Shown: positions 1 to 64,000 of the stretch, piece after piece
How the letters are laid out: the number at the start of each line of letters is the position of its first letter
Position numbering within the stretch: position 1 is the stretch's first letter
Source of the DNA: Streptosporangium carneum
Lineage (GTDB): Bacteria; Actinomycetota; Actinomycetes; Streptosporangiales; Streptosporangiaceae
Direction: 5' to 3'
DNA length: 64,000 nt
NCBI RefSeq assembly: GCF_027922005.1
Contig: NZ_BSEV01000002.1
Coordinates: 186,001 to 250,000, forward strand
Position numbers and translations under genes: made by a program
The notes under the pieces: generated by a model
Databases searched by the model: none
What the model saw: the letters and a program-made list of their open reading frames with translations, nothing else
Told to the model about the DNA's origin: nothing

Positions 1-1068
1 CGAGCATCGTCTCGTAGGTCTTCGCGGCGTCGGCGGTGAGCCGCCTGACCTCCTCGCCCGGCTGCGTGCCGAGGTAGGACAGCAGCCGCCTGGCCGGCGT
101 GCCCCTGACGACCTTCTCCGCCGCCTCCCGGGGCAGCCTGCGGACCACGATCTCGTCCTGCTGGTCCACGTACGACGTGGTCGCCGCGAGCAGCTGGACC
201 TCCCTGGGGTCGTCCCTGACGGTCATGGGCCTGAGGTAGCGCCCGGTGACCGTCGCCCGGTCCAGCCCGGCCAGCCGGGCCTCGGCGTCCGGATCGACGG
301 CGGCGAGCAGGAACGGGAACGCCTGGGGGACCTGCACCACCGCCTGCCCGGGTCGCAGGCCTCTCCGTTCGGCGCTGCCGTCGATCCCGCTGCCGCTCAG
401 GGTGGACCAGTAGCCGCGCTCGGGCACCGTCCGCTCCGAGGGGAAGGGACTGCTCGTCGAGGGGTCCTGGGACCAGCCGAGCGAGGGGTCGATCCGGACC
501 CGCCTGCCGTCGGCGAGCTCCTCCGTGACCGCCTCCCCGTCGTCGTCCGAGCTGGGTCTGCCCAGGTCGGTCTTGACGGGGCGGCGGGTGACGTACTCGT
601 ACCGGGGCTGCCGGAACGGGATGCGGGTCAGCCCTCGATCGGTGACCCGGGTGCGCTCGACGCGCAGCATCGTGCGCTCGCCCCCGTGCAGCACGTCCGT
701 CACGTCGACCCTGACGCCTCCCGAGTGCACGATGTGGCCGACCATGCCGATCGGGGCGGCGACGTCGACGCCGTTGATCCGCTTGATCCGCTCGTACTGG
801 TCGAGGGTGATCCCGCCGAAGACGCCCGACAGGTAGTTGGCGCGGACCAGCCCCTGCGACCGTTCGACGGCCGTCGCGGTGCCCTTCGGGCGGACCAGGA
901 TGTCGTACTGCGCGCGGAAGTTCCTCCCGACCGTGCCGACGATCTCCAGGCGCTGGGTCTCCGCGCTGCCGGTCAGCACGGTGAAGCCCGTCGCCGCGAT
1001 CACGATGCCGAGTGCCAGCACCAGGGCTCTGCCGAGACGGCGGCGGAGCTGGGAGAAGACCAGGCGGA

Positions 1069-1072
<4 letters not shown>
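1..1072 (-). CDS. ABC transporter permease, MacB/FtsX type (partial)
   Basis: This is the membrane subunit of an ABC exporter whose ATPase lies immediately upstream. Reading the reverse strand from the ATG at 1072 gives MIRLVFSQLRRRLGRALVLA, followed by a hydrophobic first membrane helix (about residues 14-34) and a long extracytoplasmic MacB-like periplasmic-core domain that is still open at the left edge. About 357 codons are visible. The C-terminal FtsX helices lie outside the window. The start overlaps the ATPase stop by 4 bp (ATGA, 1069-1072), so the two are translationally coupled. The substrate cannot be told; such pairs export peptides, antibiotics or lipoproteins. Confidence 0.85.
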
Positions 1073-1779
<707 letters not shown>

Positions 1780-1786
1780 GATCGAT

Positions 1787-1801
1787 ACATTGTCACAATG
1801 T
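1787..1801. promoter_or_regulatory. PadR-type operator (perfect 7-bp inverted repeat)
   Basis: The sequence ACATTGTCACAATGT has perfect 7-bp arms around one central base. PadR proteins bind ATGT/ACAT inverted repeats, and this one lies between the divergent ABC operon (start 1779) and padR (start 1843). Confidence 0.75.
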
Positions 1802-1821
1802 AGGGAGGCGCGGAAGCCCTT

Positions 1822-1836
1822 GTTTTGTGACAATGT
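1822..1836. promoter_or_regulatory. Second, imperfect PadR-type operator
   Basis: The half GTGACAATGT repeats one arm and centre of the operator at 1787-1801. The outer three bases of the other arm do not match. It ends 6 bp before the padR ATG, so it probably overlaps the padR promoter and serves in autoregulation. Its centre is 35 bp from the centre of the first operator. Confidence 0.55.
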
Positions 1837-1842
1837 AGGGAC

Positions 1843-2463
1843 ATGCCGCTCAGCCACGCCGTACTGACCCTGCTGGCCGACGGGCCCAGCCACGGCTACG
1901 AACTCAAGGCCAGGTTCGAGTCGGCGGTCGGCCCGCAGTGGGGCGGTCTCAACATCGGGCACCTGTACCAGATCCTGGAACGCCTGGTCAGGGACGGCCA
2001 CGTGGTCCGCAGCCACGTGGCGCAGAACGACCGCCCCGACAAGACGCTCTACCGGCTGACCGAGACGGGCGCCGACGAGCTGCGCGAGTGGGCGGGCGCT
2101 CCCTGGGTGCGCTCCTCGGGGTTCAGGGACGAGCTGTTCCTGAAGCTGCTGGCGGCCACCCGCCTCGGCCCCGACGCCCTGGGCGCGTTCGTGTCCGCCC
2201 AGCGCACGGCCTACCTGTCGGACCTGGCCGCGCTGACGCGCCTGCGCCGCGAGCAGGGCGACCCCCTGGTCTCCCTGCTGGTCGACGCGGCCATCGCGCA
2301 CACCAGGGCCGACCTGCAGATCGTCGACGGCGCCGAGGAGCGCCTCGCCGCGACGGCCGCCCTGGGCGGAGCCGTGGACGCCACGGACACCGTGGACGCC
2401 ACGGACGCGCGGGACGGGCACGCGGAGGACTCCCGTTCGCGGGCGGTGGGCGAGGGGGCCTGA
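1843..2463 (+). CDS. PadR family transcriptional regulator
   Basis: A 206-aa repressor. Residues 1-80 form the PadR winged helix (MPLSHAVLTLLADGPSHGYE, then the NIGHLYQILERLVRDG recognition region). Residues 95-165 fit the helical dimerisation domain. The acidic tail carries short repeats of ATDTVDATDA type (about residues 180-195), encoded by a repetitive GGACGCCACGGACAC-like stretch. Only the 6 nt TAGGGAC-like spacer separates the second operator from the ATG, so the mRNA has a very short leader or none. Divergence from the ABC genes and the shared palindromes indicate that it controls them and itself. The inducing ligand is unknown. Confidence 0.92.
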   Translation: MPLSHAVLTLLADGPSHGYELKARFESAVGPQWGGLNIGHLYQILERLVRDGHVVRSHVAQNDRPDKTLYRLTETGADELREWAGAPWVRSSGFRDELFLKLLAATRLGPDALGAFVSAQRTAYLSDLAALTRLRREQGDPLVSLLVDAAIAHTRADLQIVDGAEERLAATAALGGAVDATDTVDATDARDGHAEDSRSRAVGEGA

Positions 2464-2571
2464 GCGGGAACGCAAGGGGCCAGGGTGAGAAGATCGGCGA
2501 GGGACTGTGGCGGCGCGGGGATTTCGCTCGACCGCCGCGTACGGTTAGGCTGACCGCGACACCGATGAATC

Positions 2572-2757
2572 CCGTGCGGGAGAGCGTCCTGACATCCAGG
2601 CCAGGACCCCTGAAGGAGCAAGCCCTCCCCGCGAACCTCTCAAGGCAAAGGACCGTGCGGGTAGGTGCCCTCTGGAAAGCAGGCCCTGCGGCCTCGCCGA
2701 AGGTGAAAGTCCGGCAAAAAACGGGCGAAACTCTCAGGCATCCATGACAGAGGGGGA
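2572..2757 (+). ncRNA. Tandem glycine riboswitch
   Basis: Two glycine aptamers lie in a row in the leader of gcvT. The first contains GTGCGGGAGAGC, a GAAGGAGCAA core and closes with GGACCGTGCGG (2573-2660). The second contains CTCTGGAAAGC, GCCGAAGGTG, GCGAAACTCTCAGGC and closes with GACAGAGGG (about 2670-2755). These are the conserved blocks of the gcvT RNA element. The first gene begins 38 bp downstream and belongs to glycine cleavage, so glycine binding is expected to switch the operon on. The rest of 2464-2571 holds the gcvT promoter; I see no gene in it. Confidence 0.95.
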
Positions 2758-2794
2758 GGATGCTCTTCATCTGACCCCTGCCTGAGGTGCGAAC

Positions 2795-3886
2795 ATGTCC
2801 CGACCCACGCCGCTGCGCGGCGTCCACGAGGCACTCGGCGCGACGCTGACCGACTTCGCGGGCTGGCTGATGCCGCTCCGCTACGGAAGCGAGTCCGCCG
2901 AGCACAACGCGGTCCGTCATGCGGCGGGCCTGTTCGACCTGTCCCACATGGGCGAGATCTTCGTGACGGGCTCCCAGGCGGGCGAGGCCCTCGACCACGC
3001 GCTCGTCGGCTACGTCTCCGCGCTCGAACCGGGACGCGCCCGCTACACGATGATCGTCGATTCCCGGGGCGGCGTGCTGGACGACCTGATCGTCTACCGC
3101 CTGGCCGACGAGGAGTTCATGGTCGTCGCCAACGCCTCCAACTACCCCCGCGTCGCCGCCGAGCTCACCGAGCGCGCCGGGGACTTCGACGCCGTGGTCG
3201 ACGACCGCTCGGAGCGCTACGCGCTGGTCGCGGTCCAGGGACCGAGGTCCCGTGAGATCCTGGGCGAGCTGACCGAGGCCGACCTCGACGGGCTCAAGTA
3301 CTACGCCGGTCTGCCCTCGACCGTGGCGGGGCGCGAGGCCCTCGTCGCCCGCACCGGATACACCGGCGAGGACGGCTTCGAGCTGTTCGTCGCCGCCGAG
3401 GACGCCGAGCCGCTCTGGGCCGCGCTCACCAAGGCGGGCGAGCCGTACGGCCTGCTTCCCGCCGGTCTGTCCGCGCGCGACACCCTCCGCCTGGAGGCCG
3501 GGATGCCGCTTTACGGAAACGAGCTGTCGTCGGACCTCACTCCGTTCGACGCGGGGCTCGGCCGTGTGGTGAGGTTTGACAAGCCGGGTGACTTCGTCGG
3601 AAGGGCCGCCCTTGAGCCGCTCAAGGAGGTCCCGCCGGCCCGTCGTCTGGTCGGACTGATCGCGACCGGTCGCAGGGTGCCCCGCCACGGGTACCCCGTG
3701 GTGCTCTCGGAGGACGGCTCCGTCGTCGGAGAGGTGACCAGCGGGGCGCCTTCCCAGTCACTGGGCCGGCCCATCGCCATGGCCTACGTGGACAACGACC
3801 TGTCCACCGGCCTGGCCGTGGACATCCGGGGCAGCCGCGAGCCGGTCGAGGTCGTTGAACTGCCTTTCTACAGGAGGAAAAAGTGA
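2795..3886 (+). CDS. gcvT: Glycine cleavage system aminomethyltransferase (T protein)
   Basis: This enzyme releases ammonia and transfers the methylene group from aminomethyl-lipoyl-GcvH to tetrahydrofolate. It has 363 aa, the usual bacterial length, with the N-terminal folate-binding domain ([28 protein letters not shown]) and the C-terminal barrel ([43 protein letters not shown]). It is the first gene after the glycine riboswitch and overlaps gcvH by 4 bp (GTGA). The decarboxylase gcvP is not in the window and must be elsewhere. Confidence 0.97.
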
Positions 3887-4272
3887 GCAACATTCCCGAG
3901 GACCTGCACTACACCAAGGAACACGAGTGGATCTCGGGCATTGACGACGGCCTGACCCTCACCGTGGGCATCACCGCCTACGCCGCCGAGGCGCTGGGCG
4001 ACGTGGTCTACGTGCAGGTGCCCGAGGTCGGTTCGACGGTCGCCGCGGGCGACGCGGTCGGCGAGGTCGAGTCGACCAAGTCGGTGAGCGACATCTTCGC
4101 ACCGGTGAGCGGCGAGATCGTCGAGGTCAACGAGGCCGTCGTGGACGACCCCTCGCTGGTCAACAGCGACTCCTACGGCGACGGCTGGCTGTTCCGCGTC
4201 CGCCTCGAGGGCGACCCGGAGGACCTGCTGTCCCCCGAGGAGTACGCCGCGCTCACATCGGGCGAATCCTGA
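3883..4272 (+). CDS. gcvH: Glycine cleavage system H protein
   Basis: The lipoyl carrier of the glycine cleavage system, 129 aa. The lipoylated lysine is Lys66 in the motif [20 protein letters not shown]. The GTG start at 3883 overlaps the gcvT stop, and a GGAGG-type ribosome binding site (AGGAGG, about 3872-3877) lies inside the end of gcvT. Its length and the C-terminal LSPEEYAAL region are normal. Expression follows the upstream glycine riboswitch; a strong hairpin 16 bp after the stop probably ends most transcripts. Confidence 0.97.
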
Positions 4273-4287
4273 GATCTCTTAGCTTGT

Positions 4288-4327
4288 GCCGTGATCATGC
4301 GCGTCCGCGAACGCGCATGATCACGGC
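4288..4327 (+). terminator. Hairpin terminator between gcvH and sdaA
   Basis: The arms 4288-4304 and 4311-4327 are a perfect 17-bp inverted repeat (GCCGTGATCATGCGCGT) around the 6-nt loop CCGCGA. There is no U-tract, as is common in actinomycetes. It may let sdaA be expressed separately from the riboswitch-controlled genes. Confidence 0.85.
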
Positions 4328-4360
4328 GTTGTGAAAGCACATGAAGGCAGGGACGGATCA

Positions 4361-5737
4361 ATGGCGATCAGCGTTTTCGACCTCTTCAAGATCGGAATCG
4401 GCCCCTCCAGTTCGCACACCGGCGGCCCGATGGCCGCCGCCCACAAGTTCGCCAGGGGCCTCGACGAGGAGGGCCTCCTGGACAAGACCGCCAGGGTCGA
4501 GGTGATCCTGTACGGCTCGCTCGGCCTGACCGGCAAGGGCCACGGCAGCGACAAGGCCGTCCTGCTGGGCCTGTCGGGAGAGAAGCCGGAACTCGTCGAC
4601 GTCGACACCGTGGACGACCGGCTGGCCGCCATGCGCGCCTCGGGAACGATCCAGCTGTACGGCGTCCGGGAGATCCCCTTCGTCGTCGGCGAGCACCTCG
4701 TCTTCGAACGCAAGGTCTCGCTGCCGCACCACCCGAACGGCATGCGCTTCACCGCCCTCTCGGAAACGGGCGACACCCTCCGCGAGAAGGTCTACTACTC
4801 GGTCGGCGGCGGCTTCGTCGTGGACGAGAACGCCACCGGCGCCGACCGGATCAAGCCGGACGACACCGTGCTGCCGTACCCCTTCACCACGGCCGCCGAG
4901 CTGCTCGGCCACTGCGCGGAGACGGGCCTGTCGGTCTCCGGGCTGATGCTGCGGAACGAGAAGGCCTTCGGCCGCTCGGAGCAGGAGATCCGCGACCGGC
5001 TGCTCGAGTTGTGGCGCGTCATGACCGAGTGCGTCAGGCGCGGCATCGCCAAGGAGGGCGTGCTGCCCGGCGGCCTGAAGGTCAGGCGCAGGGCCCACCA
5101 GCTGCACCGGAAGCTGCAGAACGAGGCCGCGGAGAAGGACCCGCTGCACGCGGTGGACTGGGTCTCGCTGTTCGCCCTGGCGGTGAACGAGGAGAACGCC
5201 GCGGGCGGGCGCATCGTCACCGCGCCCACCAACGGCGCGGCGGGCATCGTCCCGGCCGTGCTCACCTACTACGACCGGTTCGTCCCCCACGCCGACGACG
5301 ACGGCGTGGTGCGCTTCCTGCTCACGGCGGGGGCGATCGGCGTGCTGTTCAAGGAGAACGCCTCCATCTCGGGCGCGGAGGTCGGCTGCCAGGGCGAGGT
5401 CGGCTCGGCGTGCTCGATGGCCGCGGCCGGGCTCACCGAGGCGCTGGGGGGAACTCCGGAGCAGGTGGAGAACGCCGCCGAGATCGGCATCGAGCACAAC
5501 CTCGGGCTGACCTGCGACCCGATCGGCGGCCTGGTGCAGATTCCGTGCATCGAGCGCAACGCGGTCGCCTCGATCAAGGCCATCACCGCGGCCAGGATCG
5601 CGCTGCGCGGCGACGGCCGCCACTTCGTCTCCCTCGACAAGGCCATCAAGACGATGCGCGACACCGGGCGCGACATGCTCGACAAGTACAAGGAGACGAG
5701 CCGGGGCGGCCTCGCGGTGAACGTCATCGAGTGCTGA
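4361..5737 (+). CDS. sdaA: L-serine ammonia-lyase, iron-sulfur dependent
   Basis: This enzyme deaminates L-serine to pyruvate. It is a single-chain 458-aa enzyme with the beta domain first ([15 protein letters not shown]) and the alpha domain after it. Cys343, Cys385, Cys396 and the C-terminal Cys458 occupy the positions that hold the [4Fe-4S] cluster and block the active site in the well-studied type II enzymes, where the last residue folds back as a tail. The ATG at 4361 has an AGGGA site at the right distance and matches the family N terminus; a longer frame from 4331 is less likely. Following gcvT-gcvH, it would drain serine made from glycine to pyruvate. Confidence 0.95.
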
Positions 5738-5754
5738 CCTCGGAGCGGACGGGC

Positions 5755-5782
5755 GGCTCCCACCCTCTCGCGAGGGGGAGCC
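5755..5782 (+). terminator. Hairpin after sdaA
   Basis: GGCTCCC and CCTC on the left pair with GAGGGGGAGCC on the right around a short TCGC loop, with one or two bulged bases. It lies 18 bp after the sdaA stop. Confidence 0.6.
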
Positions 5783-5914
5783 GGCCTCCGAACGGATGAG
5801 CCAATCTCTCTCCGACAAACAAGACAATCGCCGCAAACTTCACCATCCCGCACAGGGACCCCCCGCGCCACGCCTATGCTGGGTGCCCCTGTCGCGGAGA
5901 CTCGGGAGGTCACG

Positions 5915-7795
5915 GTGTCGACGGAGATCCTTGAGCCTGGGGGAACGCCCCAGGGGAGTCGCGTCCGGCACCGCGCCCTGCCCGACGCCCCCTCCCCCGC
6001 CCTCCGCGCCCTGCGCTTCCTCGGCTCCCACTGGCTCTTCCTGGCCGCCCTGCTCGCCGGGGCCTCGCTGCGGGCCACGGCCGTGCTCGGCTACCGGCCC
6101 GCGCTGTGGTTCTGGGCCGACTCCTTCGTCTACCTCGGCGCCGGGCTCGACCCCCGCCCCATGGAGTCCCGCCCCTCCGGCTACTCCCTGCTGCTGTGGG
6201 CGCTGCGCCCGCTGTCCAGCGTCCAGGCCGTGGTCGTGCTCCAGCACCTGCTCGGGCTCGCCATGGCCGGCTGCGTCTACCTCCTGCTGCGCCGTCTCGG
6301 CCGCCTGCCGGGATGGGGGGCGACGCTCGCCGCGCTCCCGGTGCTGCTGGACGTCCACCAGGTCCAGCTCGAACACCTCGTCATGGCGGACCTGCTGCTG
6401 GAGTTCCTGGCGATGGCGGCGGTCACGCTGGTGATGTGGCGGCGGCGGCCGCCGGTGTGGGCCGCGCTGCTCGCCGGGCTCCTGCTCGCCGCGGCGACGG
6501 TGACCCGGACGATCGGGCTGCCCCTGATCGCCGTCGTGCTGGTGTGCATGGTGATCAGGCGAACCGGCTGGAAGACGGTCACGGCCGCCGCGCTGGCCTG
6601 CGTGATCGGACTGGGCGGTTACGCCGCCTGGTTCAGGTCCGAGTACGGCTCCTACGGGCTGACCAGAGGAAACGCCTTCCTGTGGGCACGCACCCTCACC
6701 TTCGCCGACTGCGCGAAGATCAAGCCGAGCGGCCCAGAGGCCGCCCTCTGCCCGACGGACCCGGTGGCCGAGCGCAAGGCCCCGCCCGTCTACATCTGGG
6801 ACGGCCAGTCACCGCTGAACAAGGTCAAGGGCACCTGGGCCGAACGCGACAGGCTCGCGGGCGCCTTCGCGACCCAGGCGATCATGGCCCAGCCGCTCGA
6901 CTTCCTCGCCGCGGGCCTGGCGGACGTGGCTCACGTCTTCGACTGGAACCGCAGGGTCTACCCCACTCCCGGCCCGCAGAGCGCCTACGTCTTCCCCGAC
7001 GCGGCCAAGCCCTTCCCCGCCGGGGCAGCCTCCCAGGGGCGGACCGCCCAGGAGCTGACCACGGCCTACCAGGGGGCCTCCGGCGAGACCCGGCTCGTCG
7101 AGCCCTACGCCGGATGGTTGCGCTCCTACCAGGAGTACGGCTTCCTGCGCGGCCCGTTCCTCGCCGTGATCCTGCTCGTCGGGCTGGCCGGCGTCCTGCT
7201 CAACTGGCGGCGGCTCGGCGGCGCGGCGCTCCTGCCGTGGTCGGTGGGAGCCGTGCTGCTGGCCCTGCCGCCCTTCATCGCCGCCTTCGACCACCGCTAC
7301 GTGGTGCCCGCCGTGCCGTTCGTCTGCCTGGCCGCGGGGCTGGCCTTCGGGACGCGGCGGGAGCCGGAACAGGACACCGGGCCGAAGGAGCGGGCGCAGG
7401 AGAAGCGGGAGCCCGAGGCGGACCGGGACGACGAGGAGTGGGTCGAGCTGGCGTGGGGCCCCGACCGGGCCATGGGGGACTGGAGCTCAGCGGGTGACGT
7501 GCAGGCGAACGGCCGCCCCGAGCTCGTCGTCGCCGACCGTCTTGCGGACCTTCCCGACGGCGTCCTTGTTCAGCCGCGCGACGATTTTCCCGACGTCGGC
7601 CATTGGCCCACAGCTCACCGCGACCCTCAGCCGGTCGCCCCTCACGTGCCTGACCCTGACCCTGCCGAGCCCTTCGACTTCTTTAAGCGCGACCCCCAGC
7701 ATCGCGGTTCCGGCCCCGGTGCGCCTTCCCCAGCGTCCCCACCCCATGGTGCGCAGCAGCCACCTGATCGCCAGCAGCGCCAGCGCCGTCAGTAG
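5915..7795 (+). CDS. Polytopic membrane protein, probable GT-C glycosyltransferase
   Basis: The protein is about 626 aa, with roughly nine to ten membrane helices between residues 25 and 480. After helix 1 it has an acidic WADSFVYL loop followed by [11 protein letters not shown], and later [12 protein letters not shown], which is the layout of polyprenyl-phosphate-sugar GT-C transferases; the exact substrate is unknown. GTG 5915 is chosen for its GGGAGGT site at 5904-5910. After about residue 524 (7487 onward) the frame overlaps the opposite-strand AmaP-like gene for 309 bp, and the last ~100 residues are low-complexity antisense sequence. The biological stop may have been lost or shifted; another frame has a TGA at 7495-7497. 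Confidence 0.7.
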
Positions 7796-7984
7796 CAGCG
7801 CGACCAGCCACCCCAGCCACGGGTGCTCCGCCAGGTGCCCGGCGAGCCCCCGGTCCATGATCCGGTCACCGCGCGACCGGGAGCCGAACCTGCCCTGCCC
7901 CCGCATGAACGCGTAGAGCCCGGCCCCGGCCAGCACCGTCCCGGAGACGGCGAGGCCGATCCGGTTGTCCATGTACGCCCTCAT
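7487..7984 (-). CDS. AmaP-like envelope stress membrane protein
   Basis: A 165-aa protein with two membrane helices, at about residues 9-27 and 53-75, and a C-terminal soluble domain resembling the alkaline-shock membrane anchor AmaP family ([20 protein letters not shown]). Such proteins sit beside Asp23/Gls24 and DUF6286 genes in actinomycetes and are thought to act at the envelope; no Asp23 gene is present in the window. Its start overlaps the upstream DUF6286 stop (TGATG, 1 bp). Its 3' end overlaps the opposing GT-C-like frame by 309 bp. Confidence 0.7.
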
Positions 7985-8601
7985 CAGACTCCCCGCCTGC
8001 GCAGCCGTACGACGACCTCGCCCCCGCACATCGCGCCCAGGGCCGTCAGCCGGTCCCCGACGACCGTGCCCACCTGTCGCAGCAGGTGGCCGGTCCGGTC
8101 GGCGCCGGTGAACACGGTCACCTCGATGTTGCGCGAGCCGAGACGCACCCGCGCCCTGCTCACCTCGTCGACCGACTCGGCCGCCGCCCGCAGCGTGCGG
8201 CGGAGTCCGGCCCTGGTCAGGCCGATCACCATCCGGGAGTCCGCCGACTCCAGCGGCACCAGCCTGGTCCGTCCCGGCAACGCGGCGAGCAGGAGCAACG
8301 CGCCTCCGGCCGCCATCGCGACCAGCGCCACGGCGAACACGACGGGGTCGGACCACTTCACCGCCCCGACCCCGTCCACGAGCCTCCGGTACGGCACGCG
8401 TCCGACAGGGGAGCCCATCGCCAGGCCCGCCGTCACGCCGGCGGCGAGTGAGAGCCCGGTCGAGGCCAGCAGGGCGACCACGAGGCCCGCCGGATTCCGC
8501 TGCGGCCTCAGCAGCCGCACCGACCTGCGGCGGACCGCGTGCAGGTGCTCCCCGGCCGTCGTGCCGCCCGTTCCCGCCAAGATGTCCTGGAGAGTACTCA
8601 T
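7984..8601 (-). CDS. DUF6286 family membrane protein
   Basis: About 205 aa, starting MSTLQDILAGTGGTTAGEHL, with an Arg-rich cytoplasmic segment (RRRSVRLLRPQRNPAG), two hydrophobic segments (near residues 39-60 and 85-108) and a C-terminal domain with VRVRLGSRNIEVTVFTGADR, as in DUF6286 proteins linked to the Asp23/AmaP envelope genes. A GTG at 8661 would add 20 residues and cannot be excluded; neither start has a strong ribosome binding site. It forms a two-gene operon with the AmaP-like gene and is divergent from the PLP enzyme gene at 8753. Confidence 0.7.
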   Translation of the reverse strand: MSTLQDILAGTGGTTAGEHLHAVRRRSVRLLRPQRNPAGLVVALLASTGLSLAAGVTAGLAMGSPVGRVPYRRLVDGVGAVKWSDPVVFAVALVAMAAGGALLLLAALPGRTRLVPLESADSRMVIGLTRAGLRRTLRAAAESVDEVSRARVRLGSRNIEVTVFTGADRTGHLLRQVGTVVGDRLTALGAMCGGEVVVRLRRRGV

Positions 8602-8705
8602 CACCTGGTCAGGTCTACGCGTCCGCGTCACCGCGCGCGGGGCGGAAGCGGCGACTTTCACGATCTTGGAAGCGCCCTGGCCGGAGAATTTACCACCGGA
8701 CCATC

Positions 8706-8726
8706 AATATGAACATTACTCATATT
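8706..8726. promoter_or_regulatory. AT-rich inverted repeat in a divergent promoter
   Basis: AATATGA and TCATATT form perfect 7-bp arms separated by 7 bases, in an AT-rich island between divergent genes. It is the right size for a dimeric repressor. The cognate regulator is not next to it. A -10-like TATCCT (8741-8746) follows, ending 6 bases before the ATG at 8753. Confidence 0.55.
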
Positions 8727-8752
8727 AGGCTCGGTGTGGTTATCCTGCCGTC

Positions 8753-9946
8753 ATGGACGACCGCCTGCGCTACGACCGGGCAACCGCGCACCTGGATCCT
8801 CCCTTCGCCGTGCTGGACCTGGCGGCCCTGCGCTCGAACGCCTCCGGCATGGCCGGGCGGGCGGGCGGCAAGCCGATCAGGGTCGCCAGCAAGTCCGTCA
8901 GGTCCCGCCCCGTCCTGGAGCGGATCCTCTCCATGGACGGCTTCGCCGGGATCATGGCGTTCACCCTGCCGGAGGCCCTCTGGCTGGTCTCCACCGGACT
9001 GCGGGACGTGCTCGTCGCCTACCCCACCGCCGACCGCGCGGCGCTGGCCGAACTGGCCGCCGCCCCGCAGGCGGCGCGGGAGATCACGGTGACGGTGGAC
9101 AGGACGGAGCACCTGGACTTCATCGAGTCCGCGGTCCGCGACGTCCACGGTCGTCAAGAAATCCGGATATGTCTTGATATCGATGCGGGTTTCGTCGCCC
9201 TCAACGGCAGGTTCAGAGCCGGGGCCCTCCGCTCTCCGGTACGGGAGCCGGACCAGGCCGCCGACCTGGCCGCCGACGTCGTCAAACGTCAGGGCTTCCG
9301 GCTGGTCGGCGTGATGGCCTACGAGTCCCAGATCGCCGGAGTCGGCGACGCCCCGCCGGGCAGCCCCGCCCTCGCCAGGGCGATTCGCTGGATGCAGGCC
9401 AGGTCACGGCGCGAACTCGTCGTGCGCAGAGGCCGCGTCGTCCAGGCCGTCGCCCAGCTCGCCGACCTGGAGTTCGTCAACGGCGGCGGCACCGGCAGCA
9501 TCGGCCAGACCGCCCGCGAGAGGGCCGTCACCGAGATCGCCGCGGGGTCGGGCTTCTTCCACCCGCGCCTGTTCGACTTCTACCGCGGCTTCACAGGCCG
9601 CCCCGCCGCACTGTTCGCCCTCCCCGTCGTCCGCCGCCCCGCCCCCGGCGTCGTCACCGTCCTCGGCGGCGGCTACCACGCCTCCGGCGCCTCAGGGCGG
9701 GACCGTCTCCCTCAGCCCTACCTGCCGTGCGGACTGCGCTACGCCCCCGACGAGGGAGCGGGCGAGGTCCAGACCCCGCTCCTCGGCCAGGCCGCCGAGG
9801 ACCTGCGGACCGGCGACCGCGTCTGGTTCCGGCACGCCAAGGCGGGTGAACTCTGCGAGCGTTTCGCGGCCCTGCACCTGATCGACGGGGACGAGGTCGT
9901 GGAGACCGTCCCCACCTACCGCGGCGAGGGCCGCACCTTCCTGTGA
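8753..9946 (+). CDS. PLP-dependent amino acid deaminase/aldolase (D-threonine aldolase / D-serine dehydratase-like)
   Basis: A 397-aa fold-type III PLP enzyme. The alanine-racemase-like barrel carries the PLP lysine at Lys47 (PIRVASKSVR). The C-terminal domain has His361 and Cys368 (RHAKAGELCER), the metal ligands of the D-serine dehydratase-like group. The family acts on D-threonine, D-serine or related beta-hydroxy amino acids; the true substrate cannot be read from sequence. No ribosome binding site precedes the ATG, and a TATCCT -10 box ends six bases upstream, so the mRNA is probably leaderless. The gene stands alone, divergent from the DUF6286 operon. Confidence 0.85.
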   Translation: MDDRLRYDRATAHLDPPFAVLDLAALRSNASGMAGRAGGKPIRVASKSVRSRPVLERILSMDGFAGIMAFTLPEALWLVSTGLRDVLVAYPTADRAALAELAAAPQAAREITVTVDRTEHLDFIESAVRDVHGRQEIRICLDIDAGFVALNGRFRAGALRSPVREPDQAADLAADVVKRQGFRLVGVMAYESQIAGVGDAPPGSPALARAIRWMQARSRRELVVRRGRVVQAVAQLADLEFVNGGGTGSIGQTARERAVTEIAAGSGFFHPRLFDFYRGFTGRPAALFALPVVRRPAPGVVTVLGGGYHASGASGRDRLPQPYLPCGLRYAPDEGAGEVQTPLLGQAAEDLRTGDRVWFRHAKAGELCERFAALHLIDGDEVVETVPTYRGEGRTFL

Positions 9947-10012
9947 GCCACGACCGACCCCCCTGAGCCCCCCTTCGGCCGCGACCTGAGCCCTCTTCCG
10001 GCCGCGACGCCT

Positions 10013-10045
10013 CCGGCCCCTCCGAGGTCAGGCCTCCGGGGCCGG
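10013..10045. terminator. Bidirectional hairpin between convergent genes
   Basis: CCGGCCCC (10013-10020) pairs with GGGGCCGG (10038-10045) around a 17-nt loop, between the convergent ends at 9946 and 10062. Confidence 0.45.
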
Positions 10046-10061
10046 GGCCTCCGAGCCGAGG

Positions 10062-10400
10062 TCAGCGGCGACGGCGGCGCCAGAGCATGATCACAGCGGT
10101 GACCGCGAGCACGGTGCCCACACCGATGAGGACGGGCGCCAGGTTCGGCTGCTCCTCCGCCCACAGGTCGTCGGGCTCGTCCCCCAGCTTGGCGGGGCGC
10201 GGCGCGACCCCCACCGCGTCACTCACCCTGTCGCCGATGGAGGCCAGGAACTGCTTCGCGTTCGTCTCGGCCTTGGCGACGGTCCGCCGCGCGACCTTCT
10301 TCGGGCTCACCCGGTCGGCGATGGCGTCGACCGTCTTGGCCAACTCAGCGCGGGTCCGCTCGATTCGCCGCTCCAGCTCCGCGGGATCGGTGTCCGCCAT
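10062..10400 (-). CDS. DUF3618 membrane protein
   Basis: A 112-aa protein with an N-terminal charged helical DUF3618 segment (DPAELERRIERTRAELAKTV, then DAIADRVSPKKVARR) and one C-terminal membrane helix (about residues 89-106) ending in an Arg-rich tail. The ATG at 10400 has an AGAGGAGAG ribosome binding site, so it is preferred over the upstream in-frame start at 10427. The family is widespread in actinomycetes, is likely membrane-anchored and has no defined reaction. It is divergent from the peroxiredoxin gene 112 bp away. Confidence 0.85.
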   Translation of the reverse strand: MADTDPAELERRIERTRAELAKTVDAIADRVSPKKVARRTVAKAETNAKQFLASIGDRVSDAVGVAPRPAKLGDEPDDLWAEEQPNLAPVLIGVGTVLAVTAVIMLWRRRRR

Positions 10401-10512
10401 CGGCTCTCCTCTCATCGCCCTTGACATTGATCAGTCTGTCAGGTCCGACCCACCCACGACACTTCGGGCAGGCCGGTAAGTTGATCCGGGAACGATTCCA
10501 CGGAGGAGACCC

Positions 10513-10977
10513 ATGAAACTAGAGCCCGGCGACGCCGCACCGGACTTCGCGCTTCCCGCCGCCGACGGCACCACCGTGTCCCTCGACGCCTACCGCGGCA
10601 AGCGCGTGATCCTCTACTTCTACCCCGCCGCGATGACCCCCGGCTGCACCAAGCAGGCCTGCGACTTCCGCGACAGCCTCGCCTCCCTGACCGCCGCGGA
10701 CTTCGTGGTGCTCGGCGTGTCGAAGGACACCCCGGCCAAGCTCGCCAAGTTCGTCGAGCACGACGCCCTGACCTTCCCGCTGCTGTCGGACCCCGGCCTG
10801 GAGGTCCACAAGGCCTACGGCGCCTACGGCGAGAAGACGATGTACGGCAAGACCACCCTCGGCGTGCTGCGCTCCACCTTCGTCATCGACCCCGACGGAA
10901 AAATCGAAAAAGCCCTCTACAACGTGAAGGCCACCGGCCATGTGGCCCGCCTTCGCCGCGAACTCGGGGTCGACTGA
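10513..10977 (+). CDS. bcp: Thioredoxin-dependent peroxiredoxin (Bcp/PrxQ)
   Basis: This enzyme reduces hydrogen peroxide and organic hydroperoxides with electrons from thioredoxin. It has 154 aa and one AhpC/TSA domain. The peroxidatic cysteine is Cys45 in AAMTPGCTKQAC and the resolving cysteine is Cys50, the atypical two-cysteine spacing of the PrxQ group. A GGAGGAG site precedes the ATG. It is a single cytoplasmic gene. The HNH-tRNA locus starts 75 bp downstream on the same strand. Confidence 0.95.
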   Translation: MKLEPGDAAPDFALPAADGTTVSLDAYRGKRVILYFYPAAMTPGCTKQACDFRDSLASLTAADFVVLGVSKDTPAKLAKFVEHDALTFPLLSDPGLEVHKAYGAYGEKTMYGKTTLGVLRSTFVIDPDGKIEKALYNVKATGHVARLRRELGVD

Positions 10978-11002
10978 TTACCATTTTTCACCATTTGACA
11001 TG

Positions 11003-11014
11003 GCATGCGCATGC
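11003..11014. promoter_or_regulatory. Palindrome upstream of the HNH gene
   Basis: GCATGCGCATGC is a perfect 12-bp palindrome immediately after a TTGACA hexamer (10995-11000). It could be an operator overlapping the -35 region of the HNH-tRNA transcript. No convincing -10 box is seen at 17 bp. Confidence 0.4.
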
Positions 11015-11051
11015 TCCAGGAACTGTCGGCCCCGTTCCGTAGCCTTGGGGC

Positions 11052-11519
11052 ATGCCGGCCAAGTACAAATACACCCCCGAAATGCTGGCCGAGGCCGCGG
11101 CGAGTTCCTTCAGCGTCGCCGACGTCCTGCGCCGACTCGGCATCACGATCGCGGGCGGAAATCACGCGCACATCAGCCGCCAGCTGAAGCGCCTCGGGAT
11201 CGACACCTCGCATTTTCTCGGCCAAGCACATCACCGCGGGCGGCGTTCGGCCCGACGCCTGTCGGCGGGGGAAGTCCTCCGGGTGCGACCACCGGGATCT
11301 CCCAGAACCAAGCCCCCCTTGCTTCGCCGGGCACTTCAGGAAGTCGGGGTGCCCTACCGCTGTAGTGCCTGTAAGATCGAGGGCATCTGGGAGGACGAGC
11401 CGCTCACGCTGCACGTCGACCATCTCAATGGCGACTGGCTCGACAACAGAATAAACAACTTGCGCTTTCTCTGCCCGAACTGCCACTCTCAGACAGAGAA
11501 TTTCGCGGGAAAAAACAAA
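11052..11519 (+). CDS. HNH endonuclease-like protein (frame open into the tRNA)
   Basis: The coordinates give the conserved part, about 156 codons. An N-terminal DNA-binding-like helix-turn-helix (residues 7-50, with SVADVLRRLGI and HISRQLKRLGI) is followed by an HNH nuclease core. Cys104, Cys107, Cys141 and Cys144 form the zinc-knuckle pairs (CSAC, CPNC). HVDHLNG (121-127) with His145 gives the HNH residues. There is no stop codon before the tRNA: codon 157 is the first triplet of the tRNA, and the frame stays open through it to 12119. A TTGGGG segment lies just upstream of the ATG at 11052. Whether it cuts DNA, RNA or its own locus is unknown. Confidence 0.75.
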
Positions 11520-11593
11520 GGGGCCGTAGCCCAACGGCAGGAGGCAGCGTCTTTAGGTGGCGCGCAGTATGGGTTCGAATCCCATCGGCCCCA
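11520..11593 (+). tRNA. Atypical class I tRNA with anticodon UAG
   Basis: The acceptor stem GGGGCCG/CGGCCCC is perfect (11520-11526 with 11586-11592), with discriminator A at 11593. The D arm has a 3-bp stem (GCC/GGC). The anticodon stem is GCGTC/GGCGC with loop TTTAGGT, giving anticodon UAG (11554-11556) followed by G37. The variable loop is only five bases (GCAGT). The T arm is ATGGG-TTCGAAT-CCCAT. Anticodon UAG reads CUA (leucine), but leucine tRNAs have a long variable arm, so the charged amino acid is uncertain. CCA is not encoded. The gene lies wholly inside the open HNH frame. Confidence 0.85.
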
Positions 11594-11630
11594 CAATAAA
11601 ATCAGAAAAGACGCGGTCAGTCTCAAGTCA

Positions 11631-11921
11631 GTGACCGTCAGCGTCACCCTGACGATCCAGGACGCCTTCTTCGTCGAAGAGCACGTCAGCCGCAGACACG
11701 CCGCGTCGAGGTCCGCCGCGATCCGCGAGGCGATCCGGCTGTTGCGCGAGTCCAGCCTCGAGCGGGACCGCGTCGCCGCGCTCGCGGGGTGCGACGGCGA
11801 CGGGAGGTCGCGGGGCGGGACGTCCGCGGTGTCTCGGGGTGCGGAGCGAGGCGGGGCGCCTCGGGGTGAGCGGGGCGCGGGAGGCGAGGTCGTGATCCCG
11901 CCTGGGCCCGCTGACGGGTCG
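11631..11921 (+). pseudogene. Ribbon-helix-helix antitoxin remnant
   Basis: From GTG 11631 the translation starts VTVSVTLTIQDAFFVEEHVS and continues with ASRSAAIREAIRLLRESSLE. This matches the short ribbon-helix-helix DNA-binding domain of actinomycete type II antitoxins. After about residue 50 the sequence turns into Arg/Gly-rich low complexity with no family features and runs to 12119 across the end of the opposing gene. No toxin gene follows. I read it as a decayed or orphan antitoxin. It is in the same frame as the HNH gene and starts 37 bp after the tRNA. Confidence 0.5.
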
Positions 11922-13271
11922 TCACCAGTCGGGCCCTCCGAGGACGGCTCTGGAGAGGTCGCCGAGGTCGAGCCGGCCACGGTGGGTGACCTCGCCCTCG
12001 GCGTTCAGGACGCGATACTCACACGCCCGCAGCCGCTCCTGGGGCAGGCCCGGCGAGAAGAGGGCGAAGCCGGTGGCGTCCGCCGTCCCTGCGGCGATCG
12101 TCCTGGCCCCGTCCCGTAGTTCGACGCGGCTTCCGGCGCCGCCGGGGACGTAGACGGCGGCGGAGTCCCGGGGGCCGGTCAGGGCCGTGGTCCACCCGAT
12201 CGGGCGGGACAGGTCCGGGGTTTCGACGACCCGGCCGAGGCGCTCCTGTTCGCTGGATCCGTCCGGTGCGGTGCGGGTCGTCTGGACGGCGAGGAAGGTG
12301 GGGGTGCCGGGGCCCGAGACGGTGGCGATGAGGGCGTCACGGCCGGGGCCGAGGGAGCCGCCCCACAGGTAGCGGTAGGTCAGGCGCGGGTGCGGGGTCA
12401 CGAGGGAGCCGAGGCTGTACAGCAGGCCCGCGGCCTGCTCGGTCTTCACGTGGCCGGTCGCCGCTCCGGCGGCGCGGGCGACGTCCGCCCGGAAGGAGGC
12501 GTCCTCGTCGTGCGAGGTGGAGATGCGCCACGGCAGTCGCAGGGGCCGTTCGGAGCTCTCCCAGAGAGGGATCTTGATCTCGGCCTGGCCGGGCTTGGCG
12601 TCGGGAACCGTGGTGAGCAGGAGGCCCTCGTCCGTTCTGAGGGTGCGGGTGACACGGGCGGGGGTGCCGTCGGGGCGGTAGGCGACGGACGGTGAGATCC
12701 GCACGGAGGTCATCCGCGGCGAGCCGAGCACCAGGAGCGGGCTGTCGCCCTCGGCGGAGAACCAGGCGATGACCTCGCTGTCCTTCGCTCCGCTGCCGCC
12801 TGCGACGAAGGGCTCCTGCTCGTCGAGCTCTCCCACGGGGGCTCCGGCTTCGCCGTACAGGACGAGGGCGCCGCTCATGGACCGCTTTCTCGGCGAGATC
12901 GCCACGACGACGCGGTGTCCGGCTCTGTCTCCGGCGTACAGGATCCGGGTGTCGGGGTCGTCGAGGCGGGTCCTGACGGCGTCCAGGAGGGCGGTGTCGG
13001 CTGCCAGTGATCCTCGGATCGGCCAGTCCGGCGCGTTCCGCCCCTGGACCAGGACCGTGTCCGGCCACAGGGCGGCATCGCGCAGGATGGCCGGTGCGGT
13101 GAGGCCGAGCACGGCGGTCAGTGCCAGCGCGCCGCCCAGGAGGGTTCTGTGACGCCGTCGGGTGCGGCGGATCCGGCGCAGGATCGCCGCGTGGGGGTCG
13201 GCGTGCTCGGGGACGGTCGCCGCTCGGGCGGCGAAGGTCTGGCGCAGCCGGTCCTCCATGGGCGTGGTCAT
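11922..13271 (-). CDS. Membrane protein partner of a SigE-family sigma factor (anti-sigma-like)
   Basis: A 449-aa single-pass protein. The N-terminal ~40 cytoplasmic residues are charged (EDRLRQTFAARAATVPEHAD, then IRRTRRRHR), one membrane helix spans about residues 42-62, and the rest is a large extracytoplasmic beta-rich domain. Its start overlaps the stop of the sigma gene by 4 bp (13268-13271), so the two are translationally coupled. That pairing and topology are those of anti-sigma or sensor partners of SigE-family sigma factors. No catalytic motif is seen and no zinc-binding anti-sigma motif is evident. Confidence 0.7.
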   Translation of the reverse strand: MTTPMEDRLRQTFAARAATVPEHADPHAAILRRIRRTRRRHRTLLGGALALTAVLGLTAPAILRDAALWPDTVLVQGRNAPDWPIRGSLAADTALLDAVRTRLDDPDTRILYAGDRAGHRVVVAISPRKRSMSGALVLYGEAGAPVGELDEQEPFVAGGSGAKDSEVIAWFSAEGDSPLLVLGSPRMTSVRISPSVAYRPDGTPARVTRTLRTDEGLLLTTVPDAKPGQAEIKIPLWESSERPLRLPWRISTSHDEDASFRADVARAAGAATGHVKTEQAAGLLYSLGSLVTPHPRLTYRYLWGGSLGPGRDALIATVSGPGTPTFLAVQTTRTAPDGSSEQERLGRVVETPDLSRPIGWTTALTGPRDSAAVYVPGGAGSRVELRDGARTIAAGTADATGFALFSPGLPQERLRACEYRVLNAEGEVTHRGRLDLGDLSRAVLGGPDW

Positions 13272-13852
13272 GGGGTCGTCTCCTTCCGGGGCTTCGCGTT
13301 CGTCCCCGTCCCGAATGCCTCCGCTCCGGACGGCTGCGCCTCGGACGTCTCCGACCTGGACAGCGCGGCGATCCCGGGGTGGTCCCTGAGCCGGTCGAGG
13401 CCGCGTGACGCCTGGCTTTTGACCGTGCCGAGCGAGCAGTCGAGCACTCTGGCCACCTCGGCCTCCGGCAGGTCCTCGAAGTAACGCAGGACCAGTACGG
13501 CGCGCATTCTGGGCGGCAGGGTGAGGACCGCGGCCCAGAGCGCGTCACGGGTGTCGTAGACCGCGTGGTGGTCCTCGGCCGTCGTCTCGGGGATCTTGTC
13601 CGTGAGGTGCTCGGTGAAGCGTCGCCGTCGCCACCAGGAGACGTTGAGGTTGACGAGGATTCTGCGGGTGTAGAGCTCGGGGTCGTCGATCCGGTTCCAG
13701 CGCCGGTGGGTTCTGACCAGCGCGGTCTGGAGCAGGTCCTCGGCTCTGCCGTGGTCTCCGGTCAGCAGGTAGGCGGTGCGGAGCATGGCCTGCCAGCGGG
13801 ATGTGACGAAGTCACGGAACCGCTCTTCGGCGTTCGCGGCGTCGTCGCCCAC
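13268..13852 (-). CDS. SigE-family RNA polymerase sigma factor
   Basis: A 194-aa extracytoplasmic-function sigma factor. Region 2 has RFRDFVTSRWQAMLRTAYLL, TGDHGRAEDLLQTALVRTH and LYTRRILVNLNVSWWRRRR. Region 4 has LPPRMRAVLVLRYFEDLPEA and CSLGTVKSQASRGLDRLR. The C-terminal 25 residues are a polar tail. It heads a two-gene operon with its membrane partner. The leader contains two inverted repeats (13956-13990 and 13992-14019) about 100-165 bp upstream, which may control transcription or transcript stability. Confidence 0.92.
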   Translation of the reverse strand: MGDDAANAEERFRDFVTSRWQAMLRTAYLLTGDHGRAEDLLQTALVRTHRRWNRIDDPELYTRRILVNLNVSWWRRRRFTEHLTDKIPETTAEDHHAVYDTRDALWAAVLTLPPRMRAVLVLRYFEDLPEAEVARVLDCSLGTVKSQASRGLDRLRDHPGIAALSRSETSEAQPSGAEAFGTGTNAKPRKETTP

Positions 13853-13955
13853 AGGTCCCTCCCGGTCTGTCTCTCATCTCCTCAGATACCGGGTGGGCCG
13901 GAAAAGGTTGAGAGGCCGACAGGAGGGTCAGGGCGGTGGTTCCGGGAAAAGCAAC

Positions 13956-13990
13956 GGGTCGCGCGGTGCGTCCTCTTCACCGCGCGACCC
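13956..13990. terminator. 13-bp hairpin in the region upstream of the sigma gene
   Basis: GGGTCGCGCGGTG (13956-13968) and CACCGCGCGACCC (13978-13990) form perfect arms around a 9-nt loop. No plus-strand gene ends here. On the minus strand it falls in the putative leader of the sigma gene, so it could be an attenuator, the 3' end of an unannotated small RNA, or an mRNA-stability element. Confidence 0.5.
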
Positions 13991-13991
13991 G

Positions 13992-14019
13992 GCATTGTTG
14001 TGATCCGCCATCACAAACA
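13992..14019. promoter_or_regulatory. Inverted repeat between divergent sigma and kinase genes
   Basis: ATTGTTGTGAT and ATCACAAACAAT are near-perfect arms (one extra base) around CCGCC. It lies in an AT-rich patch between the sigma operon and the histidine kinase. The remainder of 13853-14178 holds only a short GGCGTAAG direct repeat (about 14075-14093) and a palindromic ATACGTAT (14163-14170) just before the kinase start, which can serve as its -10 region. Confidence 0.5.
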
Positions 14020-14178
14020 ATCTCCCTTTACTCACCCCGGAGGGTGCTCCCGGAAACCATGGTGTCCAACAGGGCGTAAGGAAGGCGTAAGCGGCATGAC
14101 GATGTGCGACCTGAGTCGTACGCCCGGCTCCCCCCTGAGGGGGAAGGGCGCTGATCTGCGTATACGTATTGTGGTGGT

Positions 14179-15393
14179 GTGCTAGGCAGACTCCACTCCT
14201 GGACCCGGCGTCATCCCGGTGTCGTCGACGCCCTCCTGCTGACGCCCTTTCTGGTGCTCTCTGTGATGAACGCGTCGTTCGTCGCCTCGCAGGGGGGCAC
14301 GCAGATCAGGACGACTCCGTGGGGAGGCGTCGAGGTCGGCGTCTGGGGGGTCATCGCCCTCGGGCTCATGCTGTCCCTTCCGCTGCTCTGGGCGCGGAGG
14401 CATCCCCTCACGGTGTTCGGGATCGTCTCGCTGGTGAGTTTCTGCCAGTGGCTTCTCGGCGTGCAGCCTCTGCTCTTCAACGCCGCCGTGCTCGTCGCCA
14501 TGTACATGGTGGCCTCGCGCCGCACGCTGCGCTGGGCGGTCGCCGCGTGCCTGACCGCGGAGCTGGGGCTCGCCCTCTCCTTCGGGCAGATCATCACCAC
14601 TCCCGATTTCAGCAGCTGGGCCAGTGTCTCGGTGTTCGTCGTCGCGATCTGGATCACGGGCATCTACGCCAACACCCGCCGCCGTTACCTGGAGAGCCTC
14701 GAGGAGCGGGCGGAGCGGGCCGAGCACGAGCGCGACCAGCAGGCGCGGCTGGCCGCGGCGGCCGAGCGGGCCCGGATCGCCCGCGAGCTGCACGACGTGG
14801 TCGCGCACAACGTGAGTGTGATCATCGTTCAGGCCGACGGGGCGGGTTACGCGATCGACAGCGATCCCGAGCAGGCTCGCGAGGCCATCCGGGCCATCTC
14901 GCACACGGGCAGGCAGGCGCTGGCCGAGATGCGCAGGATGGTCGGCGTTCTGCGCGCCGACGGCGTGCCCGAGGAGTACGCCCCGCAGCCGAGCCTGTCG
15001 CAGATGAGCGACCTGGTGGCCCAGGTGCGCTCCTCCGGCCTGCCTGTCGACTTCCGGGTCACCGGCCTTCCGCAGGACCTTCCCGAAGGGGAGCAGCTGA
15101 CGGTCTACCGGATCGTGCAGGAGGCGCTCACCAACACGCTCAAGCATGGCGGCCCCGACAGCAGGGCGACGGTCGAGATGGAGTACGGCGCGCGGGAGCT
15201 GCTGCTGCGGGTGACCGACGACGGCCGGGGCGCCGCCGCCCCCAGGAGCCCGGACGGGCACGGCCTGGTCGGCATGCGGGAGCGGGTGGCCGTGTTCGGC
15301 GGGAGCGTCGAGGCGAGGCCGCGTCCCGGTGGCGGGTTCCAGGTGACGGCGCGGCTGCCGATAGGCGAGGCCGGGCAGAGCCGGGCGGCGTGA
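14179..15393 (+). CDS. NarL/DesK-type sensor histidine kinase
   Basis: A 404-aa membrane sensor kinase. Four to five membrane helices lie in residues 15-165, followed by a coiled segment (YLESLEERAERAEHERDQQA), a HisKA_3 domain with the phosphorylated His205 (ARELHDVVAHNVSVI) and a HATPase domain (NTLKHGG, VTDDGRG, GHGLVGMRERV). It pairs with the LuxR-type regulator at 15651. The GTG start has no ribosome binding site; TATACGTAT lies 9 bases upstream, consistent with a leaderless message. Its second codon is CTA, very rare in such a genome. The signal is unknown. Confidence 0.92.
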   Translation: MLGRLHSWTRRHPGVVDALLLTPFLVLSVMNASFVASQGGTQIRTTPWGGVEVGVWGVIALGLMLSLPLLWARRHPLTVFGIVSLVSFCQWLLGVQPLLFNAAVLVAMYMVASRRTLRWAVAACLTAELGLALSFGQIITTPDFSSWASVSVFVVAIWITGIYANTRRRYLESLEERAERAEHERDQQARLAAAAERARIARELHDVVAHNVSVIIVQADGAGYAIDSDPEQAREAIRAISHTGRQALAEMRRMVGVLRADGVPEEYAPQPSLSQMSDLVAQVRSSGLPVDFRVTGLPQDLPEGEQLTVYRIVQEALTNTLKHGGPDSRATVEMEYGARELLLRVTDDGRGAAAPRSPDGHGLVGMRERVAVFGGSVEARPRPGGGFQVTARLPIGEAGQSRAA

Positions 15394-15513
15394 CGGGTGG
15401 ACGGGCGGCGTGCCGGGGGACGAGCCGCTGGACGGGGGCGCGTCGGCGGGCCGGACGGCTGCCGGACGGGCGGTGCGGCGGGCGGGAGCCTCGGGCGCGG
15501 CGTCCGTGGAGAC

Positions 15514-15549
15514 CGCGGCGGGTGAGAGAGTCGCGGCGGGTGAGAGAGT
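15514..15549. repeat. 18-bp tandem repeat, two copies
   Basis: CGCGGCGGGTGAGAGAGT occurs twice back to back (15514-15531, 15532-15549), with a degenerate third copy at about 15576-15593. It lies in the 257-bp gap between the kinase and its response regulator, which holds no convincing gene. Confidence 0.8.
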
Positions 15550-15650
15550 ACTGAACGGCCGGTGACGAAGCGGACCCGGCGGGGTGAGAGGGTTCGGCGG
15601 CCGATGGACGAGAGCCGCGGCTCTGACAGACGAGAAGTGGTGAGCGACCG

Positions 15651-16316
15651 GTGATTCGCGTGATGCTGGTGGACGATCAGGCGCTCCTGCGGGTGGGGTT
15701 CCGCATGGTGCTCAGTGCGCAGCCGGACATCGAGGTGGTCGCGGAGGCGGTCGACGGGGCGGCGGCGGTCGAGGCGGCCAGGTCGGTGGAGGTCGACGTC
15801 GTGCTGATGGACGTGCGGATGCCCGGCATGGACGGGGTCGAGGCCACCCGCCTGATCTGCGCGGCGGCCGAGAGGCCGAGGGTGCTGATCCTGACGACGT
15901 TCGACCTGGACGAGTACGTGTTCGCGGCGCTGAAGGCGGGCGCCTCCGGGTTCCTGCTGAAGGACGTTCCGCCCTCCGATCTGATCAGCGCCATCCACTC
16001 GGTGCACAGCGGGGACGCGGTGGTGGCGCCGAGCACGACCAGGCGGCTGCTGGAACGTTTCACGGTTCATCTTCCCTCCCCCGGCATGGCCGAGCCGGTC
16101 GCGCTCGGCGGGCTGACGGCACGGGAGCGGGAGGTGCTCGTGCTCGTCGCCCGGGGCCTGTCCAACGGCGAGATCGCCGATCGGCTGGAGCTGGCGGAGG
16201 CGACGGTCAAGACGCATCTGGGCAGGGTGCTGGCCAAGCTGGGCCTGCGGGACCGGGCTCAGGTGGTCGTGTACGCCTACGAGTCCGGTCTCGTCGTCCC
16301 GCACTCCGCCGACTGA
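15651..16316 (+). CDS. NarL/LuxR-family response regulator
   Basis: A 221-aa two-component response regulator. The receiver domain (residues 1-120) has the acidic pair Asp8/Asp9 and the phosphoacceptor Asp54 (VVLMDVRMPGMDGVE). The LuxR-type helix-turn-helix spans about residues 150-212 (GLTAREREVLVLVARGLSNG, ATVKTHLGRVLAKLGL). It starts with GTG 15651 and is the partner of the kinase ending at 15393. Targets may include the ricin-lectin and ABC genes downstream, as such regulators often control adjacent transporters; that link is inferred from position only. Confidence 0.93.
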   Translation: MIRVMLVDDQALLRVGFRMVLSAQPDIEVVAEAVDGAAAVEAARSVEVDVVLMDVRMPGMDGVEATRLICAAAERPRVLILTTFDLDEYVFAALKAGASGFLLKDVPPSDLISAIHSVHSGDAVVAPSTTRRLLERFTVHLPSPGMAEPVALGGLTAREREVLVLVARGLSNGEIADRLELAEATVKTHLGRVLAKLGLRDRAQVVVYAYESGLVVPHSAD

Positions 16317-16338
16317 GGCCCTCCCGCCTCCTGCCGTA

Positions 16339-16421
16339 CGGCGATGGCCTTCCTCTCCCCTGGCCTCTCCCATGGCCTCTCCCACGGCCTCTCCTGCGGC
16401 CGGCCTCTCCCACGGCGAAGC
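16339..16421. repeat. Degenerate GGCCTCTCCCAYGGCCTCTCC repeat
   Basis: Four to five imperfect copies of GGCCTCTCC with CAC/CAT/TGC GGC spacers follow the response regulator. The repeat lies in the 311-bp gap 16317-16627, which otherwise contains an AT-rich promoter region for the lectin gene. Confidence 0.55.
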
Positions 16422-16451
16422 GCCGCGCCCCGGACATCCAGAATGCCCCCT

Positions 16452-16481
16452 ATTCATGAACAACATTCGTGAATATTGTTC
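16452..16481. promoter_or_regulatory. Nested inverted repeats upstream of the ricin-domain gene
   Basis: ATTCATGAA/TTCGTGAAT (16452-16474, one mismatch) and GAACAA/TTGTTC (16458-16463 with 16476-16481) are interleaved in an AT-rich island. A TATAAG -10-like box follows at 16537-16542. It is a probable regulator-binding region for the gene at 16628. Confidence 0.55.
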
Positions 16482-16627
16482 TCATTATTCCGTGGCAAAC
16501 TTTTTCATCACCCTCTGTTTTTGCCAAATGCGTTGATATAAGTTGTGCTTCGAAAGGCGAGGGCGCGCCATCGGCCACCTTCCGATAAATCCATCGAAGC
16601 CGATTAACGCGAGAGGGAAAGAGGATT

Positions 16628-17107
16628 ATGTCGACGCCGTTCAATGGTGCCCTGATGCTCGTCCACCAGGGCACCGGGACATACCTGGAGACCGACAACT
16701 ACAACGACAACGTCAACGAGGCCGTCCAGACGTGGAACGGCGACCCGCTGCAGACGGCCAAGGGCTACCTCGGCCACCTGTGGTACCTGGAGCCGATCCA
16801 GCTCATCGGCAACACCTATCTGATCAAGAGCTACGAGAACAAGCGCTGCCTGACCGCCGGAACCACGGCCCAGGACTACCCCAGGCTCCAGGTCCCCGAC
16901 GGCACGCCCAGGCAGGTCTGGCAGTTGCTGCGTCCCTCGGTCGGAGCCGACGAGTTCGCGATCGTCCCCCAGGTCTACTCCAACTACGCCCTCGCCCCGC
17001 AGGGCAGCAACGAGCTGAACAACGTGTACGTGGTGCCCATCCGTCAGTGGGGCGGCTCGCTGTCGCGGGCGCAGCTCTGGAAGGCCGTCACCCCGCCGGA
17101 CAAGTGA
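16628..17107 (+). CDS. Ricin-type beta-trefoil lectin domain protein, cytosolic
   Basis: A 159-aa protein made almost wholly of one ricin-like beta-trefoil. QxW-type tryptophans end the three lobes at Trp52 (GHLWYLEP), Trp97 (RQVWQLLR) and Trp151 (AQLWKAVT), 45 and 54 residues apart. Such domains bind galactosides or other sugars, but usually as part of secreted enzymes. Here there is no signal peptide, no membrane segment and no attached catalytic domain, so the protein is predicted to stay in the cytoplasm or leave by a non-classical route. An AGAGG site precedes the ATG. A long hairpin follows the stop. Confidence 0.8.
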   Translation: MSTPFNGALMLVHQGTGTYLETDNYNDNVNEAVQTWNGDPLQTAKGYLGHLWYLEPIQLIGNTYLIKSYENKRCLTAGTTAQDYPRLQVPDGTPRQVWQLLRPSVGADEFAIVPQVYSNYALAPQGSNELNNVYVVPIRQWGGSLSRAQLWKAVTPPDK

Positions 17108-17127
17108 TCACCGCCCGTCCCGCCGGT

Positions 17128-17203
17128 GGTTCACGGCCGTTCGAGGGCCGTTTTCGGGACAGTGAGCCGTCCGCCCGGACAATGGCCCTCGAACGGCCGA
17201 ACC
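17128..17203 (+). terminator. Long-stem terminator after the lectin gene
   Basis: The arms 17128-17149 and 17184-17203 pair over about 20 bp with a 2-nt bulge around a 34-nt loop. Apart from this hairpin, the 493 bp from 17108 to the ABC start at 17601 show no gene that I can support. Confidence 0.75.
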
Positions 17204-17600
17204 GCGAAAACAACCCGCCTTTCCGGGCGGACGGAATCACCGAAAAGGTCGTGGATCACGAGCCCCCGCCGACGACGGAGGCCTGGCGTCCGGACAATTC
17301 CGGAAACCCGGAAAGCGGGTCCCCGAGAGCCCTCCCCAACGTTCTGCCGATTTAATTGGATTCGTCCCGCTGATTTTCTCGGCGTCGCCGAACAGCCGCC
17401 GGACGAACAGAGGCGGCCCCGCCCCCCGCCGCCGGTCGGCCGAATGGCCGAGGCGGGCCTACTTCGGAGGTAGCAACCACCCGGCCGCAGGTGCCGTGCG
17501 GTGGAGGCGAACTGTGTCCCGCAGGCCGATGGCCCGCGTTTTCCCTGGCAATAGCGTTTTCCCCGTCATGAACGCACATGTCGCCAAGGAGAGCAGTGAC

Positions 17601-18371
17601 GTGACCATCACCGGAGAAGTCGGCGCGCGGAACGCGCGGGGGGACGCGGCGGCCGCCGTGGTGGCCAGGGGCCTGACCAAGATCTACGGCCAGGGGGACG
17701 CGGCCGTTCAGGCTCTCCGGGGAGTGGACGTCTCCTTCGCGACGAGCGCCTTCACCGCGATCATGGGGCCTTCCGGATCGGGCAAGTCCACGCTGATGCA
17801 CTGCCTGGCCGGGCTGGACACGGTCACCCACGGGCAGGTGCACATCGGTGACGTGGAGCTCACCGGACTGAGCGACAAGCAGCTCACGCTCCTGCGGCGC
17901 GAGCGGATCGGCTTCATCTTCCAGGCGTTCAACCTGTTGCCGACGCTGACGGCCGAGCAGAACATCCGGCTTCCGCTGGAGATCGCCGGGCGGCAGGCGG
18001 ACCAGGCGCTGTTCGACCGGGTCGTGGAGACCGTGGGCCTGCGTGAGCGGCTCGGCCACAGGCCGACCGAGCTGTCCGGCGGTCAGCAGCAGCGGGTCGC
18101 GGTCGCCCGCGCCCTGATCAGCAAGCCGCAGGTCATCTTCGCCGACGAGCCGACCGGCAACCTGGACTCGCGCAGCGGCGCCGAGGTGCTGTCGTTCCTG
18201 CGCACGTCGGTGCGCGAGCTGAACCAGACGATCGTGATGGTCACCCACGACCCGGTCGCCGCGTCCTACGCCGACCGTGTGATCTTCCTGCGGGACGGCC
18301 TGCTGGTCAGCGAGCTGCTCCAGCCGACCCCGCAGACCGTGCTGGACACCTTGATGAAGCTGGAGGGCTGA
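17601..18371 (+). CDS. ABC transporter ATP-binding protein (MacB/LolD type)
   Basis: A 256-aa ATPase with Walker [10 protein letters not shown] (residues 56-64), Q-loop [11 protein letters not shown], signature [15 protein letters not shown] and Walker [13 protein letters not shown]. The GTG at 17601 is preferred because a strong AAGGAG site lies at 17586-17591; an in-frame ATG at 17568 lacks one. It is followed one base later by the permease gene, so the two form one exporter. The two-component system upstream (14179-16316) makes an antimicrobial-peptide or envelope-stress role plausible, but the substrate is unknown. Confidence 0.93.
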
Positions 18372-18372
18372 G

Positions 18373-20886
18373 GTGCTCAGGACGACCCTGGCCGGGCTGC
18401 GGGCGCGCAAGCTGCGCCTGTTCCTGACCTCGCTGGCGATCGCGCTGGGAGTGGGCTTCATCGCGGGCACGTTCGTGCTCACCGACACCATGCAGGCCGG
18501 TTTCGCCCAGAAGTTCGGCGCGGCCGCCGACAAGATCGACGTCGCCGTGCTGCCCCTCCCCGGCAAGGAGAGCGGCGCCGCGCTCCTGCCGGAAGCCACG
18601 CTGAAGAAGATCCGCGCCGTGGACGGCGTCGCCGACGCCCAGGGGCTCGTGCAGGGCACCTCCGCGCTGATCGGCAAGGACGGCAAGGCGGCGGGAGACT
18701 TTCCCACCGCCGGGATCTCCATCGCCCAGGGGCCGCTGAACCGCACCTCGATCACCAGCGGCGTCGCCCCGAAGACCGCGACGCAGGCCGTGCTCGACGA
18801 GAACACCGCCAAGACGCGCGGCTTCAAGGTGGGCGACACCATCACCGTGCTGGACTCCGGGCAGGCCAAGCACGAGTTCACCCTGGTCGGCCTGTTCGAC
18901 GTCGGCCTCAACCAGGAGCTGGGCTTCAGCGGCGCGGTCGGCTACACCACGGACACGGCCAGGACGATGACCGGGGAGAACGGCTTCCGGCAGATCGACG
19001 TCGCGACCGCCGAGGGTGTGACCCAGGAGGCGGCGCGCGCCTCGATCGCCACGGCCCTCGGCGCCGGACACCAGGTCAAGACCGGCAAGCAGTACGCCGA
19101 CGACATGATCAAGGCCAACGGCGGCGACAGCCAGTTCCTCACGATGGGCCTGCTGCTGTTCGGCCTCGTCGCGATGTTCGTGGCCGCGCTGGTCATCTAC
19201 AACACCTTCAACATCCTGGTCGCCCAGCGCACCCGCGAGATGGCGCTGCTGCGCTGCATCGGCGCGACGCGCGGACAGGTGTTCGGCTCGATCCTGCTCG
19301 AGTCGGTCGTGGTCGGCCTGACGTCGTCGCTGCTGGGCCTGCTGCTCGGTTACGGCCTGGGCGCGGGGGCCCTCGTCGTGCTCCGCTCGGTCGGCGCTCC
19401 GATCCCCCCGGCGACCGCCGCCCTCACCCCGCGCACCGTCGTCCTGGCCATGCTCATCGGCGTCGTCGTCACGGTGGGCGCGGCGCTGCTGCCCGCCCGC
19501 TCCGCGACGAGGGTGGCGCCGATCGCGGCGCTGCGCGCCCAGGTCGAGGAGCGCACCTTCAGAGCCGGCGTGGTCCGCGTGATCTTCGCGACGCTGTTCC
19601 TGGTCGCGGGTGTGGGCACCACGGTGGCCGGGGTGAACATGAACCCCGGGCAGGTTCCGCTCATCGTCGTCATGGTGGGCGGCTCGCTGGTCTTCTTCGC
19701 GGTGCTGATCCTCGGACCGGTGATCGTCAAGCCGCTCGGCGCCTTCGTCGGCTGGCTGCCCGGCAAGATCTTCGGAGTGCCCGGCAGGCTGGCCCTGGAC
19801 AACTCGGGGCGCAATCCCAAGCGGTCCGCGACCACGACCGTGGCGCTCACCGTGGGCGTGACGCTGATGACGCTCATCTCGGTCCTCACCGGCACGCTGC
19901 GGCTGACCTACTCCCAGAAGCTCGACGACCAGTTCCCCGTCGACTACATGCTCCTGGCCCAGGACCGCAGCTCGAGCCTGCCGCGCGCGCTGGCCGAGGA
20001 CCTGCGGAGCAGGCCGGAGCTGACCTCGGTCGTCGCCCTGCGCGAGGTCGACGCCAAGGCCGGGAACAAGGGCGGCACGTACGAGGCGGGGACGTTCACC
20101 GCGTCGCCGGACTTCAGGCCGGACTTCACCTCGGGTTCGATCGACGCCCTCAAGCCGGGAACCGCGGCGGTCGCCGACCACGTGGCGAAGGACCTCGGGG
20201 TCAAGGTCGGCGACCGGATCCCGTTGCGCACGACGAAGGCGGGGCGGGTCGAGCTCAGGGTCGTCGGCGTCTTCGACTCCCAGCAGACGGACCTGGCGGG
20301 CGTGACCGTGCCCGCGGACGAGTTCGACCGCTACTTCGGCGCGGTCGCCGACCAGCGGGTGCTGGTCAACGCCAAGGACGGCGTCAGCCTTGACGTGGCG
20401 CGCAAGGTGGTCGAGGCCGCGGCCCAGCCGTACCCGACGGCGAAGGTGGCCAGCTCGACGGATATCAGGGGCGAGTTCGACGAGGCGCTCGACATGGTCG
20501 TGATGATCATCACGGGCCTGCTGGGGCTGGCGGTGCTGATCTCGCTGCTGGGCATCGCCAACACGCTGTCCCTGTCGGTCCACGAGCGGACCAGGGAGTC
20601 GGCGCTGCTGCGGGCCCTGGGCCTGACCCGGCCGCAGCTGCGGGGGATGCTCTCGGTCGAGGCGCTGATCCTGGGGCTCATCGGGGCTCTGGTCGGCGTG
20701 GTGCTCGGCGTCACGTTCGGCTGGGCCGCGGCGCGGACGGCGACGACCGATGTCGTCTTCACCCTTCCCGTGCCGCAGATCCTGGCGTTCGTCGCGCTGT
20801 CCGGCCTGGCCGGGGTGATCGCCGCCGTGCTGCCCGCCCGCAAGGCGGCGCGGGCCTCGATCGTGAACTCGCTGGCCAGCGGCTGA
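18373..20886 (+). CDS. ABC transporter permease with two FtsX domains
   Basis: An 837-aa permease. The first helix is at about residues 15-36, followed by a MacB-type extracytoplasmic domain. A first FtsX domain (about 250-400) carries [20 protein letters not shown]. After a linker comes a second extracytoplasmic domain, then a second FtsX domain (about 710-830) with [20 protein letters not shown]. This tandem layout is usual for actinomycete MacB-like exporters. The GTG start follows the ATPase stop after one base. A strong hairpin (20905-20939) follows. Confidence 0.94.
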
Positions 20887-20904
20887 CGGGAACCCGCCGA
20901 CCGT

Positions 20905-20939
20905 GGCCGGGGCGCCTTCGCGGGGGCGGCGCCCCGGCC
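20905..20939 (+). terminator. Hairpin terminator after the ABC operon
   Basis: GGCCGGGGCGCC and GGCGCCCCGGCC are perfect 12-bp arms around an 11-nt loop, 19 bp after the permease stop. Confidence 0.8.
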
Positions 20940-20958
20940 TCGCGCCGCCCCCGCCTGC

Positions 20959-20995
20959 CGTCCGGGAGAGCACGCCCCGTCCGGGAGAGCACGCC
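20959..20995. repeat. Direct repeat of 18 bp
   Basis: CGTCCGGGAGAGCACGCC occurs at 20959-20976 and 20978-20995, between the ABC operon and the toxin-immunity pair. Confidence 0.8.
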
Positions 20996-21049
20996 GGTCC
21001 CGCTTTCGCCCGTGGCCCGGCACGACGTCCGCGCCTTCGCTCGGCGCCG

Positions 21050-21319
21050 CTATCGGGAGCGGCGGCCCGGCCACTGCTCGGCGACGATCTCGGGACTGAG
21101 GAGGGGCCGGATGGCGATCTCCCCGGTGACCTTGTCCATGACCACGCATCCGCCGCCCACCGTGTCGGGCAACACGCTCGGGTCGTCGGGTTCGGGCTCC
21201 TTCGCCCAAGCGACATAGCCTTCTTTGAAGGCATAAATCCGGATCTCCACGGTGGAGCCTGGAGCCCGGACCCCGTTGAAGTACTCCTCGGCGACCGCCC
21301 TGGCCTGGTCGAGGTTCAC
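21050..21319 (-). CDS. YrhB-like / immunity-type small protein
   Basis: An 89-aa protein, starting VNLDQARAVAEEYFNGVRAP and containing VGGGCVVMDKVTGEIAIRPL near the end. The N-terminal helix, the central beta-strands and the 'saved-in-record' type VVMDK-TGE strand resemble YrhB/Imm35-like immunity proteins. The GTG overlaps the upstream toxin-like stop by 4 bp (GTGA, 21316-21319), the tight coupling expected for a toxin and its antidote. The assignment rests on fold-like features and context, not on catalytic motifs. It could instead be a chaperone for the upstream protein. Confidence 0.6.
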   Translation of the reverse strand: MNLDQARAVAEEYFNGVRAPGSTVEIRIYAFKEGYVAWAKEPEPDDPSVLPDTVGGGCVVMDKVTGEIAIRPLLSPEIVAEQWPGRRSR

Positions 21320-22065
21320 AGTCGTCGTCCCTCCCCGTCGATCACCACGCAGAAGACGCCGGTCACCGACTCGTAGAGCGGCTCGACCGACATGTGCCCC
21401 CGCTGCGCGTCGATCCAGATCACCTCTCCCCCGGCGTTCACCGCGTTCCAGGCGTGACTGCCGCCCGCGGGCCAGCGGTTGACGACGATCGCGGCGGCGC
21501 CGTGCCCGCCCGCGAGCAGCACCTGCCCGATCGGGACGTACGCCTGCCGTCCCTGCCCCACGTACTGGAAGCGCTGCCCCAGCCACCGCTCGGCACGGGC
21601 CACGCCGCCCGCCTCACCGGTGAGCAGCGGCCTGCCGACCCGGTCGTACTCGGGCCGCCTGGGCGCGGCGACCGCCGGCGCGCCGTACCAGGTGGACAGC
21701 ACCGCCAGCGCGCAGTCCAGCGAGTTGGTCGCCCTGAACGGGTCGTCCGCCGCCCCCGCCCCGTTGACCAGCCTGACCCACATGCCCCGAGGGTCGGGGA
21801 AACGCCTGGGCACCCCCTGACCCGTCACCGGCACGGCCCGGACCATGTCCTCCTGGGTCTGCGGGTCGGGCCTGGCCAGCCCTCCCGCCGCGCCGTACGG
21901 CCTGCACCTGTCCAGCCGCAGCGGCCGCCACGGCACCCGCTCGGGCTCGCGGGGCGCGGACACCACGGCCGACGCCTGAGGATCCAGCTCGAACTCCCGC
22001 CACCGCTGCCCGTCAGCGGTCACCACGGGGTTGTAGATCCCCGCGGGCAAAAACATCTGGGTCAC
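21316..22065 (-). CDS. Papain-fold toxin domain protein (Tox-PL / glutamine deamidase-like)
   Basis: A 249-aa protein. Residues ~105-225 carry the papain-like fold of glutamine-deamidase toxins: the Cys-bearing helix RATNSLDCALAVLSTWYG (Cys118), the histidine strand GGSHAWNAVN (His204) and the WIDAQRG segment (Asp219), giving a Cys-His-Asp triad in the canonical order. Residues 1-100 are a Pro/Arg-rich leader with no clear domain and no signal peptide. In polymorphic toxins this domain sits at the end of a large secreted protein; here it stands alone. A GGGGGG-type site precedes the GTG. It is coupled to the immunity-like gene downstream. Confidence 0.7.
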   Translation of the reverse strand: MTQMFLPAGIYNPVVTADGQRWREFELDPQASAVVSAPREPERVPWRPLRLDRCRPYGAAGGLARPDPQTQEDMVRAVPVTGQGVPRRFPDPRGMWVRLVNGAGAADDPFRATNSLDCALAVLSTWYGAPAVAAPRRPEYDRVGRPLLTGEAGGVARAERWLGQRFQYVGQGRQAYVPIGQVLLAGGHGAAAIVVNRWPAGGSHAWNAVNAGGEVIWIDAQRGHMSVEPLYESVTGVFCVVIDGEGRRL

Positions 22066-22178
22066 CCGGTCCCCCCTCGACCTCCCGTTGCGGCCGATGG
22101 TAGGGCGGTCGCCGACACGGCGTGGGCGAGTTGACCAGATCAGGAACCGCTCCCCGTCTCAGCGGCACGCCGGTCGGG

Positions 22179-24008
22179 TCAGGCGACCTCGACGTCGACG
22201 CTGTGCCAGCCGGTGGCGCCGTCGGGGCCCACCGGAGCGCGCTCCTCGGTCTGGGTGTAGCCGGTGGCGTCGGTGGCGCGCACCTGGATGCTGTGGCTGC
22301 CGGGCGTGGCGTCCCAGTCGTCGACCACCCACTGCCGCCAGGTGTCGGCGGTCGGCGCGTCGGCGAGCCTGGCCTGACGCCACGGGCCGTCGTCCACCCG
22401 CACCTCCACCGCGTCGATCCCCTTGTGCTGCGCCCAGGCGACACCCGCGATCACCGTACGGCCGGCCGCGACGCGGGCCCCGTCCCTCGGCAGGTCGATG
22501 CGCGACTCCGTCTTGATCGGCCCCCTGGGCGACCAGCCCCTGGGCGTCCAGTAGGCCTCGTCCCTGTCGAAACGGGTGACCTTGATGTCCGTCACCCACT
22601 TGGTGGCCGAGACGTAGCCGTAGAGTCCGGGAACGACCTGACGGACCGGGAAGCCGTGCTGGACGGGAAGCGCCTCGCCGTTCATCGCGAAGGCCAGCAG
22701 CGCGTTGCGCCCGTCGAGGACGACGTCGACCGGGGTGCCGCAGGTCCAGCCGTCCGCCGAGGTGCTGAGCAGCATGTCGGCGTCCCTGTGCACCCCCGCG
22801 TCGCGCAGCACGCTCGCCAGGCTGACGCCCAGCCAGCGGGCGTTGCCGATGTACGGCCCCCCGATGTCGTTGGAGACGCAGCACAACGTGACGTCGGCCT
22901 CGATCACGGGCCGTTTCATCAGGTCGGCGAAGGTGATCTCCACAGGCCTGTCCACCATGCCGTGGATCTTCAGGGTCCAGGCGCGGGGGTCGACCTGGGG
23001 CAGCACGAGGGCGGTGTCGACCCGGTAGAAGTCGTGGTTCGGGGTGACGAACGGCGACAGCCCCCTGATCCTCAGGTCCGCGCCCGCCGGGATCGGTCTG
23101 GCGGGGACGGCGGGCCCGGGCAGCGTCAGACCGGCCCTGGCCGTGTTCACCGTGGAGCGTCCCGACAACATCTGCCCGACCACGCCGCTCACCCCGGCGA
23201 CGGCGATGCCGCCGAGCGCCCCGATCAGCAGACCGCGCCGGTCGAACGCGTACAGGTCCTCCCCCGCCCGCATGACCGGCGGAACCGGGGCCTCACGACG
23301 CTCCCCGCTCTCCGCTCCGGGCACGCTCGACGTGGCGGAAGCGGTCGCCGTGTCCGTGGCGGACGCGCCGGAGACGGTGTCCGTGACCGACGCATCGGAC
23401 GAGGTGTCCGTGACCGACGCGCCGGACGGAGTGTCCGTGAGCGACGCGCCGGACGGGGTCTCCGTGTCGGCCACCCCGGACGCCGCGTCCGCCGCGCCGC
23501 TTCCCGGTCCCGGTCCCGTTGCCCGGCTCACGCCGACCGCCTCACCGGCGACGGGAGCGGCCGGGCCGGGCAGGGCTCGCCGGACGAGGACGTGAAGGAC
23601 GAACATGGCGGCGGCGACGCCCACGACGGTGGGCGCGACGTCCACCGGCCCCGCGTCGGGGCGGGTCAGGACGGCGAGGACGCCGACGACGCCGAAGGCG
23701 GCCAGTCCCGCCAGGCCGTACCGCAGGGCGCGGACCGCCAGAACGCCGAGGGCCGCGGCGATCACGGCGAGAACCACGAGGATTCCCGCCACCAGGACGT
23801 TCTTGTCGTTCTCCCCGAAGGTCCGGATCGCGAATTCCTTCGCCTCCGCGGGGGCGAGGTCCACAGCGGCGTTGCCGACCGCGACGACGGGGAAGGCGGA
23901 CGCCTTCACCAGCCCCGCCACCAGCAGGGACACCCCCACCGCCACCGCGCCGGACACCAGACCGATCAGCGCGCCCGCCCACAAGGGAACACGCCTTCTA
24001 CTCTCCAT
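22179..24008 (-). CDS. Membrane-bound molybdopterin oxidoreductase, sulfite-oxidase family
   Basis: A 609-aa protein with about four membrane helices in residues 8-145, a low-complexity linker, one more hydrophobic segment (about 262-282), the molybdopterin domain and a C-terminal Mo-co dimerisation domain. The cofactor cysteine lies near residue 375 in TLCCVSNDIGGPYIGNARWL. PVQHGFPVRQVVPGLYGY and the C-terminal EVRVDDGPW follow as in the family. The substrate is unknown; YedY-like and sulfite oxidase-like enzymes share these features. The linker (about residues 175-225) contains repeated SGASVTDT units encoded by a DNA repeat at 23340-23480. Confidence 0.88.
   Translation of the reverse strand: MESRRRVPLWAGALIGLVSGAVAVGVSLLVAGLVKASAFPVVAVGNAAVDLAPAEAKEFAIRTFGENDKNVLVAGILVVLAVIAAALGVLAVRALRYGLAGLAAFGVVGVLAVLTRPDAGPVDVAPTVVGVAAAMFVLHVLVRRALPGPAAPVAGEAVGVSRATGPGPGSGAADAASGVADTETPSGASLTDTPSGASVTDTSSDASVTDTVSGASATDTATASATSSVPGAESGERREAPVPPVMRAGEDLYAFDRRGLLIGALGGIAVAGVSGVVGQMLSGRSTVNTARAGLTLPGPAVPARPIPAGADLRIRGLSPFVTPNHDFYRVDTALVLPQVDPRAWTLKIHGMVDRPVEITFADLMKRPVIEADVTLCCVSNDIGGPYIGNARWLGVSLASVLRDAGVHRDADMLLSTSADGWTCGTPVDVVLDGRNALLAFAMNGEALPVQHGFPVRQVVPGLYGYVSATKWVTDIKVTRFDRDEAYWTPRGWSPRGPIKTESRIDLPRDGARVAAGRTVIAGVAWAQHKGIDAVEVRVDDGPWRQARLADAPTADTWRQWVVDDWDATPGSHSIQVRATDATGYTQTEERAPVGPDGATGWHSVDVEVA
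23340..23480. repeat. In-frame repeat coding an S/T/D/A-rich linker
   Basis: Imperfect 24-27-bp units of the type GTGTCCGTGACCGACGCG recur about five times and encode SGASVTDT-like blocks between the membrane helices and the molybdopterin domain of the oxidoreductase. Confidence 0.7.
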
Positions 24009-24174
24009 AAGGCCGACGTTACGCCTGCCGGGGCGCCGGGAATCTTACGTGCCGGTTACGGGCCCTCGGAGTACCGGGCCCGGCGTCCCGCACAGGACCG
24101 CCGCACCGTCCAGGCCGTCCGCCTTCAGCGCCGTCCGCCCGCCGGGATCCCGTCACGGCCGGGCGACGGCCCCC

Positions 24175-25446
24175 TCACGGCAGTGCTTCCCGTTCAGGGA
24201 CCGACCGGCTGATGAACGCCGTCACCGCGGCGCAGGCCACCAGTCCCCCGCCCAGCCACATGACGCCGGAAACGGTGACGGCGTCGGCCACCCGGCCGCC
24301 CAGCAGCGCGCCCAGGGAGATGGCGATGTTGAACATGGCGACGAACAGCGCCGAACCCGCCTCCGGCACCCGCGACGCCGCCCTGGCCAGCCACGTCTGC
24401 ATGCTGATCGACACGCCGCCGTAGGCCGCCCCCCACACCGCCAGCAGCACGGTCACCGTGGCGGGCGCCTCACCGGCCACGGGGATCAGCAGCACGGACA
24501 GGGTGAGCAGGCCGGTGACGGCCAGGATCGTCCGGCGCAGGGCGCGGGGCGCCCCCGCCCCGGCGGCGAAGTTGCCCGCGATCCCGGCGACGCCGTAGAC
24601 CAGCAGCAACGTGCTGACCAGGCCTGCGCCCACGCCGGAGACCTGTTCCATGACCGGCCGGAGGTAGGCGTAGGCCGCGAAGTGGCCGGTCACCACCAGC
24701 GCGGTGACGGCCAGGCCCGCGCGCACCCGCGCGTCGCGGAGCAGGTGCGGCACCTCGCCCAGGCTGACCGCCCTCGTGGGCGGCAGCGGTGGCAGCAGCA
24801 CGACCAGCGCGACCAGGACGGCCAGGGACAGCGCCCCCATCGCGGCGAACGCGGCACGCCAGCCGGCGAGCTCGCCGATCAGCGCGCCGGCCGGCACCCC
24901 GAGGACGGAGGCGACGGCGACCCCGCTGAAGATCACCGAGGTGGCGGGGCCGACGGACCCGGCGGGCACCAGCCGTACGGCCAGCCCCGCCGCGATCGAC
25001 CAGACCCCGCCGATGGCCACGCCGACCAGGACGCGCGCGGACAACAGGACGGGAAGGGCGGTCGCGAGGGCCGACAGCAGGTTGGCCGCCGTCAGCAGTC
25101 CCACCAGCGCGGCGAGCACCAGCCGCCGGTCGAGCCGGGCGGTGGCCACCGTCAGGACCGGCGCGGCGACCGCGGCGACGACGCCGGGAGCCGTCATCGC
25201 CAGGCCCGCCGTGCCCGCCGAGGCGTCCAGGGACGCCCCGATCGAGGTGAGCAGGCCGACCGGCAGCATTTCGGTGGTGACCACCGAGAAGACGCTCGCC
25301 GACACCGCGACGACGGCGAGCCAGTTCGTCGGCGACGGCCGGGAGGCGGCGGGCGCGTCGGCGGACACCGCGGCGAACGCGTCGGCGGGCACCCCGGCGG
25401 GCGTGTCGGCGGACATTGCAGCGGGCGCGTCGGATGTGCGTGACAT
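24175..25446 (-). CDS. MFS transporter, DHA1 family
   Basis: A 423-aa efflux transporter with twelve predicted helices from residue 43 onward. SVVTTEMLPVGLL in helix 1 and LVGVAIGGVWSIAAGLAVRL in helix 4 are typical of the YdhP/NepI/PbuE-like DHA1 group, which exports nucleosides, sugars or drugs. The first ~40 residues are an Ala/Asp-rich cytoplasmic tail made of SADTPAGVPAD-like repeats. It is divergent from the LysR gene at 25560 with LysR-type palindromes between, so that regulator is the likely controller. Confidence 0.9.
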   Translation of the reverse strand: MSRTSDAPAAMSADTPAGVPADAFAAVSADAPAASRPSPTNWLAVVAVSASVFSVVTTEMLPVGLLTSIGASLDASAGTAGLAMTAPGVVAAVAAPVLTVATARLDRRLVLAALVGLLTAANLLSALATALPVLLSARVLVGVAIGGVWSIAAGLAVRLVPAGSVGPATSVIFSGVAVASVLGVPAGALIGELAGWRAAFAAMGALSLAVLVALVVLLPPLPPTRAVSLGEVPHLLRDARVRAGLAVTALVVTGHFAAYAYLRPVMEQVSGVGAGLVSTLLLVYGVAGIAGNFAAGAGAPRALRRTILAVTGLLTLSVLLIPVAGEAPATVTVLLAVWGAAYGGVSISMQTWLARAASRVPEAGSALFVAMFNIAISLGALLGGRVADAVTVSGVMWLGGGLVACAAVTAFISRSVPEREALP

Positions 25447-25493
25447 GCGGCCAGCCTGCGGCCGCGCGCTCCCGGGAACAACGACGAAGATCG

Positions 25494-25517
25494 AATCCTT
25501 GGATTAGCCACGTTAAT
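25494..25517. promoter_or_regulatory. LysR-type operator
   Basis: Two overlapping inverted repeats: AATCCTTGGATT (25494-25505) and ATTAGCCACGTTAAT (25503-25517). The second fits the T-N11-A LysR box with dyad arms. It lies between the divergent MFS and lysR genes. Confidence 0.7.
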
Positions 25518-25559
25518 CGACACGGGAAACGTCCGTCGACACAGGGAGGGGGAGGAACG

Positions 25560-26450
25560 GTGGCCGGTCTGGAGATCCGCGAGCTGGAGTGTTTCCTCGT
25601 GCTCACTGAGGAGTTGCACTTCGGAAGGACGGCGGAGCGGCTCTACCTCTCGCAGGGGCGGGTCAGCCAGCTGCTGGGCTCGCTGGAGCGCAGGATCGGA
25701 GCCCGGCTGCTGGAGCGCACCAGCCGGCGGGTCCGGCTGACGCCGTCCGGCGAGCGTTTCCTGGCCGATCTGCGTCCTGCCTACGACGGCCTCCGCGAGG
25801 CGGTCGAGCAGGCCAGGGCCGCGGCGCGCGGCGTCGAGGGCGTGGTGCGGGTCGGCTTCACCGGAATCGCCGGCGAGGAGCTGATGAGACTGGTCGAGGT
25901 CTTCCAGAACCGGCACCCCGGCTGCGAGGTCGAGCTCGCCGAGTCGGCGCTGGCCGACCCGTTCGGCGGGGTACGGCGGGGCGAGGTGGACGCGGCCGTG
26001 GTCCTGACGCCGGTCGAGGAGCCCGACCTGGTCGTCGGGTCGATCTTCTCGAAGGAGCCGCAGACCCTGATGGTCTCCGTCCGCAACCCGCTCGCGGGGC
26101 GGGAGTCGATCTCGGCCGAGGAGCTCGGCGGCTGCCGGCTCGTCGGCGTCGCCGGGCCCGCCCCGGACTACTGGCGGCTGGCCCAGGCTCCCGCCTTCAC
26201 GCCGGGAGGCCTGCCCGTCCCGCGCGGGCCGATCGTCAGCACCCTGCAGGAGGGCCTGACGGCGGTCGCCGCCGATCGGGGCTCAATGCTGCTCTGCGCG
26301 CAGACCGCGTGGCGTCACGGCCGCCGTGACATCACCTTCGTCCCGGTCACCGGCCTGCCCGACTCCGCCCTCGCGCTCGTCTGGCACCGGGACAACGAGA
26401 CGGCCCGCGTGCGCGCCCTGAACCACGTCATCGTCACCGAGCACGCGTGA
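25560..26450 (+). CDS. LysR family transcriptional regulator
   Basis: A 296-aa regulator. The N-terminal winged helix (residues 1-62) contains IRELECFLVLTEELHFGRTA and RLYLSQGRVSQLLGSLERRI; the remainder is the periplasmic-binding-like effector domain (GVVRVGFTGI, AAVVLTP). The GTG at 25560 is preceded by GGGGGAGGAACG, a good ribosome binding site, so the longer upstream frame is rejected. It probably regulates the divergent MFS gene in response to an unidentified small molecule. Confidence 0.92.
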   Translation: MAGLEIRELECFLVLTEELHFGRTAERLYLSQGRVSQLLGSLERRIGARLLERTSRRVRLTPSGERFLADLRPAYDGLREAVEQARAAARGVEGVVRVGFTGIAGEELMRLVEVFQNRHPGCEVELAESALADPFGGVRRGEVDAAVVLTPVEEPDLVVGSIFSKEPQTLMVSVRNPLAGRESISAEELGGCRLVGVAGPAPDYWRLAQAPAFTPGGLPVPRGPIVSTLQEGLTAVAADRGSMLLCAQTAWRHGRRDITFVPVTGLPDSALALVWHRDNETARVRALNHVIVTEHA

Positions 26451-26595
26451 CGCGCTCGCGAGCCGTCCGGGGCGGGTTCCCGTCTCCGGCCCGGAGGCGA
26501 TCGGCCCCGTCCGCGTACGGGTCCAGCCTCTCCTCGCCGTGGCGACAACCGGATCCAGGAAGCCGTGACGGGGATCCGGGAACGGGAAACAGGCC

Positions 26596-27228
26596 CTAGA
26601 CGAGTTCGGCGATGATCGGGGCCAGGGCGCGGAAGGCGCGGCCCCGGTGGCTGATGGCGTTCTTCTCCTCGGCGGAGAGCTCGGCCGTCGTCCTGCTCTC
26701 CCCCTCCGGCACGAAGATCGGATCGTAGCCGAAGCCGTTGGCGCCGCGAGGCGCGTCGATGACGACGCCGTGCAGCGCCCCGTCGGCCACCCGTTCCTCG
26801 CCGGACGGCAGCGCCAGCGCGGCGGCGCACGCGAAGTGGGCGCCGCGGTGCTCGCCCGGCACGTCGGAGACCTGGGCGAGCAGCAGCTCCAGGTTCGCCC
26901 TGTCGTCGCCGTGCTTTCCGGCCCAGCGGGCGGAGAAGATGCCGGGCATGCCGTTCAGGGCGTCGACGCACAGGCCGGAGTCGTCGGCGATCGCGGGCAG
27001 GCCCGACTGCCTGGCGACGGCGTGGGCCTTCAGCAGGGCGTTCTCGGCGAAGGTCAGGCCGGTCTCCGCGACGTCGCCGATCTCGGGGAACTCCTCGAGG
27101 CCGACGATCTCGACCGGCACGGAGGCGTCGGCCAGGATCTGACGGAGCTCGGCGATCTTCCCGGTGTTCCTGGTGGCCAGGACCAGCCTGCTCGTCACGC
27201 CCTCGGGGCGGGCTCGCTCCGCGCTCAC
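26596..27228 (-). CDS. rdgB: XTP/dITP diphosphatase (RdgB/HAM1)
   Basis: This enzyme hydrolyses non-canonical purine triphosphates (ITP, XTP, dITP) to monophosphates, keeping them out of nucleic acids. It has 210 aa with the family motifs [39 protein letters not shown] and the C-terminal [13 protein letters not shown] and ISHRGRA. The GTG at 27228 overlaps the rph stop by 4 bp and has a GGGAGG site seven bases upstream. The rph-rdgB pairing is conserved in actinobacteria. Confidence 0.96.
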
Positions 27229-27941
27229 GCCAGCGCCTCCCGCTGCAGGCGGGTCAGCTCCGCGCATCCGGCGACGCCGAGGTCGAGGAGTTCGTCCAGG
27301 GCGCCCCGGTTGAACGGCTTGCCCTCCGCGGTGCCCTGGACCTCGACGAACTCGCCCGACCCGGTCATCACGACGTTCATGTCCGTCTCGGCCGCGACGT
27401 CCTCGGTGTAGCACAGGTCGAGCAGGGGCGTGGAGCCGACGACGCCGACCGAGACGGCGGCGACGGAGTCGACCAGCGGGTCGCCGTTGCACATCTTCCG
27501 CTCGCGCATCCACCGCACCGCGTCGGCCAGCGCCACGTAGGCGCCGGTGATCGCGGCGGTGCGGGTGCCGCCGTCGGCCTGGAGCACGTCGCAGTCGATG
27601 ACGATCGAGTTCTCGCCGAGGACCTTGTAGTCGACGCAGGCCCGCAGGGAGCGGCCGATCAGGCGGGAGATCTCGTGCGTCCGCCCGCCGATCCTGCCGC
27701 GCACCGACTCGCGGTCGTTGCGGGTGTTCGTGGCCCGGGGCAGCATGGCGTACTCGGCGGTGACCCAGCCCTGGCCGCTGCCCCTGCGCCAGCGCGGCAC
27801 GCTGTCCTGGACCGAGGCGGCACACAACACCCTGGTGCCGCCGAACTCGACGAGCACCGACCCCTCCGCGTGGGCGAGCCAGCCACGGGTGATGGTGACG
27901 GGGCGGAGCTGATCGGGAGAACGTCCATCTGCGCGAGCCAT
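27225..27941 (-). CDS. rph: Ribonuclease PH
   Basis: A phosphorolytic 3'-5' exoribonuclease that trims tRNA 3' ends. It has 238 aa, starting [20 protein letters not shown], with the single RNase PH core ([48 protein letters not shown]). The ATG at 27941 matches the usual family start; a GTG at 27950 would add three residues. It is coupled to rdgB downstream and follows an MBL hydrolase gene ending 5 bp upstream of the longer start. Confidence 0.96.
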
Positions 27942-27946
27942 GAAAC

Positions 27947-28699
27947 TCACCCTAGGTCATACAGGGCCCCGCTCCGTGCGAGTTCGGTCCTGCCGGTGAA
28001 ACCGCCCCGAGAGGCCTCCTCGAGGACCTGCCGGGGGTCGTACCACGGCACGAGGTGGGTCAGCACCAGGGTGCCGACGTCCGCCCTGGCCGCGTGCTCG
28101 GCGGCCTGGCGTCCTGTCAGGTGCAGGTCCGCGGGCAGGCCGGGCTTCTCGAGGAAGGAGGCCTCGCACAGGAGCACGTCCGCCCCCGAGGCGAGCTTGA
28201 CCAGCTCCGCGGACTCCCCGGTGTCGGCGGAGTAGGCCACCGAGCGCCCGCCGTGGGAGACCCGGAAGCCGTAGGTCTCGACCGGGTGGTTCATCAGGGC
28301 GGCCGTCACCTCGAACGGGCCGACCTCGAACACGCCGGGCGTGAGCGGCGCGAAGTCGAAGGCCGTCTCCAGCCCCGGTTCGTCGGCCATGCCGTAGGCG
28401 GCGGCCAGGCGGCGGGGCGCGTCGGCGGGGGCGTGGACCGGCACGCGGGGAAGCGGGCCGTCCGGGGAGTAGGTGCGCACCACGTGGTAGGCGCATATGT
28501 CGAGGCAGTGGTCGGCGTGCAGGTGGGACAGGCAGATCGCGTCCACGTCGTAGAGACCGATGTGCCGCTGGAGCGCGCCCAGCGCGCCGTTGCCGAAGTC
28601 CAGCAGCATGCGGAACCCCTCGGCCTCCAGCAGGTAGCAGGAGGAGGGGCTGTCAGGGCCGGGGAAGCTCCCAGAGCACCCGATGATCGTCAGTTTCAC
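27947..28699 (-). CDS. MBL-fold metal-dependent hydrolase (RNase Z / phosphodiesterase-like)
   Basis: A 250-aa metallo-beta-lactamase fold protein. The metal-binding motif is HLHADHCLD (about residues 59-67), with further ligands at [17 protein letters not shown] and a late THLVPW histidine. The group includes cyclic-nucleotide phosphodiesterases and RNase Z-like enzymes; position in an rph-rdgB operon is conserved in actinomycetes, but the substrate is not established here. The GTG at 28699 has a GGAGG site. Confidence 0.88.
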
Positions 28700-28756
28700 G
28701 GCGGCCTCCTACTTGCTTGTCACGGTGTGTTCTCTGCGTCGCGACGCGTCACCCGA

Positions 28757-28796
28757 GGTCGTCCGGGGTCGTTCGGGGTCGCCCGGGGTCCCCCGA
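28757..28796. repeat. 10-bp tandem repeat, four copies
   Basis: GGTCGTCCGG, GGTCGTTCGG, GGTCGCCCGG and GGTCCCCCGA follow one another between murI and the MBL hydrolase gene. The period is one helical turn. No function is evident. Confidence 0.75.
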
Positions 28797-28808
28797 CGGG
28801 CTTCCTCG

Positions 28809-29690
28809 TCACGGCACCCGGGCGGAGGGCCGGGGACGTCCCAGCGGGGCGTGGCCGTCGCCGAGGACCACCTCGACCGCGCCGTCGGCGAGGGCCCCGC
28901 CGACCGCCGCGAGCTCGACCGCCTGGATCTCCGGGCCGAGGAAGCGCTGGCCCAGCTCCGCGAAGAGGCGTGCGTCGCCGGTGGCGGCGAACCTGTGCCG
29001 GGGGGTGCCGCCGACCGCGGCCATGCCCCGGTCGTGTAGGACGCGGTAGACGTCCTTGGCCGTCTCGTCGGCGCTGGAGACCAGCGTGACGCCGTCTCCC
29101 GCGACGTAGGAGATCGGCCCGGTGAGCAGGGGGTAGTGGGTGCACCCCAGGATCAGCGTGTCGCATCCGTCGCGCAACACCGGCTCCAGGTATCCGCGGA
29201 TGGCCTCGATGACCTCCTCGCTCGTCGTCTCCCCCCGCTCGACGAACTCCACGAGGCGGGGCGCGGCCACCCCGGTCAGCCGGACGTCGGGGGCGGCGGT
29301 GAAGGCGTCGTGGTAGGCCATCGAGTCGATCGTGGCCTTGGTCCCGATCACGCCGACCCTGCCGTTGCGGGTGGCCTGCACGGCCCGGCGCGTCGCCGGC
29401 TGGATGACCTCGACGACCGGCACGTCGTAGCGCTCGCGGGCGTCCCGCAGCACCGCGGAGCTGGCGCTGTTGCACGCGATCACGAGCATCTTGACGTCGT
29501 GCTCGACGAGGTGGTCCATCACCTCCAGCGCGTAGGCGCGCAGCTGCGCGATGGTCTTGGGGCCGTACGGCTGCCGCGCCGTGTCGGCCACGTAGAAGAT
29601 CGACTCGTTCGGCAGCTGATCGATGATCGCCCTGGCCACCGTGAGGCCGCCGACACCGCTGTCAAAGATTCCAATGCTTGCTTGCGACAC
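28809..29690 (-). CDS. murI: Glutamate racemase
   Basis: Converts L-glutamate to D-glutamate for peptidoglycan. About 293 aa. The N-terminal [17 protein letters not shown], the first catalytic cysteine in [11 protein letters not shown] and the second in [12 protein letters not shown] are present. The GTG at 29690 is chosen, as homologs start close to the IGIFDSG strand; a TTG nine bases upstream is also in frame. The C-terminal 30 residues ([17 protein letters not shown]) are a variable tail. It heads the murI-MBL-rph-rdgB gene run. Confidence 0.95.
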
Positions 29691-29767
29691 GGTTCCCAAG
29701 GTTAGGCGACCTGGGACGACGGCTCACGGTAAGAATCCTCACAACACGATCAATCATGACGAAAGGA

Positions 29768-30559
29768 TCAGCCGCGTCCCACCCTGGCGAGTTGGCGCGA
29801 CTGGGCGACCAGGCGGCCCGCGGAGTCCCAGACCTCGACGTCCTCGTCGAACCAGCCGTCGCCGATCATCCGGCCGCTGCCGAGCAGGGTGAGCCAGCCG
29901 GGGGCGGGCAGGGCGCGCAGGTGCCAGGTGAGGTCGACGGTGGGGGCCCAGCCGCGCGCGCCCGCGGAGAAGACCACGGGCGGAAGGACGTCCACGGCCA
30001 TCGCCAGCACGTAGGGGTCGGGGTCCTGCGGCTCGGCGAGCCGGAAGTGGGCACGGGTCTCGGGACGTCCGGAGGGGTTGCCGTCGAGCCAGCCGATGGT
30101 CGGCGGGTCGAACGCGAGCTCCATCTGCGCGTTGAGCGTCATGCCCGACTCGGGATCGGGGGCGGGCAGCCTGAGGCACTGCTCGATGGGCGGCATGGCC
30201 GCGGAGGGGCCGTCGCTCCAGTCGGGGGCGACGTCGTTCAGGGTCGCCGTGGTGACGAGGGTCTCGATGAACGAGACGCCGCCCTGGATCAGGGTCGCCC
30301 GGGTCATCGCCGCGGTCCGGCCCTCCTTGAGCTGTTCCAGTCTCACCTGTGCCGGACCGGGCGCGGCGACGCGCAGGAACTGCGCGCTGGTGGTCACGGG
30401 GTGCTCGTGCGGTGAGGCGTCCACCACGGCGCGCAGGAGCACGGCCATCAGGTAACCGCCGTTGAGCGGACCGCCGATGGAGTATCCGGGGTCCAGGAGC
30501 ACGTCGTAGGTGTTCTCGTCGACCCGGACGGCCCGCGTCGCCTCATCGAACTTCGTCAT
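29768..30559 (-). CDS. Acyl-CoA thioesterase-like protein (double hot-dog)
   Basis: About 263 aa, starting MTKFDEATRAVRVDENTYDV. The N-terminal hot-dog has GGPLNGGYLMAVLLRAV and the C-terminal hot-dog has APTVDLTWHLRALPAPGWL and DVEVWDSAGRLVAQSRQLA, as in TesB-like thioesterases of actinomycetes. The ATG at 30559 is preferred because GGGAG lies seven bases upstream; a GTG at 30565 is two codons earlier. Substrate chain length cannot be inferred. It stands apart from murI by 77 bp. Confidence 0.85.
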   Translation of the reverse strand: MTKFDEATRAVRVDENTYDVLLDPGYSIGGPLNGGYLMAVLLRAVVDASPHEHPVTTSAQFLRVAAPGPAQVRLEQLKEGRTAAMTRATLIQGGVSFIETLVTTATLNDVAPDWSDGPSAAMPPIEQCLRLPAPDPESGMTLNAQMELAFDPPTIGWLDGNPSGRPETRAHFRLAEPQDPDPYVLAMAVDVLPPVVFSAGARGWAPTVDLTWHLRALPAPGWLTLLGSGRMIGDGWFDEDVEVWDSAGRLVAQSRQLARVGRG

Positions 30560-30984
30560 CCACACTCCCGAATCTTATTCTGGAGAGGTCAGCTTATCCG
30601 CCCGGAGCATCCCCCGCCTCCCCGGCTTCGCGCGAGCGCCGCCACCCGGCGGGACACGCTTCCGCCGCAGGGCCCGCGGGCGTTCTCCGAGGTTTCGCGC
30701 AGGTCGGAGACGACGGAGGCCTGCGACCTCGTCGGCCGGCGTGGGACTCTCGACCGGGGACACGGGCTGGCCGGACGGTCGGCCGGGCGGCGAGGAGCCG
30801 CGGGAGACCTTCGGGACGCGGCGGGATCACAGCGAAGAGGCCGCCCAGGACGCCGGAACGGGCTCGGCTCTCGTCTCCGGCAGACGGTCGCATTAGACGG
30901 AACAATCGCCTGGTTAGTTTAATGCAAGCAGGTTGCTACCGATGTGCACTAACTTTTCGGGTACCCGATAAATCCACATTGTGA
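30560..30984. other. 425-bp intergenic region
   Basis: GC-rich sequence with no supportable gene. The right-hand ~90 bp are AT-richer and contain GATAAAT (30967-30973), a plausible -10 box for the leaderless gene starting at 30985. A small hairpin-like GGCCG/CGGCC pair lies near 30775-30790. Confidence 0.6.
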
Positions 30985-32823
30985 GTGAGCATGCCTGCCA
31001 ACAATCCCCCCGACCAGCCGCCCACGCCGGGTCAAGAGCCTGACCGGACGATCGCCTACCGGCAGCACAACGACCAGCCGTACCCCCAGGGCTATCCCCA
31101 GCAGGGCGCTTACCAGCAGCAGGGCCAGCCGGGCTACCCGCAGCAGGGCGCGGGGGGCTACCAGCAGGACGGCTACCAGCAGCAGAACTACGGCCAGCAG
31201 GTCCAGCCCGGCTACCAGCAGCAGGGTTACGGCCAGCAGCAGAACTACGGGCAGCAGGCGTACGGCCAGCAGGCCGGATACCAGGCGGGCCACCAGCAGC
31301 CCGGCTACCCGCAGCAGAACTACGGCCAGCAGCCCAGCTGGCAGCAGGGCTCCGACTTCCTCGGCACGGGACAGCCGACGGCCCCGCCCGCGAAGAAGGG
31401 CCGCAAGGGCTGGCTGTTCGCGGTGATCGCCGCACTGGTCGTCGCCCTGGTGGGCGGCGGCGGCGCGTTCGCGGTCAACCTGCTGAGCGGCGGCGGCACC
31501 CAGCCGCACGACGTGCTGCCCGGTGACGCGCTCGGCTACGTGCGCCTGGACCTCGACCCGGCCGCGAACCAGAAGCTCGCGCTGTTCAGCATCGCCCAGA
31601 AGTTCACCGTCACCAAGAGCTCCTTCACCGGCGACGACCCGCGCAAGGCGCTCTTCGACCTGCTCAAGAAGGACGGCGCGGGCCTCGACAAGGTGGACTA
31701 CGCCGCCGACATCGAGCCGTGGCTCGGCCAGCGCGTCGGCCTGGCCGTGCTCTCCCCGGCCAAGACCGGCGGCGAGCCCGGTTTCGTGCTGGCCGTCCAG
31801 GTCACCGACGAGACCAAGGCGAAGGCCGGGATCGACAAGCTGATGGACGGCGACAAGTACGGCATCGCGTTCCGCGACGACTACGCCCTCCTCACCGCCA
31901 ACCAGGACCAGGCCGACCAGGCCGTCAAGGCCGCGCCGCTGTCCCAGAACACCAACTTCTCCGACGACCTGAACGCCCTCGGCGAGACCGGCGTGCTCTC
32001 CTTCTGGGTCGACGCGGGCAGGGTCGCCAGTTTCGCCCCCGAGCTGGCCGCCCAGAACTCCGAGGCGCTCGCCCAGATCAAGAACGTCAGGGTCGCGGGC
32101 GCGCTCCGCTTCGACGGCGACTACGTCGAGCTGGCCGGCGTCACCCGCGGCGCGCAGAACCTGGACATGGGCCAGCCGGAAGCGTCCAAGATCGGCGCTC
32201 TCCCCGCCTCGACCGCCGCCGCCGTCTCGTTCTCCGGTCTCGGCGACATCATCGGCAAGCAGTGGGCCCAGATCCTGAAGTCGGCCGACCAGAGCGGCGC
32301 CGGCGTCCAGCAGTTCGCCACCCAGGCCGAGCAGACGTACGGCCTGAAGCTCCCCGACGACCTGACGACGCTGCTCGGCAAGAACCTGACCCTGGCCCTG
32401 GACTCCAACGGCCTGGACGGCGACCAGCCGAAGTTCGGCGCCCGCATCACCACCGACCCGGCCAAGGCCCAGGAGGTCGTCGGCAAGATCGAGAAGTTCC
32501 TCGCCGCCTCCGGCACCGCCGCCCCGCAGCTCGCCAAGGTCCCCGGTGACGGCACCTTCGTCCTGGCCAGCTCCCAGGAGTACGCCGCCGAACTCGCCAA
32601 GGACGGGGGCCTCGGCGACGACGAGAGCTTCAAGCTCGCGATCCCCGACGCCGACAACGCGACCTTCGCCGCCTACGTCGACCTCGACAAGCTGGAGAAG
32701 TTCTACCTGCAGAACCTCCAGGGCGAGGACAAGGCCAACGCCCAGGTCCTGAGGGCCGTCGGCATCAGCGGCACCCAGTCGGGCCCCGACGCCAGCTTCT
32801 CCCTGCGGCTGCTGTTCAACTAG
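30985..32823 (+). CDS. DUF3352-like membrane protein with prion-like Q/G/Y-rich N terminus
   Basis: A 612-aa protein. Residues ~30-125 are a low-complexity tract of YGQQ, GYPQQ and YQQQ units, followed by a Lys/Arg patch (PAKKGRKG), one membrane helix (about 141-166) and a large extracytoplasmic domain (ALGYVRLDLDPAANQKLAL, KALFDLLKKDG, WLGQRVGLAVL) of the DUF3352 type. No signal peptide precedes the cytoplasmic tract, so the Q/G/Y segment faces the cytosol. The GTG (30985) and ATG (30991) lack a ribosome binding site and follow a GATAAAT box by about 10 bases, so translation is probably leaderless. Function unknown. Confidence 0.85.
   Translation: MSMPANNPPDQPPTPGQEPDRTIAYRQHNDQPYPQGYPQQGAYQQQGQPGYPQQGAGGYQQDGYQQQNYGQQVQPGYQQQGYGQQQNYGQQAYGQQAGYQAGHQQPGYPQQNYGQQPSWQQGSDFLGTGQPTAPPAKKGRKGWLFAVIAALVVALVGGGGAFAVNLLSGGGTQPHDVLPGDALGYVRLDLDPAANQKLALFSIAQKFTVTKSSFTGDDPRKALFDLLKKDGAGLDKVDYAADIEPWLGQRVGLAVLSPAKTGGEPGFVLAVQVTDETKAKAGIDKLMDGDKYGIAFRDDYALLTANQDQADQAVKAAPLSQNTNFSDDLNALGETGVLSFWVDAGRVASFAPELAAQNSEALAQIKNVRVAGALRFDGDYVELAGVTRGAQNLDMGQPEASKIGALPASTAAAVSFSGLGDIIGKQWAQILKSADQSGAGVQQFATQAEQTYGLKLPDDLTTLLGKNLTLALDSNGLDGDQPKFGARITTDPAKAQEVVGKIEKFLAASGTAAPQLAKVPGDGTFVLASSQEYAAELAKDGGLGDDESFKLAIPDADNATFAAYVDLDKLEKFYLQNLQGEDKANAQVLRAVGISGTQSGPDASFSLRLLFN
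31075..31345 (+). repeat. Codon repeat encoding (Y)GQQ/GYPQQ units
   Basis: Imperfect CAGCAG-GGC-TAC and TAC-GGC-CAG-CAG units recur across about 270 bp and make the low-complexity N-terminal tract of the DUF3352-like protein. Confidence 0.85.
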
Positions 32824-32864
32824 CCCCCCCTCGCCCGACCGGGCGAGAGTTCCACCGGACCACG

Positions 32865-32894
32865 AAGGGCGGGCGCTCCGGGGCGCCCGCCCTT
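32865..32894 (+). terminator. Hairpin terminator
   Basis: AAGGGCGGGCGC and GCGCCCGCCCTT are perfect 12-bp arms around TCCGGG, 41 bp after the stop at 32823. A smaller TCGCCCG-AC-CGGGCGA palindrome lies at 32831-32846. Confidence 0.85.
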
Positions 32895-33101
32895 CGCCGT
32901 CCCCGGCCCCGCGGGGCACGTCCCCGCCCGTGAACCCCACACCCCGTGAAAACGCCTGACGCCCCCGCCTGCCCGGCCGCGTCCACGGCGAAGAACGTCG
33001 CCGGTCCCCCGCCGTGGTGACGAGGACCACCGGAGGCGGGCTCGCCGAACTTTCCGACGCCCGCTTCCAACCCCGGGCCCCTCGGCGGAGTTATTCAGGG
33101 C

Positions 33102-34120
33102 ATGGACCGCTACGAGGGGTTCCAGGAGTTCGTGCACGCCCGCCAGCGGTCGTTGATGCGGACCGCGTACCTTCTCACTGGCGACGCCCACCTTGCCGAA
33201 GACCTGCTGCAGACGGTCTCACCAGGGTCGCCTCCCGCTGGCCCAGGATCGCCAGGAGCGGCAGCACCGAGGCGTACGCCCGCAAGGCACTGGTCAACCA
33301 GCACCTGTCGTGGCGCAGGCGAAGACATGTCGAGGTGCCGAGCGTCACCCTGCCCGAACGCGGCCGCTCGCACGACGAGGCGACCGTACGCCGTCTGGCC
33401 CTGCGTCAGGCGCTCGGCAGGCTGACCGCACGCCAGCGGACCTTCGAGGTGCGCGACCTGTGGAGCGGGCAGACCTGGAAGGCTCCGCTCACGATCTCCA
33501 AGAGGGATCTCGGCGGTGAGTGGTTCCTGCGCCCGTCCCCCGACGGCCTGCACCTGATCTACGCCAACTGGGGCAACAGCCGGCACAAGCCGTACAGCGT
33601 CCTGGTCGACATGGAGAAGGGCAGGACGACGGAGCTGGACAGCGGATGGTTCCCGGTGAGCGTCGGCGACGGCGGGCGTCCGGTCGTGTTGGCGAAGCCG
33701 TACGACACGACCACCCGGGTCCGGGTGACGGGCGGCCGGCCGATCACCGTCAAGGAGTTCACCTACGGCTTCAGCGCCCTCGGCCCTGACGGGCGCACCC
33801 TCGCCAGGATCGGCACGACCTTCGACCCCGCCGCCAGGCCGATGGTCCAGAAGGATCGGACGATCGTCACGATCGACGCCGTCGACGGCGGCCGGGAGCG
33901 CAAGACGCCGATCGACGGCCTCCCGAAGGAGCTGAGCCCCTCCCGTCTGGGCGCCTGGGTGAGCGACACCGAGGTGACCATGCTCGCCGTTCCCGAATCA
34001 CCCCGCCCGAACCTCACATCGGCGCTGTACGCGGTGGACGTCCACACCGGCAGGACCAGGCAGTTGCGGAGGTTCGACGCCAGGATGGACAACGGCGTCC
34101 TGCCCGGACTGGTCCAGTAG
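33102..34120 (+). pseudogene. Sigma factor pseudogene fused to the tail of its neighbour
   Basis: From ATG 33102 the start MDRYEGFQEFVHARQRSLMR, followed by LLTGDAHLAEDLLQT, is SigE-family region 2. At about 33215 the frame breaks: the continuation LTRVASRWPRIARSGSTEAY, then ARKALVNQHLSWRRRR, is in the frame of 33014. One missing base (ACGG|TCTC where ACGGCTCTC is expected) explains it. Region 4 then stops after LGRLTARQR and is joined in frame to FEVRDLWSGQTWKAPL and about 210 residues of a beta-propeller-like extracytoplasmic domain. A deletion seems to have fused sigma factor and partner. No functional sigma factor is encoded. Confidence 0.75.
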
Positions 34121-34148
34121 GCCGGACGGTGAGACGGCCCCGACACGG

Positions 34149-34817
34149 CTACGGGATCCACGCCGCGAGGGCGTCGAGGATCACCCCGAGCCCGACTTCG
34201 AACTCGTCGCCGAAGTCGTAGCCGGGCCGGAGGATGTGCTCGGTCGCCATCTCGACGAGGTGGGGGTACTCCCCGGGGGAGAACCCCTGCATGATCGGTT
34301 CGGTGACCTCGGGAGCGGCGTCGGGGCCCTGGAAGGGCAGTGAGGCCTCCTGGAGCGCGAATCCGTACACGTAGCTGTCGAGCAGGGCGCAGGCGTGGGC
34401 GGTCATCTCCACCGAGAAGCCCGCCTCGCGCAGGGTGCCGATGGTCTGGTCGTGGTGTCGCAGCGTCGCGGGGCCGGGGGTGGCCCGTGACTCCAGGAGC
34501 CCGATCGCCCACGGGTGACGGCCCAGCACCCGGCGGGCCGAGGTCGCCCGCCCGCGCATCTCCGAGCGCCAGTCGCCGCCGGGTGAGGGCAGGTCCATCT
34601 CATCGAAGACCAGGTCGACGATGCCGTCGAGGATCTCCTCCTTGTTGGAGACGTAGTGGTAGACCGACATGGGCTTGACGCCCAGTTCCTGGGCGAGCGA
34701 GCGGATCGTCAGCGCCCCGAGTCCTCCCGCGTCGGCGACCGCGACGGCGGCGCGCAGCACCCGTTCGCGGCTGAGCGGAACCCGGTCCCGAGGGGCGCCG
34801 CTGACCGGCTTCGACAC
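34149..34817 (-). CDS. TetR family transcriptional regulator
   Basis: A 222-aa repressor. The N-terminal helix-turn-helix (residues 14-65) has RERVLRAAVAVADAGGLGAL, TIRSLAQELGVKPMSVYHYV and SNKEEILDGIVD. The C-terminal half is a TetR_C-like ligand domain. GTG 34817 has a CGGGAGGAAAG site. Two near-identical palindromes lie between it and the divergent DUF4386 gene, so it probably represses both. Confidence 0.92.
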   Translation of the reverse strand: MSKPVSGAPRDRVPLSRERVLRAAVAVADAGGLGALTIRSLAQELGVKPMSVYHYVSNKEEILDGIVDLVFDEMDLPSPGGDWRSEMRGRATSARRVLGRHPWAIGLLESRATPGPATLRHHDQTIGTLREAGFSVEMTAHACALLDSYVYGFALQEASLPFQGPDAAPEVTEPIMQGFSPGEYPHLVEMATEHILRPGYDFGDEFEVGLGVILDALAAWIP

Positions 34818-34842
34818 CTTTCCTCCCGGCGATAGCGCGTTG

Positions 34843-34880
34843 GTACTTAGTACGATACCTTCTTCGTACTAAGTACGAAG
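34843..34880. promoter_or_regulatory. TetR operators (two palindromes forming a 13-bp inverted repeat)
   Basis: GTACTTAGTACGA (34843-34855) and TCGTACTAAGTAC (34864-34876) are perfect inverted copies with an 8-bp spacer. The right one is itself part of a 19-bp palindrome, CTTCGTACTAAGTACGAAG (34862-34880). It sits between the TetR gene and the DUF4386 gene. Confidence 0.88.
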
Positions 34881-34912
34881 ATTGCCTCCGGATACCCGTG
34901 AGGAAGGAAGTC

Positions 34913-35629
34913 ATGTCGACGAGAACCGTCGGAAGAATCGTGGGAGCCCTGTTCCTGCTGGCGTTCGTCGCCTACATCGCGGGCGGCACCCTGGCCGGAT
35001 CCGAGCCGCAGGCCACGGACACACTGTCCGCCGTGGCGGACAACCGGACGCGACTGTCGGTGGGAGCCCTGCTGATGCTGGTCAACTCCGCCGTCGTCCT
35101 CGGCATCGGAGTCCTGACGCTGCCCGTGCTGAGACCGCACGGCGAGATCTCCGCCTACGCGTACCTGGCCGGCAGGACGGTCGAGGCGGTGCTGCTCGCC
35201 GTCGGGATCGTCTTCCTGCTGCTTCTGGGACCGCTCGCCCAGGAGGCCGTCCACGCCACCGGGGACACCTCGGTCCTGTCGACGCTGGGGCGGATCGCGA
35301 AGGAGGGGAACCGGTACTGCTACCAGGTCGCGATGATCGCGGCCGGAGCCGTCGGCGTGCTGTTCTGCCGCGTGCTGTTCCGCGCGCGGCTGGTGCCCCG
35401 CTTCATGGCGGTGTGGGGACTGGCCGGCTATGCCGTCTTCCTGGCCGGGATGATTCTCGACGTCCTCGGCTACGGCGTCGGCGTGTTCCTGGCGGCCCCG
35501 GGAGGCCTCTTCGAGGTCGCCCTGGGAGTGCTGCTCATCGTGAGGGGCTTCGCCGCCGGAGCCCCCGGCGGACCGGTCGGCGACCCGCCGCCCGCCGCCA
35601 CGGCGTCCCCCGCACCGCGCGTCGCCTGA
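34913..35629 (+). CDS. DUF4386 family membrane protein
   Basis: A 238-aa protein with about six membrane helices, starting MSTRTVGRIVGALFLLAFVA. RTVEAVLLAVGIVFLLLL in the middle is typical of DUF4386 proteins, small integral membrane proteins without a known reaction. ATG 34913 is preferred over GTG 34898 because an AAGGAAG site lies between them. The divergent TetR gene and the tandem palindromes point to repression relieved by an unknown compound. Confidence 0.88.
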   Translation: MSTRTVGRIVGALFLLAFVAYIAGGTLAGSEPQATDTLSAVADNRTRLSVGALLMLVNSAVVLGIGVLTLPVLRPHGEISAYAYLAGRTVEAVLLAVGIVFLLLLGPLAQEAVHATGDTSVLSTLGRIAKEGNRYCYQVAMIAAGAVGVLFCRVLFRARLVPRFMAVWGLAGYAVFLAGMILDVLGYGVGVFLAAPGGLFEVALGVLLIVRGFAAGAPGGPVGDPPPAATASPAPRVA

Positions 35630-35837
35630 GGAGACCCGCCACGAGGCGGGCGTCCGACGCCCCGCCCAGGCGATCCGCCCCACGCGGGTGAGGCGCGGCG
35701 GGTGCCCGCCGGCGGGGCGCGCGGCGAAGGCCGCTCCGCGCCTGTGAGGCGCGGGGCGGAGCGCCGGGCAGGAGAGACCCCGGGGCGGAGCTCCCCGGCA
35801 GGAGAGACCTCGAGACCGGAGAGGCACGAGGCCCCGC

Positions 35838-35889
35838 GACGTCACCGGGCCGAAGAGGAACGAGACGTCACGGGGCCGAGGAGGAACGA
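35838..35889. repeat. 26-bp tandem direct repeat
   Basis: Two copies of a 26-bp unit starting GACGTCACSGGGCCGARGAG and ending GAACGA lie at 35838-35863 and 35864-35889, just after the convergent cysM stop. Confidence 0.85.
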
Positions 35890-35897
35890 AAAAGGGG

Positions 35898-36884
<987 letters not shown>

Positions 36885-36926
36885 TCAGCGTGGCCACCGC
36901 CTGAGGAGACGGTGGCCCACGCGCTG

Positions 36927-37205
36927 CTAGCGGGAGCCGCCCGCCACGGCCGGCAGGACGGTGACCGTGTCGCCGTCGGAGAGCGGGGTCTCCAGGCCGC
37001 CCAGGAAGCGGACGTCCTCGTCGTTGAGGTAGACGTTCACGAAACGGCGCAGCGCGCCCTTGTCGACCAGGCGGTCCTTCAGCCCGGGATGCCGGGAGTC
37101 CAGGTCGCCGATCAGCTCTTCCAGCGTCGCGCCCTTGGCGTCGACTGCCTTGGCACCGTCGGTGTAGGTGCGCAGGATGGTGGGAATGCGAACCTCGATG
37201 GCCAT
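36927..37205 (-). CDS. cysO: Sulfur carrier protein CysO (with C-terminal GG-Ser-Arg)
   Basis: A 92-aa ubiquitin-like protein whose C-terminal glycine is activated to a thiocarboxylate and donates sulfur for cysteine. The fold is the MoaD/ThiS type (MAIEVRIPTILRTYTDGAKA, NVYLNDEDVRFL, LSDGDTVTVLPAVAGG). The sequence does not end at the GlyGly (89-90) but adds Ser91-Arg92 before TAG. A carrier of this kind must be trimmed before activation, as in the GGCF-ended QbsE system, and the JAMM peptidase Mec encoded just upstream is the obvious candidate. Confidence 0.93.
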   Translation of the reverse strand: MAIEVRIPTILRTYTDGAKAVDAKGATLEELIGDLDSRHPGLKDRLVDKGALRRFVNVYLNDEDVRFLGGLETPLSDGDTVTVLPAVAGGSR

Positions 37206-37315
37206 CGCGGGTCAATCTCCTCGTGTCGTCGTGCTGTCGTCATGGAGTGCTGCCCACCGGATCGGAACACCGGCGGGCGTGGAGGGATTCCAGAAGGGGT
37301 TGCCAGAACTGCCGG

Positions 37316-37564
37316 TCAGCGACAGTCGTAGACGACGACGGAAGGTGTGTGCGCGAACAGGAAGTTCTGCACGGGCGCGAGGCCCGCGTGCCGGGCCCAC
37401 GCACCGGGACGTGAGAGCACGACGTCCTCCTGGCTAGGGTCGGCGATCACCATGGTGGCCAGTCTACCCAAAGGGGTCTTCTCCCTCACGGTCGTATCGT
37501 CCTCTGGGACGCGAATCACGACGCGGGACGCCCGAAGGGCCTTCCCGCGCGCCACACCGGTCAC
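37316..37564 (-). CDS. Small hypothetical protein between mec and cysO
   Basis: An 82-aa frame, starting MTGVARGKALRASRVVIRVP and ending HTPSVVVYDCR. Its GTG overlaps the mec stop by 4 bp (GTGA, 37561-37564), which favours translation. Codon use in the first third is less GC-biased than in the neighbours, and an internal ATG at about residue 38 (MVIADPSQEDVVLSRPG) could be the true start. I do not recognise the family. It may be a real small gene in the cysteine operon or untranslated spacer. Confidence 0.4.
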   Translation of the reverse strand: MTGVARGKALRASRVVIRVPEDDTTVREKTPLGRLATMVIADPSQEDVVLSRPGAWARHAGLAPVQNFLFAHTPSVVVYDCR

Positions 37565-37977
37565 CCGGAGACGATCGTGACCTCCTCCTCGCTCACCACG
37601 CCGTCGAGGATGCGGTAGGACCGGAACTCGGCCTCCTCCCCCAGCTCCTCCCTGGTGGAGACCAGCACGTAGTGGGCGTTCGGCTCCGAGGCGTAGCTGA
37701 TGTCGGTGCGCGAGGGGTAGGCCTCCGTCGCGGTGTGGGAGTGGTAGATGACCACCGGCTCCTCGTCGCGGTCGTCCATCTCCCGCCAGACGCGCAGTTG
37801 CTCCAGCGAGTCGAAGCGGTAGAACGTGGGCGACCGCTCGGCGTTCTCCATCGCGACGAACCGCTCAGGGGAGTCGGAGCCGATCGGCCCCGCGATCACG
37901 CCACAGGCCTCGTCCGGGTGGTCGGCCCGGGCGTGCGCGATGATCTTGTCAACCAGTTCCCGCGAGATCGTGAGCAT
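37561..37977 (-). CDS. mec: JAMM/MPN+ metallopeptidase Mec
   Basis: Releases cysteine from the CysO-cysteine adduct and may trim the CysO C terminus. A 138-aa JAB1/MPN+ domain protein with the complete zinc motif: Glu23 (HPDEACG), His79 and His81 (YHSHTATEAYPSRTD), Ser89 and Asp92. The whole protein is the catalytic domain. It sits 9 bp after DUF2017 and upstream of cysO and cysM, the conserved actinobacterial order. Confidence 0.95.
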   Translation of the reverse strand: MLTISRELVDKIIAHARADHPDEACGVIAGPIGSDSPERFVAMENAERSPTFYRFDSLEQLRVWREMDDRDEEPVVIYHSHTATEAYPSRTDISYASEPNAHYVLVSTREELGEEAEFRSYRILDGVVSEEEVTIVSG

Positions 37978-37986
37978 GCCTGGAAG

Positions 37987-38511
37987 TTACCAAAGGGCAC
38001 GGACGAGGGTGTCCTGGAGGTAGGTCAGCCAGTCGTAGATGACGTACGCCGGATAACGCGGGTCGTCCTCCGACATCCCGGCGAGCTCGTCGTAGACCTC
38101 CTCGGTCACCTCGAGGCGGATGCCGAGCGCCAGCCGCACGTCGTTCAGCGCGCGCATCCACGCCTGCGCCTGCTCGGGGGTCAGCTCGACCCGGCCGGGC
38201 TCCGCGCTGTCGAGCATGGTCTGCGCGTCGGCCCGCTTGCCGTCGCGCAGCGTCGCCTCGGTGTAGCGGCGGAACTCCGCCGACTGGTCCACGTCCTCGT
38301 AGGCCGAGGGGAAGAGCCTGGCCAGCACGGGGTCGGCCGACTGCTCCGACGGGCCGATGCCCAACGCGCGCTCCAGCGGGTCGTCCCCGGTCTCCCCCGG
38401 CTCGATCAGGCCCAGGATCTGGGAGACCAGAGAGCGCAGAATGGAGACCTCGGCAGCGTCGAAGACGGTGATGACACTGCCCTCGTGACCCCGCTTGAAC
38501 CCCGAACTCAC
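37987..38511 (-). CDS. DUF2017 family protein
   Basis: About 174 aa, mostly helical (VFDAAEVSILRSLVSQILGL, QAQAWMRALNDVRLALGIRL, YVIYDWLTYLQDTLVRAL). DUF2017 proteins stand next to clpS in nearly all actinobacteria and have no defined activity; a role with the Clp adaptor is inferred from linkage only. GTG 38511 is chosen with a distant GGGAG; the frame upstream of it is Arg-rich noise. It is followed after 9 bp by mec. Confidence 0.88.
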   Translation of the reverse strand: MSSGFKRGHEGSVITVFDAAEVSILRSLVSQILGLIEPGETGDDPLERALGIGPSEQSADPVLARLFPSAYEDVDQSAEFRRYTEATLRDGKRADAQTMLDSAEPGRVELTPEQAQAWMRALNDVRLALGIRLEVTEEVYDELAGMSEDDPRYPAYVIYDWLTYLQDTLVRALW

Positions 38512-38713
38512 CGCTCGCTCACCACTCCCGCTCGTCTTCCCGGCCCTTCGGCGCACCCACTCCGCGCCTCGTCCCCGTGTCCGGCGTCCGCCCGGCGCCA
38601 CGCCCGGTCCGGCCGCCCGCGTCGTCCACGGCGGCGTGCCCCCGCCGCGCCCCGCGCTCTCCCGATCTCCTGACCCGCGTCCGGCGGACCGGCACGCGCC
38701 GGGCCGCCCTCAC

Positions 38714-39007
38714 TCACGAGTCCTGCTGCAGGGTGGCCCACAGTCCGTAGGAGTGCAGGATCTGCACGTCGCGCTCCATCTCCTCGCGAGTGCCGCTGGA
38801 CACCACGGCCTTGCCCTTGCGGTCCACGTCCAGCATCAGTTTCTCGGCTTTCTCCCTCGAGTAGCCGAAGACGGTCTGGAAGACGTATGTGACGTAGGAC
38901 ATCAGGTTGACGGGGTCGTTCCAGACGATCGTCAACCACGGCAGATCGGGCCGCACGTCGATTGACGGACGCTCGACCTCCATTGGAGCGGTGCTACCCA
39001 CATACAC
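38714..39007 (-). CDS. clpS: ATP-dependent Clp protease adaptor ClpS
   Basis: Delivers N-degron substrates to ClpAP/ClpCP. A 97-aa protein with the ClpS core [20 protein letters not shown], then [23 protein letters not shown] 39007 follows an AGGG site by seven bases; starts at 39001 and 38983 ([17 protein letters not shown]) are possible. It is divergent from pncB, 34 bp away, so the two promoters overlap. Confidence 0.95.
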
Positions 39008-39041
39008 CAGTCTGCCCTACCGCGGGCTTAGTCTTCGACTC

Positions 39042-40334
39042 GTGACGATGAGCATGAGCAGGGCGTTGCTGACAGATCACTATGAGCTGACAATGCTGCA
39101 GGCGGCGTTGCGCAGCGGAGTCGCGTCGCGTCGCGCGGTGTTCGAGGTGTTCGCCAGACATCTGCCGGACGGACGACGGTACGGGGTGGTCGTGGGCACC
39201 GGGCGCCTGCTGGAGGCGCTGCGCGACTTCCGGTTCGGCGAGGAGGAGCTCGCCTTCCTCCGGGACAACCAGGTGGTGGACGCCCGCACCCTGGACTTCC
39301 TGTCCGGATACCGCTTCTCCGGCGACCTGTACGGCTACCGCGAGGGCGAGTGCTACTTCCCCGGCTCCCCCATCGTGACCGTCGAGGGCACCTTCGCCGA
39401 GGCCGTGCTGCTGGAGACGGTGATCCTGTCGATCCTCAACCACGACTGCGCGATCGCCGGAGCGGCCTCCCGCATGGTCCACGCCGCCGGGTCCAGACCG
39501 CTCATCGAGATGGGCTCGCGGCGCACCCACGAGATGGCCGCGGTGGCCGCCGCCAGGGCCGCCTACGTGTGCGGGTTCGCCTCGACCTCCAACCTGATGG
39601 CCGGTCACGCGTACGGCGTGCCGACCGCCGGGACCGCGGCCCACGCGTTCACGCTGCTGCACGACTCCGAGGAGGAGGCCTTCCAGGCCCAGATCGACTC
39701 CCTCGGCGCGGGCACCACGCTGCTGGTCGACACCTACGACGTGGCCGAGGCCGTACGGACCGGCGTCGAGCTGGCCGGACCCGACCTCGGCGCGGTCCGC
39801 CTCGACTCGGGCGACCTGGCCGAGGTCGCCCACGCGGTCAGGAAGCAGCTCGACGCGCTGGGCGCCCACAAGACACGGATCATCGTCACCAGCGACCTGG
39901 ACGAGTACACCATCGCGGCGCTGGCCGCCGCCCCCGTCGACGGCTACGGCGTCGGCACCTCGCTGGTCACCGGCTCGGGGGCGCCGACCGCGGCTCTGGT
40001 CTACAAGCTCGTCGCCCGTGAGGACGCCGAGGGGGTCATGCGGCCCGTGGCCAAGAAGTCGGTGGGCAAGCCCAGCCGGGGCGGGCGCAAGCACGCCTTC
40101 CGCAGGCTCGACGCCTCGGGAACGGCCTCCGCCGAACTGGTCACCGTCTCCGGCGACCGCCCGGCCGACAGCCGCCCCCTCCAGGCCGAACTGGTGCGCG
40201 GCGGGGAGATCGTCGGCTGGGAGGAGCTGGACGCCGCCCGCGAACGGCACCGGCAGGCGGTGGCCGAGCTGCCCTCCACCGCCCGGCAGCTGGCCCGGGG
40301 CTACGAGGCCATCCCGACCGTGTTCGACCGGTGA
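39042..40334 (+). CDS. pncB: Nicotinate phosphoribosyltransferase
   Basis: Makes nicotinate mononucleotide from nicotinate, PRPP and ATP in NAD salvage. About 430 aa, with LLTDHYELTMLQAAL, the phospho-histidine region GSRRTHEMAAVAAARAAYV, GTAAHAFTLLHDSE and VRLDSGDLAE. GTG 39042 lacks a ribosome binding site and follows a TAGTCT box by six bases, so the message may be leaderless; internal ATGs follow 6 and 12 bases later. pncA lies downstream on the same strand, completing the nicotinamide-to-nicotinate route. Confidence 0.96.
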   Translation: MTMSMSRALLTDHYELTMLQAALRSGVASRRAVFEVFARHLPDGRRYGVVVGTGRLLEALRDFRFGEEELAFLRDNQVVDARTLDFLSGYRFSGDLYGYREGECYFPGSPIVTVEGTFAEAVLLETVILSILNHDCAIAGAASRMVHAAGSRPLIEMGSRRTHEMAAVAAARAAYVCGFASTSNLMAGHAYGVPTAGTAAHAFTLLHDSEEEAFQAQIDSLGAGTTLLVDTYDVAEAVRTGVELAGPDLGAVRLDSGDLAEVAHAVRKQLDALGAHKTRIIVTSDLDEYTIAALAAAPVDGYGVGTSLVTGSGAPTAALVYKLVAREDAEGVMRPVAKKSVGKPSRGGRKHAFRRLDASGTASAELVTVSGDRPADSRPLQAELVRGGEIVGWEELDAARERHRQAVAELPSTARQLARGYEAIPTVFDR

Positions 40335-40480
40335 GCCGGGTTCGCGTCCCCGCCGCGCCGCGTGAGGCATGCCCGGCGCCGAATCCCTGGTCAGCCCCTC
40401 GGTGATCACGCGGTATGCGGCACGAAACCTCGAAATCGGGACACCAGGCCCGCCGGTCGCCGCCTCGGCTGTGGCCGACG

Positions 40481-40516
40481 GGTCTCGTGACGACGCCTTC
40501 TCTGGGTCACGAGACC
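40481..40516 (+). terminator. 11-bp hairpin between pncB and pncA
   Basis: GGTCTCGTGAC (40481-40491) and GTCACGAGACC (40506-40516) are perfect arms around 14 nt. It is a terminator for pncB or a control element for pncA, which starts 26 bp later. Confidence 0.6.
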
Positions 40517-40542
40517 GCTTCAGCCGTGTTTGACTGACTTCT

Positions 40543-41112
40543 ATGGCAACCGCGCTGATCATCGTCGATGTCCAGAACGACTTCTGCGAGGGCGGCAGCC
40601 TGCCGGTCGCCGGCGGCGCGGAGGTCGCCGCCGCCATCTCACGGCACGCCGCCTCCCATGACTACGACCACGTCGTGGCCACCCGCGACTTCCACGTGGA
40701 TCCCGGCCCCCACTTCGCCGACGCCCCCGACTACTCGAGCTCATGGCCCGCCCACTGCGTGGCCGGGACTCCGGGCGCGGACTTCCATCCCGCCTTCGAG
40801 ACCGCCAAGGTGGAGGAGGTGTTCAGCAAGGGAGCCGACAGCGCCGCGTACAGCGGCTTCGAGGGCAGCGCCCCCGACGGCACGAGCCTGGCCGACTGGC
40901 TCTCCCAACGGCAGGTCGAGTCGGTCGACGTCGTCGGCATCGCCACCGACCACTGTGTGCGCGCCACCGCGCTGGACGCGGTCGCCAACGGGCTGGCCGT
41001 ACGGGTGCTGCTGGACCTGACGGCGGGGGTGTCCAGACCCACCACCGAGGCGGCCCTGACCGAGCTGGCGTCCGCCGGAGCCCGTCTCAGCGGCGAACCG
41101 GTGGTCCGGTAA
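40543..41112 (+). CDS. pncA: Nicotinamidase
   Basis: Hydrolyses nicotinamide to nicotinate for NAD salvage. A 189-aa isochorismatase-fold enzyme. The catalytic triad is Asp9, Lys96 and Cys138 (TDHCVRATALDA), and the metal ligands are Asp49, His51, His57 and His71, the arrangement of well-characterised nicotinamidases. It is the partner of pncB upstream. A hairpin ending 26 bp before the ATG may separate the two transcripts. Confidence 0.96.
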   Translation: MATALIIVDVQNDFCEGGSLPVAGGAEVAAAISRHAASHDYDHVVATRDFHVDPGPHFADAPDYSSSWPAHCVAGTPGADFHPAFETAKVEEVFSKGADSAAYSGFEGSAPDGTSLADWLSQRQVESVDVVGIATDHCVRATALDAVANGLAVRVLLDLTAGVSRPTTEAALTELASAGARLSGEPVVR

Positions 41113-41225
41113 TCCGGCTCCAGAGTCACGTCATGAAACCTCCAAAACGGTAACCACCCCGCGCGGCAGGAGTATCACGGAGAGTCGTAACCCTCTGACC
41201 TCGTGCCCCATGGTGGTGACCGCAC

Positions 41226-41993
41226 ATGTTCGCGCTCGGTTTCTCGTGGCTGGTTCTGGCCCCGCTGTGCCTGTGGCTGCTGTTGCGGGGCCGGGGCTCG
41301 GTCAGGCTCGGCGGCGTGTTCGCGCTGGTCGGCCTCGAGGCGGCCACGATCTGGGTGAGCGGCTCCGTCCATGCCGGCCCCTGGACCGTCGGCACCGTCG
41401 AGGCCTCGCCCCACGCCGGCTCCGCCCAGACCTCACCCCACGCCTACGCCTCCGCCCAGACCTCACCCCACGTCAACGGCTTCGGCCAGGCCGCGTCACC
41501 CGTGCCCTCGGCGGCGGTCCTGCCGGTGACGGCGCCGGCGACACCGGGCGGAACGGAACCCGGCGGAGGCATGACACCGGGCGGAACGGAGCCCGGCGGA
41601 GGTGTGACGCCCGCCGCCGGGAGAGCCAGGGGGCGGGCGACCGCCTGCGCGACCCGGCTGCCCGTCCCCGAGCGTGTGTCGCTGCGGCGACGCGACGGCG
41701 AGCTCCGCGCCCTGACCTTCTTCTGGGAGGCCATGCCGGACGAGTGCGGCACCGTGACGGCCGTGGTGCGCCGCGCGAACCGCGGGGTCAGGGTCTGGCT
41801 GCACGAGGGCCCCGTACGGCACAGGCCCGCCGACGCCCGCGTGCTTCCGGTGAACGTGGCGGGCGGGGTCGCGTCCACCCGGGTGCGCCTGACACCGGCG
41901 CCCGCCGCGGGGGCGTTCGAGGTGGTCGACGGCCGCTCCGGCAGGCCGATCGCTCCCATGAGGCCGACCGGCCCGAACTCGTCGTCCCGCTGA
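41226..41993 (+). CDS. Hypothetical membrane protein
   Basis: A 255-aa protein with two N-terminal hydrophobic segments (about residues 4-20 and 28-48), an Ala/Pro/Ser-rich linker with repeated SAQTSPHAYA and PGGTEPGGGMTP units, and a C-terminal ~100-residue domain with one conserved-looking Cys (MPDECGTVTAVVRRANRGVR). I recognise no family. DNA repeats of about 22-24 bp underlie the linker (41420-41475 and 41548-41603). It is followed by a 3-copy 37-bp repeat. Confidence 0.55.
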   Translation: MFALGFSWLVLAPLCLWLLLRGRGSVRLGGVFALVGLEAATIWVSGSVHAGPWTVGTVEASPHAGSAQTSPHAYASAQTSPHVNGFGQAASPVPSAAVLPVTAPATPGGTEPGGGMTPGGTEPGGGVTPAAGRARGRATACATRLPVPERVSLRRRDGELRALTFFWEAMPDECGTVTAVVRRANRGVRVWLHEGPVRHRPADARVLPVNVAGGVASTRVRLTPAPAAGAFEVVDGRSGRPIAPMRPTGPNSSSR

Positions 41994-42008
41994 CCAGCCG
42001 CCCGCCGG

Positions 42009-42118
42009 ACCGCCCGCCCGCCGATCCCTACCCGGTCACCACCGGACCGCCCGCCCGCCGATCCACACCCGGCCGCCACCGGTCCGCCCGTCCCCCCGAT
42101 CCCTACCCGGTCGGCGGG
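42009..42118. repeat. 37-bp tandem repeat, three copies
   Basis: Units at 42009-42045, 42046-42082 and 42083-42118 share CCGCCCGYCCSCCGATCC and TACCCGGTC blocks. They fill the gap between the convergent ends at 41993 and 42127. Confidence 0.85.
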
Positions 42119-42126
42119 ACAGCGGG

Positions 42127-43875
42127 TCAGGACCGCTGGGTGGCCCAGTGGCGGATCTTGGCGATCCGCTCCTGGACCTGCTCCGCTGTGGCCTGCGCGA
42201 TGGCGGGCCCCCCGCACGCCCTGCGGAGCTCAGCGTGGATGACGCCGTGCGGCTGGCCGGTGCGGTGGTTCCAGGCCCCGACCAGACCGTTGAGCTCCCG
42301 CCGGAGGTTGGCGATGAGCTCGTGCGGGGAGAGCTGGGGCTCCTTGGGTTCCGGGTTGTTCCGCTTGGCCTTGAGCTGGTCGGACTGGCGCTTGCTCAGC
42401 AGGGTCCGCACCTGGTCGGGCTCCAGCAGACCGGGCAGTCCGAGGAAGTCCTCCTCCTCGGGAGAGCCCGGCTCCGCGGCGGTGCCGAACTCGCCGCCGT
42501 CGAACAGGACGCGGTCGAAGGTGGCGACCGCCTCCAGGGTCTCGAACGGCAGCTCGTCACCGAGGACGTCAGGGTTGTCCTTCTTGCGCTGGGCGTCGTC
42601 GAGCAGGAAGTCGTCCAGCCCCTCCTCGGGCAGCTTGCGGTCGAGCACGTGGTCGCGCTCGGCCTCCATCTCCCCGGCCAGTCCCATCAGGGTCGGCACC
42701 GAGGGCAGGAAGACCGAGGCTATCTCCCCCCGCTTGCGTGCCCGGACGAACCGGCCGACCGCCTGGGCGAAGAACAGCGGCGTCGAGATGCTCGTGGCGT
42801 AGACCCCGACGGCCAGGCGCGGGATGTCGACGCCTTCGGAGACCATCCGGACCGCGACCAGCCAGCGGTCCTGGGCCGCGGAGAACTGCTTGATCTTCTT
42901 GGACGCCTCGGGGTCGTCGGAGAGCACGACCGTGGCGCCCTCACCGGTGATCGCGCGGATGTGCCTGGCGTAGGCGCGGGCCGTCTCGTGGTCGGTGGCG
43001 ATGACCAGGCCGCCCGCGTCCGGCACGCCCCTGCGCACCTCGGTCAACCGCCTGTCGGCCGCCTGGAGCACCTGCCTGATCCAGTCGCCCTTGGGGTCGA
43101 GCGCCGCCTTCCACGCCTGGCCGAGCTGGTCCTTGGTGAGCGGCGTGCCCAGCGTCGCGGCGATCTCGTCGCCCGCGCGGGTCCGCCAACGCATCTCGCC
43201 CGCGTAGGCCAGGAAGATCACCGGCCGGACGACGCCGTCGGCCAGGGCGGGGCCGTACCCGTAGGAGTAGTCGGAGACGCTGCGCCGGACGCCCTCGCCG
43301 TCCTCGGCGTAGGTGACGAACGGGATCGGGTTGACGTCGGACCGGAACGGCGTGCCGGTCAGCGCCAGGCGTCGGGCGGCGGGCTCGAACGCCTCCCGAA
43401 CTCCGTCGCCCCAGGACTTCGCGTCGCCCGCGTGGTGGATCTCGTCGAAGATGACCAGCGTCTTGCGCGCCTCGGTCCTGGCGCGGTGCAGCGCGGGGTG
43501 CATCGAGATCTGGGCGTAGGTGACGGCCACCCCGACGTAGTCGCGTGAGGTCGCGCCCTGGCTGTTCTTGAACTCGGGGTCGATGGCGATGCCGACCCTG
43601 GAGGCGGCGTCGGCCCACTGCTGCTTGAGGTGCTCGGTGGGTGTGACGATCGTCACAGCCCGGATGATCCCGCGCGACAGGAGGTCGCTGGCGATGCGCA
43701 ACGCGAAGGTCGTCTTGCCCGCGCCCGGCGTCGCGACCGCGAGGAAGTCACGCGGCTCACGCCTGGAGTACAGGTCAAACGCCTCCTGCTGCCACGCGCG
43801 CAGCTTCGGCGCGGTGCCCCAGGCGGCACGGTCCGGAAACGAGGGGGACAGGTGGGAGGCGGCGAAAGTACTCAC
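42127..43875 (-). CDS. SF2 DEAD/DEAH-box helicase
   Basis: A 582-aa superfamily 2 helicase. Domain 1 has the Q-motif region LRAWQQEAFDLY, Walker A ATPGAGKTT (49-57), TPTEHLKQQW, the DEIH box (VIFDEIHHAGD, about 143) and LTGTPF. Domain 2 has VSEGVDIPRLAVGVYAT and AQAVGRFVRARKRG. The last ~150 residues are a charged accessory region. It resembles DNA/RNA helicases with a RecQ/RadD-like core conserved in actinobacteria, with no attached nuclease. Target unknown. GTG 43875 follows GAGG. Confidence 0.9.
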   Translation of the reverse strand: MSTFAASHLSPSFPDRAAWGTAPKLRAWQQEAFDLYSRREPRDFLAVATPGAGKTTFALRIASDLLSRGIIRAVTIVTPTEHLKQQWADAASRVGIAIDPEFKNSQGATSRDYVGVAVTYAQISMHPALHRARTEARKTLVIFDEIHHAGDAKSWGDGVREAFEPAARRLALTGTPFRSDVNPIPFVTYAEDGEGVRRSVSDYSYGYGPALADGVVRPVIFLAYAGEMRWRTRAGDEIAATLGTPLTKDQLGQAWKAALDPKGDWIRQVLQAADRRLTEVRRGVPDAGGLVIATDHETARAYARHIRAITGEGATVVLSDDPEASKKIKQFSAAQDRWLVAVRMVSEGVDIPRLAVGVYATSISTPLFFAQAVGRFVRARKRGEIASVFLPSVPTLMGLAGEMEAERDHVLDRKLPEEGLDDFLLDDAQRKKDNPDVLGDELPFETLEAVATFDRVLFDGGEFGTAAEPGSPEEEDFLGLPGLLEPDQVRTLLSKRQSDQLKAKRNNPEPKEPQLSPHELIANLRRELNGLVGAWNHRTGQPHGVIHAELRRACGGPAIAQATAEQVQERIAKIRHWATQRS

Positions 43876-44294
43876 AGTGTCCTCAGCGTAATCGCCACCG
43901 CCGTCAAGACGTGCCGATCGGACGAGATCCTCGTCAAGGTCGTCTCCGCGTGCTAAGGATCTTCACATCCGGATACGGCTTCGCCCTCCGAGCCTCCTCC
44001 CCACCGTCGTCCATGTCCTCTCTCCGCCCGCGAACAGGCCAGGAAGGGCCCGTCGCCGCGCTTGGTCGGCGAGGGGGAGACCGGCGGGTCCACCCGTGCG
44101 GCGGGCCGGGAGCACGCCGGTGCGACCGTGTGACACGGTGTCCGCGTGTCGGCGCACGGACGCCGCCCGGCGCCGTGGCCGGGAACGTCCACCGGGTCAC
44201 GCGCCGTTCGAAGACGCCGAACACGTCCGTGCCGGCACTCGCCGTACCGGCGCCTGAGAACGCCACGAACCCGGTGAGGACACGCGGGCGCCGT
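43876..44294. other. 419-bp intergenic region
   Basis: It carries the promoter region of the helicase at its left end and the 3' flank of the gene ending at 44295. Frames here are Arg-rich shadows without motifs; I see no gene. Confidence 0.6.
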
Positions 44295-46229
44295 CTAGCG
44301 GATCCCGGCTATCACCGTGTCGATCGCCGCCCGCAGGCGGGGGTCGTCCGGCTGGGACACGCCGACCACGACGACCGGCCGCCTCCCCTGCCCCGTGAGG
44401 AGGACCAGTTTGAGGTAGGCGGGGCGGTTGACCACGTCGCGATACTCCGCGCGCAGGGAGCGGCTGTGCCCGGTCCGTCCTCCCACGGTGACCGCCCTGT
44501 CGTCCACGACCTTGACCTCGTCACCGTGGAGCAGCAGCCGCCCGTACAGGTCGGCGAGTTCGGCCGCCCTCTTGCGCGCGTCGGTGACCGGGTCGGCGGG
44601 CCCGGTCATCACCGTCACCTTTCCGTCGCCGCCCGCCATCGAGGTGAACCCGGTGACCGGAGCCACCGCGCCGACCCTCCAGCCCGCGGGCAGCGGATAG
44701 CCCACGCCCGCGACGGGGTCGTCGACCCTGGCGGGTCCTGAGGCGCTCGCCTGCCGGTGCGGAACCTGTTCCAGCAGGAGCGGGGGGACGAAGACGGCGA
44801 CCCCGTAGCCGATCGTGAGGCCTGCCACCGCCGCGACCAGCCCCACCAGCAGGCGCCGCAGGCGTCCCGCGGCCTTGCGGGGAGGCGGGGCCGCGGGCGC
44901 GCCGTACCAGCGGGCCGAGGGCGGAAGCTCGTCCTGTGGGGCGTCGTCGTTGAGCGGCCACGGCCGGTGGACCTCCCACACGGACTCCTCAGGCCATATC
45001 TGGTCCTCGTCGCGTCTCGGCTTCGCCGAGGAGCGCCCGCGCCTTCCCACGCGCCCCCAGACCGCCCAGCGCCGGTGGTCCTCCCCGCGGAACTCCTCGG
45101 ACGTCCATTCCCGCCGGTCGTCGTCCGCGGGCCCCTCGGACACCCAGCCCGAACGGTCTCCGCCCTCCGGCACCCGCCCCGGACGGTCGCCGCCCTCCAC
45201 GGACCCCTCTGACACCGAGTCCGGACGGTCGCCGCCGTCCACGAGCCCCTCTGGCACCCGTCTCGGGCCGCCGCCATCCACGGACCCCTTGGACGCCCGG
45301 TCCGGGCGACCGTCGTCCACGGGGTCCGAGGAGGTCCCCGTGGAGCCGCCCGTGGAGTCGTCGGCGGGGTCCTTCGCAGGACCGTCCGTCCAGGCGTCGG
45401 CGAGCTCCCCCGGTCCTCGTCTCCCTCGGCCGGTCTCCCGCTCGGCCGTTCCCCAGGGGGAGGCGCGGTGCTGGCCCCCGCGTGGGCGTCTCTCCGGCGG
45501 CCAGACATGGCGGCCGTCGTCGTCCGGCGGTTGCCGCGGCGACCAGACCAGACGGTCGCCGTCGTCGTCCGAGCCCTCCGGCGCCCGCGATCCGGCGGCG
45601 TCACCGCCGGGCGTCCGGGGCTCTCCCACACGGCGGGCGTCCGTGAAGGGCGTTCGCGGCTCTCCCACACGGCGGGCGTCCGCGGCGGGCGTCCGCGGCT
45701 CTTCCGGGACGTCGCCTCGGGCGGGCCCCTCGGGTCGCCAGGGCCGCAGCACGCCGTCCGGCTCCGTCTCACCGCCGGCCTCGGCGTCTCCACGGGGACC
45801 GGGTGTGCCGCCCCCGTAGGACGCGCCCGCTCCTGACAGGGGGCCCGCCTCGGAGGTGGGATCCGTTTCGGACGGGGCGCCCGTGTACGGCGGAGCGTCG
45901 GCACGCGGCGCGGCCTTCCCCCCGGGACGCGACGGCGTCCCCGCCTGGGGCGAGCCGTCCTGAGGGGGACCGTCCTGAGGGGGAACCTCGTAGGAGGGCG
46001 CCGCGTAGGGCGGAGCCTTGACCCGGGACGGCGGCGCCCCGTACGGCGCGGCCCCGCGGCGTCCCCTCCTCGGGGATCTCTCCGCCCGCGCGCGGAGCGC
46101 GTCGAGCCCCTCGTCCTCGACGGACTCCTCAGGCGGCCAGGCCCGATGATCGCCGTCGTGGCCGGGCTCATGCGACGGCCACACCTGGCGAGGTCGTTCG
46201 TCCACGACGCCTGCCCTCCCGGTGGTCAC
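44295..46229 (-). CDS. Single-pass membrane protein with very long disordered cytoplasmic region
   Basis: A 644-aa protein. The first ~440 residues are disordered and rich in Pro, Gly, Asp, Glu and Arg, with repeats of ADARRVGEPRTP and EGSVDGGDRP type and recurrent Trp-Pro motifs in acidic context (WPPEESVEDEG, VWPPERRPRG, IWPEESVWEVHRPWPLNDD). One membrane helix follows (about 462-486), then a ~150-residue extracytoplasmic domain (VGYPLPAGWRVGAVAPVTGF, AAIDTVIAGI at the end). The DNA repeats at 45610-45710 encode the first repeat family. No enzymatic motif; the repeated Trp motifs look like binding peptides. Family not recognised. Confidence 0.65.
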   Translation of the reverse strand: MTTGRAGVVDERPRQVWPSHEPGHDGDHRAWPPEESVEDEGLDALRARAERSPRRGRRGAAPYGAPPSRVKAPPYAAPSYEVPPQDGPPQDGSPQAGTPSRPGGKAAPRADAPPYTGAPSETDPTSEAGPLSGAGASYGGGTPGPRGDAEAGGETEPDGVLRPWRPEGPARGDVPEEPRTPAADARRVGEPRTPFTDARRVGEPRTPGGDAAGSRAPEGSDDDGDRLVWSPRQPPDDDGRHVWPPERRPRGGQHRASPWGTAERETGRGRRGPGELADAWTDGPAKDPADDSTGGSTGTSSDPVDDGRPDRASKGSVDGGGPRRVPEGLVDGGDRPDSVSEGSVEGGDRPGRVPEGGDRSGWVSEGPADDDRREWTSEEFRGEDHRRWAVWGRVGRRGRSSAKPRRDEDQIWPEESVWEVHRPWPLNDDAPQDELPPSARWYGAPAAPPPRKAAGRLRRLLVGLVAAVAGLTIGYGVAVFVPPLLLEQVPHRQASASGPARVDDPVAGVGYPLPAGWRVGAVAPVTGFTSMAGGDGKVTVMTGPADPVTDARKRAAELADLYGRLLLHGDEVKVVDDRAVTVGGRTGHSRSLRAEYRDVVNRPAYLKLVLLTGQGRRPVVVVGVSQPDDPRLRAAIDTVIAGIR

Positions 46230-46305
46230 GGTCCTACCGTCCTACCATGCCCGCCCGGGCACGGTCCGGCTATAGGTGATCGTCGTTACCGAAGGGACGA
46301 ATGAG

Positions 46306-47781
46306 TCAGGAGGTCTCTCTCATGCGCCCGGCGACGACCACCCCCAGCACGCCGATCGCCGCCGTCAGGGCGACGATCGTGGTGTAGCCGGTGGCGATGT
46401 CGTCGTGGCCGATCACATTGATCAGGACTCCGCCGAAGCCGATCGTGAGCGCGCTGCCCAACGTGTCGACGACCTGGAGGGCGGCGGAGTTCGCGCCCTG
46501 CTCGGCGTCGGGTGACTGACGCATCGCGGTGATGTTGACACTGGTCACGCCGATGCCCATGCCGAACCCGGCGACCACCCACGCGGGCACGGTGACCCAG
46601 CCGGGGACTCCGGGCACGAGCGCGAGGAGCGTGAGCAGGATGCCGGTCGTGACCGAGGCCACACCGAGCCGTACCAGCAGGGAACGGTTGAAGTCGCGGC
46701 GGGTCTGCAGGTAGGCGCCGGTCGACCAGCCCAGCGCGCCGGTGGTGAGCGCCACCCCCGCCTCGACGACCAGGTAACCGCGCACCTCGGTGAGCATCAG
46801 CGGGATGTACGAGTTGACGCCGAAGAACGCCGCGGAGAGCACGCCGCGCATCATGATGGTGGTCGGCAGGCCCCTGCCGAACGCGAGCGCCCTGGGAGGC
46901 AGCAGCCTGGGCAGGCCCGCGGCCAGGGCGACCAGCCCGATCGCGGTGGCGATCCAGCCGGGCACCGGGGCGAGGTGGAGCCGGTCGACGCCGTACAGGA
47001 GGACCCCCGCGCCGATCGCGGTCGCCGCCGCCGCCAGCGTCATCGCCACGGGCCGGGAACGGGGCCCGCCCGCCGTCCCGTTCGCGGTGCCGCCCGGTGT
47101 TCCGTCAGCCTCTCCGTCGGCCGTCACAGCCGCCGCGCCGTCCGTGCCGCCGTGAGCCGGATCCTCCGGGGCAGGCGCCTCGCGCAGACGCAGCGCGGGC
47201 AGGAGCATCAGCATGGCCGGGACCACCAGCGGCACGATGCCGAAGAAGACCCACCGCCACCCGACCGTCTCGGCGATGAGCCCGCCGAGGGCGGGCCCGA
47301 TCAGGGCGGGCAGCACCCAGGCCGCCGACAGGACGGCGAACACCTTGGGCCTGGCCGCGGGATCGTAGACGCGCGCGATCATCACGTAGATCGCCACGAC
47401 GACGCCGCCGCCGCCGAATCCCTGTACGGCGCGCGCCACGACGAACAGTTCCTTGGTCCCGGCCACGCCCGCGAGGATCATGCCGACGACGAACAGGCCC
47501 ACGCCGAACAGGAACGGCAGGGCGTGACCCCGCCGGTCGGCCCAGAGCCCGGCGACGACGTTGGCGAACAGGCCGGTGATGAGAAAGACGGAGAGGCTCA
47601 TGCCGTACAGGTCGAGCGCGTCGAGGTCCTTGGAGACCGCGGGCATCACCGCGCCGATGGACATGCCCTCGAAGGCGATCAGTGTGACGACGAGCAGGAT
47701 GCCGAGAGAGGCGGCGCGGTAGGTCGGACCGAAGATCCGAGGGGATTGGTATGGAGCGTCAAGCGTCTTCGGTACTGTCAC
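46306..47781 (-). CDS. MFS transporter, DHA2-like
   Basis: A 491-aa transporter with about 14 helices. FEGMSIGAVMPAVSKDL in helix 1, GLWADRRGHALPFLFG in the loop 2/3 region and VARAVQGFGGGGVVVAIY in helix 4 fit the multidrug exporter group. A disordered Gly/Ala/Asp-rich loop (about 205-245) separates the two halves. The GTG at 47781 lies inside the 3' end of the upstream metalloprotease gene (23-bp overlap), so it may be co-transcribed with it. Substrate unknown. Confidence 0.88.
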   Translation of the reverse strand: MTVPKTLDAPYQSPRIFGPTYRAASLGILLVVTLIAFEGMSIGAVMPAVSKDLDALDLYGMSLSVFLITGLFANVVAGLWADRRGHALPFLFGVGLFVVGMILAGVAGTKELFVVARAVQGFGGGGVVVAIYVMIARVYDPAARPKVFAVLSAAWVLPALIGPALGGLIAETVGWRWVFFGIVPLVVPAMLMLLPALRLREAPAPEDPAHGGTDGAAAVTADGEADGTPGGTANGTAGGPRSRPVAMTLAAAATAIGAGVLLYGVDRLHLAPVPGWIATAIGLVALAAGLPRLLPPRALAFGRGLPTTIMMRGVLSAAFFGVNSYIPLMLTEVRGYLVVEAGVALTTGALGWSTGAYLQTRRDFNRSLLVRLGVASVTTGILLTLLALVPGVPGWVTVPAWVVAGFGMGIGVTSVNITAMRQSPDAEQGANSAALQVVDTLGSALTIGFGGVLINVIGHDDIATGYTTIVALTAAIGVLGVVVAGRMRETS

Positions 47782-48844
47782 CTGTCAAGGGTAGTGCCGG
47801 CCTGACTCCCCGGTACGCGGCCCACATCTCGTGCATCCTGACCGCCTGACCCGCGGTGAACTCCGACATGCAGCGGTCCTGGGCGTAGTCCATGAAGTTG
47901 TGGATCGGGTCGGAGCCACCGCCCCTGCAGGTGTCCTTGCGCGTCGGGCAGCCCTCGGTCGGCACTCCCTCGGGCGGGGTGTCCGCGACCGCGTCGCCCG
48001 GCGGCTCGCAGCCGTTCTCGAAGGTGTGCAGCAGGCCGAGCCAGTGGCCGATCTCGTGGACGGCGGTGAACCCCCGGTCGAAGTTCCGCAGCGAGCCGCC
48101 GGGCAGCGTGCGCCAGTCGACGACCACGCCGTCGAGCTGCGGCTCGCCGCCGTACCAGTAGGGATAGGTCGAGTAGCCGAGGACCAGCTCGCCGAGCTGG
48201 GCGACGTAGAGGTTGAGGGTCTCCGCTCCGCCTCTGCGCATCTGCTTCATCGACCGCTCGAAACCGAGCGGGTTGCGGAACATGGCGGGGTCGTCGGTCC
48301 TGGTGATCCCCTCAAGGCGGAACCTGACGCCGGTGTCCGCGCCGCCGTACTGACCGCCGTAGGCGGCGTTGAGCGCGGCGATCTGGGCGCGCACCGCGCT
48401 GTCCTGCGCCCCCAGCAGGCCGTCGGTGGTGACGTGCACCCAGGTGGGGACGGTGATGGGCGTCGGCGAGCCGCGCCGCGCCCTCGACAGGCGCCGCCTG
48501 AGGTCGGCGAGCATCTCGGCGGCCTGCGCCGGGCTCGGGGCGTACGGCTCCGCCCCTCGTTCCGGCGTGACGACCCGCGCCCCGGCGTGACACACGGCCA
48601 CTCCGGACACCCCGGCCGCGACGGACCCCTCGGGCACGGCGTTCGCCTCGGCCTCCCCCGAAGCCACCGCCGGGGTTTCGATCAGCCCCGAAGCCTTCGC
48701 CGGTGTTCCGGCCGACTCCGAGGCCTCGGGCACGGCGGAGGCCTCGGCCGTCTCGGTCGCGGCGGCGGCCGGGACGGCGAGCGCGTGAACAGCGCCCGCT
48801 GTGAACAGGCACGCCGAAACGACGGCGATCGCACGCCGAGCCAT
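47759..48844 (-). CDS. Secreted M43-type zinc metalloprotease
   Basis: A 361-aa exported protease. A signal peptide spans residues 1-29 (RRAIAVVSACLFTAGAVHAL), followed by an Ala/Glu/Ser-rich low-complexity stretch (30-80) and the pappalysin-like catalytic domain. The extended zinc motif HEIGHWLGLLH and the Met-turn NFMDYAQDRCMSEFT are present, with paired cysteines (CEPPGD, CPTRKDTC). It should act outside the cell or at the wall. ATG 48844. The MFS gene overlaps its last 23 bp. Confidence 0.92.
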   Translation of the reverse strand: MARRAIAVVSACLFTAGAVHALAVPAAAATETAEASAVPEASESAGTPAKASGLIETPAVASGEAEANAVPEGSVAAGVSGVAVCHAGARVVTPERGAEPYAPSPAQAAEMLADLRRRLSRARRGSPTPITVPTWVHVTTDGLLGAQDSAVRAQIAALNAAYGGQYGGADTGVRFRLEGITRTDDPAMFRNPLGFERSMKQMRRGGAETLNLYVAQLGELVLGYSTYPYWYGGEPQLDGVVVDWRTLPGGSLRNFDRGFTAVHEIGHWLGLLHTFENGCEPPGDAVADTPPEGVPTEGCPTRKDTCRGGGSDPIHNFMDYAQDRCMSEFTAGQAVRMHEMWAAYRGVRPALPLTGDSTEDA

Positions 48845-48940
48845 GCACTCCCCCGAGATGTCATGTTCGCTGGCCGACCGTCGCCTCGCGGCGACATCCC
48901 GACCGTAACCTCATCGGCGGCGATCACTCATGAACAACAC

Positions 48941-49192
48941 TCACTCGTTGTTGTTGTCTTCGCCCTTGGGCAGCCCTTCGTAGATCTCCTTGCACTCGGG
49001 GCAGACCGGGAACTTCTGGGGATCCCGGTTCGGCACCCAGACCTTGCCGCAGATCGCGCGCACCGGGGTGCCGGTGAACGCGCTCTCCATGATCTTGTCT
49101 TTCTCGACGTAGTGGGCGAACTTCTCATGGTCGCCGTCACCGTGCGAGAGGTCGGGGCGGATGTCGCTCTCTGGGAGAATCTTCGTGCTCAC
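48941..49192 (-). CDS. DUF3039 zinc-ribbon protein
   Basis: An 83-aa protein, starting MSTKILPESDIRPDLSHGDG, with the conserved AFTGTPVRAICGKVWVPNRD and a CPEC knuckle that with the upstream ICGK cysteine suggests metal binding. DUF3039 is conserved in actinobacteria without known function. GTG 49192. Confidence 0.88.
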   Translation of the reverse strand: MSTKILPESDIRPDLSHGDGDHEKFAHYVEKDKIMESAFTGTPVRAICGKVWVPNRDPQKFPVCPECKEIYEGLPKGEDNNNE

Positions 49193-49727
49193 CCTGTCGA
49201 TTTTATGCCCGCGCGGCCCCGGGTCCGGATCCGACGCCCGCGAGTGTCGCGAGTCCGGCGGTCCAGACCCTGCGCGAAGACGCCCGGAGCCGGGGGTTCG
49301 CCGGGAAACAGCAGACGAATCGGTCCCTCATCGGCTCGCATGATCCGTCACCGAGGGGGAAGGTGAGTCTCGGTGCGAGCACGCGCACCGCCGTATCGCC
49401 AGAGCCCCTCGCCCGGCTCTCCGGCACGGGACGCCCTCCGCCGACCGCTGAGGACCTCTCCCTTCGGAGACTCCGGATTCGGGCACTTCGGAGCCGGACG
49501 CCCGAAAGACGTGACACGGGCGGCAGGGGCCGGCGGTTCACTCCCCGCCGGACGACGCGCGGGCTCACCGCGGACCGGCGACGGTCCATGCCGGCGCCGG
49601 ACGACCGCGATGCCGTACGGCATCCGTGACCGGCGTCCTCCGTGCCCGGCCCGCCCGGGACGGACCGTCTTCCGGCTCCCGGTCCGGAGCGCCACAACGC
49701 ACAGGACCTGCGACGTAGGAGGGCACG
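49193..49727. other. 535-bp intergenic region
   Basis: Between divergent genes. It contains a small hairpin (CCGGCGG/CCGCCGG, 49530-49551) and GC-rich sequence; all open frames are Arg/Pro-rich shadows. I see no gene. Confidence 0.6.
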
Positions 49728-50558
49728 ATGCCCGATCCGCACAACGCGAGCGTGTTCTTCGTCGGCAACGCGACCACGCTGATCCGCTACAACGGTCTCA
49801 CCCTGCTGACCGACCCCAACTTCCTGCACCGCGGCCAGCGGGCCTACCTCGGCCACGGCCTCAGCTCCAGACGGCTCACCGACCCGGCGATCGACGTCGA
49901 CGAGCTCCCGCCGCTGGACGCCGTGGTGCTGTCGCACATGCACGGCGACCACTGGGACAGAGTGGCTCGCAGAGGCCTGGACAAGAGCACTCCGATCATC
50001 ACGACCCGTCACGCGGCGCGTCGTCTCAGACGCCAGGGCTTCGGCCAGGTCGTCGGCCTGGACACCTGGCACGACCACGAGCTGCACAGCGGGGACCACA
50101 CGGTGAGGATCACGGCGCTGCCGGCCCGGCACGCGCCCGGACCCGCCCAGATGCTGCTGCCGCCCGTCATGGGCAGCATGCTGGAGTTCTCGGGGGCCGA
50201 CGAACGCGTGGAGCTCCGCCTGCACATCAGCGGCGACACGTTGATGGACCGGCGCCTGTCGGGGATTCCCCGCCGCTTCCCCGACATAGACGTGGCCATC
50301 GTGCACCTGGGAGGGACGAAGCTCCTCGGAGTGCTGAAGGTGACCATGGACGGTGAGCAGGGAGCACGCTGGACCCGCCTGATCGATCCGCGGACCGTCC
50401 TGCCGGTGCACTACGACGACTACACCGTCTTCACCTCGTCGCTGGACGACTTCCGGCGCCACATCGAGCGAGCGGGCCTGGAGGACAGGGTTCGGTACGT
50501 CGCCCGCGGTGAGACATGCTCGCTCCCGGTACGGCCGATGGCCGGCGGAACTCCGTGA
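49728..50558 (+). CDS. MBL-fold hydrolase, UlaG / NAPE-PLD-like
   Basis: A 276-aa metallo-beta-lactamase fold protein. The metal motif HMHGDHWD lies at residues 70-77, with later ligands in ARHAPGP, ISGDTLMD and VLPVHYDDYTVF. The order and spacing match the UlaG/NAPE-phospholipase-D-like branch of non-nucleic-acid hydrolases. The substrate is unknown. A GGAGGG site precedes the ATG. A small charged protein gene follows. Confidence 0.88.
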   Translation: MPDPHNASVFFVGNATTLIRYNGLTLLTDPNFLHRGQRAYLGHGLSSRRLTDPAIDVDELPPLDAVVLSHMHGDHWDRVARRGLDKSTPIITTRHAARRLRRQGFGQVVGLDTWHDHELHSGDHTVRITALPARHAPGPAQMLLPPVMGSMLEFSGADERVELRLHISGDTLMDRRLSGIPRRFPDIDVAIVHLGGTKLLGVLKVTMDGEQGARWTRLIDPRTVLPVHYDDYTVFTSSLDDFRRHIERAGLEDRVRYVARGETCSLPVRPMAGGTP

Positions 50559-50611
50559 GCGAGCGGCACGATCGCGCTCCGGCCGCCTGGCCGGGACGAA
50601 AGGGGGACTCG

Positions 50612-50809
50612 ATGAACGAGGAAGACCGTGAGAGGAAGCAGCGGCAGGACAAGGAGCGGGAAAGGGAGAAGGAGAGGGAACGTCTGAAGGGGACCACCTT
50701 CGACCCCGAACTGCACGACATGGGCGGTGACATCGGTCCCGCCTCGATGGGGAGATCGAGCACGGAGGCGGGCGACCGGCCGGACTCCGGCGACGCGTCG
50801 CGCCCGTAG
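50612..50809 (+). CDS. Small highly charged helical protein
   Basis: A 65-aa protein, MNEEDRERKQRQDKEREREK, then ERLKGTTFDPELHDMGGDIG. Residues 1-29 form a single charged alpha-helix of Glu/Arg/Lys; the rest is flexible. ATG 50612 has an AAAGGGGG site. A GTG at 50555 overlapping the previous stop (GTGA) would give 84 aa. Codon use is fully genome-like. Function unknown. Confidence 0.55.
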   Translation: MNEEDRERKQRQDKEREREKERERLKGTTFDPELHDMGGDIGPASMGRSSTEAGDRPDSGDASRP

Positions 50810-51053
50810 TCGGCTGTCCCATGTCGACCGCTTCGGGGGCTTTCAGGTCTCCGCCGTGTCGGCGTCGGCGCTCCCGGGACGCCGGAAGAACACCGGAAGA
50901 ACACCGGCAGAACACCGGAACGCTGAAAGAACACGGCCCGGCCGAACGCGCACGGCTCCCGCCGGGCGATGGCGGGAGCCGTGCGACGGCCGCGGAGCCC
51001 CGCTCAGGCCGTGAGGACGGGCGGGGACACGCGGAAGGGCGGACAGGACCTCG

Positions 51054-52646
51054 TCAGCCCATGTGGATGGGGGCGTCCTCTGACTTGCGTCCCGCCTTGA
51101 CGAACAGGGCGAGCACGGCGGCGAGGATCGCGACGCCGGTGCTGACCACGAAGCCCAGGTGCATGCCGTCCAGGAACGACAGGTGCGAGACCTTGGCGAT
51201 GGCCGTCACGATCGGCTCGGGCACGCCGGGCATCTTGTCGGGGGTCGGGGCCCCGGCGAAGGCCGCCAGCTGCTTCAGCCCTTCGAACTGCGCGGCGGGG
51301 AGCTGCTGGAGCTTGGCGTCCGCCCAGTGGGCCGGGTAGACGTCCATCACTCTCGCCGACACGATGGCGCCCAGGATGGCGGTGCCGAGCGCGCCGCCGA
51401 CCTGCATGGCCGACTGCTGGACGCCGCCCGCGACGCCGCTGAGATCCTCGGGCGCGTTGCCGACGATGATCTCGGTGGCGCCGACGAAGACCGGCGAGAG
51501 GCCGAACGCGAGCAGGGCGAACGGGATCGCGCTGTCGATGAACGCCGCCTCGAGGCTGAGCCTGGACATCAGGAACATCGCCAGCGCGGTGATCAGCATG
51601 CCGCCCGAGACAGTGATCTTGGTGCCGAGCTTGCCGATGAGCACGGCAGCCAGCGGCGAGGCGACGATCATGCCCGCGCTCATGGGCAGCATCCTGAGGC
51701 CGGACTCCAGGGGCGTGAGCCCGTGCACGCCCTGGAAGAAGAAGGTGAGGAAGAACATCGCGCCGAACATGGAGAACGCGACGAGCATCATCAGGCCGGT
51801 GCCGATGGAGACCGAGGCGTTGCTGAAGAGGCTGAGCGGCAGAAGCGGCTGGTGGGAGCGACTCTGCCACCACAGGAACACGGCCCCGAACACCACGGTC
51901 GCGGCCAGGAAGGCGAGGGTCAGCGGGTCGCCCCAGCCCCAGTCGGGAGCGTTGATGATCGCCCAGACCAGGGAGAACATCGCCACCGACAGCAGCACGA
52001 CGCCCAGCCAGTCGATCCTCGACAGGGCTCGCGCCTTGCTCTCGGTGAGCACCCACAGGCCCATGCCCAGGGCGACGACGCCCACGGGGACGTTGATGAA
52101 GAAGACCGACTGCCAGCTGACGTTCTCGACCAGCAGGCCGCCGACGATCGGGCCCGCGGCGCTGGACAGGCCGATGATGCCGCCCCAGGCACCCATCGCC
52201 GTCTTCAGCCGCTCACCGGGGAAGGCCACCCGCAGCAGGGCGAGCGCGGCGGGCTGCAGCAGCGCGCCGAACAGGCCCTGGAGCACGCGCAGCCCGATCA
52301 GCCACCCCACAGAGGAGCTGAGGCCGATCGCCAGCGAGCTGATCGCGAAACCGGCGACTCCGATCAGGAAGATCAGCCTGTGCCCGAACAGGTCGCCGAG
52401 CTTGCCCGCCGTGATCAGGAAGACGGCGAGCGCGAGCAGGTAACCGCTGGTCACCCACTGCATGTCGGAAAGAGATGCTCCGAGCTCCTGAGCGATCACC
52501 GGGTTGGCGATGGAGACGACGGTGCCGTCGAGCATCACCATGATCACGCCAAGTGACACCGACAGGAGCGTGAGCCACGGGTGGCCCTGCCTCGACGTGC
52601 CTGGATCCGACGGTGGCGGTGCGACCACCGTCTTGGCTTGTGCCAT
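51054..52646 (-). CDS. MFS drug exporter, DHA2 family (14 helices)
   Basis: A 530-aa EmrB/QacA-type exporter. MLDGTVVSIANPVIAQELGA in helix 1, WVTSGYLLALAVFLITAGKL in helices 2-3 and LRVLQGLFGALLQPAALALL in helix 4 are diagnostic. The promoter on the minus strand is visible: TTGTCA (52741-52736), 17 bp, TAAATT (52718-52713), with an operator inside the spacer. The divergent TetR gene (52810) is the likely repressor, released by an exported drug. Confidence 0.94.
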   Translation of the reverse strand: MAQAKTVVAPPPSDPGTSRQGHPWLTLLSVSLGVIMVMLDGTVVSIANPVIAQELGASLSDMQWVTSGYLLALAVFLITAGKLGDLFGHRLIFLIGVAGFAISSLAIGLSSSVGWLIGLRVLQGLFGALLQPAALALLRVAFPGERLKTAMGAWGGIIGLSSAAGPIVGGLLVENVSWQSVFFINVPVGVVALGMGLWVLTESKARALSRIDWLGVVLLSVAMFSLVWAIINAPDWGWGDPLTLAFLAATVVFGAVFLWWQSRSHQPLLPLSLFSNASVSIGTGLMMLVAFSMFGAMFFLTFFFQGVHGLTPLESGLRMLPMSAGMIVASPLAAVLIGKLGTKITVSGGMLITALAMFLMSRLSLEAAFIDSAIPFALLAFGLSPVFVGATEIIVGNAPEDLSGVAGGVQQSAMQVGGALGTAILGAIVSARVMDVYPAHWADAKLQQLPAAQFEGLKQLAAFAGAPTPDKMPGVPEPIVTAIAKVSHLSFLDGMHLGFVVSTGVAILAAVLALFVKAGRKSEDAPIHMG

Positions 52647-52712
52647 TGGAAGGGTTCCCCTCGTTAGTTCGTTTCGCCCCCGCCTAAGCCGCCTGAGGCG
52701 TCAACCCCCGGT

Positions 52713-52741
52713 AATTTATGACAGACACTGACAAGTGACAA
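52713..52741 (-). promoter_or_regulatory. Promoter of the DHA2 exporter with embedded operator
   Basis: On the minus strand TTGTCA, a 17-bp spacer and TAAATT make a good housekeeping-type promoter. The palindrome CACTGACAAGTG (52726-52737) and three TGACA repeats (52719, 52729, 52736) lie within it, where a bound TetR protein would block RNA polymerase. Confidence 0.75.
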
Positions 52742-52809
52742 ATCCTTTTATGAGGCAGCCCATGACTTATGGCAGACTGTGAACGACACGTTTCAGAGAG
52801 GTGACATGC

Positions 52810-53445
52810 ATGGGGCAACCCGGTCTGCGCGAGCGCAAGAAGCAGAAGACACGGCTTGCGTTGGTCGACGCCGCCCTTGACCTGTTCGCCGAGCAGGGAT
52901 ACGAGGCCACGACCGTCGACCAGATCGCGGCGGCGGTGGACGTCTCCCCTCGCACGTTCTTCCGCTACTTCGCGACCAAGGAGGACGTCGCCCTCTCCCT
53001 GCCCCACCACGGCCAGGAGGTCATGATCGCCGAGCTGGCCGCCCGCCCGGCGGAGGAGCCCCCGTTCACCGCGCTCACCCAGGCGATGCGCGCGCTGGTG
53101 ACCATGTTAAAGGAGGGGGACCTCACCGACTCGGCCAGGTTCCTCAAAGCGCGTGAGCTGATCGAGAACACCCCGGCGCTCCTCGGCGGGAGCGTGCGCC
53201 GGATGATGGAGAACGAGCAGCGCCTGGTGGCCGAGATCGCCAGGCGTGAGGGCGCGGACCGCGACGACCTCCTGGCGCACTTCGTCGTCGCGCTCTCCAT
53301 GGCGGTGGCCAGGGTCGGCTTCGAGTTCTGCCACGCCGAGGGCGAACAGGCGATCGACTCCCTCACCAACCGCCTCGAGGCGACCCTGGCCCTGGCGGAG
53401 CGCTCGCTGCGTCCGGGCTGGGACCGGCCCGCCGACCCCGCCTGA
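52810..53445 (+). CDS. TetR family transcriptional regulator
   Basis: A 211-aa regulator with the helix-turn-helix RKKQKTRLALVDAALDLFAE and ATTVDQIAAAVDVSPRTFFR, then YFATKEDV. The C-terminal half fits the MftR-like TetR_C domain. ATG 52810 has a GAGAGG site; a GTG nine bases earlier is in frame. It is divergent from the DHA2 exporter and probably regulates it. Its end is 8 bp from the convergent yqgE end. Confidence 0.92.
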   Translation: MGQPGLRERKKQKTRLALVDAALDLFAEQGYEATTVDQIAAAVDVSPRTFFRYFATKEDVALSLPHHGQEVMIAELAARPAEEPPFTALTQAMRALVTMLKEGDLTDSARFLKARELIENTPALLGGSVRRMMENEQRLVAEIARREGADRDDLLAHFVVALSMAVARVGFEFCHAEGEQAIDSLTNRLEATLALAERSLRPGWDRPADPA

Positions 53446-53453
53446 CCGACCCC

Positions 53454-54032
53454 TCAGTTCATCGAGGGGTCGTCCGGGCAGGTCGCCACGTAGGCGAGCT
53501 CGTCGGGCTGGCGGCGCAGCACCGCGCGCCACAGCGATCCCGGGTCGTGATAGAAGGTGTCGCCCGGCTCCGAGTCCACGACGTACCACGCGCCCTGGCC
53601 GATCTCGGCCTCCAGCTGTCCCGCCGACCATCCGGCGTATCCCGCGAAGATCCGCATCTGGGCGATCTCCCCGGCGAGGATCTCCGGCGGGGCGTCGAGG
53701 TCGACGGTGCCGATCCGGGAGACCGCCGAGGTGCCCGAGTGCAGCCGCCGCCAGCCGAGGGGCTCCTGCCCGCTCGGGACCGCGGCCAGGGCCAGCGCAC
53801 TGTCCGTCTGCACCGGCCCTCCCTGGAAGAGCACGGACGGTCCGGTCACCATGGCGTCCCAGGTGGGCAGCACCTGTGTCACCGAGATGTCGCTGGGCCG
53901 GTTGAGCACCACGCCCAGAGTGCCGCCGTCGAGATCGTGCTCCAGGACGAGGACCACGCTCCGCCGGAAGTTGGGGTCGTCGAGCTGCGGCGTCGCCACC
54001 AGCAGGCCACCGACGTAGATCGCCTCCGCCAT
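53454..54032 (-). CDS. YqgE/AlgH family protein
   Basis: A 192-aa protein of the UPF0301 family, starting MAEAIYVGGLLVATPQLDDP. The signature FRRSVVLVLEHDLDGGTLGVVLNRPS and FAGYAGWSAGQLEAEI are present. The family is widely conserved and its biochemical role is not settled. It is a stand-alone gene, convergent with the TetR gene. Confidence 0.95.
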   Translation of the reverse strand: MAEAIYVGGLLVATPQLDDPNFRRSVVLVLEHDLDGGTLGVVLNRPSDISVTQVLPTWDAMVTGPSVLFQGGPVQTDSALALAAVPSGQEPLGWRRLHSGTSAVSRIGTVDLDAPPEILAGEIAQMRIFAGYAGWSAGQLEAEIGQGAWYVVDSEPGDTFYHDPGSLWRAVLRRQPDELAYVATCPDDPSMN

Positions 54033-54164
54033 GTCTCCATCATGAAGGGTGAAAGCCCCGCCGTGCTGCGCTACCCCCGTCCTAGATCTTCCGAATCTCT
54101 CATCATGTTACGCAAAGCAGTCATACGGGAACTCTGTGGATATGGATCGTTAATCGGGGGATAA

Positions 54165-54905
54165 ATGAGACAGCTCGGCCGGCTGGCCGCGATGACGCCC
54201 GTGGCGTTCTTCGCTCTGGCCTTCATGGTCGCGGCGAGCGTCCACTCACCCGCCCGGGTGGACGTCGCCGTCTCCCCCGTCTCGTGCCGGAACGGCAGGG
54301 CCACGGTCACGCTCTCCGCGGGACCGGCGCTCGACCGCGAGACGGCATTCGCCGTTCACCGTGACGGCCGGGCCGTGGGGAGGGGAAGGATCGGCCCCGA
54401 GGGCGGGCGGACCGTGGCCGTCCGTGTCAGGCCAGGCGGCTCCGCCAGGATCTCGGTGAAGGTCGAGGGACAGGACGACACCGACCAGACCGTCAGGTCA
54501 TCGTGCGAACGGCGACGCTCCCGCTCGGAGAGCGCACGACCACACCCCGGAAAGGCACGGTCCAGCGCCCCACAGCCCCCCGGGAAGACACGGTCCGGGG
54601 ACCCACGGCCCCTCGGGAAGGCGCAGCCGCCCGGGAACGCGCGATCCCTCCCTGTCAGCGGACGGCCTCACCGCACGGACGCGCGCCTCCACCGCACGGA
54701 CGCGCAGCTCCACCCGGCGGGCGCGCGGCCGCGTCCGGCGGACGCGGGACCGCCCGGCTGGGCCGTCACCGCGGGAGGCGTGACGCTCACCGGCGGGCTG
54801 ATCTGGTGGTACGCCACGATCTGGCCACGCCGGGTCCCCAGCGCGCCGATCAACCCGAACCGGTCACCGTACGGCCCCCGCCGCTATCCAGGCCTGAGGC
54901 TCTGA
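54165..54905 (+). CDS. Hypothetical surface or membrane protein
   Basis: A 246-aa protein with an N-terminal hydrophobic segment or signal (residues 8-26), a ~90-residue beta-rich domain with two cysteines, a Pro/Arg/His-rich linker built from GKARSSAPQPPGK-like and HRTDARLHRTDAQLH repeats, and a C-terminal membrane helix ending in WPRR. It could be anchored at both ends. A GGGGGA site precedes the ATG. A duplicated CACCGCACGGACGCGC (54669-54684, 54690-54705) lies in the linker. No family recognised. Confidence 0.55.
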   Translation: MRQLGRLAAMTPVAFFALAFMVAASVHSPARVDVAVSPVSCRNGRATVTLSAGPALDRETAFAVHRDGRAVGRGRIGPEGGRTVAVRVRPGGSARISVKVEGQDDTDQTVRSSCERRRSRSESARPHPGKARSSAPQPPGKTRSGDPRPLGKAQPPGNARSLPVSGRPHRTDARLHRTDAQLHPAGARPRPADAGPPGWAVTAGGVTLTGGLIWWYATIWPRRVPSAPINPNRSPYGPRRYPGLRL

Positions 54906-54952
54906 CCGCCGGCGCCGAGCCGCCCAGCGGCCCGGCAGCGGTCTTCGAGGGA

Positions 54953-56371
54953 CTAGGCCTCCGTCATGCCGGTGCGCGCGCGGCCGCCCGCCGACTCGCG
55001 CACGGCCGCCGCGACGGTGCTCGCCACGTCGGCGTGGAACACGCTGGGGATGATGTAGTTCGGGCCGAGCTCCTCGTCGGTGACCACGGCGGCCAGGGCC
55101 CTGGCCGCGGCCAGCAGCATCTCCTGGGTCACCACGCTGGCCTGGGCGTCGAGCAGGCCGCGAAAGACGCCGGGGAAGGCCAGGACGTTGTTGATCTGGT
55201 TCGGGTAGTCGGAGCGGCCGGTGGCGACCACGGCCGCGTGCTCGCGGGCGTCGTCGGGCGAGACCTCGGGCTCCGGGTTCGCCAGCGCGAAGACCACCGC
55301 GCCGTCGGCCATCGTGGCGATGTCGTCGCCGTTGAGGATGCCGGGGGCGGAGACGCCGATGAACACGTCGGCGCCCTTGACCGCGCCGCGCAGGTCACCG
55401 GAGTAGCTCTCGGCGTTGGTGTGGTCGGCGATCCACCGCAGCGAGTCGTCCAGGTCGTCGCGCCCGCCGTGCACCGCGCCCAGGTAGTCGCAGACGACCA
55501 CGTTGTGGGCGCCGGCCGCCAGCAGCAGGCGCAGCACGGCCGTGCCGGCCGCCCCGGCTCCCGCCAGCGCGATGCGGACCTCGCTCAGCTCCTTGCCCAC
55601 CACGCGCAGCGCGTTGGTCAGCGCGGCGAGCACGCAGATCGCGGTGCCGTGCTGGTCGTCGTGGAAGACCGGGATGTCCAGCAGCTCGCGCAGCCGCCGC
55701 TCCACCTCGAAGCACCGCGGCGCCGAGATGTCCTCCAGGTTGATGCCGCCGAAGCCGGGGGCCATGACCTGGACGGTGCGCACGATCTCGTCGACGTCCT
55801 GGGTGTCCAGGCAGATCGGCCAGGCGTCGATGTCGGCGAAGCGCTTGAAGAGCGCGGCCTTGCCCTCCATGACGGGGAGCGCGGCGGCGGGGCCGATGTT
55901 GCCCAGGCCCAGCACGGCGGAGCCGTCGGTGACCACGGCGACGCTGTTGCGCTTGATGGTCAGCCGCCGGGCGTCCTCCGGGTTGCGCGCGATGGCCATG
56001 GAGACGCGGGCGACACCGGGCGTGTAGGCCATGGAGAGCTCGTCACGGTTGCGCAGCGGCACCTTCGACTTCATCTCGATCTTGCCGCCGAGGTGCATGA
56101 GGAAGGTCCGGTCGGAGACCTTGTGGATGACGACGCCCTCCACGGCCTCCAGCTTGTCGACGATCGCCTGGGCGTGGTCGGTGTCACGCGCGGCACAGGT
56201 GACGTCGATGCGCAGGGTCTCGTGCCCCGCGGTGGTCACGTCGAGGGCGGTGACCACGCCTCCGGCTGACTCTACGGCGTGAGTGAGCTGGCTGACCGCC
56301 TTACCCCCGGCAGGCACCTCAAGACGCACGGTGATGGAGTAAGACACGCTCGGCACGGTGGCCACAGTCAT
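54953..56371 (-). CDS. Malic enzyme with N-terminal ACT domain
   Basis: Oxidative decarboxylation of malate to pyruvate. A 472-aa protein. Residues 1-85 form an ACT-type regulatory domain ([20 protein letters not shown]). The catalytic part has [20 protein letters not shown], the metal site FHDDQHGTA and the dinucleotide-binding [17 protein letters not shown]-fused malic enzymes respond to amino acids or similar effectors in other bacteria. Whether it uses NAD or NADP cannot be told. Upstream lies the cytidylate-kinase-like gene on the same strand. Confidence 0.94.
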
Positions 56372-56446
56372 CCGCTCCTTTGCGACCGACTTGGTTGGAG
56401 TCCCTCCATCGTGCCACCAACGGACGGGTGTCCGCGCCGACGCAGG

Positions 56447-57076
56447 TCAGCTCAGAGCTGTCGATGCGGTCACAATCAGCTCGACGCACGTGTCGACGGG
56501 AATGCTCGTGCTGTCCAGCACCAGGTGGTAGAGAGTCGGCGAGGCCGGGTCCACCCGGTAGAAGTGGCGGACGTAGGCGGCCCTCGCCCGGTCGTTGTCC
56601 TCGACCAGCTTGCGCGCCTCGCGCTCGGATCTCCCGGTCAGGGTCGCCGTCTGGATCACCCTGCGGTCGGCCGGGGCGTCGAGCCGCACGTGCAGCGCAC
56701 CGGGGTGGTCGGCCAGCACGAGCGCGCCCGCCCGCCCGAGGATCACGCCGCCCTGACCGCGGGCGACCTGTCTGATCACCCGTTCTGTGTGGGCGACGAA
56801 GTCCTCCGCGGGCAGCGGCATGACTCCCGGGAGATACATGTCCATGCCGCCGAAACTGACCGTCGGCAGCCGCATGGCTCCCGCCAGCAGCCTGCCGAAG
56901 CCGTGTTCGGCCCGGTCGTCGTGGACGAGGGCGTCCTCCAGACTGCAGCCGAGCTCCACGGCGACCGCGCTGGGGATCGCGCGGTCGAGGAAGGGCACTC
57001 CGAGCCGTCCCGCGACCGCCGGGCCGATCACGCCGCCGGCGGTGCCGTACGTCGCGGAGATGGTGACAACCCGCAT
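56447..57076 (-). CDS. Cytidylate kinase-like protein
   Basis: A 209-aa protein of the Cytidylate_kin2 type. The N-terminal phosphate-binding segment is MRVVTISATYGTAGGVIGPA, with LGVPFLDRAIP, GGVILGRAGALVLADHPGAL and the lid-like TGRSEREARKLVEDNDRARA. The loop lacks the usual Gly-Lys-Ser/Thr P-loop end (YGTAGGV), so nucleotide kinase activity is uncertain. It is likely in the same transcription unit as the malic enzyme gene, 75 bp downstream. Confidence 0.85.
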   Translation of the reverse strand: MRVVTISATYGTAGGVIGPAVAGRLGVPFLDRAIPSAVAVELGCSLEDALVHDDRAEHGFGRLLAGAMRLPTVSFGGMDMYLPGVMPLPAEDFVAHTERVIRQVARGQGGVILGRAGALVLADHPGALHVRLDAPADRRVIQTATLTGRSEREARKLVEDNDRARAAYVRHFYRVDPASPTLYHLVLDSTSIPVDTCVELIVTASTALS

Positions 57077-57204
57077 GTCTTGTTCATGCCCTGGAAACGA
57101 AGCCGTTCACGCTCCGGGGACGACGGCTTCCGTGCCCGGGAGGCGGGGATCGCCCCCCGGGGACACCCCGGGGGGCTCCCGGGGACACCCCCGGGGACAG
57201 AGCC

Positions 57205-58137
57205 TCAGAACAGCGCGCTGGCCAGGTTCCTGCGGGCCTTGCTGACGGAGGGGTCGTCGGCGGGAAGCGTGTCGAACAGGCCGATCAGGTGCACCCTGGC
57301 CCGGTCGCGCTCTTCGCCCGAGGTTCGCCGCACCACCGCGATGAGCCGGTCGAAGGCCGCGTCCACGTCGCCGGAGAGCATCTCGAAGTCGGCGGCCAGG
57401 AGCTGGGCGTCGACGTCCGCCGGGTCGGCGAGACGGCTCTGCACGTCGGCGGGGTCGACGTCCTGGGTGCGTCGGATGAGGCCGAGCCCGGCGAGGCCCA
57501 GCTTGGCGTCCTGGTCGTTCGGGGAGCGGGCCAGCAGCCGCTCGTAGGCCGCCGTCGCGGCGTCGAGGTCACCGGCGTCGATGGCCTGCTCGGCGGCGAG
57601 CACGTCGGGGTCGACCGGGGGCTCCCCGGGCCGCTCCTCGGCCTCCGCGCCCTCGGGAACGGGAGGGAGGTACTGGGCGAGGGCCTCCATGAGCTGCGAC
57701 AGCCAGTCGCGCAGCTGCGCCTCGGTGGCGATGCCGGGGACGACGGCCACCGGCTGCCCCTGGAAGATGGCGTAGAGGGCGGGCACGTTCTGCACCCGGA
57801 GCGCCTGCGCGATCTGCGGGCTGACCTCGACGTCCACCCTGGCCAGGGTCCACCGGCCCGCGTTCTCCGCGGCCAGCTTCTCCAGCAGCAGGCTGTATCC
57901 CTTCGCCTGCTCGGCCCGGGTCACCGTGAGCTCCAGCAGCACGAGGCTGTTCATGGAGCGTTCGACGACCTCCGTCGCGAAGGTGGCGTCGTCCACGTCG
58001 ACGACCGGCGCAGGTACGCCGCCGGTCTCCTGGGCGGTGGCCTCCCGGCGCGCCTGCGCCTCTAGCGCCTGCTTGCGCGCGCCGAGGTCGACGGCGCCGT
58101 AGAGCGATCCTGCTCGATTGAAGTCCGCTGGGCTCAT
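57205..58137 (-). CDS. Thioredoxin-fold/TPR co-chaperone (CnoX/YbbN-like), no CXXC
   Basis: A 310-aa protein, starting MSPADFNRAGSLYGAVDLGA. Residues ~50-155 form a thioredoxin fold (NSLVLLELTVTRAEQ, ARVDVEVSPQIAQALRVQNV, PALYAIFQGQPV) and residues ~185-300 contain TPR repeats. The place of the WCxxC motif reads LELTVTRAEQ, so there is no redox pair and a holdase or co-chaperone role fits better than a reductase. ATG 58137 has a GGAG site. It lies 145 bp downstream of the mutase gene. Confidence 0.88.
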   Translation of the reverse strand: MSPADFNRAGSLYGAVDLGARKQALEAQARREATAQETGGVPAPVVDVDDATFATEVVERSMNSLVLLELTVTRAEQAKGYSLLLEKLAAENAGRWTLARVDVEVSPQIAQALRVQNVPALYAIFQGQPVAVVPGIATEAQLRDWLSQLMEALAQYLPPVPEGAEAEERPGEPPVDPDVLAAEQAIDAGDLDAATAAYERLLARSPNDQDAKLGLAGLGLIRRTQDVDPADVQSRLADPADVDAQLLAADFEMLSGDVDAAFDRLIAVVRRTSGEERDRARVHLIGLFDTLPADDPSVSKARRNLASALF

Positions 58138-58281
58138 ACTCCAATCCTGCCGCATCCCGGCGGCTGCGCCGACTCAGCACCCTTCCGTCCGCCGGAGCGC
58201 CTTTCGCCCCGCTCGCACACCCCTTCCGCCCGCATGGGCGTCCCCCGCCCGTCGGGCGGGGGACGGAGCGCGGCCGGCGCG

Positions 58282-59949
58282 TCAGAAACGGGCGGGTTCG
58301 GTGTAGACGCCCCACACGTCGCGCAGGGCGTCGCAGATCTCGCCGAGGGTCGCCTCGGCGCGGACCGCGTCGAGCATGGACGGGATGAGGTTGCCCTCTC
58401 CCCTGGCGACCTGGACCATCGCGGCCAGCGCGCGCTCGACGGCCCCCGCGTCGCGGGCCGCCCTGCGCTCGGCGAGGACGCGGTTCTGCTCGCGCTCGAC
58501 CTCGTGGCTGACCCTGAGGATCTCCAGCGGCTCGTCGATGGAGGAGGGGTGGCAGTTCACCCCGACGATCCGCTTCTCGCCCTTCTCCAGCTTGCGCTGG
58601 TAGTCGAAGGCGGCCTCCGCGATCTCGGACATGAACCAGCCGTCCTCGATGCCGCGCAGGATGCCGGAGGTCATCGACCCGTCGGTCCCCATGTCGCGGA
58701 TCTTGGAGAAGATCGCCTCGGCCTCCGCCTCGATCCGGTCGGTCAGCGCCTCCACGTACCAGGAGCCGCCGAGCGGGTCGGCCACGTTGACGACCTCGGT
58801 CTCCTCCATGATCACCTGCTGGGTGCGCAGCGCGATCTCCGCCGCCTTCTCCGACGGCAGCGCGAGGACCTCGTCCAGCGCGTTGGTGTGCAGCGAGTTG
58901 GTGCCGCCGAGGACCGCCGCGAGCGCCTCGACCGCGGTGCGCACCACGTTGTTGTACGGCTGCTGCGCCGTCAGCGAGACGCCCGCCGTCTGGGTGTGGA
59001 AGCGCAGCCACTGGGCCTTGTCCGTCTTGGCCCCGTAGACGTCGCGCAGCCAGCGCGCCCAGATCCGCCGCGCGGCCCTGAACTTGGCGATCTCCTCGAA
59101 GAAATCGATGTGCGCGTCGAAGAAGAAGGACAGGCCGGGCGCGAAGACGTCGACGTCGAGCCCGCGCGAGAGGCCGAGCTCCACGTAGCCGAACCCGTCG
59201 GCCAGGGTGAACGCCAGCTCCTGCGCGGCCGTGGAGCCGGCCTCGCGGATGTGGTAGCCGGAGACGCTGAGCGGCTTGTACGCCGGGATGTCCGCGGCGC
59301 AGAACTCCATCAGGTCGCCGATCAGCCGCAGGTGCGGCTCGGGGGCGAACAGCCACTCCTTCTGCGCGATGTACTCCTTGAAGATGTCGGTCTGCAGCGT
59401 CCCGTTGAGCTTGCCGACCGGCACCCCCTGACGCTCGGCCGCGACGACGTACATGCAGAAGATCGGCACGGCCGGACCGCTGATCGTCATCGAGGTGGTG
59501 ATGTCGCCCAGCGGGATGCCCTCGAAGAGCAGGTCCATGTCCAGGGCGGAGTCGATCGCGACCCCGCAGTGGCCGACCTCGCCGAGCGAGCGCGGGTCGT
59601 CGGAGTCGCGGCCCATCAGCGTCGGCATGTCGAAGGCCACGCTCAGGCCGCCGCCGCCCGCGCCGAGGATCATCTTGTAGCGCTCGTTGGTCTGCCTGGC
59701 GTTGCCGAACCCGGCGAACTGCCGGATGGTCCACGCCTTGCCCCGGTAGCCGGTGGGGTGCAGGCCCCGGGTGAAGGGGTACTCCCCCGGCCAGCCGATC
59801 CGGTCGAAGCGCGGATCGTCGCCGGGCGGCCCGTAAACAGGCTCCACGTCGAGCCCTGAGAGCGTCCGGAACTCGGAATCGCGCTTGGTTGCCTTGTCGA
59901 AGCGCGCCTGCCAGCGCGCCCTCCCCGCCTCGATCTCCTCGGCGTCCAT
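58282..59949 (-). CDS. icmA: Isobutyryl-CoA mutase large subunit
   Basis: The 555-aa catalytic subunit of a B12-dependent acyl-CoA mutase, without the cobalamin-binding domain, which must be supplied by a separate small subunit not in this window. The barrel has WTIRQFAGFGNARQTNERYK, SVAFDMPTLMGRDSDDPRSL and LNGTLQTDIFKEYIAQ. Phe78 and Gln196 occupy the sites that are Phe/Gln in isobutyryl-CoA mutase and Tyr/Arg in methylmalonyl-CoA mutase, which favours the former. ATG 59949 has an AAGGGAG site. A palindrome (60019-60030) lies in its promoter; a MarR gene is just upstream, and a MeaB-type GTPase gene lies 3.6 kb away. Confidence 0.9.
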   Translation of the reverse strand: MDAEEIEAGRARWQARFDKATKRDSEFRTLSGLDVEPVYGPPGDDPRFDRIGWPGEYPFTRGLHPTGYRGKAWTIRQFAGFGNARQTNERYKMILGAGGGGLSVAFDMPTLMGRDSDDPRSLGEVGHCGVAIDSALDMDLLFEGIPLGDITTSMTISGPAVPIFCMYVVAAERQGVPVGKLNGTLQTDIFKEYIAQKEWLFAPEPHLRLIGDLMEFCAADIPAYKPLSVSGYHIREAGSTAAQELAFTLADGFGYVELGLSRGLDVDVFAPGLSFFFDAHIDFFEEIAKFRAARRIWARWLRDVYGAKTDKAQWLRFHTQTAGVSLTAQQPYNNVVRTAVEALAAVLGGTNSLHTNALDEVLALPSEKAAEIALRTQQVIMEETEVVNVADPLGGSWYVEALTDRIEAEAEAIFSKIRDMGTDGSMTSGILRGIEDGWFMSEIAEAAFDYQRKLEKGEKRIVGVNCHPSSIDEPLEILRVSHEVEREQNRVLAERRAARDAGAVERALAAMVQVARGEGNLIPSMLDAVRAEATLGEICDALRDVWGVYTEPARF

Positions 59950-60018
59950 CGCCAACTCCCTTGTGCCGTCCCTGTGCGGCTCGGCTCTCTCGTACGGCTT
60001 GTGGCCTCGGAAAGATAC

Positions 60019-60030
60019 TAGGACGTCCTA
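60019..60030. promoter_or_regulatory. Palindromic operator upstream of icmA
   Basis: TAGGACGTCCTA is a perfect 12-bp palindrome, extended by TAC/CTA flanks with partial dyad symmetry. It overlaps a minus-strand TAGTAT -10-like box. It could bind the neighbouring MarR protein or a fatty acid/propionate regulator. Confidence 0.6.
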
Positions 60031-60073
60031 CTAATTTTTGGCCAGGCTCTCCCCGGAAGGAACGGCCGGGCGA

Positions 60074-60583
60074 TCAGCCCTCGAAGTCCCCCGCGGCCAC
60101 CCGGATGGTCCTGAGCAGGCCGAACATCTGCTCCAGCTCCGCCTCGCCGTACATCGTCATGGCGAAACCGGCCCCCATGAGGTTCTCCGTGGCCTCGGCC
60201 ACGACGCTCCGCCCCCGCTCGGTGATCTCCGCCAGCACCCCGCGGCCGTCACGGGGGTTGCGCATGCGGCGGACCAGGCCCGCCCGCTCGAGGCGGTCGA
60301 CGGTGTTCGTCACGCTCGTGGGATGCACCATCAGGCGCTCGCCGATCCTGGACAGCGGCAACGCGCCCGACTTGCTGAAGGTGAGCAGGACCAGCGCCTC
60401 GTAGCGGGCGAAGGTCAAGTCATACGGTTTAAGGAGCGTGTCCAGTTGCGAGAGCAGGATCTGGTGCGCTCTCATGATCGACGTGACGGCGGCCATGGCC
60501 GAGGACTGTCCGAAGTGAACGCGCCACGTCTCCGCGGCGCGCTCGATGGGGTCGAACGGCAGATTCAGCTGACCTGTAGCCAC
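60074..60583 (-). CDS. MarR family transcriptional regulator
   Basis: About 169 aa, starting VATGQLNLPFDPIERAAETW. The winged helix contains LLKPYDLTFARYEALVLLTF, LPLSRIGERLMVHPTSVTNT and VDRLERAGLVRRMRNPRDGR. Homologs begin at MATGQLNLPFDP, which favours the GTG at 60583; an ATG at 60607 would add eight residues. It is transcribed toward icmA, 125 bp upstream of that start, and may control it. No gene lies in 60608-60816. Confidence 0.9.
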   Translation of the reverse strand: MATGQLNLPFDPIERAAETWRVHFGQSSAMAAVTSIMRAHQILLSQLDTLLKPYDLTFARYEALVLLTFSKSGALPLSRIGERLMVHPTSVTNTVDRLERAGLVRRMRNPRDGRGVLAEITERGRSVVAEATENLMGAGFAMTMYGEAELEQMFGLLRTIRVAAGDFEG

Positions 60584-60816
60584 AGGGCTACGGTAGCGCG
60601 ACCTCATCCCGGTTCGCCCGTATACGTAGCGTCACCGAACTGATGGCTTCACCAAGAACCCGGGCGTCAAACGTCACGCTCGGTTATGGTTCCCACATCG
60701 AATGGTGAGGGCGCGGCCAAGTGGTCGTGTGCGCTCAGTCCGGTCAGCGGGGGACGCGACCGGGCCGGTGGCCAAGGGGAACGGTCACCGCACATTCACG
60801 GCACGGGGGGTGCTTG

Positions 60817-60918
60817 ATGAACGACAACTCGACGGCGTTCGGACGCCGTATGACCTTTGACACACGTCCGGGCTCGACCGACACGGCGTGGATCCGTTCC
60901 ACGCACGGCGGTGCGTGA
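60817..60918 (+). CDS. Possible 33-aa leader peptide
   Basis: ATG 60817 follows a GGGGG-type site (about 60805-60812) and encodes MNDNSTAFGRRMTFDTRPGS plus 13 residues. The codons look native (mostly GC-ending). Its TGA overlaps the GTG (60911) of the following membrane protein by 8 bp, so it could couple translation of that gene, which lacks its own ribosome binding site. No family is recognised. Confidence 0.4.
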   Translation: MNDNSTAFGRRMTFDTRPGSTDTAWIRSTHGGA

Positions 60919-62800
60919 GCACAGGGGCGTTTCACGCGAGGAACTCCAGCAGAGCGCGTTGGTGGCGGTCGCCGTCCTGCTCGTGCTCGGCGTGGTCGCG
61001 GCGTGGAGCGTCCTCATTCCCGGCGTCAGCGCGTGGGAGAACACCGTCGTCGCGGTGATCGGCTCACTGCGGCTCACCGGGCCCGTGGCCGCCGCCTTCG
61101 CCGCCTGGGTGGCGGTGCGCAGGCGGCGCGGGACCGGCCGCCGGTCGCTGACCACCTGGCAGGCGGTGCGCGCGCCGCTGGCCATCCTGACGGTCGTGGT
61201 CGGCTCCTTCACCGCCACGGTCCTGGTGCTCGCGGTCAGGACCGTGCTCACCGAACAGGCGGGGCGGCTGCTGCCGAGCGGTCTGGTCATGGGGGTCGCG
61301 GGCCTGACCCTCTACGTCACCATCGGCTGGGTCACCGGCTGGCTGCTGCCGTGGACGATCACCCCGGTGTTCGCCGGGCTCGGCTGCTACGGCCTGTTCA
61401 CCTGGCTGACGCGGGGGGAGACCTGGGCCGACCGGCTCGCTCCCGCGACGCGGGAGCCGTACGACGTGTTCCAGGGGCTGAGCGCCACGGCCTTCACCGA
61501 CCAGACCCTATGGCTGCTCGGGGTCAGCGCCGCGCTGCTCCTCGGCTGGGCCGCGCTGGTGACGCGCCAGGCGCTGGTGCTGGCCGGGGCGCTGCTCGCG
61601 GTGCTGGCCGCGGGGACCGGCATGGCCAGACTGCTCAGCGACCCGCCGACGCTCTCGGCCCAGCGGGTGGTCTACAGCTGCCAGGAGTGGCCGATCACGG
61701 TCTGCGTGCATCCGGGGATGCGCACGGGGCTGCCCGAGCTGGGCTCCGCGTTCGTCAAGATCGCCTCCCGCCTGGCGGGGACGCCCGGCGAGTTCTCCCG
61801 CCTCGAGCAGCGTCCTCGCAGCGACGACGGCTCGCTTCCGCCCGGCGCGGTCCCGATCCACGTGGACGACCTGTCCACCGGGTTCGCCGACGAGGCCGCC
61901 GACGAGTTCGTCGAGGGCCTGGCGCAGGACTGCGACGGCACGCCCGCGGGCGGATACCGCGACATCGTGATCGCGTGGCTGCGCGGCAAGCCGCTGCCCA
62001 GCGGCCCGCTGCCCGAGCACCAGTACGCCGCGGCGTGGTTCTCCGGCCTCACCGAGACCCAGCGACGCGAGTGGCTGCGGCTGTACTACGCCGACTTCGT
62101 GGGCTGCAGGCTGCAGAACGGCCACTTCGGCGGCCAGGCCGAACAGACCGGGCAGACGGGGCAGGCGGAGACCGGGCAGACGGAAACCGGCCAGGTGTGG
62201 CAGCCGGGACAGAGCGTCCAGACGGGCCAGGGGTCTCAGCCGGGCCAGGGGATCCCCGGGCAGGAAACCCAGCTCAGGCAGGAGACTCAGCCAGGTCAGG
62301 AGACTCAGCCGGGCCAGGAGACCCGGGAGGTCAGGGGGCCTCAGGCGGGGCAGGCGGACCGGGCCGCCCGGTCGGGACGGGAACGGCGGGCGGAGCGAGG
62401 AGCCGGGATCGGCCGGGAGGTCCGGTCAGGCCGGGAGGATCCCGCGTGGCGGGACGGCCCCGTTCACCGGGAGGGTCTGAGCGGTCAGGCCGGGCAGACG
62501 GACGCAGACGTCGCGCACCGCCCGGACGGGCGACCGGGCGGGAGCGCCCAGGGCGGCCGGGGCCGGTCGCCGGACGGGAGCGCCCTGGCTGCTCCGGGCG
62601 AGCCGGATCGTCGGGGAGGCCGCGCCGACCGGCACGCCGACCGGCGCGCTCCGGCGGGGCGGGACGTCGGGGACGCTCAGGTCCCCCCGGGCCGGCAGGC
62701 TCCGCCGTCACACGGAGCTCGGGAAAGCCTCGGCGCGCCATGGGTCACGGGGCGGAGCGACGGCGGGCAGGAGAACGGGCGGCCGTCTCGGCGAAGCTGA
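60911..62800 (+). CDS. Polytopic membrane protein with expanded GQ/R-rich tail
   Basis: About 629 aa, starting VREHRGVSREELQQSALVAV. Six or so membrane helices lie in residues 12-255. A ~160-residue extracytoplasmic domain follows (YSCQEWPITVCVHPGMRTGL, RREWLRLYYADFVGC). From about residue 410 the protein is a low-complexity tail: first GQTGQ/GQETQP repeats, then an Arg/Gly-rich stretch to the end. The membrane part resembles hypothetical proteins found beside DUF-type ABC genes in actinomycetes (DUF7224-like); function unknown. The start is uncertain and probably depends on the upstream 33-aa frame. Confidence 0.6.
   Translation: MREHRGVSREELQQSALVAVAVLLVLGVVAAWSVLIPGVSAWENTVVAVIGSLRLTGPVAAAFAAWVAVRRRRGTGRRSLTTWQAVRAPLAILTVVVGSFTATVLVLAVRTVLTEQAGRLLPSGLVMGVAGLTLYVTIGWVTGWLLPWTITPVFAGLGCYGLFTWLTRGETWADRLAPATREPYDVFQGLSATAFTDQTLWLLGVSAALLLGWAALVTRQALVLAGALLAVLAAGTGMARLLSDPPTLSAQRVVYSCQEWPITVCVHPGMRTGLPELGSAFVKIASRLAGTPGEFSRLEQRPRSDDGSLPPGAVPIHVDDLSTGFADEAADEFVEGLAQDCDGTPAGGYRDIVIAWLRGKPLPSGPLPEHQYAAAWFSGLTETQRREWLRLYYADFVGCRLQNGHFGGQAEQTGQTGQAETGQTETGQVWQPGQSVQTGQGSQPGQGIPGQETQLRQETQPGQETQPGQETREVRGPQAGQADRAARSGRERRAERGAGIGREVRSGREDPAWRDGPVHREGLSGQAGQTDADVAHRPDGRPGGSAQGGRGRSPDGSALAAPGEPDRRGGRADRHADRRAPAGRDVGDAQVPPGRQAPPSHGARESLGAPWVTGRSDGGQENGRPSRRS
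62134..62340 (+). repeat. Minisatellite-like repeat coding GQ-rich units
   Basis: Variant 15-18-bp units (for example CAGGAGACTCAGCCGGGC) recur about ten times in frame and encode GQTGQAE, GQETQP and related units in the tail of the polytopic membrane protein. Confidence 0.75.
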
Positions 62801-62855
62801 CAAGATCGGCATAGGCTCGACGTGAGAACGCGGCCCCCGAGGGAAGGAGACCGCT

Positions 62856-63530
62856 GTGAATGCCCCCCTGGAAGCTCCACCGGAGGCGGTGCCCACACCC
62901 CGCCGGAGAGGCTGGCGTCTGCTCGCCGGGCTGCTCGCCGTCGTGATCCTCCTCGTCGTGGGCGCCCGCCTGGCCTGGTCGTGGCTGGACCCGTTCGGCG
63001 AGACCACTGTCGACCGCAGCCAGCCCGTGCTGCTGGAGTCCATCCACAACCTCAGCCGCTTCGAGGCGGCGACCGGCAACTTCCAGGTCGTCGTCGACCT
63101 GGAGAAGGACGCCGCCTTCCTGCCCGACGCCGTCAAGGGAAGCCGGACCCTCTTCGTCGGCGCGGGCGGAGTCGACGCCTACGTCGACTTCGGCGGCCTC
63201 ACGACGGGCGCGCTGACCGTCTCCCCCGACCGCAGGGAGGTGACGGTGAGGCTGCCCCGCGCCCAGCTCGAGAAGCCCAACCTCGACAACAAGCGTTCCT
63301 ACGTCTACGCCCAGCAGCGCGGCCTCTTCGACCGGGTCCAGGACTTCCTGTCCTCCTCCCCCGGCGACCAGCAGGAGCTCTACGTGCTCGCCGAGAAGAA
63401 GATCGCCGAGGCGGCTCAGGCCAGTGACCTGCGCAACCGGGCCGACCAGAACACCAAGGCCATGCTGCAGGGCATGCTGACCGGCCTCGGCTTCGACAAG
63501 GTCACCGTCAAGTTCGCCGACCAGCCCTGA
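62856..63530 (+). CDS. DUF4230 membrane protein
   Basis: A 224-aa protein. A short Pro/Arg-rich cytoplasmic start, one membrane helix (about residues 22-45, LLAGLLAVVILLVVGARLAW) and an extracytoplasmic DUF4230 domain (LLESIHNLSRFEAATGNFQV, SVDL-like VVDLEKDAAFLP, VRLPRAQLEKPNLDNKRSYV) are visible. Domain function is unknown. The GTG at 62856 follows a GGAAGGAG site. It is on the same strand as the preceding membrane protein gene, 55 bp away. Confidence 0.88.
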   Translation: MNAPLEAPPEAVPTPRRRGWRLLAGLLAVVILLVVGARLAWSWLDPFGETTVDRSQPVLLESIHNLSRFEAATGNFQVVVDLEKDAAFLPDAVKGSRTLFVGAGGVDAYVDFGGLTTGALTVSPDRREVTVRLPRAQLEKPNLDNKRSYVYAQQRGLFDRVQDFLSSSPGDQQELYVLAEKKIAEAAQASDLRNRADQNTKAMLQGMLTGLGFDKVTVKFADQP

Positions 63531-63576
63531 CCTTCGGAGATCGCCGAACGGCCGCGGAAACCCCGTCGGCGGCCGT

Positions 63577-64000
63577 TCAGCGGTCGTCGACGGCCGCCAT
63601 GAGCTCGTCGGCGGCGCGGTAGGGGTCGAGGCCGTCGTCGAGCACGCGGGTGGCGAGGGCGTCCAGGCGCCGGTCGCCGTGGAGGTGGGCGAAGCGGGAG
63701 CGGAGGGCGGCCAGGGCGATCGCCTCGATCTCGTCGCGAGCCCTGACATGGCGTCTGCGGCCCAGCTCGCCCGACTTCTCCAGATAGGCCAGATGGGCGT
63801 CCAGGGCGTCGACCAGGTCCTCCGCCCCCTCACCCCGGTAGGCGACGGTCGGCACGATCGGCGGTTTCCAGTCACGCTCGACCAGGGCGAGCATGTTGCG
63901 CAGCTCGCGCACCGCCGCCTGCGCGCCGTCGCGGTCGGCCTTGTTGACCACGAACACGTCCGCGATCTCCAGGATGCCCGCCTTGGCGGCCTGGACGCCG
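63577..64000 (-). CDS. meaB: MeaB-type GTPase, methylmalonyl-CoA mutase associated (partial)
   Basis: The C-terminal 140 residues of a G3E GTPase that loads and protects B12 in acyl-CoA mutases. Visible are the G4 motif FVVNKADRDGAQ and, before it, GVQAAKAGILEIADV; after it the IVPTVAYRGEGAEDLVDALD G5-like region and the helical dimerisation tail. The N-terminal P-loop half lies beyond the right edge. Its presence 3.6 kb from icmA fits a shared role in acyl-CoA rearrangement. Confidence 0.88.
   Translation of the reverse strand, partial: GVQAAKAGILEIADVFVVNKADRDGAQAAVRELRNMLALVERDWKPPIVPTVAYRGEGAEDLVDALDAHLAYLEKSGELGRRRHVRARDEIEAIALAALRSRFAHLHGDRRLDALATRVLDDGLDPYRAADELMAAVDDR

Follow-up and report, generated by a model that had tools for sequence, protein, structure and literature searches.

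Background

The tRNA region of phage T4 harbors SegB, a free-standing homing endonuclease for which a tRNA intergenic region is listed as target in the relevant section of PMC2988022. As summarized in that section and in portions of PMC13096335, SegB is passed on at high frequency when T4 is crossed with T2, and the SegB family co-localizes with tRNAs. Other T4 homing endonucleases, in the account excerpted from PMC2988022, carry embedded promoters of essential phage genes, which favors their retention. HNH genes are also described, in the part of PMC6582537 considered here, within horizontally acquired tRNA clusters of mycobacteria, with a phage derivation being proposed. Active homing and domestication of a nuclease are often indistinguishable by sequence alone, as a passage of PMC10448857 puts it.

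Here we analyze a locus in a 64-kb stretch of Streptosporangium carneum DNA (hereafter the window, meaning the whole stretch), where the frame of an HNH nuclease gene enters a tRNA gene. An earlier note on this DNA held that no described system explains such an arrangement; we find that the phage tRNA-region homing endonucleases, as exemplified by SegB, are a good functional model for it. Taken together, the sequence comparisons lead us to propose, with a probability of about 0.72, that the locus is a tRNA-targeting HNH homing endonuclease fixed at the sole tRNA-Leu(UAG) gene, apparently with a PafBC-type promoter in place of the tRNA's own.

Results and discussion

Layout of the locus

The features of the locus are as follows:

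10513..10977, + strand: AhpC/TSA-family peroxiredoxin gene, which we take to be bcp (ORF list; PF00578, E 6.3e-42); it forms the conserved upstream flank
11023..11045, + strand: PafBC/RecA-NDp-type promoter motif, CTGTCGGCC-N8-TAGCCT (consensus as excerpted from PMC5656591)
11052..11519, + strand: coding part of the HNH endonuclease, 156 codons (ORF list, Pfam, alignment, PHROG match)
11520..11594, + strand: tRNA-Leu(UAG) with a short variable arm (ARAGORN tRNA-Leu(tag)), equivalent to ORF codons 157-181 in frame
11594..11624, + strand: linker of 31 nt from the tRNA discriminator base to the ribbon-helix-helix domain
11625..11762, + strand: ribbon-helix-helix (RHH) domain in the HNH frame, related to the MazE9 and ParD antitoxins
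11763..12119, + strand: C-terminal extension up to the stop (ORF list)
11922-13271, - strand: convergent ORF overlapping the C-terminal extension

The HNH ORF begins with the ATG at 11052 and its 156 codons (468 nt) extend to 11519, directly abutting the tRNA, whose start is placed at 11520 by ARAGORN. The frame hence has no stop before the tRNA and codon 157 coincides with the first three bases of the acceptor stem, just as the earlier note had read it; that note was equally right that the frame stays open through the tRNA and beyond, as it runs on to a stop at 12117-12119 to give a long form of 355 aa. The tryptic stretch spanning the tRNA-encoded residues would be QEAASLGGAQYGFESHRPHNK. Modeling of the fused ORF gave a poor structure (mean pLDDT 54.8), in which only the helices at the N terminus and the two of the RHH reach moderate confidence. 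Given that the C-terminal extension of the window ORF is the longest in the compared loci and overlaps the convergent minus-strand ORF, its end is probably non-functional sequence. Use of CUA codons by the ORF itself was considered and rejected (0 of 356 codons). The earlier note had passed over the RHH domain, a stop codon formed by tRNA nucleotides U8-A9-G10, the damage-type promoter and the phage relatives, which are taken up below.

The HNH nuclease and its phage relatives

The window protein is recovered by the HNH profile PF01844 with an E-value of 3.2e-5, above the cut-off, and 12 of 12 fused ORFs match the same profile at 1e-3; no GIY-YIG match is listed for it and its domain is HNH. 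It combines an N-terminal helical module with a C-terminal Cys-type HNH domain displaying the conserved DH, N and CPNCH motifs, wherein D123, H124, N136, C104, C107, C141, C144 and H145 are invariant in 29 aligned HNH sequences; these presumably represent the catalytic and zinc residues. The Cys-type HNH is a DNA-cutting fold. Action of the nuclease on the tRNA molecule, one of the roles contemplated in the earlier note, is unlikely. The best PHROG match, phrog_10822 (E 2.6e-49), covers all of residues 1-156. The closest named relative, from Streptosporangium minutum, shows 88% identity, and the top phage records are 48-50% identical over 91-96% of the query; a PDB sequence search with the HNH part found no relative at E 0.1.

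In three of five phages, namely Pseudomonas phage phiPsa347, Vibrio phage D69 and Citrobacter phage Michonne, the HNH gene lies directly before tRNA-Leu(UAG) in a tRNA array; in Rhodococcus phage Dorin it precedes tRNA-Gly, and in LCK69 it lies 175 nt before tRNA-Arg. The best 80 of at least 424 viral relatives reduce to 75 distinct loci, and the counts that follow thus describe the closest relatives. A tRNA lies within the retrieved stretch in all 75 of these. The HNH ORF ends inside a same-strand tRNA in 22, nine of which have the stop exactly on nucleotides 8-10, and reads through a whole tRNA-Leu(UAG) in one; it ends before the tRNA by 0-15 nt in 10, by 16-300 nt in 12 and further away in 11, and there is no same-strand tRNA downstream in the remaining 19. 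Within 300 nt, the commonest partner tRNAs in the same best-80 set, duplicates included, are Leu-UAG (12) and Leu-UAA (10). These counts suggest that termination in or at a tRNA is typical of the family and not a quirk of the window.

The tRNA-Leu(UAG)

Bacterial tRNA-Leu usually has a long (class II) variable arm. The window tRNA gene, which is 75 nt long, is without such an arm; its UAG anticodon and predicted leucine identity are read from its sequence. Among all 63 Rfam tRNA hits typed in the genome (184 contigs, completeness 100) it is the sole Leu-UAG, and it is the only tRNA found in the genome for the leucine codon CUA. The short arm is common to the genome's Leu-UAA and Leu-CAA, the long arm being seen in Leu-GAG and Leu-CAG, and a short-arm tRNA-Leu model is matched in 150 of 150 family genomes, a figure that counts matches to the model, with the anticodon confirmed for part of them. 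Hence, the "non-standard tRNA" of the earlier note is an ordinary short-arm member of its family. An extra or decoy tRNA was likewise rejected, this being the only Leu-UAG found in the genome. At this locus, three genomes (G100, G120 and G122) carry a Leu-UAG with the long arm. An account of short-arm tRNA-Leu in Streptosporangiaceae was not found among the titles and abstract openings listed from the open-access literature, nor in the portion of a review of unusual tRNAs considered here (PMC7609411).

In the 47 short-arm tRNAs that adjoin an HNH gene, all pairs of the acceptor, anticodon and T stems are intact (the D stem being outside this count), despite the presence of 14 different anticodon stems, which argues that these tRNAs are under selection. 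The discriminator base is A73 in the 32 loci with an RHH.

Linkage, empty sites and distribution

We scanned 53 loci, comprising the window, 22 named genome contigs and 30 loci from the family search, with at least seven seen twice; tRNA-Leu(UAG) adjoins the HNH gene or its remnant in 52 of them, the exception (L083) being a weak, distant HNH match. The expectation of a tRNA beside the homologs, raised in the earlier note, is thereby borne out. When the profile search was extended to the whole class, 66 of 394 genomes matched, and 30 loci were retrieved from these, nine of them from genomes already seen. All 30 have a tRNA-Leu(UAG) within 1 kb, either short- or long-armed and often behind two tandem HNH genes, a linkage that is documented for this HNH subfamily. 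In three loci (L076, L078 and L082) the HNH gene is on the opposite side of the tRNA and convergent toward it. As the linkage holds on either side and with both arm classes, the constant partner of the HNH subfamily is the tRNA, not a particular side or arm class.

Any HNH match was found in 37 of 150 family genomes and none in the other 113. The syntenic order is bcp-tRNA in 44 distinct HNH-less family loci and bcp-[HNH]-tRNA-Leu(UAG) where the HNH gene is present. The RHH domain is absent from 41 of 41 HNH-less loci with at least 240 nt downstream, the count leaving aside three HNH-less loci with less than 240 nt after the tRNA (L231, L238 and L247), and present in 32 of 54 loci with an HNH gene; this indicates that it comes and goes together with the HNH gene, on the far side of the tRNA. 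Degenerate HNH remnants lie beside the tRNA in L022, L075, L077 and L079-L082. Removal of duplicates reduced the pooled set from 141 to 98 loci, and the counts of phase given below leave out loci in which the tRNA has a long arm, the strands are opposite or the gap exceeds 60 nt. Plasmid-borne spread was rejected as an explanation, a single weak partial match having been obtained in a plasmid collection.

The RHH domain and the frame through the tRNA

The RHH domain is only marginally recognized by individual models: downstream of the tRNA in the window RHH_1 (PF01402) gives an E-value of 7.4e-4, just below the cut-off; Pfam RHH_1 at 1e-3 is matched by one of 12 members, that one below cut-off; and TIGR02606 at 0.01 recovers 11 of 14 members, with the window match below cut-off. 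A profile built from the 14 members matches the solved structures of MazE9 (E 3.3e-9) and ParD (E 2e-4). The pN/pS of the RHH in the HNH frame is 0.49 across 13 in-frame loci and 0.25 across another six, and 1.0-2.9 in the other frames, from which it appears that the domain is under purifying selection across relatives.

An alternative is that the nuclease serves in defense or as a toxin, aimed at tRNA molecules or phage DNA, with the tRNA as a resistant or decoy copy or the RHH restraining the nuclease. Consistent with this, the RHH domain is related to antitoxins, and PADLOC gives matches to the homing endonuclease HEase (2.7e-13) and to ZorE (4.5e-10), the latter confined to the HNH fold. 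However, the Cys-type HNH cuts DNA, the genome yielded no Leu-UAG besides the linked one, which is hence no decoy, the phage relatives examined sit in phage tRNA arrays, and 22 of 54 loci with an HNH gene have no RHH; we therefore regard this explanation as highly improbable.

Of the 32 loci with an RHH, 25 keep it in frame with the HNH. It is out of register in seven, of which four (L008, L056, L062 and L294) have a full-length HNH match and three (L022, L075 and L298) a damaged or partial one; a further locus, L003, has an in-frame TGA within the HNH. The tRNA length to the discriminator base is mostly 73 or 74 nt, owing to D-loop indels at two places. In the 33 RHH-bearing loci a start phase of 0 goes with a 74-nt tRNA in 17 and a phase of 1 with a 73-nt tRNA in 12, with four misfits; thus, start phase and length vary yet compensate, keeping the register. 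The in-frame linkers are of 31, 49, 52, 70 or 73 nt, all 1 mod 3 (L296 is in frame with a linker that is not measurable). Start phase is associated with RHH presence (Fisher p 8e-6), and where the RHH is lacking, the HNH frame is usually closed by the tRNA's U8-A9-G10 (eight of 11 loci).

The tRNAs behind an HNH gene are open in the HNH frame in 31 of 44 cases, all in the two registers that carry the frame into the RHH, and the other 13 lie in other registers, all closed. Hence, the missing stop anticipated by the earlier note holds for the majority of homologs and fails for those 13, the RHH-less loci mostly terminating on U8-A9-G10. In the same two registers, 23 of 43 HNH-less tRNAs are open (6 of 18 with 74 nt, 17 of 25 with 73 nt), against 31 of 31 with an HNH gene (Fisher p 2e-6, the loci being related and the counts thus not independent). 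Openness of the tRNA frame by itself is accordingly weak evidence, and on that count one might contend that a stop-free ORF has simply overrun a neighboring tRNA in GC-rich DNA. Nevertheless, the conservation of register and openness exceeds chance; with the register, phase, matched-openness and selection results and the 8 of 11 RHH-less loci ending on U8-A9-G10 all speaking against it, we give chance read-through almost no credence and reject it as the whole story.

A different question is whether the RHH constitutes a gene apart that has a start of its own, frequently a GTG or ATG at about its second codon, and is translated independently or by coupling, the shared frame being inherited and unused for fusion. 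An ATG, GTG or TTG is available near the RHH start in 19 of 22 in-frame loci, which keeps separate translation possible; the seven out-of-register loci imply that the RHH can persist without the HNH frame; the linker is weakly constrained as coding sequence (pN/pS in the HNH frame 0.68 and 0.78, with another frame at 0.67 in the second group); and the nearest relatives of solved structure to the RHH, MazE9 and ParD, occur as free-standing antitoxins. Against this, the register is kept though tRNA length, junction and linker length vary, and the matched tRNAs are open in 31/31 versus 23/43. Moreover, the linker has no stops in the HNH frame, as opposed to 4 and 5 in the other frames of one group and 13 and 2 in those of another, and three of the 22 in-frame loci (L002, L003 and L005) offer no ATG, GTG or TTG at the RHH. 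On balance, we consider a separately translated RHH doubtful and favor the fused HNH-RHH product as the predicted form.

The promoters

The PafBC/RecA-NDp promoter consensus is given as tTGTCRgtg-8 nt-TannnT in the relevant part of PMC5656591. The window motif at 11023-11045 fits its core, except that the first t is replaced by C and the final tg by CC, and ends 6 nt before the HNH ATG, for which reason the HNH mRNA is likely to be leaderless. In strict form (NTGTCRG-N10-TANNNT) this copy is the only match on both strands of the 64 kb. The strict motif is present upstream of the HNH gene in 25 of 43 loci; by contrast, it occurs in 0 of 44 intergenic regions of HNH-less loci, and shuffles that preserve base composition only contain it in 0.02 of 43 on average. 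The 18 upstream regions lacking it include 6 of 6 Streptomyces loci and 12 others. A genome-wide search for the leaderless motif with a 7-nt spacer, which excludes the window copy, yielded 16 instances versus 0 for the reversed pattern. As uvrB, uvrC and a WYL regulator are among the eight of 16 downstream proteins scanned, these copies are supported as a damage regulon. By eye, we also spotted an inverted repeat bracketing the HNH promoter.

Of 44 HNH-less loci, 19 have a TANNNT element no more than 50 nt from the tRNA (shuffles, again preserving base composition only, predict 6.0), as do 4 of 44 loci with an HNH gene (13.3 predicted; Fisher 5e-4), a comparison to be read with the element being absent also from 25 of 44 HNH-less loci and with the same stretch being coding, and hence constrained, where the HNH gene is present. 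From these sequences, the native tRNA promoter seems to have been lost where the HNH gene is present. A damage promoter as the sole promoter of a needed tRNA would be odd, and read-through from bcp may be a source of transcript.

Inheritance and exchange of the block

Across 34 loci, HNH divergence tracks that of bcp (Spearman 0.79), indicating that inheritance is mostly vertical and, by extension, that the element may no longer home. In the same 34 loci, tRNA similarity follows that of the HNH given bcp (partial correlation 0.33), and not that of bcp given the HNH (-0.08). Loci L002 and L005, compared in 60-nt steps, share 95-100% identity across bcp and the HNH start and mostly 90-100% again from 218 to about 1,100 nt past the tRNA start, with 58-87% identity between about -320 and +218, i.e. 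over most of the HNH, the tRNA and the RHH core. Loci L008 and L010, the latter without an RHH, show the same pattern of a replaced block. The pattern is clear in these two of seven pairs; three of the others contrast an HNH-less locus with an HNH-bearing one, and the window/L002 and L062/L298 pairs are uninformative. Thus, judging from the alignments, the HNH-tRNA-RHH block is at times exchanged as a unit, atop mostly vertical descent. The linked unit suspected in the earlier note accordingly stands with respect to both linkage and co-exchange, with a standard tRNA as its partner.

These data bear on whether the HNH gene is immobile, being retained solely as a leader that brings the tRNA its promoter or as a host nuclease induced by damage, with the linkage reflecting vertical descent. 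The correlation of 0.79 with bcp, the persistence of degenerate remnants beside the tRNA and the damage-type promoter are all in line with such a role. It accounts less well for the patchy presence (37/150 family genomes), the block exchange between loci with near-identical flanks, the insertion on either side of the tRNA (as in the convergent L076, L078 and L082) and the occurrence of both long-arm and short-arm Leu-UAG partners; we see it as possible, though it is the less likely account.

At bcp identities of 0.90-0.95, tRNA identity is 74.6% between loci with and without the HNH gene (45 pairs), 99.8% among HNH-less pairs (13) and 85% among HNH-bearing pairs (112), few lineages being involved; at 0.75-0.80 the three classes are nearly alike (80.7, 83.0 and 81.0%). 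The divergence in the former range, along with the joint exchange of HNH and tRNA, would fit a cleave-and-rescue element, in which the nuclease destroys the resident tRNA-Leu(UAG) gene, the divergent, cut-resistant tRNA of the cassette rescues the cell, and the competition of RNase P processing, which breaks the nuclease mRNA, with HNH-RHH synthesis acts as a switch. The long nuclease would then be made only when the tRNA is processed slowly or the damage promoter is active, and the antitoxin-like RHH would aid targeting or repress the promoter. We consider this more elaborate scheme, switch included, to be unlikely.

A proposed course of events

Returning to the homing endonuclease reading, we posit that an HNH gene of the phage tRNA-array family became fixed in the chromosome between bcp and tRNA-Leu(UAG). 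Its nuclease would cut HNH-less tRNA-Leu(UAG) loci, with repair copying in the HNH gene and the adjoining tRNA, a cycle suggested by the family, the position and the block exchange. The ORF, with no stop of its own, is closed by the tRNA's U8-A9-G10 or, in the window's lineage, continues through the tRNA and the linker into a C-terminal RHH DNA-binding domain, the product being a predicted long HNH-RHH protein; this domain may contribute DNA binding close to the target or act as a repressor of the promoter. A PafBC-type DNA-damage promoter would also have taken the place of the tRNA's own promoter. Because of this replacement, deletion of the element would silence a probably needed tRNA, the promoter loss being a statistical one across loci and the tRNA's dependence a putative one. 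One transcript would thus give rise to either the mature tRNA, via RNase P and 3'-processing, or the long nuclease, presumably never both.

If this is correct, the locus would represent a selfish nuclease rendered hard to remove by its overlap with a single-copy tRNA, by its supply of a promoter and by its use of tRNA bases as stop or coding sequence. It would further furnish testable cases in which selection acts on one DNA stretch in two roles, as tRNA and as in-frame protein segment, in which homing is directed at a core tRNA gene of bacteria instead of phages, and in which tRNA processing and translation compete on one transcript.

Comparison with known systems

Neither this locus nor an ORF read through such a tRNA was found described among the titles and abstract openings listed from the open-access literature. 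On that basis, three aspects are apparently undescribed: the fixation at a single-copy core tRNA, the use of U8-A9-G10 as the stop, and the conserved in-frame passage into a further domain. In its parts, the locus nonetheless resembles several known systems. The RHH domain is shared with MazE9 and ParD by profile match; unlike in those antitoxins, it lies in frame behind an HNH domain and a tRNA. The mycobacterial tRNA clusters, likened here by their description in part of PMC6582537, also have HNH genes among tRNA genes on an actinobacterial chromosome; however, they are large, contain extra tRNAs and have no overlap reported in that part, whereas the window represents the native single Leu-UAG locus. 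The T4 endonucleases with embedded promoters, as excerpted above, neighbor essential phage genes, and the neighbor in the window is a cellular tRNA.

As in the sections on SegB of T4 and T6, the window HNH is a free-standing nuclease gene among tRNA genes; it differs in being an HNH enzyme on a chromosome, SegB being a GIY-YIG enzyme of phages, and the sections in question (PMC2988022, PMC13096335) report no favored tRNA isotype, no passage through a tRNA and no RHH for SegB. The HNH proteins of Michonne, phiPsa347 and D69 are 45-50% identical to that of the window and likewise lie directly before or overlap tRNA-Leu(UAG), although such phage relatives reside in arrays of many tRNAs with varying partners, as against the single tRNA of the chromosomal locus. 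Functionally, the locus would thus work like SegB, and by sequence it belongs to an HNH family with close phage members in tRNA arrays.

Promoters of the PafBC type and the inverted repeat

The leaderless PafBC-type promoter pattern has 16 matches across the genome (loci L308-L323), and for four of the eight proteins scanned downstream of such matches (L308, L311, L317 and L321) a Pfam scan at 1e-5 returned no match; these Pfam-less proteins could be the products of unknown damage-response genes. Around the HNH promoter of the window, at about 11012-11051, an imperfect inverted repeat extending to the start codon was seen by eye. In relatives, the repeat arms at this promoter, likewise read by eye, are GCCCCAAG/CTTGGGGC, and the flanking repeat is a possible operator.

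Leucine tRNAs with short variable arms

Three of the five tRNA-Leu genes of the genome, with the anticodons UAA, CAA and UAG (L098, L101 and window 11520-11594), have a short variable arm, a departure from normal bacterial tRNA-Leu. ARAGORN called a further tRNA in the window:

18517-18601, minus strand, tRNA-Gly(gcc) candidate

This call is probably a false positive: when the genome was searched for tRNAs with Rfam, no match came up there.

Recombination and possible expansion at HNH-tRNA loci

Between the relatives' loci L002 and L005 the RHH tails are nearly identical whereas the RHH cores differ, and sequence comparison places a recombination breakpoint within the tail, from about 218 nt past the tRNA start in L002. 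On the 5' side of tRNA-Leu(UAG), the approximately 55-aa N-terminal HNH module is repeated, and/or two HNH genes stand in tandem, in Streptomyces loci L016-L021, and also in L124, L125, L129, L131-L133, L135-L138 and L140-L143. These module repeats and tandem genes resemble an expanding DNA-binding array.
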